Origin: Actinobacteria bacterium IMCC26103
GTDB taxonomy: Bacteria; Actinomycetota; Actinomycetes; Nanopelagicales; Nanopelagicaceae
Direction: 5' to 3'
DNA length: 64,000 bases
Assembly: GCA_002284875.1 (NCBI GenBank)
Contig: CP015604.1
Span: 1,302,001-1,366,000 of the forward strand
Made by a program: the position numbers and the translations under genes
Shown here: in pieces, positions 1 to 64,000 of the stretch
Layout of the letters: each line of letters opens with the position of its first letter
Numbering within the stretch: the first letter of the stretch is position 1
The notes under the pieces: model-generated
Databases searched by the model: none
The model's input: the letters and a program-made list of their open reading frames with translations, nothing else
Told to the model about the DNA's origin: nothing

Positions 1-95
1 TCGGCAAGTCCGCGAGAAATTATTTCGGCAATTACATGCAGATGGCCTTTATGGATGGGGTCGAAGGTTCCGCCGTAGATTGCAATCTTTGCCAT
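1..95 (-). CDS. Nucleotidyltransferase, NadD-like (partial, N-terminus only)
   Basis: Only the first 31 codons lie in the window; the gene runs off the left edge. It starts at an ATG (95-93) and soon shows [11 protein letters not shown], the nucleotide-binding signature of the adenylyltransferase superfamily (GTFDP plus the HxGH-type motif). The GGTFDPIH form is typical of NadD, nicotinate-nucleotide adenylyltransferase of NAD synthesis, whereas CoaD usually reads GSFDPxTxGH. NadD is therefore the better guess. The fragment cannot separate NadD from a related nucleotidyltransferase. It is probably co-transcribed with the small membrane gene and ligA upstream on the same strand. Confidence 0.6.
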
Positions 96-133
96 AGTAA
101 AATTATTGAAAGCGCAGTTAACTGGCTTTACTT

Positions 134-256
134 TTAATCGTTATCTAGGCGAAGTACTAGATAGAGAAAGAGGGCAAAGACTACGAAGACGCCGATACCG
201 AAGGCATATGGCGGAACTGGTAGTTCGCGAAGTTGTTCTGATGCGCTGTTAAACAT
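134..256 (-). CDS. Small single-pass membrane protein, 40 aa
   Basis: A short reading frame starts at ATG 256-254, nine bases after the ligA stop, and ends at TAA 136-134. The product has a polar N-terminus rich in Glu and Pro ([10 protein letters not shown]), one hydrophobic segment of about 20 residues ([16 protein letters not shown]), and a short charged tail (RLDND). An AGGGG stretch about nine bases upstream could be its ribosome binding site. Similar tiny proteins sit beside nadD-type genes in other actinobacteria, as I recall, but no function is known to me. The topology is read from sequence; its being a gene is inferred from position and amino-acid pattern. Confidence 0.6.
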
Positions 257-265
257 GGGTACAGA

Positions 266-3356
<3,091 letters not shown>

Positions 3357-3360
<4 letters not shown>

Positions 3361-4490
3361 TTCTGATTTGCCGCCCGTCCACGCGCAATAACTGTCGGAA
3401 GTACAGATAATGCGAAATCTACATCTGCCTGCGTTGAGTCAGCGCCAAGTGAGAAGCGCAGTGATGATTGCGCAGTAATTTCAGTATGGCCCATCGCCAG
3501 CAATACATGTGATGGGCGATGCACGCCGGCGCTGCAGGCAGCCCCAGTTGAACAAGAAACGTTCTCCGAATCCATCAAGAGAAGTAACGAATCGCTTTGT
3601 GTGCCAGGAAAGGTAACGTTAACAATTCCAGGTAAACGGTCGGCGTCCACACCATTTATATAAGCATCAGGTGCTGACGTTTTAAGCCCAGTTTCGAATT
3701 TCTTACGCAGATCAGCAACTTTCTCTGCTGCATATTTCTTACTGGCCACAGCTGCGGCAAAGGCGACTATAGATGGAGTATTTAAAGTGCCGCTGCGAAT
3801 TTCGCGCTCTTGTCCCCCGCCGTGCAGCAAAGCGGGAATCTCATATGCGCGGCGCAGAATTAACGCACCGATGCCATGTGGACCTCCGACTTTATGGCCA
3901 CTTAACGCCATCGATGTCACTCCTAGCTCCTTGTAAGAAAGGGGCACCTTGGTAAATGATTGCACCGCATCGGTATGAACTGGAATATCGCCAGCTATTT
4001 TCACAACTTCGCCCACTGGCTGAATCACACCAGTTTCATTATTTGAATGCATCACCGCAATCAAGGCGATCTCACCACCACGGTTAGAAATTAAATCTTT
4101 CAAGAAAGTTAGATCAATTACCCCTGATTTATTGACAGGAATCTCAATAAGTTCGGCATCTTCATGTTCCACCAACCAGCGCGCCGGATCTAAAACTGCA
4201 TGGTGTTCGATTGCGCTAATCACAATTAATTTCTTACCAGATTTCCAAAATAGACCTTTAATGGCAGCGTTATCTGCTTCGGTGCCAGAACCAGTAAAAA
4301 TAACTTCTGATGGCAGGCATCCCAAAGCTTTAGCGATTACTTCGCGCGCATCTTCTACATCTTTGCGAGTTGAACGACCTTCAGTGTGAAGAGAAGATGG
4401 GTTACCGACTTTTCGCAGAGCAACTTCCATCGCATCGATGGCAACGTCAAAGATCGGCGTAGTTGCCGCATGATCTAGATAGACGCTCAT
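3357..4490 (-). CDS. Cysteine desulfurase (IscS/NifS family)
   Basis: A PLP enzyme that removes sulfur from cysteine as a protein-bound persulfide, here most likely for tRNA thiolation and perhaps Fe-S assembly. The 377 residues include the cofactor histidine region EHHAV (about 96), the SGHKVGGPHG motif with PLP lysine about K200, and the STGAACSAG loop with catalytic Cys about C319. The extended cysteine loop resembles the IscS-type group I. It is first gene of the mnmA-ligA operon. A TAGACT hexamer ends six bases before its ATG, with no Shine-Dalgarno sequence, so the transcript is probably leaderless. Confidence 0.94.
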
Positions 4491-4496
4491 TGGAGC

Positions 4497-4502
4497 AGTC
4501 TA
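4497..4502 (-). promoter_or_regulatory. -10 element, leaderless promoter of cysteine desulfurase-mnmA-ligA
   Basis: On the minus strand TAGACT is followed by six bases (GCTCCA) and the ATG. The spacing would place transcription start at or next to the start codon. Inferred from a pattern repeated throughout this window. Confidence 0.55.
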
Positions 4503-4516
4503 GATCACTGGCCGAA

Positions 4517-5470
4517 TTAACTCTTTTTTGCGCTGATGCCCGCTGTTGCCTGCGGCAGAACGTTGAAGAGATCACCGATCACACCGAAATCGGCGATATC
4601 AAAGATCGGTGCCTCTGGATCTTTATTGACGACGATGATGGATTTAGATGTCTGCATACCGGCGCGATGTTGAATCGCACCAGAAATTCCACAAGCGACA
4701 TAAAGTTGTGGGCTAACAGTCTTACCAGTCTGTCCAACTTGATGCGAATGTGGATACCAACCTGCATCTGTTGCCGCACGTGATGCACCGACGGCCGCAC
4801 CCAATGAATCGGCAAAGTTTTCAACTGCTGCAAAATCACCGTTAGTGCCACGGCCACCTGAGACAACGATGTTGGCTTCCGTTAATTCCGGGCGTCCACC
4901 TTTAACTGGTGGTTGAGAAGATGAGATCGCAGATAACTTTGCGGCATCGCCAATTTCAGCGCTGGCGTTGTCAATTGCTGGTGTTGCGCTTGTGAGATCT
5001 GCTTCGATGCTATTTGGGCGCACGGTAATGATTGGTGTGCCGTGCGAGACCTTGGAATGAACTGTGGTTGAACCACCGAATACCAACTGGGTTGCGGTGG
5101 CATCAGCAGAGACATCAACAGCATCAGTGATAATTCCAGATTCAGTTAATACCGCAACGCGAGCGGCAACTTCTTTACCAAAGGCATGAGATGCAATTAA
5201 AACGGCTGCGGGAGTTTTGCTCTTAATCAAATTAGCTAGCGCATCAGCGACGGCAGGGACGCCATGCTTGGCAAAATCATCTGATTCAACAATTAAAACG
5301 TTAGTGATTGGTCCTTGATTTACCGTTGCGGCAAGGGCTGCACCTTTTCCAGCATCTGCGAATACAACAGCTGTTACAGCGCCAATTCGCGCACCAGCAG
5401 TGGCAAGTTCTGCAGTAATTTTACTGGCTTTATCACCAGAAAAATCGGCGAGGATAAATACGTTGCTCAT
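4517..5470 (-). CDS. etfA: Electron transfer flavoprotein alpha subunit
   Basis: The FAD-carrying subunit of the soluble ETF dimer, which takes electrons from acyl-CoA and related dehydrogenases and passes them to the quinone pool. The 317-residue length is typical. The C-terminal FAD domain (about 195-310) shows [42 protein letters not shown] and the closing [16 protein letters not shown] stretch. It starts inside the etfB stop (four-base overlap). No ETF-quinone oxidoreductase or acyl-CoA dehydrogenase lies in the window, so its electron donors are unknown here. Confidence 0.95.
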
Positions 5471-6249
5471 ATCAACTTCTTCTCTGCTAGGAAATTAACA
5501 AGTGCTTGCCCGCCGTTGCCTTCATCGGTAACTTTTACGCCAGCTGCACGTGGTGGACGTGGTGTTGCATCATTTACTTGTGACCAGGCACTTTGCGATG
5601 AAATGCCAACGGTTGCTAAATCACGTTGTTCTATCGTCTTCTTCTTCGCCGCCATAATTCCCTTAAAAGATGGGTAACGCGGTTCGTTTATCTTTTCAAC
5701 CACGCTAATAACGCATGGGAAAGCTGCGGAAATTTCATCTACTCCAGCTTCAGTAACGCGGGTAATTGAAACTTTTCCGGCCGGATCAACCGTTACCTTT
5801 GAGGCGAAAGTTAACTGGCCCCAACCTAAGCGAGCGCTGATCATCGCTGGCACAACGCTCATTCGCGCATCAGTTGACTCAGTGCCACATATAACAATGT
5901 CATATCCACCATCGCCAATTACCTTGGCAAGGACAGCAGATGTAGCGAGCGCATCGGCACCTGCCAAGGCGGTATCGGTAATTAAAATCGCATCGTTTGC
6001 ACCCATTGATAGCGCTTTGCGAACTGCTTCGGTTGCGCGCTCGGGTCCCATAGAAATTACGGTGACAGTATTTGCGCCACCTTCTTCATTGCCACCATGA
6101 GCTTCTGCGATCCGCAGCGCTTCTTCTACGGCATATTCATCAAGATCATTTAAAACGGCATCAACGTTTACGCGATCGAGAAGGCCATTGACCATCTTCT
6201 TCTCAGCCCACGAATCCGGAACCTGCTTTACGCATACTGCGATCTTCAT
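5467..6249 (-). CDS. etfB: Electron transfer flavoprotein beta subunit
   Basis: Partner of EtfA; in this family the beta subunit binds AMP structurally and docks the donor dehydrogenase. The 260 residues start KIAVCVKQVPDSWAE, the usual EtfB opening, and contain LNDLDEYAVEEALR, GTESTD and GWGQLTFASKV motifs. Near the C-terminus is the RYPSFKGIMAAKKK recognition-loop region. It is first of the etfBA pair. A TAACAT hexamer seven bases before the ATG suggests a leaderless transcript. It is divergent from the glycosyltransferase genes. Confidence 0.95.
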   Translation of the reverse strand: MKIAVCVKQVPDSWAEKKMVNGLLDRVNVDAVLNDLDEYAVEEALRIAEAHGGNEEGGANTVTVISMGPERATEAVRKALSMGANDAILITDTALAGADALATSAVLAKVIGDGGYDIVICGTESTDARMSVVPAMISARLGWGQLTFASKVTVDPAGKVSITRVTEAGVDEISAAFPCVISVVEKINEPRYPSFKGIMAAKKKTIEQRDLATVGISSQSAWSQVNDATPRPPRAAGVKVTDEGNGGQALVNFLAEKKLI

Positions 6250-6256
6250 AGGGCAG

Positions 6257-6262
6257 ATGTTA
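6257..6262 (-). promoter_or_regulatory. -10 element, leaderless promoter of etfBA
   Basis: Minus-strand TAACAT, then seven bases (CTGCCCT), then the etfB ATG. No Shine-Dalgarno sequence can fit. Confidence 0.5.
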
Positions 6263-6379
6263 CTGATGAGTAGGAGTTTGCGCTACCGTAAAACTCTAAA
6301 CCAATACTTCACCTTTTCTTTGCCAACACTTCACCTTCTCGGTCAGGGCCAGTTCAGTCAAAGCCTTCATTCTCAATCC

Positions 6380-7534
6380 ATGATCGCGACCCGGAGTTCA
6401 TCACCACTGCGCATCCTCATCGTCACTGAGGCGTTTCTGCCACAAGTAAATGGTGTGACCAATTCTGTACTGCGCTTACTCGAGTTTTGCAAGAGCGCTG
6501 GCCACGAAGTTCTGGTCGTTGCACCCGAGAGTGAGAACGCACCAAAAGATCATCTTGGCTTCAAAATTAAATATGTTCCAAGTATTGCCATGAAGAAGTT
6601 AATTCCAATGGGGCTACCTAAGAAATATCTAGAACCATTTATTGAAGGCTTTAACCCGGATGTAATTCACCTAGCCTCCCCTATCTTCTTAGGTCACTAT
6701 GTTGCACGCCTTGCGCGAAAGGCAAATATCCCAACTGTCTCGGTCTATCAGACAGATATCGCAGGCTTTGCTCGCCATTACGGGTTAACCGTTGCGCATA
6801 ACACTCTAAAGCGTTGGGTAGCGCGAATTCATTCCACAACTGATTTAACGTTGGCGCCTTCAGGTTGGGCTTGCCGCGACTTAGAAAAATCTGGCGTTAA
6901 CAATGTAAAGCTCTGGCAACGCGGGGTTGATCTAATTAACTTCACGCCCGAGAAGAGAAGTCAATCTTTAAGAGAGAGTTTCCTTCAGCATCGAGGCGCC
7001 AAGCATGTCGTTGGTTATGTCGGACGTCTGGCCAATGAGAAAAGAATTGATGATCTAACTATTCTAGATAGCCAGCCTGATATTCAATTGGTAATCGTCG
7101 GCCACGGTCCAGCGGAAGTTCGCTTAAAGCGCGAGCTGCCTAATGCCATCTTTGTAGGTTATAAATCTGGAAATGATTTGGCAGAACATGTCGCAACCTT
7201 TGATACCTTTGTGCACACTGGAAAGCATGAGACTTTCTGCCAAGCGATCCAAGAAGCACTTGCTTCGGGGACTGTTGTTGTAGGCCCCGATTCTGGTGGA
7301 CCTACAGATTTAATCGAGCACGGTAAGACTGGCTTGCTGATCGATACCGCTGATTCACACCTACTTCTCCACTCTATCTACACCTTGCTTGAGCATCCAT
7401 CACGCGATCTGATGCAAATAGCTGCACGTAAATCCGTCCAACATCGAACATGGGAATATATAAATGAGCGCCTTATTGAACATTATCGAGACGTTATTGA
7501 ACTTGTTGCATCGCGAAAAGATCTGGTCGCGTGA
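6380..7534 (+). CDS. GT4-family glycosyltransferase (mannosyltransferase-like)
   Basis: A GT-B fold glycosyltransferase that probably adds a hexose, perhaps mannose, to a lipid or glycan at the inner membrane face. I start it at ATG 6380 (384 aa) because the frame farther upstream runs into etfB and is not protein-like. This start gives the standard opening LRILIVTEAFLPQVNGV. The C-terminal donor domain has VVGYVGRLANEKRID, the KHETFCQAIQEALASG motif (the EX7E acidic pair) and GPDSGGPTDLI. This resembles the actinobacterial PimB/MgtA-type enzymes, but substrate is not provable. CATTCT lies six bases before the ATG. It overlaps the next gene by four bases. Confidence 0.85.
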   Translation: MIATRSSSPLRILIVTEAFLPQVNGVTNSVLRLLEFCKSAGHEVLVVAPESENAPKDHLGFKIKYVPSIAMKKLIPMGLPKKYLEPFIEGFNPDVIHLASPIFLGHYVARLARKANIPTVSVYQTDIAGFARHYGLTVAHNTLKRWVARIHSTTDLTLAPSGWACRDLEKSGVNNVKLWQRGVDLINFTPEKRSQSLRESFLQHRGAKHVVGYVGRLANEKRIDDLTILDSQPDIQLVIVGHGPAEVRLKRELPNAIFVGYKSGNDLAEHVATFDTFVHTGKHETFCQAIQEALASGTVVVGPDSGGPTDLIEHGKTGLLIDTADSHLLLHSIYTLLEHPSRDLMQIAARKSVQHRTWEYINERLIEHYRDVIELVASRKDLVA

Positions 7535-8667
7535 AGATTATCCATATCGCCAATTTCTATGGCCCTAAATCTGGTGGAATAAAAACCACGCTTCATAATT
7601 TAGGTTCTGGTTACACCAATCGCGGACATGACTTCACCTATATCGTCCCCGGCGTTGGTTTTTATCAAGAGAAAACTCCACACGGCAATCGCATAACCGT
7701 TCCATCAAGGTTAATTCCCTTTAGCGGCGGTTACCGAATTATTAAATCTAATCGCCAAATCAAAAGTATTTTGCTTGCGCTCTCCCCTGACCGCATCGAA
7801 ATCTCAGATCGCTTCACTTTATCCGGCGTTGGGCGTTGGGCTCGCTCTCACAAGATACCCACCTTGGTATTTAGCCACGAGACCTTGCGCGGACTCATTA
7901 AGACCTACCAGCCGTGTTCGCTGAGCAAGTTTGTCCGCTGGCATAACGCGCGCCTAGCGGCAAGCTTTGATCACGTAGTAACAACTACAAACTTTGCTGC
8001 CGCTGAATTTCGTGAGATCGGTATCAATAACTTGATGCAGATTCCGCTTGGTGTAGATCTAGCCACTTTCTCACCAAAGAATCGTGATGAAGATCTGCGC
8101 ACCAAGTTATTAAAGAGCGGTGATGTCTTGCTCGTACATTGCGGCAGACTTTCACCAGAAAAAAAGCCAGAGCGGTCAATCGAGGCTTTGTGCGAGTTAT
8201 TAAAACAAGGAATTAATGCTCGCCTGATTTATGTAGGAACTGGTCCTCTGCATAAGAAGTTATATGAAAGCTCACGCGATATTCCAGTTACTTTCCTAGG
8301 CTATATCTCAGATAAGAAGTATTTAGCACAGATAATTGCATCCGCCGATATCTCAATCGCACCTGGCCCTATTGAAACATTTTGTTTAGCGGCACTGGAA
8401 TCATTAGCAAGTGGAACTCCAGTTGTTTGCTCTGAAACGAGCGCAGTTGGCGAGTTCTTGTTGCTTAATAGCAAAGAGCCGGTTGGTGTGGCTGCGGCCA
8501 ACAATGGCGCCGCCTTTGCCGAAGCGATCAAGGTTTTATTAGCTCGACTAAGTGCAGAAAGATCGCTGCGCTCAAGTTGTCACCATCAGGCAGAGAACTT
8601 TCCGTGGTCCTCCACAATTTCCCAGATGCTCTCGCTATCTACAACGAGACGGCTTCGGGTGGCGTAA
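7531..8667 (+). CDS. GT4-family glycosyltransferase
   Basis: A second GT-B glycosyltransferase (378 aa), starting at a GTG that overlaps the stop of the first (GTGA). The N-terminal acceptor domain begins KIIHIANFYGPKSGGIKTT, with the Gly-rich loop of the family. The donor domain has LVHCGRLSPEKKPERSIEAL and PIETFCLAALESLASGTPVV, which contains the EX7E pair. Translation coupling with its neighbour and the SGNH hydrolase immediately after suggest joint work on one glycolipid or cell-envelope glycan. The sugar and acceptor are unknown. Confidence 0.85.
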   Translation: MKIIHIANFYGPKSGGIKTTLHNLGSGYTNRGHDFTYIVPGVGFYQEKTPHGNRITVPSRLIPFSGGYRIIKSNRQIKSILLALSPDRIEISDRFTLSGVGRWARSHKIPTLVFSHETLRGLIKTYQPCSLSKFVRWHNARLAASFDHVVTTTNFAAAEFREIGINNLMQIPLGVDLATFSPKNRDEDLRTKLLKSGDVLLVHCGRLSPEKKPERSIEALCELLKQGINARLIYVGTGPLHKKLYESSRDIPVTFLGYISDKKYLAQIIASADISIAPGPIETFCLAALESLASGTPVVCSETSAVGEFLLLNSKEPVGVAAANNGAAFAEAIKVLLARLSAERSLRSSCHHQAENFPWSSTISQMLSLSTTRRLRVA

Positions 8668-9510
8668 ATGTTAAATCCAATTACCTTTGCTGTAGTTGGC
8701 GATAGCGCAGCATCTGGCGTTGGTGATTCAGATGATCACGGTAATCATTTTGGTTGGACATATCATTTAGCGAAAGCCTTTCACGAGCCGCTGGTTTACA
8801 TAAATGCATCACGCCCAGGCGCCCGGTCGGCAGAAGTTTTAAATATTCAATTGCCTAAGGTGCTTGAGCACACACCAGAGCTGGCGGCGGTAATTGTGGG
8901 CGGTAATGACTTGCTGCGCAGTAACTTTTCCCCAGATATATTTGAAAAGAACCTACGTCAAACTTTAGTCGAGCTTGTATCTAATGGCTCAACCATTATG
9001 TTGCTTGAGCTGCATGATCCAACAGTCATTGTCCCAATGCCCTATCTCGTTGGTCGTATCTGCCGCAGACGCGTGAACGCGGTTAATGAGGCGACACATC
9101 GACTTAGTAAAGAATTTGGTGCAGTCACGCTGCCAACTCGAGCGCTTGCCGGAATTTATGAGCGCGAGAAGTGGCATGTCGATCGAATGCACCCCAGCAA
9201 ATTTGGCCATCAATTTATTGCAGAGCAATTTGCCGTCTTACTAAGAGAACGTGGTTATTTTGTTGGAGCTGTCCCGATAGATCCAGTAAATAATAGAAGT
9301 CGCAAAGATTCGATTCTCTGGATGTTACGTAACGGAACACCTTGGTTCTTAAAGCGCAGCGTTGATCTGCTGCCTGGACTTATTTGGTTAAGTGGTGCAG
9401 AAATTATCTACATTCTGCGTAAGAAATATTCAAAACTAGCTAAATCATTGAGCGACCTACAGAACGATATTCCGCAAGAATTACTTTCTCCCAGCAAAGT
9501 AAAGATTTAG
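8668..9510 (+). CDS. SGNH/GDSL-type hydrolase
   Basis: A likely esterase or deacylase of the SGNH fold. The 280 residues show block I VVGDSAASGVGD (Ser nucleophile near residue 12), block III VGGNDLL (Gly/Asn oxyanion residues) and block V DRMHPSKFGH (Asp/His). A hydrophobic stretch about 230-250 (LLPGLIWLSGAEIIYIL) may anchor it to the membrane, which is not general in the family. The ATG follows directly on the stop of the second glycosyltransferase, so the three form one transcription unit. A role in trimming or acylating a glycolipid is inference. Confidence 0.85.
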   Translation: MLNPITFAVVGDSAASGVGDSDDHGNHFGWTYHLAKAFHEPLVYINASRPGARSAEVLNIQLPKVLEHTPELAAVIVGGNDLLRSNFSPDIFEKNLRQTLVELVSNGSTIMLLELHDPTVIVPMPYLVGRICRRRVNAVNEATHRLSKEFGAVTLPTRALAGIYEREKWHVDRMHPSKFGHQFIAEQFAVLLRERGYFVGAVPIDPVNNRSRKDSILWMLRNGTPWFLKRSVDLLPGLIWLSGAEIIYILRKKYSKLAKSLSDLQNDIPQELLSPSKVKI

Positions 9511-9557
9511 CGGATTACTTGCACGCGTAATACTTGGTAGTAATTGCTCAACTCGCC

Positions 9558-9563
9558 TAAAAT
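9558..9563 (+). promoter_or_regulatory. -10 element, leaderless promoter of the fab operon
   Basis: TAAAAT followed by seven bases (CACCACC) and the fabD ATG at 9571. It decides the start against the upstream in-frame TTG at 9544, which would lie upstream of the transcript. Confidence 0.6.
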
Positions 9564-9570
9564 CACCACC

Positions 9571-10488
9571 ATGCTCGCCTTCATCGCACCTGGTCAGGGA
9601 GCGCAAACCCCCGGAATGCTTGCGCCCTGGATAGCAGATCCGGCCGCCAAACTTTTACTCACTCAGTGGTCGCATGAAATTAATTTAGATTTAGTACGCC
9701 TAGGAACTACCGCAGATGCAGATGAAATTAAAGATACCGCCAACGCCCAACCCTTAATTGTTGCCGCAGGGCTTTTGGGGGCACGTGCACTTGGTAGAGC
9801 AAAGTTAGCCGTTGTCGCCGGACATTCAGTCGGTGAAATTACCGCCGCTGCAATTGCAGGTGTGATCGATGATGTCGATGCGATGAAGCTAGTGCGCGCC
9901 CGCGGAATTGAGATGGCTAAAGCGGCATCTCTTAAACCTGCTGGAATGTCAGCAGTTCTTGGCGGTGATCGCGAAGTAGTTCTGCGCGCTATCGCAGACC
10001 TTGGGTTAGTTGCGGCAAACGATAACGGCGCTGGACAAATTGTTGCCGCAGGAGATTTAGATGCGCTGGCTCAGTTGGCACCGGAAGGTGCGCGCGTTCG
10101 CGCTTTGGCTGTGGCCGGCGCTTTTCATACTTCTTATATGCAACCAGCAGTTGAACCGCTTTGGTCAATTGCTGCAGCTATTGAAGTTCATTCACCAACT
10201 TGCCCAGTAATCTCTAATAAAGATGGCACTGTTCTGCACGATGGGCGCGAAATTTTAGATCGCATGGTTGCGCAGATATCTAATCCGGTGCGCTGGGATT
10301 TATGTATGGCGACTTTAGAAGGCCATGTATCAGGTGCCCTTGAAGTTCCACCTGCTGGAACTCTGGTTGGTTTACTAAAGCGCGCGGTGCCAATTATCGA
10401 AACCTTTGCCTTAAAGAGCGTTGCAGATGTCACACTTGCTCAAGAATTTATCGCGCGCCACCAAGACGAGCCGAAGACCGAGGGATAG
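9571..10488 (+). CDS. fabD: Malonyl-CoA:ACP transacylase FabD
   Basis: Moves malonyl groups from CoA to acyl carrier protein, loading the fatty-acid synthase. From ATG 9571 the protein is 305 aa and opens LAFIAPGQGAQTPGML, the usual FabD start. The active serine is in GHSVGE (about S86) and the catalytic histidine in GAFHTSYM (about H186). The QPLIVAAG segment and the N-terminal GQGAQ oxyanion loop are present. It leads fabD-fabH-acpP-fabF-accD, the standard actinobacterial gene order, with two bases between its stop and fabH. Confidence 0.95.
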   Translation: MLAFIAPGQGAQTPGMLAPWIADPAAKLLLTQWSHEINLDLVRLGTTADADEIKDTANAQPLIVAAGLLGARALGRAKLAVVAGHSVGEITAAAIAGVIDDVDAMKLVRARGIEMAKAASLKPAGMSAVLGGDREVVLRAIADLGLVAANDNGAGQIVAAGDLDALAQLAPEGARVRALAVAGAFHTSYMQPAVEPLWSIAAAIEVHSPTCPVISNKDGTVLHDGREILDRMVAQISNPVRWDLCMATLEGHVSGALEVPPAGTLVGLLKRAVPIIETFALKSVADVTLAQEFIARHQDEPKTEG

Positions 10489-10490
10489 TA

Positions 10491-11513
10491 ATGGTTATTA
10501 AAGTTAAAGCTGGGAGTGAAAGCACCATCCTTTCAGTTGGTACCTATCGCCCTGCGCGCTTGGTTCCCAATTCAGAAATTGTCGATGCCATTGATTCCAG
10601 CGATGAATGGATTGTGCAACGCACAGGTATTGAATCGCGTCGCTTTGCCGGCCCTGATGAATCAGTTGTTGATATGGCAATTGGAGCCGCAGAACAAGCG
10701 CTGCTACGTGCAAAGTTAACTATTAAAGATATTGATTCAGTAATAGTTGCAACCATTACCTATCCGCATCAAGCACCATCTGCGGCAACTGCCTTAATCC
10801 AACGAATGGGCAATCCAACAGCTGCCGCTTTCGACATCAGCGCAGCTTGTGCCGGTTTTTGTTATGGCGTTGCCATGGGCCATGATTTTGTTCGCGCCGG
10901 AAGCGCCAAGAAAGTATTGGTCGTTGGTGTTGAGAAAATTTCAGATTTTACCGACCCAACAGATCGCGCAACGGCATTTATCTTCGCAGATGGCGCAGGA
11001 GCAGTAGTAATCGGTGAATCAAACGAGGCTGGTATCGGCCCAGTTGAATGGGGATCTGATTCAGAAAATCGCGATGCCATCTTGATGAATCCATCTTGGA
11101 TTGATGTGCGCGATACGCAAACACAATTAACTAAGGCAGATATTAAGTGGCCGAACATTACGCAAGAGGGACAGAAGGTATTTCGTTGGGCAGTCTTTTC
11201 GATGAGTAAGGCAGCGCTCAAAGCTTTGGATTCGGCTGGACTTTCCGTTAATGAAATTGCTGCCTTTATTCCGCATCAAGCAAATATGCGAATTATTGAA
11301 ACTATGGCAAAGGAAATGAAATTACCTGATTCGGTAATTATTGCTGACGATATTCGAACCAATGGAAATACATCGGCGGCATCGATTCCACTTGCGATGG
11401 ATGCCTTATTAGCTAAACATCCAGAGTTGCATGGCAAGTTAGCCTTGCTGATCGGCTATGGCGCAGGTCTCGTTTATGCTGGCCAAGTTGTGAAATTGCC
11501 ACCAAAACCATAA
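10491..11513 (+). CDS. fabH: Beta-ketoacyl-ACP synthase III FabH
   Basis: Starts chain synthesis by condensing an acyl-CoA primer with malonyl-ACP. The 340 residues contain the catalytic triad of the KAS III group: Cys in DISAACAGF (about C120), His in FIPHQANMRI (about H262) and Asn in IRTNGNTSAASIP (about N292). The GYGAGLVYAGQV end is also typical. Actinobacterial FabH often prefers branched primers, but the primer here cannot be read from sequence. It lies two bases after fabD. Confidence 0.95.
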   Translation: MVIKVKAGSESTILSVGTYRPARLVPNSEIVDAIDSSDEWIVQRTGIESRRFAGPDESVVDMAIGAAEQALLRAKLTIKDIDSVIVATITYPHQAPSAATALIQRMGNPTAAAFDISAACAGFCYGVAMGHDFVRAGSAKKVLVVGVEKISDFTDPTDRATAFIFADGAGAVVIGESNEAGIGPVEWGSDSENRDAILMNPSWIDVRDTQTQLTKADIKWPNITQEGQKVFRWAVFSMSKAALKALDSAGLSVNEIAAFIPHQANMRIIETMAKEMKLPDSVIIADDIRTNGNTSAASIPLAMDALLAKHPELHGKLALLIGYGAGLVYAGQVVKLPPKP

Positions 11514-11528
11514 ATTTTCCGCGCTTAG

Positions 11529-11557
11529 CCCCCAATTACTAGGAAGTAAGGGGATTT
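11529..11557 (+). promoter_or_regulatory. Stem-loop between fabH and acpP
   Basis: CCCCC (529-533) and TTACT (536-540) can pair with AGTAA (545-549) and GGGG (550-553), with a two-base bulge and a small loop, followed by ATTT. It could be a partial terminator or an mRNA-stability structure that sets ACP dosage apart from fabDH. Confidence 0.35.
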
Positions 11558-11610
11558 ATCGGAGAGAATTACCACCTATTCACAATGAAGTAAGAAAAGG
11601 ATCTATCAAA

Positions 11611-11859
11611 ATGGCACTATCAGCAGCAGATGTACTGGCAGGAATCAAAGAGATTGTTGAAGAAGTAGCTGGTATTCCAGCAGCCTCAATCGAGCTAGAT
11701 AAGAACTTTACTGACGACCTTGAAGTTGATTCACTAAGCATGGTTGAAGTTGTAGTTGCTTGCGAAGAGCGTTTTGGCGTAAAGATTCCTGATGAGAAAG
11801 TTACTGATCTGGCAACAGTAGGAGATGCAGTTAACTTCATCGTAAACGCTGCCGCATAA
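11611..11859 (+). CDS. acpP: Acyl carrier protein
   Basis: Carries growing acyl chains on a phosphopantetheine arm for the type II fatty-acid synthase. The 82-residue acidic protein has the modification site in DDLEVDSLSMVEVV (about S41). Helix II recognition residues and the VGDAVNFI C-terminal helix are in place. A good ribosome site (AAAAGGA, 11594-11600) sits about ten bases before the ATG. The 97-base gap after fabH holds a stem-loop, so it may have extra regulation. Confidence 0.96.
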   Translation: MALSAADVLAGIKEIVEEVAGIPAASIELDKNFTDDLEVDSLSMVEVVVACEERFGVKIPDEKVTDLATVGDAVNFIVNAAA

Positions 11860-11867
11860 GTAATTTC

Positions 11868-13103
11868 ATGTCACAACGTCGCGTAGTCGTTACCGGGCTA
11901 GGTGCTACAACTCCACTGGGGGCAGATGTTGCAAGCACTTGGGCTGCGCTACTTGCCGGCAAGAGCGGGGTTCGTCTCTTAACTGAAGATTGGCGCGAAC
12001 TCTTGCCGGTGCACTTTGCAGCGCGCGTTGCGACAGAGCCAGCAGATCAGATGGAGCGCGTTGAAATGCGCCGCCTGGATCGTTCTGAACAATTTGCACT
12101 GATCGCCTCGCGTGAGGCTTGGAAAGATGCCGGCTCCCCTGATCTAGATAAAGAACGTCTTGGCGTTGTTATCGCATCCGGTATTGGTGGCGTTATTACC
12201 TTGCTAGATCAATTTGATAATTTTAAGGAGAAGGGTGCGCGCGGGGTTAGCCCACATACCGTTCCGATGTTGATGCCAAATGGTCCAGCAGCAAATGTGG
12301 GACTTGAACTACAAGCCAAAGCTGGTGTTCACACACCAGTTAGCGCCTGTGCATCTGGTGCTGAAGCAATTGGGTATGCACTTGAGATGATCCGTTCCAA
12401 CCGTGCTGATGTAATTGTAAGTGGCGGCGTTGAAGCTGCGATCCATCAGTTGCCAATGGCCGGCTTTGCCGCGATGAAGGCGCTCTCAACTCGTAATGAT
12501 GCTCCAGAGCGTGCATCACGTCCATATGATGCCGATCGTGATGGCTTTGTTCTTGGCGAAGGTGGCGGAATATTAATTCTAGAAGAGTACGAACATGCTA
12601 AAGCGCGTGGTGCCAAGATCTACTGTGAGCTAGTTGGCCAAGGTCTTTCATCTGATGGTTATCACATTGCTGCCCCTGATCCCGATGGCGCCGGTGTGCA
12701 GCGCGCAATTAAATTTGCTTTAGCCGATGCCAAACTTTCTACTAAAGATATTGTTCATTTAAACGCCCATGCCACATCAACTCCGGCAGGAGATGTTGCT
12801 GAAGCAAATGCACTTCGCCTTGCACTCGGTAAAGATTCAGATCACGTTGCAGTATCTGCAACTAAATCAATGACCGGCCATTTACTAGGCGGCGCTGGTG
12901 CAATTGAATCTGTCTTTATTGTTAAGGCGTTGCAAGAGCGCCTGGCTCCCCCAACAATTAATATTGAAAACTTAGATTCTGCTGTGACGATTGATGTGGT
13001 TCGCGACACTCCACGCCCACTTCCTGCCGGACAAATTGCCGCGCTCAATGATTCCTTTGGTTTTGGCGGCCACAACGTTGTATTGGCTTTCGCAACTCTA
13101 TAA
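11868..13103 (+). CDS. fabF: Beta-ketoacyl-ACP synthase II FabF
   Basis: Elongates acyl-ACP by decarboxylative condensation with malonyl-ACP. The 411 residues have the nucleophile in PVSACASGAEA (about C161) and the two histidines in NAHATSTPAGD (about 302) and SMTGHLLGGAGA (about 336). The NSFGFGGHN-type C-terminal loop reads NDSFGFGGHNVV. It follows acpP by eight bases. Only one KAS II is present, in contrast to mycobacterial kasA/kasB, so there is no sign of mycolic-acid specialisation. Confidence 0.96.
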   Translation: MSQRRVVVTGLGATTPLGADVASTWAALLAGKSGVRLLTEDWRELLPVHFAARVATEPADQMERVEMRRLDRSEQFALIASREAWKDAGSPDLDKERLGVVIASGIGGVITLLDQFDNFKEKGARGVSPHTVPMLMPNGPAANVGLELQAKAGVHTPVSACASGAEAIGYALEMIRSNRADVIVSGGVEAAIHQLPMAGFAAMKALSTRNDAPERASRPYDADRDGFVLGEGGGILILEEYEHAKARGAKIYCELVGQGLSSDGYHIAAPDPDGAGVQRAIKFALADAKLSTKDIVHLNAHATSTPAGDVAEANALRLALGKDSDHVAVSATKSMTGHLLGGAGAIESVFIVKALQERLAPPTINIENLDSAVTIDVVRDTPRPLPAGQIAALNDSFGFGGHNVVLAFATL

Positions 13104-13115
13104 ACTCTTCTTATT

Positions 13116-14519
13116 ATGGTTAACAATGAAGTTAACGCAGTAGTTGACCCCAGAGATCCACTGCTACGAATCCAGCGCCTATTAGATCCCGGCACTGAAT
13201 CTTTACTTGTTGAACGCACAGATTGCGGAATGATCGCAGCAACAGGTTCAATTAACGCAAATAAAGTAGTTGTCTTTGCATCCGATGCCACAATAAAAAG
13301 CGGCGCACTTGGCGTGGATGGTTCTCATGTAATCGTTAGCGCCTATCGCGAAGCAATGGCAAAACAATTGCCAATTATTGGTATCTGGCACTCAGGTGGT
13401 GCGCGTTTAAGTGATGGTGTTTCATCTTTAAATGCATTCGGTGAAGTCTTTCAATCAATGATCATGGCCAGCGGCCGGATTCCACAATTATCACTGGTGC
13501 TTGGGCCAACTGCCGGTGGTGGTGCTTACGGTCCCGCGCTCACCGACATCGTTGTACTTGCCCCAGAAGGTCGCATCTTTGTCACTGGACCAGATGTTGT
13601 TAAATCGGTAACTGGTGAAGATGTTGATATGGCATCGCTCGGTGGACCAGAAGCCCACAGCAAAAATAGTGGTGTCGCACATGTGATTGCTGCAAGTGAA
13701 GGCGCGGCCATAGATGCGATTCGCCAAGCAACCGCGCTCTTTGCAAATCAGGGGCATCTCGATACCGATTTAAAAGATTTAGATCTTTCTACCTTTGTGC
13801 CACCAGTTAGTAAGCGCAGCTATGAAGTGCATCCTTTAATTGATGCGATCTTAGATCAAGATGGTGAAAAGTTAGAGTTGCTTCCAGTCTGGGCTGAAAA
13901 TATGAGCACAGTGCTGGGTCGCTTCGGTGGTCGCAGCGTTGGCGTTATCGCCAATAACCCGGCACATATTGGTGGCGTTTTAGATTCTGCAGCTGCGGAA
14001 AAGGCAGCGCGCTTTGTGCGCACCTGTGATGCCTTTGGTATTCCGTTAATTGTTATTGCAGATGTCACCGGCTTCTTACCTGGTGCGGGTCAAGAATGGG
14101 AAGGCGCCGTACGTCGTGGCGCCAAGTTACTGCACGCATTTGGTGAAGCAGTTGTTCCGCGCGTTACCTTAATTACCCGTCGTGCTTACGGCGGAGCGTT
14201 TGTTGCGATGAACGCTAAATCACTCGGTGCTACTCGAGTCTTTGCGTGGCCAACTGCTGAAGTATCTGTGATGGGGGCAGTCGCAGCCGTTCGTGTATTG
14301 CACCGCAGATTGCTCGCAGATATTGCACCTGAACAACGCGAAAATATGGAGTTAGAACTCGCCGCAGAACATGAAAAGGTATCTGGTGGAGTTGCCAAGG
14401 CAGTTGCAATTGGCGCAGTAGATGAAATTGTGGAACCAACTAATACTCGCACCGCACTTGCGCGCGCACTTGCATCTGCACCACATCGCCGCGGAGCCCA
14501 CGGCAATATCCCGCTTTAG
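13116..14519 (+). CDS. Acyl-CoA carboxylase carboxyltransferase subunit (AccD6-like)
   Basis: The biotin-dependent carboxyltransferase that makes malonyl-CoA (or methylmalonyl-CoA) for the synthase beside it. The 467 residues carry both crotonase-fold halves: an N-terminal half with IWHSGGARLSDGV and LGPTAGGGAYGPAL, and a C-terminal half with ITRRAYGGAFVAMNAK and VFAWPTAEVSVMGA. This is the fused propionyl/acetyl-CoA carboxylase beta type. Its place after fabF parallels mycobacterial accD6 after kasB. The biotin carboxylase partner is not in the window. Its stop abuts the convergent cupin gene with no spacer. Confidence 0.92.
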   Translation: MVNNEVNAVVDPRDPLLRIQRLLDPGTESLLVERTDCGMIAATGSINANKVVVFASDATIKSGALGVDGSHVIVSAYREAMAKQLPIIGIWHSGGARLSDGVSSLNAFGEVFQSMIMASGRIPQLSLVLGPTAGGGAYGPALTDIVVLAPEGRIFVTGPDVVKSVTGEDVDMASLGGPEAHSKNSGVAHVIAASEGAAIDAIRQATALFANQGHLDTDLKDLDLSTFVPPVSKRSYEVHPLIDAILDQDGEKLELLPVWAENMSTVLGRFGGRSVGVIANNPAHIGGVLDSAAAEKAARFVRTCDAFGIPLIVIADVTGFLPGAGQEWEGAVRRGAKLLHAFGEAVVPRVTLITRRAYGGAFVAMNAKSLGATRVFAWPTAEVSVMGAVAAVRVLHRRLLADIAPEQRENMELELAAEHEKVSGGVAKAVAIGAVDEIVEPTNTRTALARALASAPHRRGAHGNIPL

Positions 14520-15059
14520 CTAACTTTTAAAGCGCTCATTTACATAATCACTAGGCATTTGCGTTTCATGCCCGTCAGGCACACCCATACGTTCGATGAT
14601 TTCTTCATAGCCTTTATATTTGCCACGCAATTCATCTTTTCTAACGCCACGAAAACATGATGCAATAAATCCCGGAGACATCGTGCAAGAGTAGAAAGAC
14701 CAATCTCCGCCAGGTGCAACTTCACCTGCTTGAATTACGCCGGCTTTGATCGTGTGCTGCATTACCTGTCCTGCCGCAAGATCGCGCCCCAAGATAATGG
14801 TGCGCGCTGTGCTATCTAAATGAAATTCATATAGAGCAATTGGATCACCTTCGTAGTAATGCCAGACTTCATCAAATTCCAGAACGTGTGTCGTTGAAAT
14901 GCTGCTTGGTTCACGTAGGTAGAGACCTAAACCGGCAGTTCCTGCAGGCCCTCCTGCAGCGGTCTTAGCATCCGATATATAAGTATTAATAAAGTAAGTG
15001 CCTTCAACTGGCAGAGGTTTCATCCCAAAGTAGTTGATTAACTCCTGCGCGCGCGACAT
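14520..15059 (-). CDS. Cupin domain protein, DUF985 (cupin_5) family
   Basis: A single-domain beta-barrel protein of 179 residues. It has the hallmarks of the cupin_5 family: the N-terminal helix (AQELINYFGMKPLPVEGTYF), SSISTTHVLEFDEVWHYYEGD, LYEFHLD, and GDWSFYSCTMSPGF. The biochemical role of the family is not established to my knowledge. It lies 11 bases after the SIMPL-domain gene on the same strand and is probably co-transcribed. Its stop codon directly abuts accD from the other direction. Confidence 0.85.
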   Translation of the reverse strand: MSRAQELINYFGMKPLPVEGTYFINTYISDAKTAAGGPAGTAGLGLYLREPSSISTTHVLEFDEVWHYYEGDPIALYEFHLDSTARTIILGRDLAAGQVMQHTIKAGVIQAGEVAPGGDWSFYSCTMSPGFIASCFRGVRKDELRGKYKGYEEIIERMGVPDGHETQMPSDYVNERFKS

Positions 15060-15070
15060 CTTTTAAGGGC

Positions 15071-15832
15071 TTAGTTCTTTACCTTGAAGGTAACTGAAAC
15101 GGTAGATGTAACAGTCTTTTTGATTGTGGTTGTGTCATATGCGCCCCCATCGGAAATCATCGTTGAATCAGGAGTCGTTACTTGGAAGACGCCACTTTTA
15201 ACGCTAGTTACCGCACCAACACTGCCACCGACTGCTTTAGTGATTGCGATAGCGCGAATTTTGGCATCTTTCATCGCTTCTTCAAGAAGTTGCGGGCGAA
15301 GTTCGGCCAGCGTTGATATGTAGTACTGCGGTCCATAGTTATTTACTGAGACGCCAGATTGCAAGATCGAACCAATTCCTTGGGAGAGCTTAGATACTAA
15401 TTGCACATCTTTAGTGCGCACGGTGATATCGCGACTTGCGCGGTAATTTAAAATCCGCCCAGTTGAGTTGCCATTGACCCATTCCTCTTGGCCGTATGTA
15501 GAAACTGGTCCAAGAGTTAGCGCTTCAGCAGGGATTCCGCCATCTGCTAGATACTTTGTTACAGCTTCAACATCGTTGCTTACCTTTGCTACAGCATCTG
15601 CAACCTTGGGGCGAGATAGCGAGACAGATAAAGTCCAGACCGCGTTATCTGCAACTGCTTCAGTTCGAGCAGATCCAGTTACTACGATTCCGTTATCGGA
15701 ACGGCTAGCAAATCCAGTACCAACTTTTACTAAACCACCACCAATTGCAAGAGCAAGGATTAGCGCTGAAATAATGTAGGCAATCGCTTTGCGGCGTTCG
15801 ATCTGAATAATTGGACTCTCTGGTGTTGTCAT
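15071..15832 (-). CDS. SIMPL-domain (DUF541) membrane-anchored protein
   Basis: A 253-residue protein with a charged N-terminus, one membrane anchor (about 17-37, AYIISALILALAIGGGLV) and an extracytoplasmic SIMPL/DUF541 domain. Family motifs are IVVTGSARTEAVADNAVWTLSVSL, the PVSTYGQEEW region, and the C-terminal SVTFKV strand. Family members are linked to envelope stress in other bacteria, but the role here is unknown. TAAGAT six bases before the ATG marks a leaderless promoter. The cupin gene follows. Confidence 0.88.
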   Translation of the reverse strand: MTTPESPIIQIERRKAIAYIISALILALAIGGGLVKVGTGFASRSDNGIVVTGSARTEAVADNAVWTLSVSLSRPKVADAVAKVSNDVEAVTKYLADGGIPAEALTLGPVSTYGQEEWVNGNSTGRILNYRASRDITVRTKDVQLVSKLSQGIGSILQSGVSVNNYGPQYYISTLAELRPQLLEEAMKDAKIRAIAITKAVGGSVGAVTSVKSGVFQVTTPDSTMISDGGAYDTTTIKKTVTSTVSVTFKVKN

Positions 15833-15838
15833 GTCAAT

Positions 15839-15844
15839 ATCTTA
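15839..15844 (-). promoter_or_regulatory. -10 element, leaderless promoter of the SIMPL-domain gene
   Basis: Minus-strand TAAGAT, six bases (ATTGAC), then ATG. Confidence 0.5.
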
Positions 15845-15859
15845 ACTGATTTATACATA

Positions 15860-16384
15860 TTAGATTGCACGAAGTTGCATAACTTTATCGATTTCAACTT
15901 CCCTAAAGGGTGCTAGCTCTTCTTCCCATCTATTTCCCAACACCTGATCAATCGCCTCGCGCATTGATATCTCATCAAAACTCTTGGCGAGCGCATCCAT
16001 AATCTGATGCTCGGTCACAACGATATTTCCAAAGCCATCAATACTCGCGCGATGAATTCCTAACTCGGGGGTAGAGCGATAGAACTCTCCCCCGAGTTCG
16101 GATTCTTCACGGACTTCAAATCTCAAGTAGTGCCAGCCACGAAGTGCGGATGCAATCTTCGCGGCGCTTCCTCGCACATCTCGAAATTCAATTGTTGCGC
16201 GGTATGTTCCACCGGCACACGGTTGATCAAACCAATTAACTGTCAACCAAGTACCAAGGATTGCTTGCAAGCCCCATTCAATATGTGGGCGCAGCGCATT
16301 AGGTGCGCTATGTATGACAAGTAAGCCGTTAACAGATTCCTTAAGACGGTCTCTGTTCTGGCCAGATGGGTGTAGCTCTTGCAT
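15860..16384 (-). CDS. DUF3145 family protein
   Basis: A 174-residue protein matching the actinobacteria-restricted DUF3145 family. Landmarks are LLVIHSAPNALRPHIEWGLQAILG, the WFDQPCAGGTYRA segment, and SALRGWHYLRFEV. Function is unknown. In several actinobacteria a DUF3145 gene lies near the fab operon, as I recall, and here it is about 1.3 kb from accD, which may hint at a link with lipid synthesis. An AGGAG ribosome site stands about eight bases before the ATG, with TACTTT farther upstream as a possible -10, so this gene is not leaderless. Confidence 0.85.
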   Translation of the reverse strand: MQELHPSGQNRDRLKESVNGLLVIHSAPNALRPHIEWGLQAILGTWLTVNWFDQPCAGGTYRATIEFRDVRGSAAKIASALRGWHYLRFEVREESELGGEFYRSTPELGIHRASIDGFGNIVVTEHQIMDALAKSFDEISMREAIDQVLGNRWEEELAPFREVEIDKVMQLRAI

Positions 16385-16574
16385 TTGCTGCTCCTAGAAA
16401 GTACCAAGCAAGACCGCGCTATGCGACCTTCCCCAGCCCATATCCGCTTGCTATTACTATCTAGTTCAACCAATTTTGCTCCATTTAAGCGTAACTGTCT
16501 AGACCAGCGTTAGGTGTACGCGTGCGTAGGCAGTACCCTTTTCCTTAGTCGGACGCTTAATCAGGACCCGTTTC

Positions 16575-16664
16575 ATGGCTTTAATGCTTTGCTCGGTATC
16601 GCTGGCGCAAGAGGAAGACCGTGTTTGAGGATTTCTTAAACACCCACATATCGAAGGAAAAGTA
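16575..16664 (+). promoter_or_regulatory. 5' leader of the cold-shock gene with imperfect palindrome and possible uORF
   Basis: The bases before the cold-shock gene hold GTGTTTGAG / CTTAAACAC (16621-16643), a near-perfect nine-base inverted repeat, and a possible 17-codon uORF (ATG 16575 to TGA 16628). A GAAGGAAA ribosome site follows at 16653-16660. Cold-shock mRNAs often have long structured leaders, so temperature-dependent folding is plausible. Everything beyond the repeat and the ribosome site is inference. Confidence 0.4.
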
Positions 16665-16668
16665 AAAC

Positions 16669-16872
16669 ATGGCAACAGGTACAGTTAAGTGGTTCAACTC
16701 TGAAAAGGGTTTCGGTTTCATTGCAGTTGATGGTGGAGGACAAGATGTATTCGTTCACTACTCAGCAATCCAAGGAAACGGTTACAAGTCCCTTGAAGAG
16801 GGTCAGTCAGTTTCATTCGAGGTCGTACAGGGTCCAAAGGGTCCTCAGGCCGATGCAGTGAACGCTAACTAA
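16669..16872 (+). CDS. Cold-shock protein (CspA family)
   Basis: A 67-residue single-stranded RNA/DNA-binding OB-fold protein acting as an RNA chaperone. It has RNP1 KGFGFIAV and RNP2 VFVHYSAI, and the standard opening [12 protein letters not shown]. The ribosome site GAAGGAAA and a long upstream leader precede it, and a strong terminator follows. The gene stands alone between the minus-strand DUF3145 and M23 peptidase genes. Confidence 0.97.
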
Positions 16873-16890
16873 TAACACTTAGTTTACGAG

Positions 16891-16926
16891 AAATCCCCCA
16901 TCGCGAAAGCGGTGGGGGATTTTTTA
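16891..16926 (+). terminator. Intrinsic terminator after the cold-shock gene
   Basis: AAATCCCCCATCGC, a GAAA tetraloop, then GCGGTGGGGGATTT form a 14-pair stem with one G-T wobble, ending in a T-run. Because A-runs flank the other side, it could also terminate the opposing M23 peptidase transcript. Confidence 0.92.
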
Positions 16927-16935
16927 ATTTATAAC

Positions 16936-17523
16936 CTACTTCTTAGGCAGCGGTGGAATCTCACCACTTTTTAAAAGTGCAGCAGCAACTGCTTTAACCG
17001 GTGATAAATCTTTACCGGACTTCCACGCATCTAAATATTTCCACGGCAAGACAACTCCGCGACGTACCCACCAAACATTTGGTTGGCTTGGTGTTGGCCA
17101 CGAGATGCCAAAATGCAAATGTGGTGATGTACCGCGCGCGCTTCCGGTGGCTCCCACTTTTCCAAGTAACTGTCCAGCTTTTACAACAACGCCTGGCTGG
17201 ATTGAAGTAACTATTGATGTCAGATGCGATCCGTAATAGCGAACCCCGTCTTCGCCAATGAGTGATACATATAATCCGCCACGATCTATCCCCAGGTTTG
17301 TTTTACCGCTCCATAAATCTGTGCGATTTACTTCATCGATCACACCATTAACAGGTGAGACAAATTTGCAACCCTTTTTCGCCAAGATATCAGTAGCTGC
17401 ATAATCATGATGGGCACGCGCGTAATTCACGGCGCAGTCTGCAACCGGAAAGATATAAACCGGAGCAGCTTGGGCTGGTGAGATATTTAGCATTGCCAAA
17501 ACAATTATAAAAAATAACCTCAA
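16936..17523 (-). CDS. Secreted M23-family (LytM-like) peptidase
   Basis: A 195-residue exported protein with a signal peptide (MRLFFIIVLAMLNISPAQA, cleavage after AQA) and one M23 domain. The zinc-site motifs are HHDYAATD and SPHLHFG, with YGSHL also typical; they suggest an active peptidoglycan or bacteriocin-type endopeptidase rather than a degenerate one. Its ATG overlaps the stop of the Blh gene by four bases, so it is translated from the retinal-synthesis transcript. That pairing has no obvious functional reason. Confidence 0.9.
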   Translation of the reverse strand: MRLFFIIVLAMLNISPAQAAPVYIFPVADCAVNYARAHHDYAATDILAKKGCKFVSPVNGVIDEVNRTDLWSGKTNLGIDRGGLYVSLIGEDGVRYYGSHLTSIVTSIQPGVVVKAGQLLGKVGATGSARGTSPHLHFGISWPTPSQPNVWWVRRGVVLPWKYLDAWKSGKDLSPVKAVAAALLKSGEIPPLPKK

Positions 17524-18470
17524 GAAAGCGCCTTCCGATCAAGTCGCGCTGTAACCGCCATATGCGGAACCGTCAGCGCCCAAACAACCACCAGCGTTAT
17601 CCACAAGAATTGATCGCTCAAAGAATCTCTGCGGAAGATAATTATTCCGCAAGCAACGATAAATGTTCCAACAAGTGCAGGTAGACCTGGCCAAATTGCG
17701 CCAAGAAAAGCTTTCCCGCTATTTCCTTCAGTAAACGCTTTCTGGGAACGCGGTAGCACCAAGGTAAGGCGCGCAGTGTGGCGCATCGCGTGCCAACATC
17801 CAAAGTAAACAGCGAAGGCCACAAGAGGCGGAGCTGTAATTGCTAAGAGATAGAGAAGGACTAAATCAATTGCTTCTGCATCTCTACGCTTTTGAACCAA
17901 ACGCAGCAGGGCAATGGCGGTTAACAACATCGTCCAAAGCAGCAAGTCATTATTTAACCCGTGATGCCAATTAAGTAGTGCAGGATTTACTCGTTCTAGG
18001 GCTCCTGCACTTTTATCGCTTACTAGCGGAATCACTACCGGCAAAGTTCCAGCAGCTAGCGCATATAAATAACGAGGAAATGGCTTTGGGTCAGTTGACC
18101 TGCGATCTATTTCGGATATAAAAGCAGCATCACCAATACCAAAGTGCACAGCGCTCATGGCGACTACGGCGATGAATCCGGCCACATTCCAGGTTAGAAG
18201 TGCAATAACTGCGATAACTGCAACTGCTACATAAATCGCAATGAAACCAGCCATTTTTAACGATGAACTTTTCGGCAAGGTAACCAAGTGATCAAGTGCG
18301 CCATGGGGAATTCCAGCGGCAAGTGCGATAACCGCAATCACGACTTGCCAGGTGGTATCGCTACTTGCAATGACCTGCGCGAATATGAAAGTGGCTACAA
18401 TAGTGACGGCTACCGCTATGCGAGAGAACTTTCTAACCTTTAAAAATAGGTCTAACTCAATCTCTGCCAT
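17520..18470 (-). CDS. blh: Beta-carotene 15,15'-dioxygenase, Brp/Blh family
   Basis: A polytopic membrane enzyme that cleaves beta-carotene to two retinals, the rhodopsin chromophore. It has the family's iron-binding histidine clusters: GIPHGALDH near the N-terminus, AVHFGIGD, FGCWHAMRH and VPHM near the end, spread among about eight hydrophobic segments. I start at ATG 18470 (316 aa) because GGGGGAG lies about five bases upstream; earlier TTG/ATG codons (18512, 18482) have no ribosome site. It is divergent from crtYc/crtYd, which make its substrate, over an 85-base shared promoter region. Confidence 0.92.
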   Translation of the reverse strand: MAEIELDLFLKVRKFSRIAVAVTIVATFIFAQVIASSDTTWQVVIAVIALAAGIPHGALDHLVTLPKSSSLKMAGFIAIYVAVAVIAVIALLTWNVAGFIAVVAMSAVHFGIGDAAFISEIDRRSTDPKPFPRYLYALAAGTLPVVIPLVSDKSAGALERVNPALLNWHHGLNNDLLLWTMLLTAIALLRLVQKRRDAEAIDLVLLYLLAITAPPLVAFAVYFGCWHAMRHTARLTLVLPRSQKAFTEGNSGKAFLGAIWPGLPALVGTFIVACGIIIFRRDSLSDQFLWITLVVVWALTVPHMAVTARLDRKALS

Positions 18471-18555
18471 GAGCTCCCCCATTTCTACGCTTAATATCTG
18501 TAACACTACCAAAGCGTGAGGCGTGAACTGGGTTCTTGCGTGAGAGGATCTACCC
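18471..18555. promoter_or_regulatory. Shared divergent promoter region, blh / crtYcd
   Basis: Eighty-five bases separate the blh ATG and crtYc GTG. The region carries ribosome sites for both (GGGGGAG on the minus strand, GAGAGGA on the plus strand). I see no clear operator. Confidence 0.45.
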
Positions 18556-18891
18556 GTGCATAAGTGGAATTACATGGCGATGTTGATCTTCACCGTCTTT
18601 GGCTCTTTCTGGTTAGAAATATTCCTAAAAGTTGGCGTATTGCGCCGGATTAAACGAGTGATTCTCAGCGTTCTCCCAATCAGCACTTTATTTCTTATTT
18701 GGGACGCTTACGCAATTGCCCAAGGACATTGGTTCTTCGATCGTAGCCAGATGTTAGGAATTATTGGACCATTTAATATTCCACTTGAAGAGTACCTTTT
18801 CTTTATCGTCGTACCAATGGCTGCCATCATGACTATTGAAGGCGTAACCACAGTTAAACCGCATTGGCGCAAAGATGAGTTCGGCCAATGA
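18556..18891 (+). CDS. crtYc: Lycopene cyclase subunit CrtYc
   Basis: One half of the heterodimeric lycopene cyclase found in actinobacteria. The 111-residue protein has three hydrophobic helices and the FNIPLEEYLFFIVVP motif, whose PxEE acidic pair is the family hallmark. It starts at GTG with GAGAGGA eight bases upstream. It overlaps crtYd by four bases (ATGA). The pair closes the lycopene rings to give beta-carotene, which Blh then cleaves. Upstream carotenoid genes (crtE, crtB, crtI) are not in the window. Confidence 0.9.
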   Translation: MHKWNYMAMLIFTVFGSFWLEIFLKVGVLRRIKRVILSVLPISTLFLIWDAYAIAQGHWFFDRSQMLGIIGPFNIPLEEYLFFIVVPMAAIMTIEGVTTVKPHWRKDEFGQ

Positions 18892-19223
18892 TCTATAGCG
18901 ATATTGCGATCACCGCATTTGCCATTTCAGTCATGGCCGATCTCTTCCTCTTTAAGAATTCATTACTAACCAGACCAGCTTTTTGGACTTCTTACGCAAT
19001 CATCGCCCCCTTTCAATTACTTACCAATTGGTGGCTTACCTCAAAAAATATTGTTATGTATAGCCCCAATGCCATTGTTGGGCTGCGTATCTTCTCTGCC
19101 CCTGCCGAAGATCTGCTTTTTGGTTTCGCGCTTGTCTTAAGCGTCATGGGCATGTGGGAGTTCTGGGGCAGGCGCGGAATGCAACGCGATCCTCGTCCAA
19201 ATAAGGAGAAGAAAATTAATTGA
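18888..19223 (+). CDS. crtYd: Lycopene cyclase subunit CrtYd
   Basis: The second half of the lycopene cyclase, also 111 residues with three hydrophobic helices. The FSAPAEDLLFGFALV motif is the counterpart of PLEEYLF in CrtYc. Equal length and shared architecture reflect the duplicated origin of the two halves. It is translationally coupled to crtYc and followed by a HAD hydrolase with a four-base overlap. Confidence 0.9.
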   Translation: MIYSDIAITAFAISVMADLFLFKNSLLTRPAFWTSYAIIAPFQLLTNWWLTSKNIVMYSPNAIVGLRIFSAPAEDLLFGFALVLSVMGMWEFWGRRGMQRDPRPNKEKKIN

Positions 19224-19846
19224 AAAAGATCGGCTTTCTCTTTGATCTAGATGGAACTCTGATTAATTCACAAGATGCGGTAATGAATTCCTGGATCACA
19301 ATGGCCAATGAGGCGGGAATACCTCTTGCCGCCCTTGCCGGCCATCACGGTGTTCCAGCAGAGCAAACTTTAAGAAAAGTTTTAGCAGGTCGGGAAGAAG
19401 CCGAGATCCAGAAATGGATCCGCCGAGTAACCGATTTAGAGATCGCCGATATTGATGGCGTACATGCAGTTCCTGGTGCTATCGAGCTGCTGACAGATTT
19501 AACTGATCGCGAAATTCCGTGGACGATCGTTACATCCTGCACAACTGATTTAGCAATTGCACGCACTCGCGCTGCCAAGATACCAATGCCCGCAAATTCA
19601 GTTACTTTCGATCAAGTAAGTCGCGGCAAACCATTCCCAGAGCCATTTATATTGGGAGCAGATCGTTTAGGGCTACAAACAGATATCTGTTGGGCAATTG
19701 AAGATGCACCGGGAGGCGTAACGTCTGCGAAAGAAGCCGGATGCATCGTCGCAGGAGTTTTAACCACACACACGCGCGAAGAATTGCTACATGCAGATCA
19801 TCACCTTGAACATTTAAACCAACTGCTTGGCAAGGCAGGGCTTTAA
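19220..19846 (+). CDS. HAD-superfamily hydrolase (beta-phosphoglucomutase/GPP-like)
   Basis: A 208-residue sugar-phosphatase-like HAD protein. It has motif I FDLDGTLINS (Asp 9 and 11), a helical cap, motif II IVTSC, a motif III Lys in SRGKPFPEP, and motif IV AIEDAPGGV. It probably starts at TTG 19220, overlapping the crtYd stop, with AAGGAG at 19202-19207. The GKPxPEPF pattern is typical of small phosphatases acting on phosphosugars or glycerol phosphate. Position suggests co-expression with carotenoid genes, perhaps with no functional link. Confidence 0.85.
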   Translation: MKKIGFLFDLDGTLINSQDAVMNSWITMANEAGIPLAALAGHHGVPAEQTLRKVLAGREEAEIQKWIRRVTDLEIADIDGVHAVPGAIELLTDLTDREIPWTIVTSCTTDLAIARTRAAKIPMPANSVTFDQVSRGKPFPEPFILGADRLGLQTDICWAIEDAPGGVTSAKEAGCIVAGVLTTHTREELLHADHHLEHLNQLLGKAGL

Positions 19847-19875
19847 GTACAGTAAAGTTCGCTTAATCCCCACCA

Positions 19876-19952
19876 GGGACGGTAGCTCAGTTGGTTAGAG
19901 CCCCGAACTCATAATTCGGTCGTCGTCGGTTCAAGTCCGACCCGTCCCACCA
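19876..19952 (+). tRNA. tRNA-Met (anticodon CAU), CCA encoded
   Basis: The cloverleaf is complete: acceptor GGGACGG/CCGTCCC, D-arm GCTC...GAGC, anticodon stem CCGAA/TTCGG around loop CTCATAA, and T-arm GTCGG-TTCAAGT-CCGAC, then A and an encoded CCA. The paired first base and D-arm suggest the elongator Met tRNA, not the initiator. A CAU anticodon could also be the lysidine-modified Ile tRNA, which sequence alone does not exclude. Confidence 0.9.
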
Positions 19953-19963
19953 TGATTTAAGAA

Positions 19964-20944
19964 CTACAGAGCGATACTTACGGAGCTTCCGGATTTAATA
20001 GATTCCTCACAGGCAATTGCCACTCTTAAAGCTTCGCGCGCAGATTTAGGTGGACAAGGATTGGAAATCTCCCCCTTGGTAAATTGATGAAAGGCTTGAG
20101 ATTCTTTGGCAAAGGCTTCGCGGAATCTCTCAATAAATCCCTGATATCGAACTGGATCGAAATTCATTTCACCTTCAATGTCATGAATCGGAGTTTTGCG
20201 GTTTAGGCCAACTGCGAGCGAATCTTTGGAGCCGAAGATTTCGATACGAACATCATGGCCAACTGGATCATGGCGGGTTCCGGTGATAGCAACCTGAACG
20301 CCGCTAACAGTCGTTAATGAAATGAGTGAAACATCGGCATCGTTATATTTCGCATATTGCTGGTGTTCGCGCACCGCTTGGGTGGCATAAACCTTAGATA
20401 TCTCACTTTGGGTAATCCATCTAACTAAATCAAAGTCATGAACATGTAAGTCTCGATAGATGCTGCCGCTGCCTTCCAGAAATTCTAAAGTCGAAGGCTG
20501 ATGGTCATGGGCGTACATATGCATTGTGTAAAGGGTTCCGACTTCACCGCTAGCAATCTTTGCTGCAGCCTTGGCAATCGGTGGATCGAAGCGGCGCTGA
20601 AAACCTACTTGAATCTCTGTGCCAAATTTCGCGGCTGTAGAAATAACTTCATCTGTCTCTTCCACAGTGAGAGAAATAGGCTTTTCACAGAGAAGGGGTT
20701 TTCCGAGTGGCAACAAACTATTTAATATTTCTACGTGCGCATTTGTCGCTGTGGCAACCACATAACCATCAAAGGTTTGGCTATAAAAATCTGCATACTT
20801 TCCAGCGTTACAACCCAATTTCTTAGCTAATTCATACGCGGATGAATCATGTCTATTAAAGATTGTTATATCTGCGCCATCCGCAAGTAAATCTTGCGCA
20901 CGGATGGCGCCCATGCGCCCAGAACCAACTACTGCGATCTTCAT
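19964..20944 (-). CDS. Gfo/Idh/MocA oxidoreductase, inositol 2-dehydrogenase-like
   Basis: A 326-residue NAD(P)-dependent sugar or inositol dehydrogenase. The Rossmann fold opens KIAVVGSGRMGAIRA, with the EKPISLTVEE motif (catalytic Lys) at about 92 and the substrate-domain signature GSGSIYRDLHVHDFDLVRW (about 157-176) containing the His/Asp pair. The latter matches IolG-type enzymes best. It is divergent from iolC across 97 bases, so it probably shares regulation with the inositol cluster. An AAGGAG site lies about 12 bases upstream. Myo-inositol versus another polyol is not settled by sequence. Confidence 0.8.
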   Translation of the reverse strand: MKIAVVGSGRMGAIRAQDLLADGADITIFNRHDSSAYELAKKLGCNAGKYADFYSQTFDGYVVATATNAHVEILNSLLPLGKPLLCEKPISLTVEETDEVISTAAKFGTEIQVGFQRRFDPPIAKAAAKIASGEVGTLYTMHMYAHDHQPSTLEFLEGSGSIYRDLHVHDFDLVRWITQSEISKVYATQAVREHQQYAKYNDADVSLISLTTVSGVQVAITGTRHDPVGHDVRIEIFGSKDSLAVGLNRKTPIHDIEGEMNFDPVRYQGFIERFREAFAKESQAFHQFTKGEISNPCPPKSAREALRVAIACEESIKSGSSVSIAL

Positions 20945-20983
20945 AGCGCAGATTTACTCCTTATTTCGCAGCGATAGACCTTC

Positions 20984-20993
20984 ACTATATAGT
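20984..20993. promoter_or_regulatory. Palindrome in the divergent inositol-cluster promoter region
   Basis: ACTATATAGT is a perfect ten-base palindrome in the middle of the 97-base spacer between the dehydrogenase and iolC. It may supply TATAGT-like -10 elements on both strands or a repressor site. Confidence 0.35.
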
Positions 20994-21041
20994 TTGGGCA
21001 AGGATTTATGAAGTGCCCCTCTTGCGCACGTAAGGATAAAA

Positions 21042-21995
21042 ATGGCGAAGGATCTCGACCTCATCACTGTGGGTCGAATTAGCGTTGATTTATTTGCTGA
21101 GCAGATCAATACATCATTTAGCCAGCCACAAACTTTCCATAAATCAATCGGTGGATCTCCAACTAATGTTGCAGTGGCTGCAGCGAAATTAGGCCATAGC
21201 AGCGCCATCGTAACCAAGGTTGGCATTGATCCACTTGGCGAATATGTTGTTAATAAGTTGCAGGAATTCGGCGTAAATACTGAGTTTGTGAAAGTTGCAG
21301 AAAGTGGTCTGACGCCAGTCGTTCTTGCTTCCCAAGATCCTCCGGAAGACCCAAAGATCATCTTTCATCGCCAACCATCGGCTCCGGATACGCAGCTGCA
21401 AGTTGCAGATTTAGATACGAATTCACTGCTTTCTGCCAAGATCTTCTGGGTGAGTGCATGTGCGCTCTCCCAGGCGCCAACATCTGAGAGCATAATTAAA
21501 TGGCTAGAACAACGTGGCAGAGCGAGCCAGACAATTATTGATTTAGATTACCGACCTTCTTTTTGGAACGATGTCGCTACTGCGCGAAACGCAGCGCAAA
21601 GAGCGATTGCAAATTGCACAATCGCAATTGGAAATATAACTGAATGTGATGTGGCTCTTGGGATTCGGGATCCTCATAAAGCAGCGCAAGATCTGCTCGA
21701 TCGCGGGGTGGCTTTAGCCATTGTCAAAATGGGCGGCGATGGAGTAATGCTGGCTACCAAAGATGAGATTCAAGTTATTAAACCGATGCCGATTAAGTTG
21801 GTATGTGGACTTGGCGCAGGAGATGCTTTTGGTGGCGCACTTGTGCATGGGTTACTTAGCGGGTGGGGCCTGAAACAAATCGGAGAATTTGCAAATGGCG
21901 CTGGTGCGTATTTAGCTTCTGAGTTAATGTGCTCTGATGCGATGCCAACTATTGAAATTCTCAATAGCTTTATTAGCGCCGGAGGTAAGCGGTAA
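21042..21995 (+). CDS. iolC: 5-dehydro-2-deoxygluconokinase IolC (PfkB family)
   Basis: Phosphorylates the ring-opened intermediate of inositol breakdown. The 317-residue PfkB-fold kinase has LITVGRISVDLF, the GGSPTNVAVAAAKLG motif that distinguishes IolC-like kinases, and the C-terminal LGAGDAFGGALVHGLL with the catalytic Asp and anion hole. A TAAGGA ribosome site precedes the ATG. The next gene starts on the last base of its stop (TAATG). Another PfkB sugar kinase cannot be excluded, but IolB three genes along supports IolC. Confidence 0.85.
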   Translation: MAKDLDLITVGRISVDLFAEQINTSFSQPQTFHKSIGGSPTNVAVAAAKLGHSSAIVTKVGIDPLGEYVVNKLQEFGVNTEFVKVAESGLTPVVLASQDPPEDPKIIFHRQPSAPDTQLQVADLDTNSLLSAKIFWVSACALSQAPTSESIIKWLEQRGRASQTIIDLDYRPSFWNDVATARNAAQRAIANCTIAIGNITECDVALGIRDPHKAAQDLLDRGVALAIVKMGGDGVMLATKDEIQVIKPMPIKLVCGLGAGDAFGGALVHGLLSGWGLKQIGEFANGAGAYLASELMCSDAMPTIEILNSFISAGGKR

Positions 21996-22885
21996 TGACG
22001 CTCGACCGTAAGCTCTATCTCGAATTAATTGAAGCCCGGATTAACAACCCATTATCGCTGCAAAAAGCGCTGAAGAAGCGTGCACGCAGAACTGTTGCTG
22101 GTAAAGATGGCAAGTTAATGTTACTTGCCGCAGATCACACAGCGCGCGGAATAATTGCAGCAGGAAATAATCCAACTGCAATCGCAGATCGTTATGTTTT
22201 GTTAGATAAATTAATTCGTGGATTATCTATTGCCGGAGTCGATGGCGTAATGGCAAGTGCCGATATTTTGGAAGAACTGGCTTGGCTTGGTGCTTTGGAA
22301 GAAAAGGTTGCGATCGGCACCATGAACCGCGGTGGAATTATTGGCGCATCATGGGAGCTAGATGATCGCTTAACTGCCTACGATGCCGAACATATAAAGA
22401 GTATGGGCTTAGATGGCGGAAAGACTTTACTGCGCATTGATGAGACCGATCCGGGCGTTGCTAGAACTATTGAAATGGTCGCCCGAGTCACCACACAACT
22501 AGCCGATCTCGAGCTAGTTTCAATGATCGAACCACTTCCATATATGAAGAACGCTGATGGCAGAGCAATACTTGATCCATCTGAAGAGAAGTTGATAAAG
22601 GTGGTATCAATCGCATCGGCCCTTGGTTCCTCTTCAGCATTTACCTGGTTAAAGATTCCAGCGCCGGCAAATCCCGAGAAAGTAGCTGTCGCAACTAGCT
22701 GTCCAATTTTATTGTTGGGTGGAGATCCTGGCAGCAATTGGGAAGAAGTCTTTGCCAAATGGGAAGCAGCACTTAAAGTTCCAAATATCCGTGGCTTGGT
22801 TCCAGGTCGTGCGTTACTGTTTGGCGAAGATTTAAGTGTGGAAGAAGCGGTAACGCGCGCAGCAAAAATGGTTAGAAAAGGTTGA
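21995..22885 (+). CDS. Cgl0159-family (beta/alpha)8 aldolase-like protein
   Basis: A 296-residue TIM-barrel protein of the actinobacterial Cgl0159 / deoxyribose-phosphate-aldolase-like family, which occurs in iol clusters. Motifs are LLAADHTARG, DGVMASADILEEL, GTMNRGGIIGASWELDDR, GKTLLRIDETDPG and LLLGGDPGSNWEE. The likely role is to cleave the phosphorylated intermediate made by IolC, in place of the IolJ aldolase. That activity is inferred from position. It overlaps the kinase by one base and iolB by one to four. Confidence 0.78.
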   Translation: MTLDRKLYLELIEARINNPLSLQKALKKRARRTVAGKDGKLMLLAADHTARGIIAAGNNPTAIADRYVLLDKLIRGLSIAGVDGVMASADILEELAWLGALEEKVAIGTMNRGGIIGASWELDDRLTAYDAEHIKSMGLDGGKTLLRIDETDPGVARTIEMVARVTTQLADLELVSMIEPLPYMKNADGRAILDPSEEKLIKVVSIASALGSSSAFTWLKIPAPANPEKVAVATSCPILLLGGDPGSNWEEVFAKWEAALKVPNIRGLVPGRALLFGEDLSVEEAVTRAAKMVRKG

Positions 22886-23778
22886 TGATGAGTTGGTATA
22901 AACCAGCAGGATCACTTGCAACTACCGAATCTGAGATTTCCTTATCGCCAAATGATGCCGGGTGGGAATTTTGTGGTTTCTATACCTATAACTTTGCCAA
23001 GACCGCTGAAGTAAAGGCTGAACTTAAAGGACGCGAAGGCATACTGCTTCCCTTATCTGCTCAAGATGTAAAAGTAGAAGTAGATGGCCAGTCCTTTACA
23101 TTAAAAGGTCGCACTGGAGTCTTTGCTGCGGTCTCCGACTGGATCTACCTTCCCGTGAATTCATCAGTGAAATTTTCTGGAAAATCTGGCGAAATTGCGC
23201 TGCTGACTGCAGAAGCTATTGAAAAATTCCCAGTTTGCTACACACCAGCAGAAGATGTCTCTGTGGAAGTTCGCGGCTCTGGCAAAGCCACCCGCCAAGT
23301 AAATAACATTGCAACTCCGACAAGTTTTACTGCCTGCCACAAGATTTTGGTCTGTGAAGTAATTACTCCTGGCGGAAATCTCTCATCATGGCCGCCGCAT
23401 CGCCACGATAAATTCCCGGGTTGTCCCACAATTAATGAAGAGGTTTACTACTTCCAGATCGGTAAAGATGGTTCCGACCACGGGGATGCTGAAGGCGTTG
23501 GCTTCTTCCACGTCTACACAGTCGATGGCACTGTAGATGAAACGGTAACCATCCACGATAAAGATATCTACGTTGTCCCCCACGGATATCACGGTCCATC
23601 TATCGCCTCCCCTGAATACCCAATGTACTTTTTAAATGTTATGGCTGGCCCTGCCGCAGAACGCAGCATGGCTTTTTGTGATGATCCAGCACACCACTGG
23701 ATTAGAGATTCATGGAATGAGCAAGTGCAAGATCCCCGTTGTCCAGTTACTTCAGCCCAAGGCAAGGTTAAAAAATGA
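22885..23778 (+). CDS. iolB: 5-deoxy-glucuronate isomerase IolB
   Basis: Isomerises 5-deoxyglucuronate to the keto acid that IolC phosphorylates. The bicupin protein is 297 residues from ATG 22885; a TTG at 22882 and another ATG at 22888 are alternatives. The metal site is seen in WPPHRHDKF, the following EEVYYFQ and VPHGYHGP. An AAAAGG ribosome site lies just before the start. The next gene overlaps its stop (ATGA). Confidence 0.9.
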   Translation: MMSWYKPAGSLATTESEISLSPNDAGWEFCGFYTYNFAKTAEVKAELKGREGILLPLSAQDVKVEVDGQSFTLKGRTGVFAAVSDWIYLPVNSSVKFSGKSGEIALLTAEAIEKFPVCYTPAEDVSVEVRGSGKATRQVNNIATPTSFTACHKILVCEVITPGGNLSSWPPHRHDKFPGCPTINEEVYYFQIGKDGSDHGDAEGVGFFHVYTVDGTVDETVTIHDKDIYVVPHGYHGPSIASPEYPMYFLNVMAGPAAERSMAFCDDPAHHWIRDSWNEQVQDPRCPVTSAQGKVKK

Positions 23779-24944
23779 AGAAAGATATCCGTATTGCTGT
23801 ACTTGGACTCGGCTGGATGGGGCAAGCTCACTCTCGCTCTGCGTTGCGCATCCCATCGCTCTTTCCCAATCGTGGTTTCCAGCCAATCTTGCAAGTATGT
23901 GCCGATGTAGATCCAGTAAGACAGAAAAGTGCCGTGGAAGATTACGGTTTTGCACGTGCAACAGGTGATTGGATGGAGGCAGCTACCGCACCTGATGTGG
24001 ATGCAGTTTGGGTAACTGCGCCAAATATGTTGCATCTGCCCATGATTGAAGCGGCAACTAAAGCGGGCAAGGCAGTCTTTAGCGAAAAACCAATTGGTGG
24101 AAAGCCAGAACAAACCGTGCAAGCTTATAAATTAGCAAAAGCTGCCGGAGTTCCAACCGGAGTTGGCTATAACTATGTGTGGGCACCTCTTGTTCTTCAT
24201 GCCAAGAATTTAATTGCTAGTGGCGCACTTGGCGAAATTACACATTATCGTGGTCGCTTTTTGAGTATGTATGGCAGCGATGAGTTAGGTCTTCTTACCT
24301 GGCGTTTTAAATTAGCTGATGCAGGGTACGGAGTATCTAGCGACATTCTTAGCCATAGCGTATCTATGGCGCAATTTTTAGTCGGATCTATCTCTGAAGT
24401 AGTCGGAATGCAGAACACCACAATTAAAGAGCGACCACTTCCGACTGGAAATGCCGGCCATTACTCACGCGGCAAAGCCAGTGATCCCAAGGGAATTGTT
24501 GAAAACGAAGATTTCGCTTCGATGCTCTGCACCTTTGAAAATGGCGCAACCGGAACATTTGAAGTAAGCCGCACCGTGGTTGGCCCAGAGAGCCAGAACG
24601 CCTTTGAAATATATGGAACTAAGGGCTCGCTGATGTGGAATTTAGAGAAGATAAATGAACTGCAGTATTACGAATTAGGGTCATCGCTCAATACCGGATA
24701 CACAACTATCTATGGTGGAGATCGCTTCCCCTTCCACGGCGCCTTTGTGCCAGGCCAAGCAAATGCGATCGGCTTTGAAGATCTAGTTGCAATTGAAGAT
24801 TACTCATTCATGCAATCAATCGCCGAAGGCACAAGATTTGGGCAAAGCTTCAAAGAAGCCGTTGATGTAGTCAGCGTGCAGCAGGCTTTGATTAATTCAT
24901 GGAGCTCACGTACTTGGGAGAAAGTCAAAGATTTAAGTCTTTAA
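23775..24944 (+). CDS. Gfo/Idh/MocA oxidoreductase (inositol-cluster type)
   Basis: A 389-residue NAD(P)-dependent dehydrogenase with Rossmann motif VLGLGWMGQAHS, FSEKPIGGKPEQ (catalytic Lys) and the substrate-domain segment DAGYGVSSDILSHSVSMAQFL. Longer than the other oxidoreductases here, it matches the IolW/scyllo-inositol or sugar dehydrogenase group. It is translationally coupled to iolB and ends the cluster. Its last 20 bases overlap the convergent acetoacetyl-CoA synthetase gene. Confidence 0.82.
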   Translation: MKKDIRIAVLGLGWMGQAHSRSALRIPSLFPNRGFQPILQVCADVDPVRQKSAVEDYGFARATGDWMEAATAPDVDAVWVTAPNMLHLPMIEAATKAGKAVFSEKPIGGKPEQTVQAYKLAKAAGVPTGVGYNYVWAPLVLHAKNLIASGALGEITHYRGRFLSMYGSDELGLLTWRFKLADAGYGVSSDILSHSVSMAQFLVGSISEVVGMQNTTIKERPLPTGNAGHYSRGKASDPKGIVENEDFASMLCTFENGATGTFEVSRTVVGPESQNAFEIYGTKGSLMWNLEKINELQYYELGSSLNTGYTTIYGGDRFPFHGAFVPGQANAIGFEDLVAIEDYSFMQSIAEGTRFGQSFKEAVDVVSVQQALINSWSSRTWEKVKDLSL

Positions 24945-26817
24945 ACCAATTCAAGGATTCGGGATTGGCAAGTGCGCTTAAGTTGGTAATTTCAACCTTG
25001 TTAATGGCATTGGCAACGGCGATTTCAACGAGTTTGTTGCTTTTAGTGCGCGGAAAATCTGGCGCCTGGACGATTAGCGCCGGCACATGGCGCGGGCTTG
25101 CTTTCTGCTTAAGCGCTAATTTAATTTGCTCAATTAAGCCTTCGCTAAGCACCAGACCTTCGACCATTTTCACAAAGAGCACAACTCTGGTATCGCCATC
25201 CCAATTCTGAGCAATCGCCAATGATTCGGTAATTTCAGCAAATTCTTCTGTGATGCGATAAATCTCGGCAGTTCCAATCCGAACTCCTCCTGCATTTAAT
25301 GTCGCATCCGAACGCCCATGCATGATGTATCCGCCTTCTGCAGTTTTCTCTACATAGTCGCCATGGGTCCAAACATTGGCAAATCTTGCAAAGTAAGCCG
25401 ATTGAAATTTTTTCTTATCTGGATCGTCCCAAAAATAGAGTGGAACCGAAGGAAAGGCGTTTCGGCAAACTAATTCACCTTTTACTCCAACGTCTGCGAC
25501 TTGGCCAGATTCCGAAAAGATTTGAACGTCCAGCCCAAGCGCAGGGACCTGAAGCTGTCCTGCATACACTGGCAAATTTGGAACACCCAGCATGAAGCAT
25601 CCGCAGATATCGGTTCCGCCAGAAATAGATGCGAGATGGATATTTGGTGAGACTGATTCATAGATATATGTAAAGCATTCATGGCTAAGTGGTGATCCGG
25701 TTGAAGCAATTGTTCGCAACTTACTTGATTTGTGACTTTCTTTAGGCTTGAGATCTAACTTGCGAATCGAATCAATATATTTGGCTGAAACTCCTAGAAA
25801 GGTTAGTTGATTCTGCTCGGCGATATCAAAGAGGCGCTGTGGGTTAGGAAAAAGTGGATTACCATCGAATAAAACAATGCCGGCACCAGTTCCAAGCCCC
25901 ATGAAGAGCCAGTTCCACATCATCCAGCCACAAGTTGTGTAATAAAAAATATTATCTTGCGATCTTATATCTAGGTGATATTTCTGTTCGCTCAAAACCT
26001 TTAATAGAACACCTGCTGCGCTATGAACAATACATTTTGGTCTACCGGTTGTTCCGGATGAAAAGAGAATAAATCCTGGTCTTTCAAATCCACCGGGGAT
26101 CGAAATTTCGTTTTCGGGATTACAGGTAGCCAACCAATCGCTAAAGCTTAAATAAGGCAAACTCTGGCTTCCGATCGCAATGACTTTTTTAACTGTTGGC
26201 AGTTGCGCGGTAATTTCCGCGATTTTCTCCGAACAATCAATCTCTCTGCCGTTGTATTGGTAATTAGTCGTAACTAATAAAACTTTGGGATTAATCTGTT
26301 GAAAGCGATCTAGGACAGTTGCGGTTCCGAAGTCAGCCGAAGTACTTGAAAAAATCGCACCAATTTTGAGAGCACCAAGTGCGAAAAATATAGTTTCGGC
26401 GACATTGGCAACTACTGCTGAGACCACATCGCCTTCTTTTAATCCGATCTGTTGTAAACCAAAAGCGACTTGATTGGCAATCTGGCGTGCCTGTGATCGT
26501 GTGTATTCCTTCTTTAATCCAGATTCACTGATTTCAGTGATAATAATTTGCTCATCGCTACCTTTAAGCAAAGTATCTACAATATTTAGCTGCGCATCGG
26601 GAAAGAATCTAGTCTCCAGAAAACCTCTACCAATAGCCCCTTGATTACCTAGGCTTCCAACGACTTCACAATCGTCAAAAACATATCTCCAAAAGAGCTC
26701 GGGATTATCAATTGTCCACTTATGTAGACTCTTGAAATCACTTACTTGCGCATATCGTTGTAACTCTTCTATTGCTAATTGTTCTGTAGATGCAGGAGCC
26801 CACAACGCTCGTTGCAT
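24925..26817 (-). CDS. Acetoacetyl-CoA synthetase
   Basis: An AMP-forming ligase that activates acetoacetate (or a related short acid) to its CoA ester. The 630-residue protein has the linker-domain start (WTIDNPELFWRYVFD), P-loop FSSGTTGRPKCIVH (about 250), STGSPLSHE, the GGTDICGCF motif, SDATLNAGGVRIGTAEIY and the catalytic Lys region FPRTKSNKLVE near the C-terminus. The N-terminal linker and C-terminal extension point to acetoacetyl- rather than acetyl-CoA synthetase. It lies three bases after another Gfo/Idh/MocA gene in the same direction. Confidence 0.88.
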   Translation of the reverse strand: MQRALWAPASTEQLAIEELQRYAQVSDFKSLHKWTIDNPELFWRYVFDDCEVVGSLGNQGAIGRGFLETRFFPDAQLNIVDTLLKGSDEQIIITEISESGLKKEYTRSQARQIANQVAFGLQQIGLKEGDVVSAVVANVAETIFFALGALKIGAIFSSTSADFGTATVLDRFQQINPKVLLVTTNYQYNGREIDCSEKIAEITAQLPTVKKVIAIGSQSLPYLSFSDWLATCNPENEISIPGGFERPGFILFSSGTTGRPKCIVHSAAGVLLKVLSEQKYHLDIRSQDNIFYYTTCGWMMWNWLFMGLGTGAGIVLFDGNPLFPNPQRLFDIAEQNQLTFLGVSAKYIDSIRKLDLKPKESHKSSKLRTIASTGSPLSHECFTYIYESVSPNIHLASISGGTDICGCFMLGVPNLPVYAGQLQVPALGLDVQIFSESGQVADVGVKGELVCRNAFPSVPLYFWDDPDKKKFQSAYFARFANVWTHGDYVEKTAEGGYIMHGRSDATLNAGGVRIGTAEIYRITEEFAEITESLAIAQNWDGDTRVVLFVKMVEGLVLSEGLIEQIKLALKQKASPRHVPALIVQAPDFPRTKSNKLVEIAVANAINKVEITNLSALANPESLNWFKDLNL

Positions 26818-26820
26818 CGC

Positions 26821-27786
26821 TTAGGGGCGGCCCATAACTTCAAAGGCGCGGTCAAATACGGTTGCAAAAGCGATGGAATCGCTATGCGGCATAAGCCAAC
26901 CTTGGCCCCCGCGAATCCGGCGAGACATTGAATCGGCCATCAATTGATACGGATCGCATGCTGCGAAGTTCTCAACAGTGACCTTGCCATCGATCTCTAA
27001 CTCAAGGGTGCTTGGCTTGTTATGTGAGTTAAAGGCATCGTTTCCAGTTAGTGAAACCCGTCCCTTAGTGCCGATGACATCAAAGTAAAGGGTATTTGGA
27101 GTATTCATTGAAGTTAGCGCTTTGGCATGTGCGCCACCAATGTCAAATGAGGTCGTGACAGTTTCATCACAACCGCCTGGGTGCCACTTAACCTCGGTTT
27201 TTATATTTGAAACTGGTGCAAAATCCATCAACCAAATTGGCGCTGCCACGGAATATGGACCAAGGTCATAGAGACCCCCTCCACCTAATTCATATATTGC
27301 ACGGATATTGCTTGGATCAAGGCCATCGTAAGTAAATGCGCTACGAATATCTTTTACTTCACCGATCACACCAGAATCAACGATCTCCTTTAAACGCAAG
27401 GTACGTGGATGCCAACGGTTCCAACTAGCTTCCATAAAGATAAGTCCAGTTTCCTCGGCAACGGCGATTGCCTCTTTCAGTTGTGAAACGTTCATAGCGG
27501 CCGGCTTTTCACATAAGACATGTTTGCCAGCTCGCATTGCCTTTATCGACCATTCAATGTGAAGTGAATTAGGAAGTGAGATATAAATCGCTTCAACTTT
27601 TGGGTCAGCAAGTAATTGATCGTAATCTGTATAGACAAGTCCAGAAGGAGAGAGTGATTTTCCACGTTCTTGATCTTTAGAACCGACTGCGTAGATTTCA
27701 CCTTCCTGCGAATTTAAGAGCGCTGGATAGAGCGCTAACTTTGCGATGTAACCTGCCCCGATAAATCCCCAGCGTACTTTTTCCAT
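26821..27786 (-). CDS. Gfo/Idh/MocA oxidoreductase
   Basis: A 321-residue dehydrogenase with Rossmann start WGFIGAGYIAKLAL, CEKPAAMN (catalytic Lys), MEASWNRWHPR and the GGGGLYDLGPYSVAAP substrate-domain motif. The last two resemble the dihydrodiol/glucose-fructose-oxidoreductase-type subgroup and the paralogue at 49545. The substrate is unknown. It starts at ATG 27786 with TATTGT seven bases upstream (leaderless) and is followed by acetoacetyl-CoA synthetase. Confidence 0.82.
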   Translation of the reverse strand: MEKVRWGFIGAGYIAKLALYPALLNSQEGEIYAVGSKDQERGKSLSPSGLVYTDYDQLLADPKVEAIYISLPNSLHIEWSIKAMRAGKHVLCEKPAAMNVSQLKEAIAVAEETGLIFMEASWNRWHPRTLRLKEIVDSGVIGEVKDIRSAFTYDGLDPSNIRAIYELGGGGLYDLGPYSVAAPIWLMDFAPVSNIKTEVKWHPGGCDETVTTSFDIGGAHAKALTSMNTPNTLYFDVIGTKGRVSLTGNDAFNSHNKPSTLELEIDGKVTVENFAACDPYQLMADSMSRRIRGGQGWLMPHSDSIAFATVFDRAFEVMGRP

Positions 27787-27793
27787 ATCGGTG

Positions 27794-27799
27794 ACAATA
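27794..27799 (-). promoter_or_regulatory. -10 element, leaderless promoter of Gfo/Idh/MocA-acetoacetyl-CoA synthetase
   Basis: Minus-strand TATTGT, seven bases (CACCGAT), then ATG. It lies downstream of the minus-strand hairpin at 27831-27869, so that hairpin would belong to another transcript. Confidence 0.5.
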
Positions 27800-27830
27800 C
27801 TTGCAAAATTGGCAAAGTCAAAGAAGTATT

Positions 27831-27869
27831 AAAAAGGGTGCGACTAAGAGCCGGATATGAACTGCACCC
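27831..27869 (-). terminator. Possible minus-strand hairpin plus T-run
   Basis: On the minus strand GGGTGC (27869-27864) and GCACCC (27841-27836) enclose a 22-base loop and are followed by TTTTT (27835-27831). This looks like a terminator of an unannotated minus-strand transcript in the spacer. A six-pair stem with so wide a loop is weak evidence. Confidence 0.35.
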
Positions 27870-28052
27870 GTAGCTTTAGGACAAACCTTGGCGGGGGCCG
27901 GCAGCATATGGACAAATCTTTCTGGGACTACTAGCCGCACTCGTTTTGAACAAATTACCGTTAAGCATCAAATGATCGAGAGCAATTAAGAATAATTACA
28001 GCAACAAGTTTATTTAACCATTACTCGGCTGCGGTAACTATATCTAAGGATT

Positions 28053-28188
28053 CCCCTATTTTAGCTAATTCGATAATTAAATTTATTCCTTAAGCGTTAT
28101 AGGAAAATTAAAGTAGGGGTAGCCCCATAATTCTATTTTCTCCTCGTTTCACAATACGCGGGATGCTTATGAGAGTTACCTTTAGGGG
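28053..28188. promoter_or_regulatory. TAGGGG elements upstream of the response regulator
   Basis: CCCCTA occurs at 28053-28058 and TAGGGG at 28114-28119 and 28183-28188, the last running into the GTG start. The middle copy is part of GGGGTAGCCCC (28116-28126). Repeated sites of this kind could be autoregulatory binding sites. TACCTT (28177-28182) may be the -10 element. Confidence 0.4.
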
Positions 28189-28862
28189 TGATCAAGTCTC
28201 CTACAGTCCTTGTTGCAAGTGATGACGCATTTGAGTTAGCAACTCTCAGCGCTGCACTTCGTATGCAATCTATAAACATTGTGGCTGAAGCGCATACTGA
28301 AGAAATTGCACAAAACCTTTATAAATTTCTTTCACCGGAAGTTGTACTTATCGATCTGCAGTTTGCTGGCGAAGAAGCACTTGATTTAGTTAATAAATTT
28401 CGTAAGGTAAATCCTCTTCTTGGCATAGTCCTAATGACAGCATGTCCAGATCTGCGCTTACTTGGATTAGTTGAGAAGCAAATACCTACTGGCTCGCAAG
28501 TTATATTGAAGAAATCTGTGGCAGATTTATCTGTCGTTAGCCATGCAATAACAAATTCAGTTGATGCTGTAGCTGAAAAGAGAAAGATGTCTTGGATCGA
28601 TAGCCATGGTTCATTACACGAGAACGCCTTTCAATCGATTCTTACAAATTTTACCGATATTCAAATCGAAACATTCCGTTTACTTGCCAGAGGTTTAAGT
28701 AATTCAGAGATTGCAAAGGTGCGTTTTGTATCTGAAAAATCAGTGGAGCAGATCGTTGCCCGAATTGCACAGCACCTTCGAATTACTCCTGATCGCGCCC
28801 AGAATTTACGAGTTGTCTTAACCGGTGAGTATTTCAAATGGATCGGCTCACCGCGCCACTAA
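28188..28862 (+). CDS. Orphan LuxR/NarL-type response regulator
   Basis: A 224-residue two-domain regulator. The receiver domain has the acidic pair D12-D13, phospho-acceptor D56 in VVLIDLQF, T84 in LMTA and the Lys of ILKKS (about 108), so it looks phosphorylatable. After a linker, the C-terminal helix-turn-helix (about 155-205) reads LLARGLSNSEIAKVRFVSEKSVEQIVARI, as in LuxR/NarL proteins. No histidine kinase gene is near. It starts at GTG with no Shine-Dalgarno sequence. Targets are unknown; it may regulate its own spacer and the lysozyme genes downstream. Confidence 0.88.
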   Translation: MIKSPTVLVASDDAFELATLSAALRMQSINIVAEAHTEEIAQNLYKFLSPEVVLIDLQFAGEEALDLVNKFRKVNPLLGIVLMTACPDLRLLGLVEKQIPTGSQVILKKSVADLSVVSHAITNSVDAVAEKRKMSWIDSHGSLHENAFQSILTNFTDIQIETFRLLARGLSNSEIAKVRFVSEKSVEQIVARIAQHLRITPDRAQNLRVVLTGEYFKWIGSPRH

Positions 28863-28886
28863 CCCAGCCTGGTTTAACTAACCCAG

Positions 28887-28892
28887 TAAAGT
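28887..28892 (+). promoter_or_regulatory. -10 element, leaderless promoter of the DnaX-tail-like gene
   Basis: TAAAGT, seven bases (GTGCGCT), then ATG 28900. It favours ATG 28900 over the GTG at 28891, which lies inside the element. Confidence 0.5.
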
Positions 28893-28899
28893 GTGCGCT

Positions 28900-29169
28900 A
28901 TGGATGCGCAACTATCGCTAGCTGATCTGCGCAATAGCTGGAACGATGTGCTAGACCATCTGGAAAGACACGATCGAATCGCCTGGATCGCATACTTTGA
29001 TGCGCGACTAGCCGAACTGGATGGGCACAAGCTCTCGCTGGATTTCTCAGATGCCCGCAAATTCTCTGGTGGCCATGAGTACTCCCCCACCCGCGAAAAG
29101 CTAGAAAATTCGCTGATCGCATCGATCAAAGCGGTCTTAAATATTGACCTTACGATAATCGAGATTTGA
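28900..29169 (+). CDS. Stand-alone domain resembling the DnaX (DNA polymerase III gamma/tau) tail
   Basis: An 89-residue protein (ATG 28900) whose pattern recalls the C-terminal domain of actinobacterial DnaX: LRNSWNDVLDHL, then DRIAWIAYFDARLAELDGHKLSLDF, a short variable loop, and a terminal KAVLNIDLTIIEI. No ATPase domain precedes it. In DnaX this region follows the clamp-loader core and contacts the polymerase. Its role as a separate protein is unknown. It overlaps the GH25 lysozyme start by one base. The likeness is by eye and needs a profile search. Confidence 0.5.
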   Translation: MDAQLSLADLRNSWNDVLDHLERHDRIAWIAYFDARLAELDGHKLSLDFSDARKFSGGHEYSPTREKLENSLIASIKAVLNIDLTIIEI

Positions 29170-30791
29170 TGAAACGTATTATCTTGATTATCGCAATGAG
29201 TCTAGGTTTCTTCTCTTTGCAGACAATCGCATCAGATGCGGCGACATCGAAGATAACTATGTCACTACGTCAAACCCCAGGCGGCGCAGAACCAATAGTA
29301 ACTTTATATGGATCACTCAAACCTGCTAAATCTGGAATTAAGGTATCTGTACAAATCCAGTTAGATGGAAAATGGCAAGATACTCGTTTCTCATCAAAGA
29401 CTGCCCGCGTTGGTACTTGGCAGATTGTTGCTGTAGCAACTGCACTAGACGCCGCTGTTAAATACCGCGCCAAAGCAAAAATCGGCAGCAAAAACATTTA
29501 CTCAAATATCAGATCAATTAATGTTAAATCAGTTCCTGAAATATCGGATGCGGCAACGCTGGCAGTTGTTGATCAAATGGGTCCGGGTGGGCGAATCCAT
29601 GGCGCAGACATTAGCCGCTGGCAACATCCAAATGATGCGCCAATAGATTTTGTGAAGATGCATCAAGCTGGAGTGCGTTTTGTGATGATTAAAGCATCGG
29701 ATACGCGCGATGATGCCGATGCGCTGTCGCTTAAATATTTAATTATGGATAGATCTGCGGCACAGGCAGCAGGTATTTACACTGGTTTTTACCATTATGC
29801 AGTTTTGCCGGATGTCTCAACTGATGACCAAGTGATAACAGATGCCCAAACCCAAGCACAGAAGGCGTTATGGCGGCTGGGCGCACTGGGCGGTTATAAC
29901 GAACGCGATCTTCCCTACGCTTTAGATCTGGAAAATAACTGCGTGCGACTATCGGGCAAGACTTGCGCCAGATACCTTCCTAAAGCACAGATAACTTTAT
30001 GGGCGAAGACTTTTCTACAGGCAATAAAAACTAAGACAGATCGCACTCCAATTATCTATTCATATCCGAGCTTTCTGGAAGGTGCGATGGTGCGCGATGA
30101 CGAGCTGCGCCAATATCCATTATGGCTGGCCCAATATGCAATAAACCCAGCAGATCCTTTAGCTCAACCTGGTTTAAAAGAAGGTGGTTGCTTTGTGCAT
30201 TCCTGGACTACCGCTAATTGCTCATCAACTTGGACAGTTTGGCAGTACACATCCTGCGGCATTGCTCCCAAATATGGTGTTCCTGGAACTCGTGTAGATT
30301 TAAATGTTTTTCGCGGAACACCTTCTACATTTTTAGATTTGATAAAGGGAAGCTGGATACCGGAAGTCGCTGATCAGATGCCCAAGAACGAACCAACTTC
30401 GCTGACCTATAAAAATATAAAATTTTCAACGGCAGATAAACCGGTGAATTTGGAGGTTGATGTGATTCGCCCAGATGGACGCCCGGTTGTTACCGGAACC
30501 GTACGCTTTTATGTAAATTCACTTACCCCCATCAGCCCCAAGCCAGTACAAACTGTGGTGCGCGCAACCAGCGGTTCTTGGAAGTTGAGTATCAAGGGAA
30601 TTCCGGCTGGGCTGTGGACGGGAAATATTGGATTCGTCGATGCAACTGGCACCCACGCAGATAGCAAATCTCCAATTGAATTCGCAATTGGTGAAGCAGC
30701 TCCCACAACACCAACACCTACCCCAAAGCCAAGTGCCGTTCCAAGCAAGCAACCCGCAACAGATGGCTGCAAGAACCAAATTAAAAATTAA
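29169..30791 (+). CDS. Secreted GH25 lysozyme-like protein
   Basis: A 540-residue exported protein. A signal peptide (about 1-25, IILIIAMSLGFFSLQTIASDA) is followed by a beta-sandwich domain (about 30-115), then a GH25 muramidase domain (about 140-395) with IHGADISRWQHPN, FVMIKASDTRDD, TGFYHYAV, PYALDLENN (acidic catalytic region) and LWLAQYA. A second beta-sandwich (about 405-505) and a Pro/Thr-rich tail follow. It probably cleaves or binds peptidoglycan or a competitor's wall. The ATG follows an in-frame TTG; it overlaps the stop of the DnaX-tail gene. The 3' end overlaps glpD by four bases. Confidence 0.85.
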   Translation: MKRIILIIAMSLGFFSLQTIASDAATSKITMSLRQTPGGAEPIVTLYGSLKPAKSGIKVSVQIQLDGKWQDTRFSSKTARVGTWQIVAVATALDAAVKYRAKAKIGSKNIYSNIRSINVKSVPEISDAATLAVVDQMGPGGRIHGADISRWQHPNDAPIDFVKMHQAGVRFVMIKASDTRDDADALSLKYLIMDRSAAQAAGIYTGFYHYAVLPDVSTDDQVITDAQTQAQKALWRLGALGGYNERDLPYALDLENNCVRLSGKTCARYLPKAQITLWAKTFLQAIKTKTDRTPIIYSYPSFLEGAMVRDDELRQYPLWLAQYAINPADPLAQPGLKEGGCFVHSWTTANCSSTWTVWQYTSCGIAPKYGVPGTRVDLNVFRGTPSTFLDLIKGSWIPEVADQMPKNEPTSLTYKNIKFSTADKPVNLEVDVIRPDGRPVVTGTVRFYVNSLTPISPKPVQTVVRATSGSWKLSIKGIPAGLWTGNIGFVDATGTHADSKSPIEFAIGEAAPTTPTPTPKPSAVPSKQPATDGCKNQIKN

Positions 30792-32449
30792 CTCACTTGC
30801 GCAAGTATTTTTATTAGGGCAACTCGTTCACTCTTGAGATGTTTGATAAATTCTGATACAGATTTCTTCTGGGTTGCGGCATCCCAGCTCAAAATTGGTG
30901 CAATCAAAGTTGCAACCGGTACCGCCAGAGACTCTCCACCATCACTTGCTTCAAAGGCAATACGTGTTCGTCGCGATAAAACATCATCAACACTTTGGGC
31001 ACCCTCATGAGATACAGCATAAATTATTTCCGCTTTCAAATATGGAAGCTCCGATGTTAAAGGTTCTCCCAAATTCTTATCCTCGACGACAATGGCTAGT
31101 AATTCATAGATTAGTGAGCCATAACGATTAAGTAGGTGGCTAATCGATGCTTCAGGTAGACCACTTATCTCGGATATCTGCGAAACTTGCTGTTGTAGAG
31201 CGAAAAAACCATCGGCACCGATAATTGGTAATTTGTCGGTTACAGATTCAGCAACGATGCGGCGCAGATCCTTCGCTGCGAGATCAATCACATCTTTACT
31301 CATAACGCGATATGTGGTGTATTTACCACCAGCAACGCTTACAAATCCTGGCGCTGGGCGATCCACGATATGTTCGCGCGAAAGCTTTGTCGTATTCGAA
31401 TTCTCTGCATTTGCTACTAGTGGGCGCAAGCCAGCATAAACTCCAATAATTTCCGAAGCTGTAATTTTCGGAAGCAGAACGCGGTTGGCTTGCTCAATTA
31501 TGTACTCAACATCTTCTGGCGATGCTACCGGGTTGGTGCGATCTGCTTTATAAGGAGTGTCGGTGGTACCGACTATCCATTTTTCCCCCCAGGGGATTAC
31601 AAAGAGAACTGATTCAGTTGTCTTCAAAATTATGCCAGCATCAGATTTTATCGCGCTCTTCGGAAGAACTATATGTGCGCCCTTGCTCATCGCAACTTTA
31701 TATCCAGGATTAATTCCAAAATTTTCATGGAGTTGGTCGCTCCAAACACCTGCACACATAACTGTTACCTTGGCACTGACTGAGATTGACTTGCCGGATA
31801 GCAAATCACGAACTTTAGCCCCCACGATCCGCTTTCCATTGCGTAACAATTCTTCGCATTCAACTCGTGAAGCGATGACGGCTCCATGCCTAACTGCAGT
31901 TCGGGCAATAGAAAAAGTATGACGAGCATCATCGACTTGCGCATCAAAGTACTTGATAGCTCCATTGATTAAATCGCCCCGTAAAGATGGTGCAATTTCG
32001 GCGATCTTCTTTTCGCTAAGATGTTTATGCCATGGGAGTGCCCGCTGAAATCCGCGCAGCAAATCGTAAAGCGCCAATCCTGCTCCAACATAAGTACGCT
32101 CTCGGTACTTCTCGTGGAGTGGATATAGAAATGCCACTGGTTTTACCAAGTGCGGTGCTAGAGAGGTAACCATTAACTCGCGTTCATGCAAAGCTTCACG
32201 AACTAATTTAAAGTCATATTGTTCTAAATAACGAAGTCCACCATGTATTAGCTTGCTAGAGCGACTCGATGTTCCCGAGGCAAAATCTTGGCTTTCTACT
32301 AGGGCGACTTTCAATCCACGAGATGCTGCATCAAGCGCTGCGCCAACTCCGGTGACTCCCCCACCTATTATTAAAATATCGAAGTCTTCGTTGGCCAGTG
32401 ATTTCAGCGACGTAACGCGCTGTGCAGGGTCTAACTGCGAAGTAAACAC
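30788..32449 (-). CDS. glpD: Glycerol-3-phosphate dehydrogenase GlpD
   Basis: A membrane-associated FAD enzyme oxidising glycerol-3-phosphate to dihydroxyacetone phosphate and passing electrons to quinone. The 553 residues start (GTG) with FAD motif LIIGGGVTGVGAALDAASRGL, then SSRSSKLIHGGLRYLEQYDF, VIPWGEKWIVGTTDT and VSVAGGKYTTYRVM, and end with the C-terminal helical domain. It is divergent from glpK, which makes its substrate, across 51 bases. No glpF or glpR is seen nearby. Confidence 0.95.
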   Translation of the reverse strand: MFTSQLDPAQRVTSLKSLANEDFDILIIGGGVTGVGAALDAASRGLKVALVESQDFASGTSSRSSKLIHGGLRYLEQYDFKLVREALHERELMVTSLAPHLVKPVAFLYPLHEKYRERTYVGAGLALYDLLRGFQRALPWHKHLSEKKIAEIAPSLRGDLINGAIKYFDAQVDDARHTFSIARTAVRHGAVIASRVECEELLRNGKRIVGAKVRDLLSGKSISVSAKVTVMCAGVWSDQLHENFGINPGYKVAMSKGAHIVLPKSAIKSDAGIILKTTESVLFVIPWGEKWIVGTTDTPYKADRTNPVASPEDVEYIIEQANRVLLPKITASEIIGVYAGLRPLVANAENSNTTKLSREHIVDRPAPGFVSVAGGKYTTYRVMSKDVIDLAAKDLRRIVAESVTDKLPIIGADGFFALQQQVSQISEISGLPEASISHLLNRYGSLIYELLAIVVEDKNLGEPLTSELPYLKAEIIYAVSHEGAQSVDDVLSRRTRIAFEASDGGESLAVPVATLIAPILSWDAATQKKSVSEFIKHLKSERVALIKILAQVS

Positions 32450-32487
32450 TGTTTTATCGTCCCATACTGTTTTCTAGAAGGTGGATG

Positions 32488-32493
32488 TAGGGT
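32488..32493 (+). promoter_or_regulatory. -10 element, leaderless promoter of glpK
   Basis: TAGGGT, seven bases (TAAGGAT), then ATG 32501. An AAGGA run is present but sits only one to two bases from the ATG, too close for a ribosome site. Confidence 0.5.
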
Positions 32494-32500
32494 TAAGGAT

Positions 32501-33988
32501 ATGTCATACATAGCAAGCTTGGATCAAGGTACGAGCAGCACTCGTTGCATGATCTTTGATTCATCGGGAACTGTCGTGGCTAAAGCCCAAAAAGAGCACC
32601 AACAATTCACCCCCAAACCAGGCTGGGTGGAACATGACGCGGGCGAAATTTGGCTCAGAACTAAGGAAGTTATAAGAGAGGCGATAACCTCAGGAGGAAT
32701 CTCCTCAACCGAAATCAGTGCTATCGGCGTAACAAACCAACGCGAAACCATTGTTGCCTGGGATGTTAAAACGGGTGAGCCGCTAAATAAAGCCATCGTT
32801 TGGCAAGATACCCGCACCGCAGATTTTTTAAATGGGCTAAGTGAGCAGATTAGAGCGCTTTTAATTCACAAAACTGGGCTAACTATCGCTCCTTACTTTT
32901 CAGCGAGCAAGATCCATTGGTTATTAAATAATGTCGATACGGTAAAAAAAGCGCACACTTCTGGAAATCTACGCGTTGGCACAATCGATTCTTGGCTAAC
33001 TTGGAAGTTAACGGGTGGGCTGCATATAACTGATGTAACAAATGCCTCACGAACTATGTTGATGAACTTAGAAACTTTGCAATGGGATAGAGAAATTCTT
33101 GAAATTTTTGGAATACCCATTGAAATCCTTCCCGAAATTAAATCGTCTTCGGAGCGCTACGGCGTGACAGATTTAGATGGACCATTTGGTGCCATGATCC
33201 CGATTGCTGGAATTTTAGGAGACCAACATGCAGCGATGGTTGGTCAGGCTTGTTTTGAAAAGGGAAGTTCTAAGACAACTTATGGCACTGGTAACTTTGC
33301 ACTGCTAAATACGGGTACCGAAATTGTTAGATCCAAACACGGGTTATTAACTACCGTCTGCTTTAAATTTGGAGATCAACCTGCGCAATACGCTTTGGAG
33401 GGATCTGTTGCTGTGACAGGTTCTGCTATCCAATGGCTGCGCGATGAATTACAGATAATTTCACATGCATCTGAAATCGAAGCTCTGGCAAGTTCGGTTA
33501 CAGATACTGCAGGTGTTTACTTTGTTCCAGCTTTTTCTGGGCTATTTGCACCATATTGGCGCAGCGATGCGCGCGGTGCAATTGTTGGCTTAACGCGCTC
33601 TGCAACCAAGGCGCACCTCGCTCGCGCCACTCTAGAAGCAATCTGCTATCAAACGATGGAAATAATGGATGCGATGACTGCCGATAGCGGAGTTGCGTTA
33701 ACTCAGATGCGCGTTGATGGCGGCATAACTGCCAGTGATCTCTGTATGCAACTACAGGCCGATGTTATGGGTATTGAAATCGTAAAACCGCTGATTACCG
33801 AAACGACGGCGCTTGGCGCTGCATATGCAGCAGGGCTGGCGATCGGGTATTGGCAATCACTTGATGAAGTTAAAGCAAATTGGAGCGAATCAAAACGTTG
33901 GGCGCCATTAAAAAATGTACAAGAAAGAGCAAATGGTGCGGCGCGTTGGAAAGATGCGGTCGCACGAACTCTTAATTGGGTTCAGTAA
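32501..33988 (+). CDS. glpK: Glycerol kinase GlpK
   Basis: Phosphorylates glycerol with ATP, trapping it for GlpD. The 495 residues show ALDQGTSSTR-like opening (SLDQGTSSTRCMIFD), GWVEHDAGEIW, VTNQRETIVAWD, WQDTRTADF, DVTNASRTMLMNL, GDQHAAMVGQ, YGTGNFALLNTG and DGGITASDLCMQ. Length and motif set are those of a true glycerol kinase. It is divergent from glpD. The galTK genes follow 18 bases later, with their own promoter. Confidence 0.96.
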   Translation: MSYIASLDQGTSSTRCMIFDSSGTVVAKAQKEHQQFTPKPGWVEHDAGEIWLRTKEVIREAITSGGISSTEISAIGVTNQRETIVAWDVKTGEPLNKAIVWQDTRTADFLNGLSEQIRALLIHKTGLTIAPYFSASKIHWLLNNVDTVKKAHTSGNLRVGTIDSWLTWKLTGGLHITDVTNASRTMLMNLETLQWDREILEIFGIPIEILPEIKSSSERYGVTDLDGPFGAMIPIAGILGDQHAAMVGQACFEKGSSKTTYGTGNFALLNTGTEIVRSKHGLLTTVCFKFGDQPAQYALEGSVAVTGSAIQWLRDELQIISHASEIEALASSVTDTAGVYFVPAFSGLFAPYWRSDARGAIVGLTRSATKAHLARATLEAICYQTMEIMDAMTADSGVALTQMRVDGGITASDLCMQLQADVMGIEIVKPLITETTALGAAYAAGLAIGYWQSLDEVKANWSESKRWAPLKNVQERANGAARWKDAVARTLNWVQ

Positions 33989-33992
33989 CCCG

Positions 33993-33998
33993 TAGAGT
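33993..33998 (+). promoter_or_regulatory. -10 element, leaderless promoter of galTK
   Basis: TAGAGT lies eight bases before the galT ATG and four bases after the glpK stop. Confidence 0.42.
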
Positions 33999-34006
33999 TA
34001 GCCTCC

Positions 34007-35119
34007 ATGAGCCCGTCGCAGAAACTCAATGCTGGAGTAACCCGTAGCGATTTAGCTATGGCCGATGGCCGCACTATCCGCTACTACGACTCACAAGGCC
34101 AAGTTCGCAACGCTAAAGATCTGCGTCCGCAAGAAGATCAACCCGGAATCGGCGAATTACGTTTAGATCCTTTGGTAAATGAATGGGTAGTCATGGCCGC
34201 CCATCGCCAGGGTCGTGTTTTCTTGCCGCCGAAGGAGTTATGTCCGCTCTGCCCAACAAGTGGAGAACTCTTAACAGAAATTCCAGATTCAAATTATGAA
34301 ATCGTTGTCTTCGATAATCGATCTCCATCTTTGCGCAGCCCAGAAGGTGATTGGGCAATTCCGGATATGGTCGGAACTGAAACTGATTCTGGAACCGCCG
34401 CTGGCAAGTGCGAAGTTATCTGTTTTACCGACAACCACGGTGGTTCGTTCGCCCAATTATCTGCGCAACGAGTACGAGTGTTACTGGAAGCATGGTCAGA
34501 TCGAGTTCGTGCGCTATCGCAAGAGCCGTATATCCATCACATTGCACCATTTGAAAATCGTGGTGAAGAAGTCGGAGTGACCTTAGTTCATCCGCATGGC
34601 CAAATCTACGCTTACTCTTATCTGCCACCACGCGTGCAAAAGATGTTGGCGGTTGCAAAACTTCACTTTGAAAATACTGGACGAGTCTTATTCGATGATG
34701 TTGTAGCTCGTGAGTCAAAAGATGGCAATCGTATCGTCGCGCAGAATAAACACTGGATCGCTTTCGTTCCATATGCGGCGCGCTACCCCTTTGAAATTCA
34801 CGTGGCACCGTTAAAACCTGTTGCGGATTTGGCTGGCCTGTCCCCCGAACAATCCGATGCCTTCCCAGAAATTGCCTTGGAAGTCATGCGCCGCCTAGAT
34901 GGTGTCTTTGGAATTGCTATGGCCTACATCGCAACTTGGCATCAAGCACCTGTGCGCGAAGGTCGCGATCTACTTCGCTTACATTGGCAGATTACTTGTG
35001 TTCGTCGCGCCCCAGGAAAGTTAAAGTATTTAGCCGGCAGTGAATCAGCGATGGGCGCATTTATTATGGATCTAAAGCCTGAGCAATCTGCTGGCCAGCT
35101 GCGAGATGTAGTTCTATAA
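34007..35119 (+). CDS. galT: Galactose-1-phosphate uridylyltransferase GalT
   Basis: Swaps UMP between UDP-glucose and galactose-1-phosphate in the Leloir pathway. The 370 residues include the zinc-site cysteines CPLCPTSGE (about 79-82), FENRGEEVGVTLVHPHGQIYAY with the uridylylated His in HPHGQ (about 202), and the C-terminal HWQITCVRRAPGKLKYLAG region. galK follows three bases later. No UDP-glucose 4-epimerase lies nearby. Confidence 0.94.
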   Translation: MSPSQKLNAGVTRSDLAMADGRTIRYYDSQGQVRNAKDLRPQEDQPGIGELRLDPLVNEWVVMAAHRQGRVFLPPKELCPLCPTSGELLTEIPDSNYEIVVFDNRSPSLRSPEGDWAIPDMVGTETDSGTAAGKCEVICFTDNHGGSFAQLSAQRVRVLLEAWSDRVRALSQEPYIHHIAPFENRGEEVGVTLVHPHGQIYAYSYLPPRVQKMLAVAKLHFENTGRVLFDDVVARESKDGNRIVAQNKHWIAFVPYAARYPFEIHVAPLKPVADLAGLSPEQSDAFPEIALEVMRRLDGVFGIAMAYIATWHQAPVREGRDLLRLHWQITCVRRAPGKLKYLAGSESAMGAFIMDLKPEQSAGQLRDVVL

Positions 35120-35122
35120 ATA

Positions 35123-36262
35123 ATGTCACTTGCGACCAACTTTACTGAGCTCTTTTCCACAAAACCCGAGATTATCTGCGAAGCGCCAGGTCGCGTAAAT
35201 CTAATTGGCGAGCACGTTGATTATTGCGATGGTTTTGTTATGCCCTTTGCAATTAGTGATCGGACATATGCGGCCGTTAGTCGCCGCCAAGATCGACATA
35301 TCCGAATCTCATCTATGCAGCGGCGCAATGAAATATTTGAGACCACTTTAGATGACCTAAAGCCAGGCTTAGATGGTAAATGGGAGCGTTATATCTGCGG
35401 TGTGATCTGGGCCTTTGGAAATCAAATAACAAATGGTTTAGATATTCTCGTCGATGGCCGCGTTGCACTTGGTGCCGGGCTTTCTTCATCTGCCGCGCTG
35501 GAATGCTCAGTTGCTCTTGCGCTAAATGAATTGTTTAAAAGCAAGTACACGCTGCCTGAGCTGGCCCGCTTAGCGCAACGCGCCGAAAATGAATATGTCG
35601 GCATGCCATGCGGCATCATGGATCAATCAGTATCGCTTATGGCACAAAGCGGTAATGCCCTCCTTTTGGATTGTCGCGATTTATCGACTGAACAGATTCC
35701 AATTGATCTGGCCGGCGCAGGTCTAGAACTTTTAATTGTTGATACCCGCGCTCATCACGCCTTGGTTGACGGTGGTTATGCCGAACGTCGCGCATCCTGT
35801 GAATCTGCTGCCAACAAACTAGGTATAAAAGCACTGCGCGATTGTTCAATCGCCCAGCTGGAAACTTCGCGTAGCAAATTAACTGAACTTGAATATATGC
35901 GCGCCGAACATGTCGTGCGAGATATTGAACGTGTGCACGAATGCGTAGTTCTTTTAAAGCAGAGCGATTTCTCTGCTGTAGGTCAAATATTGACCCAGTC
36001 ACATGCCTCACTGCGTGACTTATTTGAAATTTCTTGCCCGGAGTTAAATCTGGCAGTTGATACCGCACTAGCTAATAATTCTCTAGGTGGGCGCATGATC
36101 GGTGGCGGCTTCGGTGGCAGTGCAATTGCGCTCTTTAAGGTGGCTGATATTTCTTCAGCAAAAGAAGCGATAGCCAAAGCCTTTACGGGCGCCGGATTTA
36201 ATGAACCGAGATTCTTTACCTCACTACCAAGTAGCGGGGCAAGAATTACGCAACAGCTGTAA
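35123..36262 (+). CDS. galK: Galactokinase GalK
   Basis: Phosphorylates galactose at C1 with ATP. This GHMP kinase (379 aa) has the signature APGRVNLIGEHVDYCDGFVMP, the phosphate loop LGAGLSSSAALECSVALAL and the C-terminal GGGFGGSAIALF. It follows galT in the same unit. Its last 17 bases overlap the convergent ACT-domain gene. Confidence 0.95.
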   Translation: MSLATNFTELFSTKPEIICEAPGRVNLIGEHVDYCDGFVMPFAISDRTYAAVSRRQDRHIRISSMQRRNEIFETTLDDLKPGLDGKWERYICGVIWAFGNQITNGLDILVDGRVALGAGLSSSAALECSVALALNELFKSKYTLPELARLAQRAENEYVGMPCGIMDQSVSLMAQSGNALLLDCRDLSTEQIPIDLAGAGLELLIVDTRAHHALVDGGYAERRASCESAANKLGIKALRDCSIAQLETSRSKLTELEYMRAEHVVRDIERVHECVVLLKQSDFSAVGQILTQSHASLRDLFEISCPELNLAVDTALANNSLGGRMIGGGFGGSAIALFKVADISSAKEAIAKAFTGAGFNEPRFFTSLPSSGARITQQL

Positions 36263-36485
36263 CAGAGATAACTTCTACGCCGCCAATTGATCCGAGTACT
36301 TCCAGTAAATCTGTTGGATCAGAGCCGGGCACCGCAACCGTTACTTCATCGAAACCACGTCCGCCTTCAGATTTAATAACAACCAAACCTCGGATATCGC
36401 CTCCTGCAGCGCCAATCGCTGAGGCCAATAGTCCTAAAGAACCGGGGCGGTCAGGTAGAGAAATATCTAATTTAAATAGCGCCAT
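36246..36485 (-). CDS. ACT-domain protein
   Basis: A 79-residue single ACT domain (FKLDISLPDRPGSLGLLASAIGAAGGDIRGLVV). ACT domains bind amino acids or other small ligands and usually form oligomers. With no enzyme domain attached it may be a small regulatory subunit; the ligand is unknown. The start at ATG 36485 has AAGG shortly upstream. It overlaps the galK end. Confidence 0.85.
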   Translation of the reverse strand: MALFKLDISLPDRPGSLGLLASAIGAAGGDIRGLVVIKSEGGRGFDEVTVAVPGSDPTDLLEVLGSIGGVEVISVTAVA

Positions 36486-36545
36486 TGGAAAAGGCTACCT
36501 CTCACCTTGTAACAATTGCACATTTATTTATTAAGGGCGCGTTAA

Positions 36546-37661
36546 TTAAACTGCCGGCGCTGTGCCTAGGGTGACCTTGTAGGTCTTGCTCGAACCATCG
36601 GGCAAGGTCAAGACCACAGTAATCTCGGTGCCCGGCGCATACGAGCGAATCTTTACGATCGCAGCATCACGGTTATTAATCTTTACTCCATCAATTGAAG
36701 TGATGATTGATCCAACAACTATTCCCGCCTTTTGAGCTCCTTCACCGGGAGTTAACTGGAGAATTTTCGCTTGTGTATCAGCAGTAACATCATCGAATAC
36801 AACGCCCATTACAGGGCGAGTTGATTTACCGGTTGCGATAATTTCATCGATAACGCGTTTGGCTTCATTTATCGGAATCGAAAATCCCAATCCGATACTT
36901 CCGCTAGTGCCACCTGAAGTTAAAGTAGCAATTGCTGAGTTAACGCCAATGATGCGCCCTTGGGTATCAACTAGTGCCCCACCAGAATTACCAGGGTTGA
37001 TCGCCGCATCGGTCTGAATCGCATTTACATATGAAGTTGAATCTAAAGTCCCTGCTGTTACGGGGCGATTAATTGCTGAGATAATTCCTTGAGTGACTGT
37101 ATTTGCCAGCCCTAACGGTGAACCAATTGCTAGTACTTCATCACCAACACTTACTTTAGATGAATCACCTAAGGCAATGGCTGGCAAGTTTCCTTTTTTC
37201 ACTAGTAAAACTGCAACGTCATACAAACGATCGCGCCCAACTATTGTTGCGGGAGTTACTGAACCATCAGCGAATTCAACGGTGATAGTGCCAGAAGTGA
37301 TAGCGCTTTCGATAACGTGGTTATTTGTAATGATGTAGCTAGATGTCGCATTTGTTTTATAGATCGAACCAGATCCTGTTCCGCTGCCAGCGGTTGACTT
37401 GACTGAGATAGAGACAACTGAAGGGGTAACAAGTGCTGAAATAGATTTCGCATTAATCGAATTGCTGCCAATTTCAATAGCAGTCTTATTTGCCGCGCAT
37501 GCCCCAGCTTTGGCCAAAGTCAGCGCTTGCGTGCGGTTATCAGCGCAGACTACGACGCTGCTGACGACAGAATTATTGGCTGCCGTTGCAACCGATCCGG
37601 CAATAACTGCGCCAAACATAAAGGCGGCGGTAGCTTTTACGGGGGTGCGATTAATCTTCAT
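36546..37661 (-). CDS. HtrA/DegP-like trypsin-family serine protease with PDZ domain
   Basis: An extracytoplasmic quality-control protease of 371 residues. An N-terminal membrane anchor or signal (about 9-28) is followed by a short Cys-containing segment (VVCADNRTQ...GACAANK), a trypsin-like domain with H115 (TNNHVIES), D148 (YDVAVL) and S226 (NPGNSGGAL), and a PDZ domain (about 280-365). All three catalytic residues are present. The single PDZ and single anchor match actinobacterial HtrA/PepD-type proteins. A GAGGGA ribosome site lies about ten bases upstream. Confidence 0.92.
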   Translation of the reverse strand: MKINRTPVKATAAFMFGAVIAGSVATAANNSVVSSVVVCADNRTQALTLAKAGACAANKTAIEIGSNSINAKSISALVTPSVVSISVKSTAGSGTGSGSIYKTNATSSYIITNNHVIESAITSGTITVEFADGSVTPATIVGRDRLYDVAVLLVKKGNLPAIALGDSSKVSVGDEVLAIGSPLGLANTVTQGIISAINRPVTAGTLDSTSYVNAIQTDAAINPGNSGGALVDTQGRIIGVNSAIATLTSGGTSGSIGLGFSIPINEAKRVIDEIIATGKSTRPVMGVVFDDVTADTQAKILQLTPGEGAQKAGIVVGSIITSIDGVKINNRDAAIVKIRSYAPGTEITVVLTLPDGSSKTYKVTLGTAPAV

Positions 37662-37717
37662 TCTCAGATCATCCCTCTACTTGCTTAGGTTTTCCTGTGA
37701 CTTGCTTGCAAATTTCT

Positions 37718-38587
37718 TTAGGCTTCTACGATCCAAGCGCCTTCAGTGGCGATTTTAATCTTAGCCAGTGGTGCATTGGCAGGACCAGCTAATACCTTTG
37801 CCCCGCTAAAGGGATCAAAGACTGCGCCGTGGCAACCGCATTGCAGATGCTTTGAGGCAGAGTTAAATTGAACAGTGCAGCCTTCATGGGTGCAGACTGC
37901 AGAATATGCAAAGACGCCAGTTTTGGTGCGGAAGAGAATTGCAGGGGTTCCCGCCTTGGAGACGAAGGTCTGTGTTGCGCCAACTTTAAAGGCAGCGTCT
38001 TTAACAATTTTCTTGACTGTCGAATTTGCGCCGGTTGCGACTGCCGCAGCAGATGACTTTGGAAATAGCTTTCCTACTTCAGCTCCAGCAATTGCGATGG
38101 CAGCCACTGTGGAAACTCGTAAAAATCCTCGTCTATCGAGGGCGATATTACTTTTGCGTCGTGATCCATAGAGAAAGAGAAAGTAGCTAAGCCAAAGAAT
38201 TGTGTAAGCCGAATCGCTAGCCAAGAAATATGGCTTAACGTGCCAACTGCTAGCTAGCCATAAACTAAGTGACATAGCGAAGCCACCTAAAGCTGCCCAA
38301 GTTGGTGCAATCCAAAGCAGCGTGGCCGCACCGATTGCAAATTCACTGAGCATCACAAAGATTCCAATTTGTGTGGAATGTTCCAGCATCTTATTAATTG
38401 CAAAACCAACTGGTGAAGATGTTGCATATGCCGAAAGTTGCGTGCCGATAAAGGTAGGCGAACCAGAAGTCAGAAAACCAGGATCGCTGGCTTTATCCCA
38501 GCCTGCGTAAATCCAAGTTACGCCGAGCCAGATACGTAAAACGCGCAGCGGCCATAATTGGTTCTTCCAAGAGGTTTTTAAGTTCAT
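37718..38587 (-). CDS. DoxX-like membrane domain fused to a Rieske [2Fe-2S] domain
   Basis: A 289-residue fusion. Residues about 10-140 form a four-helix DoxX/MauE-like membrane domain (RIWLGVTWIYAGWDKASDPGF opening). A DRRGFLRVST motif at 151-160, a twin-arginine-like signal, precedes a hydrophobic stretch, and the C-terminal Rieske domain (about 195-289) has C232-x-H234 and C250-x-x-H253 as cluster ligands. It probably carries out membrane-associated redox chemistry outside the cytoplasm. TACTTT six bases before the ATG marks a leaderless promoter. The domain order is unusual. Confidence 0.85.
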   Translation of the reverse strand: MNLKTSWKNQLWPLRVLRIWLGVTWIYAGWDKASDPGFLTSGSPTFIGTQLSAYATSSPVGFAINKMLEHSTQIGIFVMLSEFAIGAATLLWIAPTWAALGGFAMSLSLWLASSWHVKPYFLASDSAYTILWLSYFLFLYGSRRKSNIALDRRGFLRVSTVAAIAIAGAEVGKLFPKSSAAAVATGANSTVKKIVKDAAFKVGATQTFVSKAGTPAILFRTKTGVFAYSAVCTHEGCTVQFNSASKHLQCGCHGAVFDPFSGAKVLAGPANAPLAKIKIATEGAWIVEA

Positions 38588-38593
38588 GCGCAG

Positions 38594-38599
38594 AAAGTA
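38594..38599 (-). promoter_or_regulatory. -10 element, leaderless promoter of the DoxX-Rieske gene
   Basis: Minus-strand TACTTT, six bases (CTGCGC), then ATG 38587. Confidence 0.55.
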
Positions 38600-38667
38600 A
38601 CGGCTTTATATGTGAATGTACTGAGGGCGCACTGGGCGCCAGGTGAAGATTGACCAACTTAAGAGAG

Positions 38668-38740
38668 CTGCCCCACCTGGCCTCGATCCAGGGACATCCG
38701 AATTAACAGTTCGGCGCTCTACCAACTGAGCTATGGGGCA
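38668..38740 (-). tRNA. tRNA-Asn (anticodon GUU)
   Basis: Cloverleaf: acceptor TGCCCCA/TGGGGCA, D-arm GCTC...GAGC, anticodon stem CCGAA/TTCGG around CTGTTAA, T-stem CCTGG/CCAGG, discriminator G. CCA is not encoded. The T-loop reads ATCGAGG, so position 54 is A instead of the near-universal T. Confidence 0.93.
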
Positions 38741-38811
38741 AAGATTTAAATCTTGTCTTGCAGGCGCACACTCTAGCGCACGAGGTGCTTGGGGTTAAAA
38801 TCGATTTGGGT

Positions 38812-40656
38812 CTAAATCGAGCGAAGTGCCAGGTCGTGTAGCCCGCGACGGGTGGTCTCGAGGGCGACCAGGCTAGTGAATGCCGCCGTGTACTCCTGTT
38901 CATTCTCAACCGGGTTAAGTCTTTGTAGCGATGATTTCAAATCTGCAATCGCGCGCGAGATCGCAACTTCGCGCAACCTTGCGACGATGCTTTCAACATA
39001 GTGTCCAGTTACTTCACCATCGGCGCGGATCGGCTCCACATTTAATTCGGTAAATAGAGCGCGCATATTTTCATCAGCGACTTGTTCGATTTCAATCGAA
39101 CTCTGCTCTGGCGCAGCGCTAATAATGGCCGCTAGCTGGCTGTAGGCCGGATGGGTAAATGCGCCACTTTCAATCTGAGCCCAATTCAAAATCAAAGTTG
39201 GCATTTGTAAGCGCGCTTTTAAAACTTCGCGCTCGAGAATCAACCGTGGCTCTTGCGGATTAGGTCGCCATTGCACGTTGGCAGTTGACTCTTCAAGAGG
39301 AGCAGCGCTGGCACTTTGCGGACGTGATTTCAAACCTTGATTGACTGCCGCAGTTACTAATTCAACTTCAACACCCAACCAACCGGCAAGCAAACGAGTG
39401 TATTCCGGGCGCAGTGACTTGTCGCGAATCTGTGCCACCAGCGGCGCAGTTGCGTTAAGCGCGTTAACGCGACCTTCGGCGCTATCTAATTTATGTAGAC
39501 CAAGTTCAGTTTTGATAGCAAATTCAAATAGTGGAACACGTTTTGCAATCAGATCACGCAGCGCTAAATCACCTTTTTGCTGACGCAGATCACAAGGGTC
39601 TAAACCATCTGGTTCAACGGCTACAAATGTTTGTGTGACAAATTTCTGATCTTCGCTAAAGGCGCGCAGCGCAGCTTTCTGTCCAGCAGCATCGCCATCA
39701 AAGGTAAAGATAACTTCGCCGCGAAAAGCATCATCGTCCATTAATAAGCGGCGAATTATTCGGATATGGTCTGCGCCAAATGCAGTGCCACAAGTTGCAA
39801 CTGCGGTTGTGATCCCAGCTAATTGCGCCGCCATTACATCGGTATAGCCTTCCACGATAACAACTTGGCGCTTCTTGGCGATCTCTTTCTTAGCCATATC
39901 AAGTCCATATAAAACTTGGCTCTTCTTATAAACCGGGGTCTCAGATGTATTTAAATACTTCGGCCCTTGATCTTCTTCATCACTTGCCAATTTACGCGCG
40001 CCAAATCCAACTACATCACCTGAAATATCGCGGATCGGCCAAGTTAATCGATTACGGAACTTATCTATCGGACCGCGCTGGCCCATCTTAGAAAGTCCAG
40101 CGGTTTCGAGTTCATCAATTGTGTAGCCTTCTGCGCGCAAGAATTTAGTCAGACCATCCCATTCATCGGGCGCATAACCAACACCAAATCTTTCACAGGC
40201 AGCCTTATCAAAGCCGCGTTTGGTCATTAGCTCACGCGCATGGGCTGCAGTAGGTGAAGTATTTAATTGATCTTGATAAAACTTTGCGGCAAGTGCATTT
40301 GCTGCAATTAGCCGCGTGCGATTGCCAGCAGGTGCTGGCGTGAAATTACCTTCTTCATAACGAAGTTGATATCCCATGCGATCTGCCAGGCGTTCAATCG
40401 TTTCGGTAAAACTCAAATGATCCATCTTCATCACAAAGGAAATAACATCGCCACTTGTCTGGCATCCAAAGCAATGGAAGAAGCCCTTACTTGGGGTTAC
40501 GTGAAAGGAAGGTGATTTCTCATCATGGAAAGGACATAAACCTTTCTTCTGTCCGCCACCTGCTGATTTAAGTTGAACATAATCGGCAACGACTTCATCA
40601 ATGGCGCAGCGTTCGCGGATGTAAGTGACATCCTCTTCCTTGATACGTCCGCTCAT
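38812..40656 (-). CDS. dnaG: DNA primase DnaG
   Basis: Synthesises RNA primers at the fork. The 614 residues carry a zinc-binding domain with C41, H44, C62 and C65, the RNAP-like catalytic core with TOPRIM (VIVEGYTDVMAAQ, about 265; DGDAAGQKAA, about 328), and a C-terminal helicase-interaction region. It is nine bases after dgt in a minus-strand run from glyS. dgt-dnaG adjacency is common in actinobacteria. Confidence 0.96.
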   Translation of the reverse strand: MSGRIKEEDVTYIRERCAIDEVVADYVQLKSAGGGQKKGLCPFHDEKSPSFHVTPSKGFFHCFGCQTSGDVISFVMKMDHLSFTETIERLADRMGYQLRYEEGNFTPAPAGNRTRLIAANALAAKFYQDQLNTSPTAAHARELMTKRGFDKAACERFGVGYAPDEWDGLTKFLRAEGYTIDELETAGLSKMGQRGPIDKFRNRLTWPIRDISGDVVGFGARKLASDEEDQGPKYLNTSETPVYKKSQVLYGLDMAKKEIAKKRQVVIVEGYTDVMAAQLAGITTAVATCGTAFGADHIRIIRRLLMDDDAFRGEVIFTFDGDAAGQKAALRAFSEDQKFVTQTFVAVEPDGLDPCDLRQQKGDLALRDLIAKRVPLFEFAIKTELGLHKLDSAEGRVNALNATAPLVAQIRDKSLRPEYTRLLAGWLGVEVELVTAAVNQGLKSRPQSASAAPLEESTANVQWRPNPQEPRLILEREVLKARLQMPTLILNWAQIESGAFTHPAYSQLAAIISAAPEQSSIEIEQVADENMRALFTELNVEPIRADGEVTGHYVESIVARLREVAISRAIADLKSSLQRLNPVENEQEYTAAFTSLVALETTRRGLHDLALRSI

Positions 40657-40665
40657 GAGGCCATG

Positions 40666-41895
40666 CTATCTGAGCGCGCTAAGACGAGCATGTAAGGCAT
40701 ATGCGCCGGGGTCCGTCAGGCTGGCGATCTGATCTATGACGATGCGCATCCGCTCGGTCTCATTTGTTGAAGCCTGCCAATCTTTAGCGAAGATGGAATC
40801 TAAATTGGTTGCCGCATGTTTGTGCAGCATCTCAACTAACTCTTTGATTACTACTTGTTGTTTGGCATAGCGCTCTTGCGATGCCGCCGCATTTATTAGG
40901 TAATGGCCAGCTATAGATTTTAGAAAATCGACTTCAACCTGTTGTTCGCGTGGAATAACCAGATCTGCGGTGTAACGCATCAGCGGTCCATCACCATGGA
41001 CTTTACGGGTTTCCAGCTCTGCGGCTAATACGAAACGACCGATTAGCTGAGAGGTGGAATCTTTTAAACGCGCGAGCGAGCGATGCGTGCCATCGTAATA
41101 ACGTGGCCAGCAAGAAAGGTTCTGTAAACGCTCTAGCGCAGCAGCTGCTTCTTCCTTAGTTGCAGTCGATCCATATCCTGAAACCATTTCGCTATGCAAA
41201 ATATCAAAATCACGTTCCAAATTTTCTACTTTAATTTGGCCCACAAAGATGGCATCTTCTAAATCATGAACTGAATAAGCACAATCGTCAGACCAATCCA
41301 TAATTTGTGCTTCGATACATTTGCGATCTACTGGGGCGCCTTGGCGTACCCAATTAAATATCGCAACATCATCATCGTAAACGCCAAATTTGCGTGGGTT
41401 TATCGCGCGCGGCCATGGATATTTAGTTGCCGCATCCAGTGATGCTCGCGTGAGATTTAAACCAACGCTCTTGCCATCTTTATCAACTGTCTTTGCTTCA
41501 ATCCGCGTTAATAAACGAAAGCTCTGGGCATTTCCTTCAAAGCCCCCAAAATCTTTGGCAACTTCAGCAAGTGCTTCTTCGCCATTGTGGCCAAATGGTG
41601 GATGGCCTAAATCATGAGATAAGCAAGCAGTTTCAAGTAAATCTGGATCTGCGCCAAGTGATTCACCGAGTTCGCGACCGATCTGCGCGCATTCCAATGA
41701 ATGTGAAAGGCGAGTGCGTTGAAAATCATTCTCCCAAGGAACTGCAACTTGCGTCTTTGCGGCTAAGCGACGCAGTGCTGCAGAGTGGATAACGCGGGCG
41801 CGATCGCGCATAAATTCTGTGCGTCCGGTGCGCTTGGCAGGTTCAAAGAGATAGCGCTCTTGATCTGCTTCACTGTAATTTAACGCCCCGCTCAT
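40666..41895 (-). CDS. dgt: dGTPase-like HD phosphohydrolase
   Basis: A 409-residue HD-domain enzyme of the deoxyguanosinetriphosphate triphosphohydrolase family, which removes triphosphate from dNTPs. Metal-binding motifs are TRLSHSLECAQIGRE (about 62-75), CLSHDLGHPPFGHNGEEAL (HD pair) and DWSDDCAYSVHDLEDA. It lies four bases after the DUF218 gene and nine bases before dnaG, suggesting a link between dNTP pools and replication. Confidence 0.92.
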   Translation of the reverse strand: MSGALNYSEADQERYLFEPAKRTGRTEFMRDRARVIHSAALRRLAAKTQVAVPWENDFQRTRLSHSLECAQIGRELGESLGADPDLLETACLSHDLGHPPFGHNGEEALAEVAKDFGGFEGNAQSFRLLTRIEAKTVDKDGKSVGLNLTRASLDAATKYPWPRAINPRKFGVYDDDVAIFNWVRQGAPVDRKCIEAQIMDWSDDCAYSVHDLEDAIFVGQIKVENLERDFDILHSEMVSGYGSTATKEEAAAALERLQNLSCWPRYYDGTHRSLARLKDSTSQLIGRFVLAAELETRKVHGDGPLMRYTADLVIPREQQVEVDFLKSIAGHYLINAAASQERYAKQQVVIKELVEMLHKHAATNLDSIFAKDWQASTNETERMRIVIDQIASLTDPGAYALHARLSALR

Positions 41896-41899
41896 AGCC

Positions 41900-42523
41900 C
41901 TACCCTAAATGATCGCTGATATGAATGCCGCGCCTACCAAGGCTCACATAAGCTAAATAAGCGCCGGCTTCCCGTATTAGATAGCGTTTTCCGGAAGCTG
42001 CCAAAGCATTTGGGCCGGTCTTTACTGGTGAGCAGGTTGCGACAACTCCTAAATCATTGGCCATAGTCATAGCGCGCCGACAATGGAATGGATCGGTCAC
42101 AATAATTACATCTTGCATATTCTTTAACTTCATAAACCTTACATAATTTTCGGTAGATACCCAGGTATCTCGTCCGACTTCTAGCGCGGAAATATTTTTA
42201 GATTTAATTCCGTGTGTAGAAAGCCAATATTTTCCAGATGCAGCCTCTGTTGTGCGATCTCCAGGTGCGCCGGCACCAACGGTAATAATGTGTCGGGCTA
42301 AGCCAAGATCATAAATTCGTTTAGCCTCAACTAAACGCGCTTGCAGAACTTCACCTGGTCGCCCATTTAATTGGGCAGCACCTAGAACAACGATGACATC
42401 GCCTTTGCGAATTAAGCTGTTATGAGCTGCCTGCCAAGTTACGCCAACTGCATAAAGTGGTACAGCAATGATGACTAATAAGATCGCAGCAATTACGCGG
42501 CGAATAATTTTAAAGATGATCAT
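41900..42523 (-). CDS. DUF218 (YdcF/SanA-like) membrane protein
   Basis: A 207-residue protein with an N-terminal membrane helix (IIRRVIAAILLVIIAVPLYAVG) and a DUF218 domain on the outer side. Motifs are VIVVLGAAQLNGRPGEVLQARL, ITVGAGAPGDRTTEA and IIVTDPFHCRRAM. SanA/YdcF relatives affect envelope permeability or bind nucleotides, but the function is not settled. It overlaps the dusB stop by four bases. Confidence 0.85.
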   Translation of the reverse strand: MIIFKIIRRVIAAILLVIIAVPLYAVGVTWQAAHNSLIRKGDVIVVLGAAQLNGRPGEVLQARLVEAKRIYDLGLARHIITVGAGAPGDRTTEAASGKYWLSTHGIKSKNISALEVGRDTWVSTENYVRFMKLKNMQDVIIVTDPFHCRRAMTMANDLGVVATCSPVKTGPNALAASGKRYLIREAGAYLAYVSLGRRGIHISDHLG

Positions 42524-43656
42524 CCGCCAGAAATCGCATCCTCTAACTCAACTGCTACATCTTCATCAGGATCATTTAGCCAACCATCGGGCAGAGTCGG
42601 TGGGCGGCCATGGCTGACGCGACCACGTGGTTTCTCGGCAACTTCAACTGGGTATGGCTGATCGGTTAATTGATCAAGTAATCCGCGCAGTTCAGCAAGA
42701 GATGAATGCATTCCAAATTGGCGACGAAGTTCGCTATTGACGCGAAAACCCTTTAGATACCAGGCCATATGTTTGCGCAGGTCACGACAACCGCGATCTT
42801 CTGATTCAAAGTAATCCACGATTAGCTCACCATGGCGATACATAACTTCCCGCACCTGATGAAGCGTTGGTAAAACTTTCTTATCCCCGCCATTAAAAGC
42901 TTCGACTAAATCAGCAAATAACCAAGGACGTCCTAAACACCCGCGTCCAACAACAACGCCAGCGCAGCCTGTCTCTTTCATCATCGCTAATCCATCGCTG
43001 CCTGACCAAATATCGCCATTGCCAAGTACAGGTGTGCCAGTCGGTTTTAGATGCTCAACTAAACGAGATATCGCCGACCAATCAGCTTTGCCTTCATACA
43101 TCTGTTCTGCAGTGCGCGCATGCAAAGCAACCCAGGCAACACCACTATCGGATGCAGACTTGGCGGCTTCTAAGTAAGTGTGATGATCGGTATCGATACC
43201 GATACGCATCTTTACAGTCACCGGAATTCCAAATGGTTTCGCCGCTTGCACTGCAGCATCAACAATGGATGCAAAGAGTTTACGCTTATAAGGAAGGGCT
43301 GCTCCCCCGCCTTTGCGAGTTACCTTTGGTACAGGACAACCAAAGTTCATATCAATATGATCGGCTAAATTTTCTTTACCGATCATTGTTACCGCAGCGC
43401 GCATCGTGTGCGGATCAACGCTATACAACTGCACCGAACGCGGCCATTCGCCGGCACCAGGTGCAATCATGCGCAAGGTATCGGGCCGTCTCTCAATTAA
43501 GGCGCGCGCAGTAACCATTTCCGAGACAAATAAGCCAGCGCCTTGTTCGCGACATAGCGCGCGAAAGGCAGAGTTAGTAATTCCCGCCATCGGCGCAAGA
43601 ACCACCGGTGGATCGATTACATGGTCACCACTTGCGAGTGGCAGCGTTAAAGCCAA
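42520..43656 (-). CDS. dusB: tRNA-dihydrouridine synthase DusB
   Basis: An FMN enzyme that reduces specific uridines in tRNA D-loops. The 378-residue TIM barrel has LAPMAGITNSAFRALCREQGAGL, DHIDMNFGCPVPKVTRKGGGAAL with the catalytic Cys, HARTAEQMYEGKADW and VVGRGCLGRPWLF. The likely start is TTG 43656, three bases after the glyS stop, with no clear ribosome site, so coupling to glyS translation is probable. glyS-dus adjacency is common in actinobacteria. Confidence 0.93.
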   Translation of the reverse strand: MALTLPLASGDHVIDPPVVLAPMAGITNSAFRALCREQGAGLFVSEMVTARALIERRPDTLRMIAPGAGEWPRSVQLYSVDPHTMRAAVTMIGKENLADHIDMNFGCPVPKVTRKGGGAALPYKRKLFASIVDAAVQAAKPFGIPVTVKMRIGIDTDHHTYLEAAKSASDSGVAWVALHARTAEQMYEGKADWSAISRLVEHLKPTGTPVLGNGDIWSGSDGLAMMKETGCAGVVVGRGCLGRPWLFADLVEAFNGGDKKVLPTLHQVREVMYRHGELIVDYFESEDRGCRDLRKHMAWYLKGFRVNSELRRQFGMHSSLAELRGLLDQLTDQPYPVEVAEKPRGRVSHGRPPTLPDGWLNDPDEDVAVELEDAISGG

Positions 43657-43659
43657 TTG

Positions 43660-45039
43660 TTAGCAACCGAGAAGTCGTGGAGCAAGCCAAGCTTCGACTT
43701 GATCAAGTGCAATACGCTCTTGCGCCATGGTGTCGCGATCGCGAATTGTCACAGCTTGATCATCCAAAGTTTCAAAGTCAATGGTGATGCAATAAGGAGT
43801 ACCGATCTCATCCTGGCGACGATAACGACGGCCAATTGCACCAGCATCATCAAAGTCGATATTCCAGTTCTTACGCAGCTGCGCAGCTAAATCACGCGCC
43901 TTTGGCGATAGATCAGCGTTGCGAGAAAGTGGCAGCACTGCAACCTTTACCGGTGCCAAGCGATGATCAAGTTTTAGAACTGCGCGCTTTTCCATCTCAC
44001 CCTTGGCATTTGGCGCTTCATCTTCGGTGAAGGCATCCATAAGGAAGGTTAATGTGCAGCGATCTACACCTGCCGCAGGTTCGATAACGAATGGTGTCCA
44101 GCGTTCGTTCTTCTCTTGATCAAAGTAAGAAAGATCTTTACCGGATGCGGCAGAGTGCGCATTCAGATCGAAATCTGTGCGATTAGCAATTCCTTCGAGC
44201 TCGCCCCATTCAGTTCCGGCAAATTCAAATTTATATTCAATATCTGCAGTGCGCTTGGAATAGTGCGATAACTTCTCTTTTGGGTGATCGTAAATACGTA
44301 AGCGATCAGGATTAATTCCTAGATCTTTATACCAAGCAAGTCGCGTATCAATCCAGTATTGGTGCCAATCTTCATCTGTACCAGGCACGACGAAGAACTC
44401 CATCTCCATCTGCTCAAATTCGCGAGTACGGAAGATAAAGTTTCCAGGCGTAATTTCATTACGGAATGATTTACCGATCTGACCAATACCAAATGGTGGC
44501 TTACGACGTGAGGTCGTCATCACCTGTTCGAAGTTAATAAAGATTCCTTGCGCAGTCTCAGGACGTAGATAAGCAAGTCCTGACTCGTCTTCAACTGGTC
44601 CAAGGTAAGTCTTTAACAAACCAGAGAATTGCTTTGGAGTTGTGAACTGTCCTTTATTTCCGCAAGCAGGACAGTTCATATCGGTCAATGATTCCAGCTT
44701 CTTCTTATGCTTTGCTTCATAAGCTTCTTCAAGATGATCTGCGCGATAGCGCTTATTGCACGCGGTACATTCGGTAAGCGGATCGCTAAAGGTTGCCACG
44801 TGGCCAGATGCTTCCCAAACTTCACGAGCCAAAATTACGCAAGAATCTAGGCCGACCACATCTTCGCGACCCATCACCATGGATTTCCACCATTGGCGCT
44901 TTACATTGTTCTTTAACTCAACTCCCAGTGGGCCGTAATCCCATGAGGCGCGCAATCCGCCGTAAATTTCTGATGAGGGATAAACAAATCCACGTCGCTT
45001 GGCGAGGGAAACAATATTTTCTAAACGATCTACGGCCAC
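43660..45039 (-). CDS. glyS: Glycyl-tRNA synthetase (class II, homodimeric)
   Basis: Charges tRNA-Gly. The 459-residue alpha2-type enzyme has motif 1 around [17 protein letters not shown], motif 2 [25 protein letters not shown], motif 3 [17 protein letters not shown], and a C-terminal anticodon-binding domain ([12 protein letters not shown]). A Cys4-type insertion (CTACNK... CPACGNK) is seen. It starts at GTG with GGAGA seven bases upstream and leads the unit to dnaG. Confidence 0.95.
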
Positions 45040-45097
45040 AATAATTCTCCATCCGGCTGGCTGTCGGCGAATAGCAACGGGTGTTGCAAACGTGTGC

Positions 45098-45373
45098 TTA
45101 GTTTAACTCGTAGGCACATGGTTCATCAATTGCACGCGCTAAAAGCGGAATCGCTTCTAACTTTGTGCGCATCGCACTTAAAGCACGGCGATAAGAGCCC
45201 ACATTCTCCCAACGAGTAACGATCGTCCATAAAGTGGGCTCATCGAGGTTCTGGCCATATTCGCCATCGATAAATCCGGCGCAAATAGATAGCGCTTCAT
45301 ATGCTTTTTTTGCGTCATTTGCAAAGGCAGCGCTTTCAGCAAGGGAAACGTTAAAGCGGGCAATTGCGATCAC
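45098..45373 (-). CDS. Antibiotic biosynthesis monooxygenase (ABM)-like protein
   Basis: A 91-residue ferredoxin-like ABM domain (IAIARFNV start, [18 protein letters not shown]). These domains occur as small monooxygenases, haem-degrading enzymes or structural dimers. The substrate here is unknown. I start it at GTG 45373 because a TACTCT hexamer lies seven bases upstream; the longer frame to TTG 45403 would begin outside the transcript. It is divergent from the ZIP transporter. Confidence 0.72.
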
Positions 45374-45380
45374 AGGCCTA

Positions 45381-45399
45381 AGAGTAATAGCGATATCCT
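45381..45399. promoter_or_regulatory. Back-to-back -10 elements for ABM and ZIP genes
   Basis: Minus-strand TACTCT (45381-45386) stands seven bases before the ABM GTG, and plus-strand TATCCT (45394-45399) six bases before the ZIP ATG. Two leaderless promoters are packed into 32 bases. Confidence 0.52.
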
Positions 45400-45405
45400 T
45401 CAACT

Positions 45406-46140
45406 ATGAACATGGCCATCGCCTTTGCTGCAATAACGGTCTTGGCAACCACCTTCGGCGGATATGTTGCGCTCAAATCTAATGATCGCTTCCATTTAGT
45501 CTTGGGGTTATCTGCTGGTTTATTACTTGGCTTAGTCGGCTTTGATTTGCTCCCTGAAGTATTTGAAATGAATACAGACTCCTTCTTAGGAGTCCCACAA
45601 GTTTCAGTTGCAATTCTGGCTGGATTTTTATCACTTCACATTATTGAAGGCGTATTCGGTAGCCACGAACCAGCCGAATCAGATTATGGCCATGACCACG
45701 AACACCACAATATCGCCGGCACCTTGGGCGCGCTTGCGATGGGTGGCCATGTATTTCTAGATGGCGTTGGTTTAGGTGTTGCCTTTAAAGTCAGTAACTC
45801 ACTTGGTTACGCTGTTTTCTTAGCAGTTATGGTTCACGCCTTTAGCGATGGCTTAAATACTGTCTCACTTATTGTAAAAAGTGGAAACTGGACCAAGAAG
45901 AGCTTTCGCTTACTTGGCGTAGATGCAGTTGCACGCATCGGTGGCGCATCAGTTGGTACTTACCTAGCTTTAAATGATTCACTACTTGCCCTATATCTAG
46001 CGCTATTTTCTGGCTTTGTTATCTACCTTGCAACATCGCATATCTTGCCGGAAGCCCATTCCAAGCATTCATCACGTTGGACATTCTTTGCAACGCTTAT
46101 CGGCGTTTTAATTATGTGGGGCGTAGTAACCAGTATTTAA
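45406..46140 (+). CDS. ZIP-family metal transporter
   Basis: A 244-residue membrane protein with about eight helices, importing zinc or another divalent metal. A histidine-rich loop (YGHDHEHHN, about 92-100) precedes the metal-site helices HVFLDGVGLGVAF and HAFSDGLNTVSLIV, the usual ZIP HxxxDG pattern. It is leaderless by the promoter pattern and stands as a single gene. Confidence 0.9.
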   Translation: MNMAIAFAAITVLATTFGGYVALKSNDRFHLVLGLSAGLLLGLVGFDLLPEVFEMNTDSFLGVPQVSVAILAGFLSLHIIEGVFGSHEPAESDYGHDHEHHNIAGTLGALAMGGHVFLDGVGLGVAFKVSNSLGYAVFLAVMVHAFSDGLNTVSLIVKSGNWTKKSFRLLGVDAVARIGGASVGTYLALNDSLLALYLALFSGFVIYLATSHILPEAHSKHSSRWTFFATLIGVLIMWGVVTSI

Positions 46141-46170
46141 GCTTTTCCGCAATCCCCACTGTTGGAATGG

Positions 46171-46881
46171 TCAAGCCTTTCCAAACCTTCTATCTCTCTC
46201 CGAATACTCCTCGATCGCTTTCCAAAGCAATTTTGGCGTCATATCCGGCCATAAGACATCCATAAAGACGAACTCGGCATAGACCGATTGCCACGGTAAG
46301 AAATTACTGGTGCGCTGTTCACCTGAGGATCGCAAGAAGAGATCAACATCGCGCATCTTTGGTGAATACAAATACTTTTCAATCGTTTTCTCGGTGATTG
46401 CATCTGGCTTTAACTTGCCACGTTTAACATCGCGCGCCAGTGCAGTTGTGGCATCGACGATCTCAGCACGACCACCGTAATTAACGCACATATTTAAGGT
46501 AAGGGTTTTATTCTTCTTAGTTAAATCTTCGGCCTCTTCTAGCTCGGCAATAACAGATTTCCATAGGCGCTGGGGGCGACCAATCCATTGAATCTTCACA
46601 CCCATCTCATTTAAGCGATCACGGCGCCGGCGCAAAACATCGCGGCTATAGCCCATCAGGAATTTAACTTCCTCCGGCGTGCGCTTCCAATTTTCAGTCG
46701 AAAAGGCATATGCGCTTAACTCTTTCACGCCAAAGCCAATGGCTGCTTCTACTAAATCAAAGAGAACTTTCTCACCGGCTTCATGTCCGGCAGTCCTTGG
46801 TAATCCTCGCTCTTTCGCCCAACGCCCATTGCCATCCATAACGATGGCGATATGTTGTGGGACTTCAATTTTCTTGGCCAC
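46171..46881 (-). CDS. uppS: Isoprenyl transferase (undecaprenyl pyrophosphate synthase type)
   Basis: Makes a long-chain cis-polyprenyl diphosphate, the lipid carrier of peptidoglycan precursors. The 236 residues have [20 protein letters not shown] (catalytic Asp and P-loop), [23 protein letters not shown], and the [21 protein letters not shown] signature. It lies three bases after recO. The product chain length cannot be read from sequence. Confidence 0.94.
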
Positions 46882-46884
46882 GAA

Positions 46885-47616
46885 TTAAACTCTCTCCACA
46901 ATCGGCAGGCTACGCAGCCCACGTTCTAGATGCCATTGTAAGTACGCAATAACTAAACCACTAGCCTCGCGCCGATTACGAGGCTCACTTGCCTGCGCAA
47001 TATCCCAATCACCGCTTAACAGCGCACCTAACAATTCGAGAGTCTCAGGGGCAGGTGTTGCACATGCTGATGGTCGGCAATCTGCGCAAACTGATCCGCC
47101 GCCGACTAGCGAGAAGTAACGGTGCGGTCCTTCCTTTTCACAACGCGAACAATTTGAAGTAGATGGCGCATAACCACCAATTGCAAGGGAGCGAAGTAAG
47201 AAGGCATCCAAAATAAGCGATGCGTCATAACGGCTTTCAGCCAGCGCTTTCATGCCGCCGACAACTAGCTGAAACTCTTGCAGCGCAGGTTCATATTCTT
47301 GCGAGGTAAATCGCTCGGCAGTTTCTAAGATCGCAGATGCAATTGTCCAGCGCTGATAATCCTCAGTTAACGCTTCGCCATAATTATTGATCGCTTCGAC
47401 TTGAGTAATAGTGTCGAAGGTGCGGCCTTTATGTAATTGGATATCAACGTGGCTACCAGGCTCTAAACGCGCACCAAATTTAGACATCGTGCGGCGTACA
47501 CCTTTAGCGACTCCGCGCACGCGACCATGTTCGCGGGTTAGTAATGTGATGATGCGATCTGCTTCACCCAGCTTTTGGGTACGCAAGATAATTGCTTCGT
47601 CACGATAAAGGCTCAC
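46885..47616 (-). CDS. recO: DNA repair protein RecO
   Basis: A recombination mediator that helps load RecA on SSB-coated DNA with RecR. The 243-residue protein has the N-terminal OB-fold (YRDEAIILRTQKLGEADRIITLLTREHGRV), a central helical domain and a zinc-finger-like segment (CSRCEKEG... CADCRPSA). It starts at GTG with TACCTT seven bases upstream (leaderless) and leads the recO-uppS pair, a common actinobacterial order after leuA. Confidence 0.93.
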   Translation of the reverse strand: MSLYRDEAIILRTQKLGEADRIITLLTREHGRVRGVAKGVRRTMSKFGARLEPGSHVDIQLHKGRTFDTITQVEAINNYGEALTEDYQRWTIASAILETAERFTSQEYEPALQEFQLVVGGMKALAESRYDASLILDAFLLRSLAIGGYAPSTSNCSRCEKEGPHRYFSLVGGGSVCADCRPSACATPAPETLELLGALLSGDWDIAQASEPRNRREASGLVIAYLQWHLERGLRSLPIVERV

Positions 47617-47623
47617 GAAGGTA

Positions 47624-47629
47624 AAGGTA
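47624..47629 (-). promoter_or_regulatory. -10 element, leaderless promoter of recO-uppS
   Basis: Minus-strand TACCTT, seven bases (TACCTTC), then GTG 47616. The hexamer lies two bases outside the leuA stop. Confidence 0.5.
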
Positions 47630-47630
47630 G

Positions 47631-49370
<1,740 letters not shown>

Positions 49371-49379
49371 CTAAATTTT

Positions 49380-49430
49380 GGGTTTTGTCGGGTTTTACCG
49401 GTGCGACAAACCCCGCGGCGAGGGGACCGG
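49380..49430 (-). promoter_or_regulatory. Attenuator-like alternative stem-loops before leuA
   Basis: Stem B pairs 49380-49390 with 49404-49413 (GGGTTTGTCG with CGACAAAACCC) and ends about seven bases before the leuA ribosome site. Stem A pairs 49398-49402 with 49426-49430 (CCGGT with ACCGG), enclosing a CCCC/GGGG pairing (49411-49414 with 49422-49425), and begins right after the leader stop. They share bases 49411-49413, so they should compete. There is no T-run after stem B, so control may act on translation. Confidence 0.55.
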
Positions 49431-49431
49431 C

Positions 49432-49491
49432 TTACTTGGCCCCGCCACGGCAGCGAAGGAGGAGGCTGCGAAGTGTCACGGTTAAAGACAT
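49432..49491 (-). CDS. leuA leader peptide, 19 aa
   Basis: ATG 49491 to TAA 49432 encodes MSLTVTLRSLLLRCRGGAK. It has five leucines, three of them consecutive (CTC CTC CTT), then Arg-Cys-Arg-Gly. Leucine-rich leaders of this kind with an LLLR-type core precede leuA in other actinobacteria. A TACTAT hexamer stands six bases upstream, so transcription would begin at its ATG. Stalling at the leucine codons would bias the two downstream stem-loops. Confidence 0.72.
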   Translation of the reverse strand: MSLTVTLRSLLLRCRGGAK

Positions 49492-49497
49492 GGTGAA

Positions 49498-49503
49498 ATA
49501 GTA
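49498..49503 (-). promoter_or_regulatory. -10 element, leaderless promoter of the leuA leader
   Basis: Minus-strand TACTAT, six bases (TTCACC), then the leader ATG. Confidence 0.55.
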
Positions 49504-49544
49504 ACGCGCAGCCTTACTTATGAGCAAGTGGAGTTGAAACTGAG

Positions 49545-50498
49545 TTAGAAAATGTGAATCTGCTCCATGACTTCCATAATTTTCACAGTTTCAGCAAGGC
49601 TCAAGATTGGGCTTTCGGTAAGGCCCTTGGCGATGCACTCTTCAACATGGATAGCTTGATATTGCATTCCGCGTCCATTTATCTTCTCTTCATATTTGCG
49701 TACCAACTTATGTTGGCTGTCATAAATAGTAAATGTGGTCTGTTCAAAGAACCAGCCATCTATTTCAATTCGACCCTTTGTGCCGTGGATTGCCGCGTTA
49801 AGCGTTCCGGCCATAGTCATACAGGAATTAACTAAAGCCAAACTGCCATTGTTATATTGCAGAACTGCAGCAGTTGCCGAATCAACTCCGGTATCAGTCA
49901 TGATTGATTTTCCGCTGACTGAATCTGGAATTCCAAGAGTTCGGATCGCCATATGAATTGGATAAATACCTAAGTCATAATGTGCACCGCCGCCTTGCTC
50001 GCGATTCCAAAGTCGGGGCGCTCTTTCAATTGGTAAGTACTGGCTGTGATCGGCATATACAAAATGTGGAGTTCCGATTTCGCCAGCTTCAATTGCGGCA
50101 AAGACGGCGTTCATAGTTGGCAAGAAGCGAGTCCACATCGCTTCCATAACAAATACTTTTTTGCGCTTTGCGGCAGCATAGATTTCATGCGCATCTGCAG
50201 CGTTCATGGTGAAAGGCTTTTCTAGAAGTACATGCTTACCTGCTTCGATGGCAAGCAGGGCATGGTCGCGGTGCAGCGTCTGCACAGTTGATATATAAAT
50301 AACATCTACTTCAGGATCTGCCACCAGAGATGCGTAATCAGGATGGCGATTTGGGATATTAAATTGATCAGCAAAAGCGTTGGTGCGTTCCATGTCGCGC
50401 GTAGCAACGGCTTGGATTTTTAGCCCAGCATGACCAAAATCTGCTGCGATGATCTTGGCAATTCCGCCTGCTCCTAAATAACCCCAACGAAGTGCCAT
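49545..50498 (-). CDS. Gfo/Idh/MocA oxidoreductase
   Basis: A 317-residue dehydrogenase: WGYLGAGGIAKIIAADF (Rossmann), LEKPFTMNAADAHE (catalytic Lys), MEAMWTRFLPTMNAV, and the GGGAHYDLGIYPIHMA motif. It resembles the dimeric-dihydrodiol/1,5-anhydro-sugar dehydrogenase subgroup and is closest to the paralogue at 26821. It has a good AGGAGAG ribosome site. It follows heliorhodopsin by 43 bases, partly tandem repeats, and could be read from that transcript. Confidence 0.83.
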   Translation of the reverse strand: MALRWGYLGAGGIAKIIAADFGHAGLKIQAVATRDMERTNAFADQFNIPNRHPDYASLVADPEVDVIYISTVQTLHRDHALLAIEAGKHVLLEKPFTMNAADAHEIYAAAKRKKVFVMEAMWTRFLPTMNAVFAAIEAGEIGTPHFVYADHSQYLPIERAPRLWNREQGGGAHYDLGIYPIHMAIRTLGIPDSVSGKSIMTDTGVDSATAAVLQYNNGSLALVNSCMTMAGTLNAAIHGTKGRIEIDGWFFEQTTFTIYDSQHKLVRKYEEKINGRGMQYQAIHVEECIAKGLTESPILSLAETVKIMEVMEQIHIF

Positions 50499-50517
50499 GA
50501 CTCTCCTTATTTCTTAA

Positions 50518-50547
50518 ATGGAAATTAATTATGGAAATTAATTATGG
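50518..50547. repeat. Two and a half copies of a 13-base tandem repeat
   Basis: ATGGAAATTAATT occurs at 50518-50530 and 50531-50543, with a partial third copy at 50544. It covers the stop codon of heliorhodopsin and the spacer to the next gene. Confidence 0.85.
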
Positions 50548-51303
50548 AATAAGTGTATTGGCGAATATCTGCCAAGCAAGTAGCGATTTCGCAACAAGGG
50601 ATAGCGTTATATAGGTGCGCTCTCCCCGTAGATAATCAGCCCATTTGCCAACTTTCTTGTATTGCAAGTATTGAACGAGTGCGAATGAGTTAAAGAGGAT
50701 GAAAATCGTAAAGACGATGAAGTAGACAAAAGTAGGCGCTTTATTCTCGCCGGCTCCGCCTATGGCAAAGACATAGAAGACCAGCGCAAGCCAAGGAACG
50801 ATGCCGGCGATACAGCCGAAGATAAATGGCACCCAGCCACCATTGCCAGGTTCTTCATATTTCTCTTGCAGCCATCCAAATAAAATCATGGAAGCGTTGA
50901 CGCCAAAGATGGAAATCAAGGCGGTGATATCTGAAATTCCAGTTATCTGTGCAATCAGAACGATCATTACGGAAGAGCTGATTGAATATTCAACCCAACG
51001 GAAGAAGTTTCGGTGTGCAGCAAGTCCTGCGATATAGCGAGGGAAGAATTTTGGGCTAATGACAACAAAATGAGCAAGCGATGAAAGCCCCAAGAAAATT
51101 GCAACACCGATTGCAAGTGGTGCGTTGTACAAAATAATTAGATCACCGTATGTGCTTCCAGGAGGGCCGGACATGTATCGCGCAGTTATTGGTAAAGTGA
51201 AATCTGTTGCCAAGGCAAGAACTGCCACCATCTGTGCCAGGTGAAGAACGCCGGCGATTAAATTGATGCGGCGCAAACCGCTATCGGTAATCTCTTTAGC
51301 CAT
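50542..51303 (-). CDS. Heliorhodopsin
   Basis: A 253-residue seven-helix retinal protein of the heliorhodopsin family, which has inverted topology (N-terminus inside) and does not pump ions in known members. Hallmarks are FRWVEYSISSSVMIVLIAQ with counterion E105, VNASMILFGWLQEKY, FNSFALVQYLQY, and YITLSLVAKSLLAWQIF with Schiff-base K239. H21 and H78 match the two inner histidines of the family type protein. It is leaderless by a TACTTT hexamer overlapping the arm of a stem-loop after glnA. Its neighbour is a glutamine synthetase; binding of such a synthetase by an actinobacterial heliorhodopsin has been reported, as I recall. Confidence 0.95.
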   Translation of the reverse strand: MAKEITDSGLRRINLIAGVLHLAQMVAVLALATDFTLPITARYMSGPPGSTYGDLIILYNAPLAIGVAIFLGLSSLAHFVVISPKFFPRYIAGLAAHRNFFRWVEYSISSSVMIVLIAQITGISDITALISIFGVNASMILFGWLQEKYEEPGNGGWVPFIFGCIAGIVPWLALVFYVFAIGGAGENKAPTFVYFIVFTIFILFNSFALVQYLQYKKVGKWADYLRGERTYITLSLVAKSLLAWQIFANTLIP

Positions 51304-51309
51304 ACCAAT

Positions 51310-51315
51310 AAAGTA
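51310..51315 (-). promoter_or_regulatory. -10 element, leaderless promoter of heliorhodopsin
   Basis: Minus-strand TACTTT, six bases (ATTGGT), then ATG 51303. It immediately follows the stem-loop after glnA. Confidence 0.55.
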
Positions 51316-51331
51316 GCAGCCAAAGGCTGCT
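51310..51331 (-). terminator. Stem-loop between glnA and heliorhodopsin
   Basis: AGCAGCC and GGCTGCT pair perfectly around a TTT loop (51315-51331), followed on the minus strand by ACTTTATT. It may terminate glnA transcripts, while its T-rich tail forms the heliorhodopsin -10 element. Confidence 0.5.
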
Positions 51332-51339
51332 TTACCCCG

Positions 51340-52653
51340 TTAAAGAACTGGCAAATACCGATCTAATTCGTAGGCGCTTACCTGGCGGCGGTAGTCCTGC
51401 CATTCGACGCGCTTATTGCGTAGAACATATTCAAAGACGTGCTCGCCCAAAGTCTCACGTACGAGTTCGCTCTTCTCCATAACCGCAATCGCTTCATCGA
51501 GGTTGGCCGGCAGCGAAGCAGGAGCTGCATCATCGGTGAGCTCATATTTTTCTTCAATTCCTTTAAGGCCAGCTGCCAACATAACTGCATATGCCAGATA
51601 TGGATTGCAGGCCGAATCCGGAGAACGGAATTCAATTCGCGTTGAGTTCTCTTTATTTGGTTTATACATCGGAATACGCACTAAAGCGCTGCGATTGTTA
51701 TGGCCCCAGTTAATTAAAGCTGGCGCTTCTCCACCGCCTTGCAGGCGCTTGTAAGAGTTAACCCATTGATTTGTTACCGCAGTAATTTCAGATGAGTGCT
51801 TCAAAATGCCAGCGATAAATGAGCGCGCCACTTTCGATAAATTAAATTCGGCAGATGCATCATAGAAAGCATTCTTCTCGCCTTCAAATAAAGATACGTG
51901 GGTATGCATACCGCTGCCCGGGTGATCAGTAAATGGCTTTGGCATAAAGGAGGCGTAGAAACCTTGTTCTAGCGCCACTTCTTTAATCACATGGCGAAAG
52001 GTCATGATGTTATCTGCGGTGCTTAAAGCATCGGCATAACGTAGATCAATTTCTTGCTGACCAGGTGCTCCTTCATGATGGCTAAATTCAACCGAGATTC
52101 CCATTGCTTCCAGCATCGTGATCGCTTGGCGCCGAAAGTCATGTCCCACAACTGCTGGCGTGTGATCGAAATACCCACCTTGATCAACTGGAATCGGTTG
52201 TTCGCCTTTTACGGGAGCTGATTTAAATAAGAAGAATTCAATTTCCGGATGGGTGTAACAGGTGTAACCCATCTGCGCTGCCTTATTTAAAGTACGGCGC
52301 AATACATTGCGGGGATCGGCATGCGATGGTGAACCATCTGGCATCGTAATATCGCAGAACATACGAGCCGCCCCTGGTGATTCAGTACGCCAAGGCAGAA
52401 TAGAAAATGTTGCAGGGTCCGGTTTTGCCAACATATCTGATTCGGTAACGCGCGCAAAACCTTCAATCGCCGAACCATCAAAACCAATACCTTCTTCAAA
52501 GGCATTGACTAATTCCGCAGGTGCGATCGCAACTGATTTGAGATAACCCAAGACATCGGTAAACCACAATCGGATAAAGCGAATATTGCGCTCTTCAATT
52601 GTGCGCAGCACAAACTCTTGCTGCTTGCTCATTTGTGAATCGTTAGCGGACAT
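51340..52653 (-). CDS. Type I glutamine synthetase, GlnA2-like
   Basis: Makes glutamine from glutamate and ammonia with ATP. From ATG 52653 it is 437 aa; the ATG at 52662 is also possible. I prefer 52653 because CAAGAT lies seven bases upstream. Motifs are WFTDVLGYLKSVAI, IGFDGSAIEGFARV, HHEGAPGQQEIDLRYADAL, GMHTHVSLF, NRSALVRIP and EFRSPDSACNPYLA. The YxKQQEFVLRTIEERNIRFIRLW-type start and absence of an NLYxLPPE adenylylation loop point to the GlnA2 class, not the adenylylated GlnA1. Heliorhodopsin follows 36 bases later. Confidence 0.92.
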   Translation of the reverse strand: MSANDSQMSKQQEFVLRTIEERNIRFIRLWFTDVLGYLKSVAIAPAELVNAFEEGIGFDGSAIEGFARVTESDMLAKPDPATFSILPWRTESPGAARMFCDITMPDGSPSHADPRNVLRRTLNKAAQMGYTCYTHPEIEFFLFKSAPVKGEQPIPVDQGGYFDHTPAVVGHDFRRQAITMLEAMGISVEFSHHEGAPGQQEIDLRYADALSTADNIMTFRHVIKEVALEQGFYASFMPKPFTDHPGSGMHTHVSLFEGEKNAFYDASAEFNLSKVARSFIAGILKHSSEITAVTNQWVNSYKRLQGGGEAPALINWGHNNRSALVRIPMYKPNKENSTRIEFRSPDSACNPYLAYAVMLAAGLKGIEEKYELTDDAAPASLPANLDEAIAVMEKSELVRETLGEHVFEYVLRNKRVEWQDYRRQVSAYELDRYLPVL

Positions 52654-52696
52654 AGCCCACATCTTGCCAAGGCCAAGTTACGGCTGTGTTACAAAC

Positions 52697-54361
52697 CTAT
52701 TCGCTCCAGCGGCTCGTCATTGGTAAGCGGCGATCCTTACCGAATGCCCGCTTAGAAACCTTGGTGCCCGGTGGATATTGGCGGCGCTTGTATTCGGCCT
52801 TATCGACCATGGCAATTACGCGTCGGACCAGCGCTTCGTCAAAACCCGCGGCAATCAACGCAGCGGAACCTTGATCATCATCGACATAAGCAGTTAAGAC
52901 GTGATCTAGTAATAGGTAATCAGGAAGTGAATCAGAATCTTTCTGATCAGGGCGCAGTTCCGCACTTGGTTCTTTCTCAATTGAGTTAACTGGAATTGGT
53001 TCGGCTTCACCACGAGTGCGCGCCAGTTCATTGCGCCAACGAGATAAGGCCCAGACATCGGTCTTATAAATATCTTTAATTGGCGCAAAGCCACCCACGG
53101 CATCGCCATAAAGCGTGGAATAACCAACGGCTAGCTCTGATTTATTGCCAGTTGCTAAAACTAAGTGGCCCTCTTGATTTGAGATACCCATCAAAGTTGT
53201 GCCGCGAACGCGCGCCTGCAAGTTTTCTTCAGCTAAACCCTTCAAAGTTAAATTAGCCATATAGGCATCTACCATCGGCGCAATTGGCACGGTGCGAAAG
53301 TGAATACCTGTGGCATCGGCCAGCGCTTGCGCATCAGAGATCGAATGGCTAGATGAATATTTACTTGGCATGGCAACGCCATTTACACACTTGGCGCCAA
53401 TTGCATCAATAGCAATCGCCGCAACCAGTGCAGAATCGATGCCACCTGATAAACCAACGACAACGCTTCGGAAACCATTCTTTTCTACATAATCTCTCAA
53501 ACCAATTACCAAGGCTTGCCAAATTTCTTCGCGGTCATCTAGGCGAATGGCGACCCCTGAAATTAAGGTGCGCTCGATCTGGGCTTCATCTTCTGAGATA
53601 ACTACATCTGGTGTGCTGGTCTTGGTGGCCACATCGATATCTACAATTGCGATGCCATCTTCAAATTGTGGTGCGCGCGCAATGACTGCGCCATCTGCAC
53701 CAACGACAATGCTGTCGCCATCAAAGACCAGATCATCTTGGCCGCCGGTCATATTGACATAGACCAGCGGTGCTTGTGCCTGGCGAGCGCGCTTGGTTAC
53801 CAAAGCAAGCCGCACATCATCTTTGGCGCGTTCATACGGTGATCCATTAGGAACAATAACTAAGCCGGGTTTACGCGCGGCAAGCTGGGCTGTAATTCCG
53901 CCATCGATCCAGAGATCTTCACAAATTGCGATACCAACATCAACGCCATTGATGCGAACGACCAGTGTCTTATCCCCCGGAACAAAGTTACGAAATTCAT
54001 CGAAGACGCCGTAATTAGGCAAATGGCATTTGGCATAACGCGCCTTGATCACACCGCCAGAAATTACCGCCACCATATTTTGTGGAGCGCCATCGACTTG
54101 GCCAAGGTAGCCAACGATTGCGACAGTTTCACCAGTTAGCTCACCAGCTAATTGGGCGATCGCCTTTTGGCTAGCAGCTTGGAAAGATGGGCGCAGCGCT
54201 AAATCTTCTACGGGATATCCAGTTAAAACCATTTCGGGAAAGACGACGATATGTGCGCCGGCGTCTTGAGCGCTGGCAAAGTTCTCGCGCACCAAGGCAG
54301 CATTGGCTGCCAGGTCACCGACAGTCGGGTTGACCTGCGCCAGCGCTATGCGCAACTTCAT
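52697..54361 (-). CDS. nadE: Glutamine-dependent NAD+ synthetase NadE
   Basis: Last step of NAD synthesis: amidates deamido-NAD using ammonia from glutamine. The 554-residue two-domain enzyme has an N-terminal nitrilase/glutaminase part (VVFPEMVLTGYPVEDL, YAKCHLPNYGVFDE, GIAICEDLWI with Glu, Lys, Cys triad) and a C-terminal ligase (VVGLSGGIDSALVAAIA, GNKSELAVGYSTLYGD). It lies just upstream of glnA, whose product supplies glutamine. TACTCT six bases before the ATG indicates a leaderless transcript; the hexamer is inside an inverted repeat. Confidence 0.95.
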   Translation of the reverse strand: MKLRIALAQVNPTVGDLAANAALVRENFASAQDAGAHIVVFPEMVLTGYPVEDLALRPSFQAASQKAIAQLAGELTGETVAIVGYLGQVDGAPQNMVAVISGGVIKARYAKCHLPNYGVFDEFRNFVPGDKTLVVRINGVDVGIAICEDLWIDGGITAQLAARKPGLVIVPNGSPYERAKDDVRLALVTKRARQAQAPLVYVNMTGGQDDLVFDGDSIVVGADGAVIARAPQFEDGIAIVDIDVATKTSTPDVVISEDEAQIERTLISGVAIRLDDREEIWQALVIGLRDYVEKNGFRSVVVGLSGGIDSALVAAIAIDAIGAKCVNGVAMPSKYSSSHSISDAQALADATGIHFRTVPIAPMVDAYMANLTLKGLAEENLQARVRGTTLMGISNQEGHLVLATGNKSELAVGYSTLYGDAVGGFAPIKDIYKTDVWALSRWRNELARTRGEAEPIPVNSIEKEPSAELRPDQKDSDSLPDYLLLDHVLTAYVDDDQGSAALIAAGFDEALVRRVIAMVDKAEYKRRQYPPGTKVSKRAFGKDRRLPMTSRWSE

Positions 54362-54367
54362 ACTTCA

Positions 54368-54390
54368 AGAGTAATGGAATACGATTACTC
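54368..54390. promoter_or_regulatory. Inverted repeat over the nadE -10 element
   Basis: GAGTAAT (54369-54375) and ATTACTC (54384-54390) form a perfect seven-base inverted repeat with an eight-base spacer. The left arm overlaps the minus-strand -10 TACTCT (54368-54373). A repressor bound here would block nadE and could also affect panB. Confidence 0.5.
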
Positions 54391-54452
54391 CAAGAACCCT
54401 CAATAGATAAGACCCGGAGACTTCTCGCGAAGCTTCGAGGCTGGAGGAAAGA

Positions 54453-55286
54453 ATGTCACCAAAATCTGGAACTACAACGACCCTTTATGGCGGTGCCTCC
54501 CATCGCCGCGTCACGATCGTCGATCTCAAAGCGGCCAAGGTCGCTGGCGAAAAGTGGGCAGCCCTTACTTCGTATGAGCAGATGACCGCTGAGATATTTG
54601 ATCAGGCCGGCATCCCGGTGTTGTTAGTTGGCGATAGCGCCGGCAACAACTTTCTCGGTGGCGAAAATACGATCGCCGTTACCGTCGATGAATTAATACC
54701 TCTTACCCGCGCGGTGGTTCGCGCCTCAAAGCGCGCCCTGGTGATCGCTGATCTGCCCTTTGGTTCATATGAAAATTCACCTGAACAAGCACTTGCCACA
54801 TCAACTCGCTTCTTTAAGGAAGCTGGCGCAATGGCCGTTAAATTAGAAGGCGCACATTTAGCAACAGTTGAAAAGTTAACCGCTGCCGGAATTCCAGTTA
54901 TGGGCCACCTAGGCCTTACCCCGCAATCACTTCATCAACTCGGTGGCTATCGCGTGCAAGGTCGCGAAGATGGCGATGCCATTTTGGCTGCGGCCATAGC
55001 GTTAGAAAAGGCGGGCGCCTTTGCCATTGTTCTCGAGCTAGTTCCAGCAGAACTGGCTGCGCGAATTACCGATGCCCTTTCTATTCCAACTGTTGGAATC
55101 GGGGCGGGAGTTAACTGTGATGCCCAGATTTTAGTTTGGACCGATTTAGTCGGGCTAACTGCCAAGCCACCGAAATTAGCTAAGGTCTATCGCAACCTGC
55201 GCCAAGAGATAACGGGTGCTGCCGAAGAATTCGCTCGCGATGTGCGTGGGGGAACTTTCCCTGGGCCTGAAAATACTTTTAACTAG
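54453..55286 (+). CDS. panB: 3-methyl-2-oxobutanoate hydroxymethyltransferase PanB
   Basis: First step of pantothenate synthesis: adds a hydroxymethyl group from methylene-THF to 2-oxoisovalerate. The 277-residue TIM barrel has ALTSYEQMTAEIFDQAGIPVLLVGDSAGN, DLPFGSYE, AVKLEGAH, GIPVMGHLGLTPQS and GIGAGVNCDAQILVW. GGAGGAAAG is a strong ribosome site. It is divergent from nadE, bringing two cofactor pathways under one promoter region. 2-Oxoisovalerate is also the LeuA substrate. Confidence 0.95.
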   Translation: MSPKSGTTTTLYGGASHRRVTIVDLKAAKVAGEKWAALTSYEQMTAEIFDQAGIPVLLVGDSAGNNFLGGENTIAVTVDELIPLTRAVVRASKRALVIADLPFGSYENSPEQALATSTRFFKEAGAMAVKLEGAHLATVEKLTAAGIPVMGHLGLTPQSLHQLGGYRVQGREDGDAILAAAIALEKAGAFAIVLELVPAELAARITDALSIPTVGIGAGVNCDAQILVWTDLVGLTAKPPKLAKVYRNLRQEITGAAEEFARDVRGGTFPGPENTFN

Positions 55287-55291
55287 TTCCC

Positions 55292-56611
55292 GTGGTGGAT
55301 AAAGGGCAATCAAAGAGATCTCGCTTTGCTATAGATCTAACCCCACTAAAGAAATACCCGGATTTTCGCAATTTGTGGGCATCGGGGCTAATTACCTATC
55401 TCGGTTCGATGATCACCTATGTCGCCGTCCCTTTCCAAATCAAAGAGCTAACCAATTCATATATAGCCGTGGGCCTATCGGGTGTAATCGAGATCGTGCC
55501 GCTAATCCTCTTTGGTTTATATGGCGGAGTCTTAGCCGATTATGTCGACCGTAAGAAGATGGTTTGGGCGACCGAGTTCGCCTCCCTTACCTTGGTAGCG
55601 ATCTTGTTGGTTAACTCATTTCTACCTAACCCACATCTAGTGCTTATCTATGTAGTCATCGGATTTTTTGCCGCAGTCAATGGTCTGCAACGCCCTAGCG
55701 CCGATGCCATCTTGCCGAGATTGGTTGGCCATGCCGATCTGCCAGCGGCCAGCGCCTTGATGAGTCTGCGTTGGCAGGTCGGTGTAATCATCGGGCCAAC
55801 TATTGGTGGAATTTTAATTTCCACCTTTTCAATTTCAGTTGGTTACATCGCAGATATCGCAACCTTCTTAATTTCACTTGCACTTCTGGCCCGCGTTCGA
55901 AATGTGCCGGCTAGCCCAGAGGCGGAAAAGCCATCTCTGGCAGGGTTATTACAGGGTGTGCGCTATGCCTTTAACCGCCAAGATTTATTGGGAACTTATC
56001 TAATTGATTTAGCGGCGATGTTCTTTGCGATGCCAACTGCGCTAATTCCATTCTGGGCAGATCAACTTGGTAAGCCTTGGGCCCTGGGATTTTTATATGC
56101 CGCAGGTACGGTCGGTTCAATTGCCGTAACTCTGACAAGTGGTTGGACTAAGCACTACCCATTCCATGGTCGCGCCGTTATCTGGGCCGCCCTCGGATGG
56201 GGCGCAGCTATCGCTCTGGCCGGAACTTTTCACTCACTGATATTTGTACTGCTCTTCCTTGCTCTGGCCGGGGCGGCCGACATGGTCAGTGCGCTATTTC
56301 GCGGCAACATTTGGAACCAGACCATCCCCGATGAATTCCGCGGCCGACTGGCGGGTATCGAACTACTTTCATATTCAGTTGGCCCATTAGCCGGACAGAT
56401 GCGCGCGGCATCGATGGCGGCAGTTACTAGCCTGAATTTCTCGGTAACTTTCGGCGGGGTTCTGTGCATACTTTCTGTGGCGATTTTGGCGCTATTTTTA
56501 CCAAAATTCCGAAAATACGATGTCGAAACCAACGAATTCGCCGTTCAAATGCGGAAAATTCGCGCCGAAAGTGAAATTTCGCCAGAAAGCGCCTCAGATT
56601 TAGAAAAGTGA
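55292..56611 (+). CDS. MFS transporter (EntS-like exporter group)
   Basis: A 439-residue major-facilitator protein with 12 hydrophobic helices. The N-terminal YPDFRNLWASGLITYLGSMIT and YGGVLADYVDRKKMV (loop 2-3 motif) resemble the EntS/TMS-type exporters. The motif GNIWNQTIPDEFRGRLAGIELL in the second half is also typical of that group. The substrate is unknown. It starts at GTG 55292 (or 55295), five bases after panB. The tail is charged and cytoplasmic. Confidence 0.85.
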   Translation: MVDKGQSKRSRFAIDLTPLKKYPDFRNLWASGLITYLGSMITYVAVPFQIKELTNSYIAVGLSGVIEIVPLILFGLYGGVLADYVDRKKMVWATEFASLTLVAILLVNSFLPNPHLVLIYVVIGFFAAVNGLQRPSADAILPRLVGHADLPAASALMSLRWQVGVIIGPTIGGILISTFSISVGYIADIATFLISLALLARVRNVPASPEAEKPSLAGLLQGVRYAFNRQDLLGTYLIDLAAMFFAMPTALIPFWADQLGKPWALGFLYAAGTVGSIAVTLTSGWTKHYPFHGRAVIWAALGWGAAIALAGTFHSLIFVLLFLALAGAADMVSALFRGNIWNQTIPDEFRGRLAGIELLSYSVGPLAGQMRAASMAAVTSLNFSVTFGGVLCILSVAILALFLPKFRKYDVETNEFAVQMRKIRAESEISPESASDLEK

Positions 56612-56632
56612 ATCCAAAATTGAGAGTTTTTC

Positions 56633-56666
56633 CCGAAATTTCGGTAATCGAAATCCTTGATTTTTT
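56633..56666 (+). terminator. Possible terminator after the MFS gene
   Basis: A perfect 12-base palindrome CCGAAATTTCGG (56633-56644) is followed by AAATC-CTT-GATTT (56651-56663) and a short T-run. The combined structure could end transcription; the stems are weak. Confidence 0.35.
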
Positions 56667-56750
56667 CTTAAATGCACAAAAATATTAAAAAATAAATTGC
56701 GACACGCACTGCGTTTTTTCTCACTATGTACTAGCAATATTTTTATATTT

Positions 56751-56786
56751 CCGTCACACTTATCCACGAACAGGTTTGGGTGACGG
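56751..56786 (+). promoter_or_regulatory. Inverted repeat in the leader of the histone-like gene
   Basis: CCGTCAC (56751-56757) and GTGACGG (56780-56786) are perfect seven-base arms around a 22-base loop, 29 bases before the GTG start. An AGGAG ribosome site follows at 56804-56808. The arms could be an operator or an RNA hairpin. Confidence 0.45.
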
Positions 56787-56814
56787 ATCCGAACCATTCC
56801 GATAGGAGAAGTAC

Positions 56815-57204
56815 GTGGCCGCAGCTAAGAAAGCAGCACCAAAGAAGCGTCGCAAGAAGGCAGCAGCTCCAGCAGCAGCTCCAAAGAAGCGCCGCAAGAA
56901 GGCAGCAGCAAAGAAGGCAGCTCCAAAGCGTCGCAAGAAGGCAGCAGCTAAGAAGGCAGCTCCAAAGCGTCGCAAGAAGGCAGCAGCTAAGAAGGCAGCT
57001 CCAAAGCGTCGTCGCAAGAAGGCAGCAGCTAAGAAGGCAGCTCCAAAGCGTCGTCGCAAGAAGGCAGCAGCTAAGAAGGCAGCTCCAAAGCGTCGCAAGA
57101 AGGCAGCAGCTAAGAAGGCAGCTCCAAAGCGTCGTCGCAAGAAGGCAGCAGCTCCAGCAGCAGCTCCAAAGAAGCGCCGTCGCAAGAAGGCAGCAGCTAA
57201 GTAA
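56815..57204 (+). CDS. Histone H1-like Ala/Lys/Arg/Pro repeat protein
   Basis: A 129-residue strongly basic protein built only from Ala, Lys, Arg, Pro and the initiator Met. It consists of about nine units of 13-15 residues (AAAKKAAPKRRKK with variants). The second and the second-last units use AAAPAAAPKK. There is no globular domain, no acidic and no aromatic residue. Such tails resemble eukaryotic H1 C-termini and bacterial H1-like or HupB-tail proteins, and should bind nucleic acid by charge, compacting DNA. It starts at GTG with AGGAG upstream and ends in a strong terminator. Confidence 0.85.
   Translation: MAAAKKAAPKKRRKKAAAPAAAPKKRRKKAAAKKAAPKRRKKAAAKKAAPKRRKKAAAKKAAPKRRRKKAAAKKAAPKRRRKKAAAKKAAPKRRKKAAAKKAAPKRRRKKAAAPAAAPKKRRRKKAAAK
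56860..57175 (+). repeat. Tandem 39-42 base coding repeats in the histone-like gene
   Basis: Nearly identical units of the type AAGAAGGCAGCAGC...CCAAAGCGTCGC recur in frame. Length variants differ by one CGT codon (RR versus RRR). The near-identity of synonymous positions suggests recent unit duplication or gene conversion. Confidence 0.85.
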
Positions 57205-57216
57205 TTTATTACTTAA

Positions 57217-57250
57217 TAAAAAACCCGCCACTTTATGTGGCGGGTTTTTT
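57217..57250 (+). terminator. Intrinsic terminator after the histone-like gene
   Basis: AAAAACCCGCCAC and GTGGCGGGTTTTT pair around a TTTAT loop, with T-runs on both strands. It can serve the histone-like gene and the convergent marR gene. Confidence 0.92.
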
Positions 57251-57269
57251 ATTTCTCTCTTTTAATTTC

Positions 57270-57749
57270 TTACTCTTTCAAATCTTTTCTTAGCGAATCT
57301 GAAACTCTCTCAAATATTTCTGCCAGGGCTACCTGATCTGCCTTAGATAAATGATCGACAAAGCGAGCGCGCACACTTTCTACATGATCCGGGGCTGCTG
57401 CAACTATCGCCTTCCACCCCTTTGTAGTCATCACTGCAAAATAGCCGCGCTTATCTATCGGGCAAGCCTCCCGCTTTACCCAACCCGCCTTCTCCATAAC
57501 CTTCATCCGGTGAGACAGGCGCGACCTAGAAAGCATCGCCAGGTCGGCAAGCTCTGACATACGCATCCGACGTTCTGGGGCATCACTTAATTGGGCCAAG
57601 ATTTCATAGTCAGCCATCGTAAGTTCATGCTGCGTAAGGTCTAGATCCAAAGCTTCCAATAATCTACGACTGGCAACGATATATCTGCGCCAAGCCTTCA
57701 TTTCGGCTGGGTTGAGCCAGCGAGGTGAGGTAGCGTTTTGCCGTGCCAT
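57270..57749 (-). CDS. MarR-family transcriptional regulator
   Basis: A 159-residue winged-helix repressor-like protein. The core (about 45-115) has LTMADYEILAQLSDAPERRMRMSELADLAMLSRSRLSHRMKVMEKAGWVKRE and the wing DKRGYFAVMTTKG. The ligand is unknown. It is divergent from the M13 peptidase across 67 bases with repeated sites, so it probably controls itself and that gene. TATGAT six bases before the ATG indicates a leaderless transcript. Confidence 0.9.
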   Translation of the reverse strand: MARQNATSPRWLNPAEMKAWRRYIVASRRLLEALDLDLTQHELTMADYEILAQLSDAPERRMRMSELADLAMLSRSRLSHRMKVMEKAGWVKREACPIDKRGYFAVMTTKGWKAIVAAAPDHVESVRARFVDHLSKADQVALAEIFERVSDSLRKDLKE

Positions 57750-57755
57750 TGGGCC

Positions 57756-57798
57756 ATCATACGTTAATAAACGTTAATGTTGAACTTTCAACTACTTT
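57756..57798. promoter_or_regulatory. Divergent marR / M13-peptidase promoter and operator-like repeats
   Basis: Minus-strand -10 TATGAT (57756-57761) serves marR. ACGTTAAT is repeated at 57761-57768 and 57771-57778, a 10-base period. GTTGAACTTTCAAC (57779-57792) is a perfect palindrome of six-base arms with a two-base spacer. TACTTT (57793-57798) is a likely plus-strand -10 for the peptidase. These repeats are good candidates for MarR binding. Confidence 0.55.
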
Positions 57799-57816
57799 TA
57801 GAAAGCAAAGGAACGC

Positions 57817-59778
57817 ATGAGCTCTGCAGTAAATCCCCTCGTAAGCGGAATAGATCCCTCCCATATCGATAACTCATTTCGCCCGCAGGATGATCTCTAT
57901 CGCTACTTCAACGGCACCTGGCTTAAGAACCACCAGATTCCCCAAGATCGCTCATCAGATGGCGTGACTTATCAACTCTTTATCGAAGCCGAAGCCCAAG
58001 TCCGCGAAATTATCGAGACTGCAACAGGTGCAGGCGATGCCCAGAAGATCCGCGATCTATATGACTGTTTCCTTGATACTGCCGCGATTGAAAAAGCCGG
58101 CATTACTCCACTGCTAGATGATCTAGCTGCGATCGATCGAATTACCAACCGTGCCGAATTTATTAAGACTTTAGCTGACCTGGAAATGCGCGGACTTGGT
58201 GGCGCATTTGGCCTTGGCATTTATGGCGATGCCATGAACTCTGAAATGAACATAATTTATTTGGGACAAGGTGGCCTATCTCTGCCAGATGAGGCTTACT
58301 ACCGCGAAGAACAATATGAAGAAATTCGCACCGCCTTTAAAGCCCACGTTGCCAAGATGTTTGCGCTGGCCAAGATTGAAAATGGCGCGGCCCTGGCCGA
58401 GCAGATCTATCAGTTAGAGGCATCCATTGCTGCCCACCATTTTGATCAGGTAAAAGATCGCGATGTTGAACTGACCTATAACAAGATGAGCTTTAAAGAG
58501 CTCTGCACATTAGCTCCACATTTTGATTGGGCGAGCTGGCTGGAATTTAGCCAGATTCCGAAGGCTGCCTTTGATGAATTAGTTGTGCAACAGCCGCCAT
58601 TCTTTGCCGGTCTTTCTACGCTAATGGAAAACTTTGATCCCGCCCCTTGGAAGGCCTGGATGAAATGGCAGTTGATCTCAGGGGCGGCCGCATATTTAAC
58701 TGAAGACTTTGTAACTGAGAACTTTGATTTCTATGCCAAGACTTTATCTGGCACCCCAGAAATTCGGGTTCGCTGGAAGCGTGCGATCTCATTTGTGGAA
58801 GGCGCACTAGGTGAAGCAATTGGCCAGATTTATGTAAAGCGCCATTTCCCAGAAGCTGCCAAAGTTGCGATGCTGGAACTAGTTGATAATTTAATTGAGG
58901 CCTATCGCATCTCGATAAATGAGCTTTCTTGGATGAGCCCGGAAACCAAGGTAAAGGCGTTAGATAAGTTAGCCAAGTTCACCCCCAAAATCGGCTATCC
59001 CGATAAATGGCGCGATTATTCGGCGCTAACTATTACCCGCGATAACCTCTTCGCAAATATCGGTCGCATCACCAAATTTGCCCGCGATATAGAACTCGCC
59101 AAAATCGGCAAACCCGTTGATAAGACTGAATGGTTGATGACCCCGCAGACCGTTAACGCTTACTACCATCCGATCCAGAACGAGATTGTCTTTCCAGCGG
59201 CGATCTTGCAGCCGCCATTCTTTGATCTATCTGCTGACATCGCAGTTAACTACGGTGGAATTGGCGCGGTTATCGGCCACGAGATCGGCCATGGCTTTGA
59301 TGATCAAGGATCTAAATTCGATGGCGATGGAAATATGGTTGATTGGTGGAGCGAGGCCGATCGCACCGAGTTTGAAAAGCGCGCCAGCGCACTTATTGCA
59401 CAGTTTGATGCGCTCTTTCCGGAAGAGACCCCAGATATACACGTTAACGGGGCCTTAACAGTAGGAGAGAACATCGGAGACCTTGGTGGCTTAGCAATTG
59501 GATTTAAAGCCTATAAATTGGCTCTAAAGGGCGCTAAGGCCCCTGTAATAGATGGTTTAACTGGCGAACAACGTTTCTTCTTATCTTGGGCGCAAGCCTG
59601 GCGCGGCAAGGTGCGTGCAGAAGAACTTCGTCGTCGTATCGCAACTGACCCACATTCACCTTATGAGTTCCGCTGCAACGCCATCGTTCGCAATATCAGC
59701 GATTTCTATGAGGCCTTTGATCTGACTGAGGGCGATAAGTTGTGGCTGGCCGAGAGCGAGAGAGTCGAGATCTGGTAA
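57817..59778 (+). CDS. M13-family metallopeptidase (PepO/neprilysin type)
   Basis: A 653-residue zinc endopeptidase. The catalytic HEIGHGFDDQG is at about 488, the third zinc ligand Glu in GENIGDLGGLAIGF at about 552, and the NAYYHP substrate-binding segment at about 448. No signal peptide is seen, so it looks cytoplasmic, as for PepO. It probably trims oligopeptides; the dipeptide ABC transporter downstream fits peptide use. An AAAGGA ribosome site precedes the ATG. MarR is divergent. Confidence 0.94.
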   Translation: MSSAVNPLVSGIDPSHIDNSFRPQDDLYRYFNGTWLKNHQIPQDRSSDGVTYQLFIEAEAQVREIIETATGAGDAQKIRDLYDCFLDTAAIEKAGITPLLDDLAAIDRITNRAEFIKTLADLEMRGLGGAFGLGIYGDAMNSEMNIIYLGQGGLSLPDEAYYREEQYEEIRTAFKAHVAKMFALAKIENGAALAEQIYQLEASIAAHHFDQVKDRDVELTYNKMSFKELCTLAPHFDWASWLEFSQIPKAAFDELVVQQPPFFAGLSTLMENFDPAPWKAWMKWQLISGAAAYLTEDFVTENFDFYAKTLSGTPEIRVRWKRAISFVEGALGEAIGQIYVKRHFPEAAKVAMLELVDNLIEAYRISINELSWMSPETKVKALDKLAKFTPKIGYPDKWRDYSALTITRDNLFANIGRITKFARDIELAKIGKPVDKTEWLMTPQTVNAYYHPIQNEIVFPAAILQPPFFDLSADIAVNYGGIGAVIGHEIGHGFDDQGSKFDGDGNMVDWWSEADRTEFEKRASALIAQFDALFPEETPDIHVNGALTVGENIGDLGGLAIGFKAYKLALKGAKAPVIDGLTGEQRFFLSWAQAWRGKVRAEELRRRIATDPHSPYEFRCNAIVRNISDFYEAFDLTEGDKLWLAESERVEIW

Positions 59779-59789
59779 CGGATCTAGTA

Positions 59790-59806
59790 ACCCAAGAAGT
59801 TTGGGT
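59790..59806 (+). terminator. Short terminator-like stem-loop after the M13 peptidase
   Basis: ACCCAA and TTGGGT pair around GAAGT, followed by CTAATTT. The TAATTT is also the -10 element of the next gene. Confidence 0.42.
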
Positions 59807-59807
59807 C

Positions 59808-59813
59808 TAATTT
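59808..59813 (+). promoter_or_regulatory. -10 element, leaderless promoter of the alcohol dehydrogenase
   Basis: TAATTT, six bases (AGCGAT), then ATG 59820. Confidence 0.52.
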
Positions 59814-59819
59814 AGCGAT

Positions 59820-60974
59820 ATGAAGATTCGCGCCGCAGTTCTAGTTGCCCCGGGCCGCTACGAAGTTCAAACCTTTGATCGCCCCAAATTAGAAGTTGGG
59901 GCGCTCTTGATGCGCGTTGAACTATCCGGAATATGTGGCACCGACAAGCACACCTATCAAGGTGAGACTAAGCAATATGCGGGCACCGAATCCGAAACCG
60001 ATACCCCTTTCCCAATTATTCAAGGCCATGAAAATGTCGGAATCATTGAAGAGCTAACACCGGCCATTGAAGAATCTGGTGATTTCTATCAAGCACCAGT
60101 AAAAGTTGGCGACCGGATTGTAATGTGCCCGGACATGATCTGCGGCAAATGTTTCTACTGCACGCATATTCAAGGCTATAGCTGGTGCTCAAAATCCCAG
60201 TGCTATGGAAATAGCTTTACCAGCGCACAGTGGCCTCATCTCTTGGGTGGCTGGGCCGAATATATGTATTTCAAACCAGGTACTTTCTTCTATAAAGTTC
60301 CCGAAAATATCCCGCCAAAGGTGGCAGTTCTTGCCGAATTGATGGCGTGTGCAGCATCTTTAGATAAATTGAAAGATTTTAGTTCTTACTCGATTGAAGG
60401 CTTTACAACTGGTGACACAGTTGTTGTTTTTGGAGTTGGACCACTCGGTTTATTGCACCTTGCCAAATTAGGAATTATGGGCGCCGGCAAAGTGATCGCC
60501 ATTGATAAATCTGAATATCGCCTGGATCTAGCCAAGAAATTTGGGGCTGATTTAACAATTAACGTCGATAAAACTACGCAGAGCGAGCGCCTTAAAATTA
60601 TCCATTCTCTAACTGGTGGCATTGGCGCCGATGTCGTCCTACATATGACTAATCGCCCAGAACCGGTCATCGAAGGTATTGAGATGCTGCGCCGTGGCGG
60701 TACCTTGCTTGAAATGGGCAACTTTGCTGACACCGGAGAAGTCTCTATCAGCATGCATCGTCACGTACTTAGTAAAAATCTTCGGTTGATCGGACTCTCG
60801 AACCACCCAATAAATGCCTATGGTCCATCGCTAAAACTCTTTGATAAATATGCCAAGCAATACCCATTTGCCGATTTGGTAACCCATGAATTTGGACTTG
60901 CTCAAGCAGATGAAGCGATGCAGATGTCGATGTCGCCTCAATCAGGCAAAGTAGTAATTAACCCCTGGCTTTAA
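59820..60974 (+). CDS. Zinc-binding alcohol/polyol dehydrogenase (MDR family)
   Basis: A 384-residue medium-chain dehydrogenase that oxidises an alcohol or sugar with NAD(P). The catalytic zinc ligands are Cys in SGICGTDKH and the GHENVG histidine-glutamate pair. Structural zinc cysteines lie around CPDMICGKCFYC, slightly different from the common four-Cys loop. The Rossmann loop reads VVFGVGPLGLLHLAK. The substrate is unknown; sorbitol/threonine-type relatives are possible. It is convergent with dppF, leaving three bases between stops. Confidence 0.85.
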   Translation: MKIRAAVLVAPGRYEVQTFDRPKLEVGALLMRVELSGICGTDKHTYQGETKQYAGTESETDTPFPIIQGHENVGIIEELTPAIEESGDFYQAPVKVGDRIVMCPDMICGKCFYCTHIQGYSWCSKSQCYGNSFTSAQWPHLLGGWAEYMYFKPGTFFYKVPENIPPKVAVLAELMACAASLDKLKDFSSYSIEGFTTGDTVVVFGVGPLGLLHLAKLGIMGAGKVIAIDKSEYRLDLAKKFGADLTINVDKTTQSERLKIIHSLTGGIGADVVLHMTNRPEPVIEGIEMLRRGGTLLEMGNFADTGEVSISMHRHVLSKNLRLIGLSNHPINAYGPSLKLFDKYAKQYPFADLVTHEFGLAQADEAMQMSMSPQSGKVVINPWL

Positions 60975-60977
60975 AAA

Positions 60978-61949
60978 CTAGTTTTCAGGGAAGTGGCAAG
61001 CAACCTGTGAAGTACCCAGTTGAATTAACTGGGGAACTTCAGTGCGGCACTTATCTTGCGCCTTCCAGCAACGGGTATTAAATACACAACCTGATGGTGG
61101 ATTAATTGGGCTAGGTAAGTCACCGGTCAAGATGATGCGTTCGCGAGTTCGCTCGGCGCGTGGATCAGGCAGTGGGACTGCAGATAAAAGCGCTGTTGTG
61201 TATGGGTGGCGCGGCTTGGCGTAAAGATCGGCAGTTGCTGCAATCTCCATCATCTTGCCTAAATACATAACGGCAACGCGATCTGAAATATGTTGCACAA
61301 CAGATAAATCATGGGCGATAAAGACCATGCTGATCTTCTCTTCTTCTTGCAGATCTTCCAGCAAGTTAATTACCTGGGCTTGGATTGAAACATCCAGAGC
61401 TGATACTGGTTCATCGGCAACGATAAAACGTGGCTTTAGCGCGATGGCGCGTGCGATACCGATGCGCTGGCGTTGTCCGCCTGAGAACTCGTGTGGGTAA
61501 CGGTTGTAGTGCTCTGGGTTTAAACCAACGCGCGCCATTAGATTTTGAACAGCAGCTTTTGTTCCTTCAGGTGGAGTTATATCCTGAATTTCAAAGGGCG
61601 CAGAAATAATCTTGCCGATGGTCTGGCGCGGGTTAAGCGCTGAATATGGATCTTGGAAGATGATCTGCATCTGGGCGCGGATAGCGCGCATCTTGCTTGG
61701 CTTGTAATCGGTGATGTCTTGGCCTTCAAAGAAGATCTTGCCTGAAGTTGGCTCAGTTAACTTTAATATTGTGCGCCCGGCAGTTGTCTTACCGCAGCCA
61801 GATTCACCTACTAAGCCAATTGTCTCACCAGCAGCTAACTCAAAAGAAATTCCGTCGACAGCCTTTACGACTTCTTTCTCACCACTTTTGCCTTTACCGG
61901 TTGGGAAATACTTAACCAGGTTCTCAACTTTTAGAATTGCTTCGCTCAT
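60978..61949 (-). CDS. Peptide ABC transporter ATPase (DppF/OppF type)
   Basis: One of two ATPases driving dipeptide or oligopeptide import. The 323 residues have Walker [10 protein letters not shown]-loop, signature SGGQRQRIG, Walker [14 protein letters not shown], and a C-terminal OppF-type extension with the cysteine cluster [14 protein letters not shown]. It overlaps dppD by four bases and ends the operon. Confidence 0.93.
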
Positions 61950-62980
61950 GCTTGCAACTCCTTAAGTTCGGCGGCAAATAACTCACTTCGCAGCTTCTCT
62001 GGCACGTGGCAGCGAGAGCGATGGGTTGGTGATGTGCCTAAAAGTTCTGGACGAGTTGTGTTGCAACCAGATTCTGATGAGTGCTGCTTAAACTCACAAC
62101 GAGGTGCGAATGGACAACCAACTGGCAAGTTAATTAACGATGGTGGCTGGCCTGGAATCGCCTTGAGGCGTTCATTATTTTTAGAAACGCGTGGGACAGA
62201 TTTCAGAAGGCCCAAGGTGTATGGGGCAAGTGGTGAATAGAAGATGTCATCGACTGGGCCTTCTTCAACGATGCGCCCGGCATACATAACATTTACTCGA
62301 TCGGCGACTTGCGCAACAACGCCAAGATCGTGGGTAATGAGCAAGATGCCCATATTGAATTCTTTCTTCAGCTTTGAAAGTAGCGCCAAGATCTGTGCTT
62401 GCACGGTCACATCAAGTGCCGTCGTTGGTTCATCTGCAATCAAAATTTGTGGTGAGTTCATCAGCGCCATAGCGATCATTACCCGCTGGCGCATACCGCC
62501 GGAAAATTGATGTGGAAATTCTTTAGCGCGCTTAGCTGGCTCTGGAATACCAACTAGATCGAGCATTTCGATGGCGCGGGCCATCGCTTCTTTCTTCTTA
62601 CCTGGGTTATGAACTAAATAACCTTCAGCCAGTTGGTTGCCGATCTTGTAATACGGATGCAGTGAAGACATTGGATCTTGGAAGATCATAGAAACTGCGC
62701 GCCCGCGAATATCGCGGATTTCGTCATCACTTAGATGGACTACATCTTTAAAGACGCCATGATCACTTAGAGAGATAGAGCCCGAAATTTCAGCTTGCCC
62801 CTTCTTGTGAAGACCCATGACAGAAAGGCTGGTTACGGTTTTGCCAGAGCCTGATTCACCAACAATGGCAACGGTTTCACCAGCGCTTAAGGTAAGAGAG
62901 ACGCCATCTACAGCACGGACTATGCCATCGTCAGTTTTAAATGAGACGTGCAGATCTTCAATCCGTAATAACTCGCTCAT
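61946..62980 (-). CDS. Peptide ABC transporter ATPase (DppD/OppD type)
   Basis: Partner ATPase of DppF. The 344 residues contain Walker A GESGSGKT, the ATPase signature SGGMRQRVM, Walker [13 protein letters not shown], and the C-terminal cysteine cluster CPFAPRCEF. The substrate class (dipeptide, oligopeptide or nickel) cannot be told from the ATPase. It is translationally coupled to the permease and to dppF. Confidence 0.93.
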
Positions 62981-63972
62981 GTGATTCGCACTCTAGGATC
63001 AAGAACTGCATACAACATGTCGACGATTAAGTTCATGACAATAACGACAACCGCCGCCAAGATAGTTGTTGCAAGAACTACTGGCAGGTCAAATTCATAA
63101 ACCGAACGCAAGGTAAGACGACCAAGCCCAGGCAAGTTAAAGATAGTTTCAGTAATGATGGCGCCACCGATTAGACCCGCAAAATCCAAACCCGCCAAAG
63201 TTATCAAAGGTGCGAGTACCGCACGCAGGGTGTGCTTGAAGAAGACCACACGTTCGCCAACGCCCTTGGCGCGCGCAGTGCGGATGTAATCCTCTCCTAA
63301 AGTTTCAAGCAGAGCTGCGCGAGTAAATCGGGTATAGATCGCAGCGTAGGCAATCGCCAAGGTTATCCACGGCAGGATGAAATAGACGCAGAACTTCCAA
63401 GGATTATCAAATATCGATGTGTAACCATTTAACGAGAGTGGAATGAAGTGCCATTTGATTGAGACCCAAATAAGTAGCGCTAAGCCCGTTACAAAGGTGG
63501 GAAGTGAGGTTGCAAGCAGTACAAAAACTGAGGAGCCGGTATCGGGCCAGCGATTTTTAAATTTGGCGGCAACAATTCCTAGACCAATTCCTAGTAATAA
63601 CCACATGATCAAAGCGCCTACTGCCAATGAAATTGTGATCGGCAGAGATTCGCGGAGCATGTCGGTAACGCAGGCATTTTCGTTAAAGGAGTAACCAAAA
63701 GAAGGAGCTGGACACGAGAAGGCAGCGCTACCGGCGCCGTAAGTGCGCCCAGCAAAAATTCCAGAGAGGAAGAGCCAATATTGCACATAGACAGGCTGAT
63801 CAAAACCTAAACGGATACGGTTGGCAGCAATTATCTGCTTCGTGCAACGCTGTCCGCAAGTAAGTGAGGCTGGATCAAATGGTAGAAATGAGAAGATCGC
63901 AAAGACAACCGCTGAGACTATGAGAATAGTCATCGCAGCAAATAGCGCACGTCGACCAATAAACTTCAACAT
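62977..63972 (-). CDS. Peptide ABC transporter permease (DppB/OppB type)
   Basis: A 331-residue inner-membrane permease with about six helices. The family start (FIGRRALFAAMTILIVSAVVFAIFSFLPFDPA) and the EAA-loop segment LGEDYIRTARAKGVGERVVFFKH are clear. A loop with several cysteines (CGQRC, SCPAP, NACV) between helices 1 and 2 is larger than in most relatives. GGAGGG is a strong ribosome site. No DppC permease sits between it and dppD, so DppC and the binding protein may lie beyond the right edge. Confidence 0.93.
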   Translation of the reverse strand: MLKFIGRRALFAAMTILIVSAVVFAIFSFLPFDPASLTCGQRCTKQIIAANRIRLGFDQPVYVQYWLFLSGIFAGRTYGAGSAAFSCPAPSFGYSFNENACVTDMLRESLPITISLAVGALIMWLLLGIGLGIVAAKFKNRWPDTGSSVFVLLATSLPTFVTGLALLIWVSIKWHFIPLSLNGYTSIFDNPWKFCVYFILPWITLAIAYAAIYTRFTRAALLETLGEDYIRTARAKGVGERVVFFKHTLRAVLAPLITLAGLDFAGLIGGAIITETIFNLPGLGRLTLRSVYEFDLPVVLATTILAAVVVIVMNLIVDMLYAVLDPRVRIT

Positions 63973-64000
63973 CGCTACCCTCCAAAATTCCCTTAAACCT

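Follow-up and report, generated by a model that had tools for sequence, protein, structure and literature searches.

Locus and Match to a Published Gene Pair

The AbHeR-AbGS pair is among the few worked cases of heliorhodopsin function. In the 64,000 bp stretch of the genome of Actinobacteria bacterium IMCC26103 analyzed here (the window, GC-content 47.3%), a heliorhodopsin gene lies directly behind a gene for a GlnA2-type glutamine synthetase (GS)-like enzyme, an observation made in an earlier sequence-only reading and confirmed as a whole. The coordinates of the features are given in Table 1.

The locus was compared with the pair described by Cho et al. 2022 (PMC9529153; this and the other papers are cited from the available parts of their texts). 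All 23 compared heliorhodopsin residues numbered in that paper are identical, and, with the GS counted from the third in-frame ATG, D52, A55, Y154, P238 and E302 coincide with the published residues (5/5). The longest start of the GS open frame is at 52662; the start taken in the sequence-only reading, 52653, is codon 4, and the published numbering points to codon 11, at 52632. The gene set around the heliorhodopsin (panB, NAD synthetase, GS, Gfo/Idh/MocA oxidoreductase and leuA) also agrees with the publication, as does the count of three GS genes in the genome. Since residues, gene order and GS gene count agree, we infer that the locus is the AbHeR-AbGS pair of IMCC26103. With the same residue at every compared position and the same gene order, the present description differs from the available published one in two respects: the partner is read here as GlnA2 and there as a classical GS, and a heliorhodopsin promoter box is found here, whereas a single operon promoter is given there.

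The report mentioned in the sequence-only reading, that an actinobacterial heliorhodopsin binds and modulates a neighboring GS, is genuine (PMC9529153) and concerns the very locus matched by the window. The order nadE-glnA2-heliorhodopsin, which had been offered as the new point, was already present in Cho 2022, Bulzu 2021 and a 2024 paper in Nat Commun. Bulzu et al. 2021 reported co-transcripts of heliorhodopsin with GS and NAD synthetase, and the trio of nadE, GS and heliorhodopsin was discussed again in Nat Commun 2024. The gene pair, its order and its co-transcripts are already known; new here are the GlnA2 class of the partner, the separate heliorhodopsin promoter box and the presence of two heliorhodopsin lineages at one spot. 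The OcHeR-OmrDE system (PMC11109279, available part) is similar in that a heliorhodopsin was reported to affect a protein encoded by the gene next to it, but its partner is an ABC transporter in the membrane and not a GS-like enzyme.

Table 1. Features of the heliorhodopsin locus (positions in the window).
Feature	Position	Strand	Remarks
leuA	47631-49358	-	beyond the Gfo/Idh/MocA oxidoreductase gene
Gfo/Idh/MocA oxidoreductase	49545-50498	-	behind heliorhodopsin; found in some of the linked loci only
Heliorhodopsin (AbHeR of Cho et al. 2022)	50542-51303	-	253 aa; PF18761 and NF038020 above cut-offs
Lys239 codon, retinal Schiff-base lysine	50587-50589	-	invariant in 80/80 heliorhodopsins
Lys216 codon	50656-50658	-	reported critical for GS binding (PMC9529153, available part); invariant in linked and unlinked heliorhodopsins
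Glu105 codon, counterion	50989-50991	-	invariant in 80/80 heliorhodopsins
TACTTT, -10 box of putative leaderless heliorhodopsin promoter	51310-51315	-	-12 to -7 before the ATG
GlnA2-class GS-like enzyme (AbGS)	51340-52632	-	430 aa from the start fitting the published numbering; PF00120/PF03951
Pro238 codon (CCG), replacing Asn264 of true GS	51919-51921	-	alignment with E. coli GlnA
NAD+ synthetase nadE with amidase domain	52697-54361	-	NF010588, 681 bits; PF00795, PF02540
TACTCT, -10 box of putative leaderless nadE promoter	54368-54373	-	may also drive glnA2
panB	54453-55286	+	upstream of nadE

Heliorhodopsin Protein

The heliorhodopsin frame is covered over its full length by the family models: Pfam PF18761 scored 316.8 bits (cut-off 26.7) over positions 1-242 of 242, and NCBIfam NF038020 (HeR) scored 332.6 bits (cut-off 100). 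Both E105 and K239, noted earlier from the sequence, are present, and the distance of 36 bases from the GS stop (51340) to the heliorhodopsin ATG was found to be correct. For AbHeR, the topology was predicted and the absorption measured (PMC9529153). Residues K216, K217 and K220 were considered as a signature specific to GS partnership and ruled out, being equally invariant in GS-linked (30/30) and unlinked (50/50) proteins. The E151 column features E, Q or K in GS-linked heliorhodopsins and mostly T or N in unlinked ones. The E151Q variant of AbHeR was reported to bind GS more tightly (PMC9529153, available part); the difference between linked and unlinked proteins may be a lineage pattern. 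Some heliorhodopsin loci of Nanopelagicales type belong to MAGs titled Bifidobacterium breve or Streptomyces griseus (L008, L010, L038, L043, L063), and these titles are probably wrong.

Class and Active Site of the Partner Enzyme

The GlnA2 class proposed for the partner in the sequence-only reading was borne out. All 118 searched genomes of the class (Actinomycetes) contain a close relative of the window enzyme, the best match in each having an E of 2.7e-186 or lower, and this relative is distinct from GlnA1. Outside the order Nanopelagicales, the best of the matches listed are 66-79% identical, followed by a gap down to GS-type matches of about 35-47%; the GlnA1 of the same genome is only 34% identical to the window enzyme.

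Classical type I GSs carry Ser53 and Asn264 in the ammonium/glutamate site. In the alignment with E. coli GlnA, AbGS has neither, possessing Ala55 and Pro238 at these positions, while both residues are kept in all four aligned GlnA1-type enzymes (those of E. coli, IMCC26103 itself, L152 and L153). The separate GlnA1 of the genome has 19 of the 19 compared active-site residues. In a wider alignment, with 62 of its 65 lettered rows from the order and a gap in the 66th row, the Asn264 column contains Pro in 64 rows and Ala in one. The replacement extends to the 11 aligned class genomes outside the order (Pro in 10, Ala in 1); Ser53, in turn, is kept in three of ten aligned class GlnA2s (L152, L153 and L158). 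The glutamate-putrescine ligase PuuA of E. coli has Ala at both positions. The Tyr397 position is occupied by Trp in 10/10 class members and falls in a gap in nine Nanopelagicales rows, where the loop is shortened and the alignment is ambiguous.

A known system close to the window enzyme is GlnA2 of Streptomyces coelicolor (PMC8998196, available part), reported as a gamma-glutamylpolyamine synthetase that makes gamma-glutamylputrescine, with a Km(Glu) of 1.06 mM. Its activity with ammonium was reported only at unphysiological levels, and it cannot replace GS in vivo. The residues printed for it are Asp150, Pro238 and Glu310. The window enzyme shares the replacement of Asn264 by Pro238, Asp150 is a further listed likeness, and the enzyme is about 70% identical to the 453 aa class GlnA2s of L150 and L161, which carry D150, P238 and E310. 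The differences are the shorter loop near the Tyr397 position in the Nanopelagicales enzymes and the lack of a heliorhodopsin beside class GlnA2s in the loci read. Two printed details do not fit the alignment obtained here: residue 55 is given as Glu, whereas the class members have Ala or Ser, and Asp150 is set against Tyr179, where residue 154 (Tyr154) is placed here. Column 372 of GlnA2, mostly polar in heliorhodopsin-linked and mostly aliphatic in unlinked enzymes, was tried as a linkage signature and dropped: it was the best pick of all scored columns, class outgroups are polar too, and three independent pairs gave a median p of 0.5 in the sign test.

Substrate and Light Regulation

The published kinetics of AbGS with ammonium are poor: its kcat/Km is 5.4 per M per s, whereas reported GSs reach 900-28,000 per M per s, and its Km(Glu) is 27 mM (PMC9529153, available part, as are the following data). 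An E. coli glnA knockout grew slowly with AbGS and glutamate, so some glutamine synthesis by the enzyme is real; the authors had themselves pointed out that an enzyme without this Asn might catalyze a different reaction. The reported effects of AbHeR are small: 1.1-fold more product in light, a kcat/Km rising from 8.0 (dark) to 12.2 (light) per M per s, and a Kd of 6.06 ± 5.44 µM. No independent replication of this regulation was noticed in the open-licence literature, judged by titles and the starts of abstracts.

As published, the heliorhodopsin would be a light-dependent activator of a genuine, weak GS and hence of ammonium assimilation, an account we regard as somewhat unlikely. It draws on ITC, a Pi-release assay and the partial complementation of E. 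coli (PMC9529153), and the genome gave no match to the GS adenylyltransferase GlnE despite its full GlnA1 (3 of 14 control genomes matched), so that GS may be free of adenylylation control. The replaced Asn264 and Ser53, the very low kcat/Km and the presence of a full GlnA1 in the genome speak against it. AbGS does score just above the cut-off of the NCBIfam type I GlnA model TIGR00653 (440.9 against 429.15), but the class GlnA2 of L150 passes as well (442.4), so the model does not separate GlnA2 from GlnA.

The interpretation that we favor, and hold to be slightly more probable than not, is that the locus is the published AbHeR-AbGS pair with a GlnA2 whose substrate is likelier an organic amine, and that light tunes amine glutamylation. 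It builds on the match to the published pair, the sequence class, the promoter boxes and the linkage of two heliorhodopsin lineages, and extends by inference to transcription, substrate and physiological role. The heliorhodopsin would be a non-pumping retinal receptor in the membrane that uses its cytoplasmic loop 3 to dock GlnA2 and causes a mild increase in the catalytic efficiency of the enzyme, larger in light, as was published for the pair. The enzyme itself is the actinobacterial GlnA2 with an altered ammonium site (Asn264 to Pro, Ser53 to Ala), and because of that alteration its true substrate would more likely be an organic amine, for example putrescine or cadaverine, than ammonium. 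Given the membership in the GlnA2 class, the poor ammonium kinetics and the lost Asn, an amine is a reasonable first guess for the substrate of AbGS; the conserved GlnA2 features together with the S. coelicolor residues suggest that the light-regulated reaction may be amine glutamylation, which light would tune at the membrane. Should AbGS prove to be a gamma-glutamyl-amine ligase, the second substrate offered in the published assay was a poor one; the small response to light seen there may then be the tail end of a stronger effect, and the role assigned to AbGS may need retesting.

The light-responsive nitrogen-assimilation module of the sequence-only reading fared unevenly. The reported interaction of heliorhodopsin with GS, the GlnA2 class and the promoter box stood; the novelty of the gene order and the inclusion of nadE did not. 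Nitrogen assimilation is doubtful in the sense of ammonium to glutamine, in a group lacking Asn264 whose Streptomyces member was reported as a gamma-glutamylpolyamine synthetase. Searches of the open-licence literature returned nothing that joins heliorhodopsin with GlnA2, or gamma-glutamyl or polyamine with Nanopelagicales; for heliorhodopsin with polyamine, none of the papers dealt with a GS, as judged from titles and the openings of abstracts. Kang et al. (available part) list spermidine/putrescine transporters for all four of their acI strains.

A third GS-like gene of the same genome lies beside genes for an amino-acid permease, a short-chain dehydrogenase and an aldehyde dehydrogenase. 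The cluster (L159, 7062-14943; about 843,000-851,000 in the genome of IMCC26103) also includes Fe-ADH and glutamine amidotransferase-type genes, and a weak PuuD-family match was found close by, at 843314. This cluster is possibly a gamma-glutamyl-amine pathway; the third GS-like gene may encode the main amine ligase and could do that work alone. This gene and the partial complementation of the E. coli knockout speak against an amine role of AbGS, as do the two misfitting residues of S. coelicolor GlnA2 and the Ser53 kept in three class GlnA2s. The lysines invariant whatever the linkage, the small published effects and the adjacency in only 22 of 72 order genomes with both genes, contig breaks aside, weigh against the favored interpretation as well.

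Promoters and Transcription

The sequence-only reading had assigned the heliorhodopsin a leaderless promoter of its own, and a separate, conserved box was indeed found. A TAnnnT motif stands at -12/-13 before the heliorhodopsin ATG in 73 of 80 loci (30/30 GS-linked and 43/50 unlinked), compared with at most 6/80 at offsets clear of the box. The TACTTT of the window is by itself a motif only, and the sigma-70 scan did not list it; it is the conservation of the box across the 80 loci that marks it as a putative promoter element. A search of the open-licence literature for heliorhodopsin with leaderless gave no result.

Among linked loci, the box also precedes nadE wherever the start could be scored (20/20) and is absent before glnA2 (0/28), leuA (0/9) and mocA (0/12); counts below 30 leave out loci where the gene is lacking or truncated or the match does not start at the first residue. 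This distribution, with boxes before nadE and heliorhodopsin and none before glnA2, suggests that glnA2 probably relies on the nadE promoter, while the heliorhodopsin probably has its own and would be expressed partly by read-through. A single-promoter operon would have no promoter between GS and heliorhodopsin, whereas the box is conserved there in all 30 linked loci, as judged from sequence. The box thereby seems to qualify the published single-promoter model, and the reported co-transcripts suggest read-through.

A terminator between glnA2 and heliorhodopsin was considered and rejected: one 7-pair stem is present at 51315-51331, its left arm is not conserved in relatives, and stem sites in the scanned stretch are no commoner than in shuffled sequences (5 found, 6.1 expected). 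Rfam at gathering thresholds gave no match in 47000-57000. The block GGCTG(C/T)TACTTTATTGG at 51305-51321 of the reverse strand, just before the heliorhodopsin, shows a conservation among close relatives that is not confined to the -10 box.

Distribution and Repeated Association

GS is located directly upstream in 30 of the 80 nearest heliorhodopsin loci (the best 80 of 304, some with short flanks); the other 50 lack it there. Among 112 genomes of the order with a completeness of at least 90%, heliorhodopsin was found in 76 (with a few partial matches), GS in 101 and both in 72. The two genes are adjacent in at least 22 of these 72, contig breaks making the count a lower bound, and all 22 belong to the genus of the window (22/45). 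In each of them heliorhodopsin and GS are on the same strand with match ends less than 500 bp apart, and nadE lies less than 200 bp from GS. The order nadE-GS-heliorhodopsin is accordingly shared by relatives within one genus, and, contig breaks aside, it was not seen in the other 50 of the 72 genomes with both genes.

In the heliorhodopsin tree, the GS-linked proteins form two separated groups, each with unlinked kin, and their union in a single clade was rejected (AU p 0.0026). In the tree of host genes (GS, NadE and LeuA; 66 rows, ten under half filled, a quick search in which several deep forks lack support), the two heliorhodopsin types are interleaved, and a single clade was rejected at p 0.0004 for type A, at p about 1e-33 for type B and at p about 1e-76 for the two combined. 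Two histories can account for this: repeated arrival of heliorhodopsin at the spot, or replacement of one type by the other in place, possibly by recombination within the flanks they share. Each of them accords better with selection for the pairing than with a single accidental insertion, and the presence of two heliorhodopsin lineages in the same position suggests that the association is selected.

The adjacency might instead reflect a favorable landing place, with an independently transcribed heliorhodopsin sensing light for something else and a weak or fortuitous interaction with GS. The leaderless box in linked and unlinked loci alike and the GS-binding lysines, invariant whatever the linkage, are consistent with this, as is the lack of adjacency in 50 of the 80 nearest loci and 50 of the 72 order genomes with both genes. 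Other membrane proteins occupy the same spot as well: an HlyIII-family protein (L147, 1340-1984) and a DUF4389 protein (L145, 7071-7664) are encoded directly behind glnA2 on the same strand, in one genome each of two other genera. However, two heliorhodopsin lineages sit behind the same gene, on the same strand and within 500 bp, in all 22 linked order genomes, and binding and co-transcripts have been published (PMC9529153; Bulzu 2021; available parts). We rate the landing-place account as unlikely.

Returning to a light-tuned GlnA2, a bolder version can be put forward as a tentative idea, short of an even chance: the two lineages were recruited or swapped into the position after glnA2 because the enzyme they gate is a gamma-glutamyl-amine ligase and not a GS, and light at the membrane would direct the glutamylation of imported amines for nitrogen and carbon.

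Relation of nadE to the Pair

The sequence-only reading had drawn nadE, as a glutamine user, into the heliorhodopsin module, and a metabolic module whose NAD synthesis under light would be supplied with glutamine by GS has been proposed in print (PMC9529153; Nat Commun 2024; available parts). The position of nadE in all 22 linked order genomes agrees with such a module, but the wider class does not. Of the 107 class genomes outside the order, 73 contain a match to nadE (E 1e-40), the remaining 34 being uninformative on proximity. In 70 of the 73, nadE and glnA2 are no more than 15 kb apart and on opposite strands (no more than 300 bp apart in 42), and in the other three nadE is on another contig. 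No heliorhodopsin was found beside class GlnA2 in 29 loci of 26 genomes (flanks mostly 1.5 kb, ten longer). With nadE near glnA2 in most nadE-matched genomes and no heliorhodopsin there, the nadE-glnA2 proximity appears to be older than the heliorhodopsin link. As nadE also has a promoter box of its own, the NAD module is very improbable, and nadE is probably an old neighbor, not part of heliorhodopsin function. The separate promoter box and the old nadE-glnA2 proximity are a warning against inferring function from 'operon' membership alone.

In many relatives without GS-heliorhodopsin linkage, cysK-like and cysE-like genes are located between nadE and glnA2. In L142 (3713-5155) and L145 (4246-5679), with heliorhodopsin elsewhere, a PALP-family enzyme (cysK-like) occupies this position together with a second small gene, in L142 a cysE-like hexapeptide transferase; the linked loci listed gave no cysK-like match.

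On the forward strand of the window, positions 56815-57204 encode a lysine/alanine/arginine-repeat protein in a region where open frames overlap on both strands. We presume a resemblance to histone H1-like tails. Similar repeats were observed near the ends of L148 and L149.
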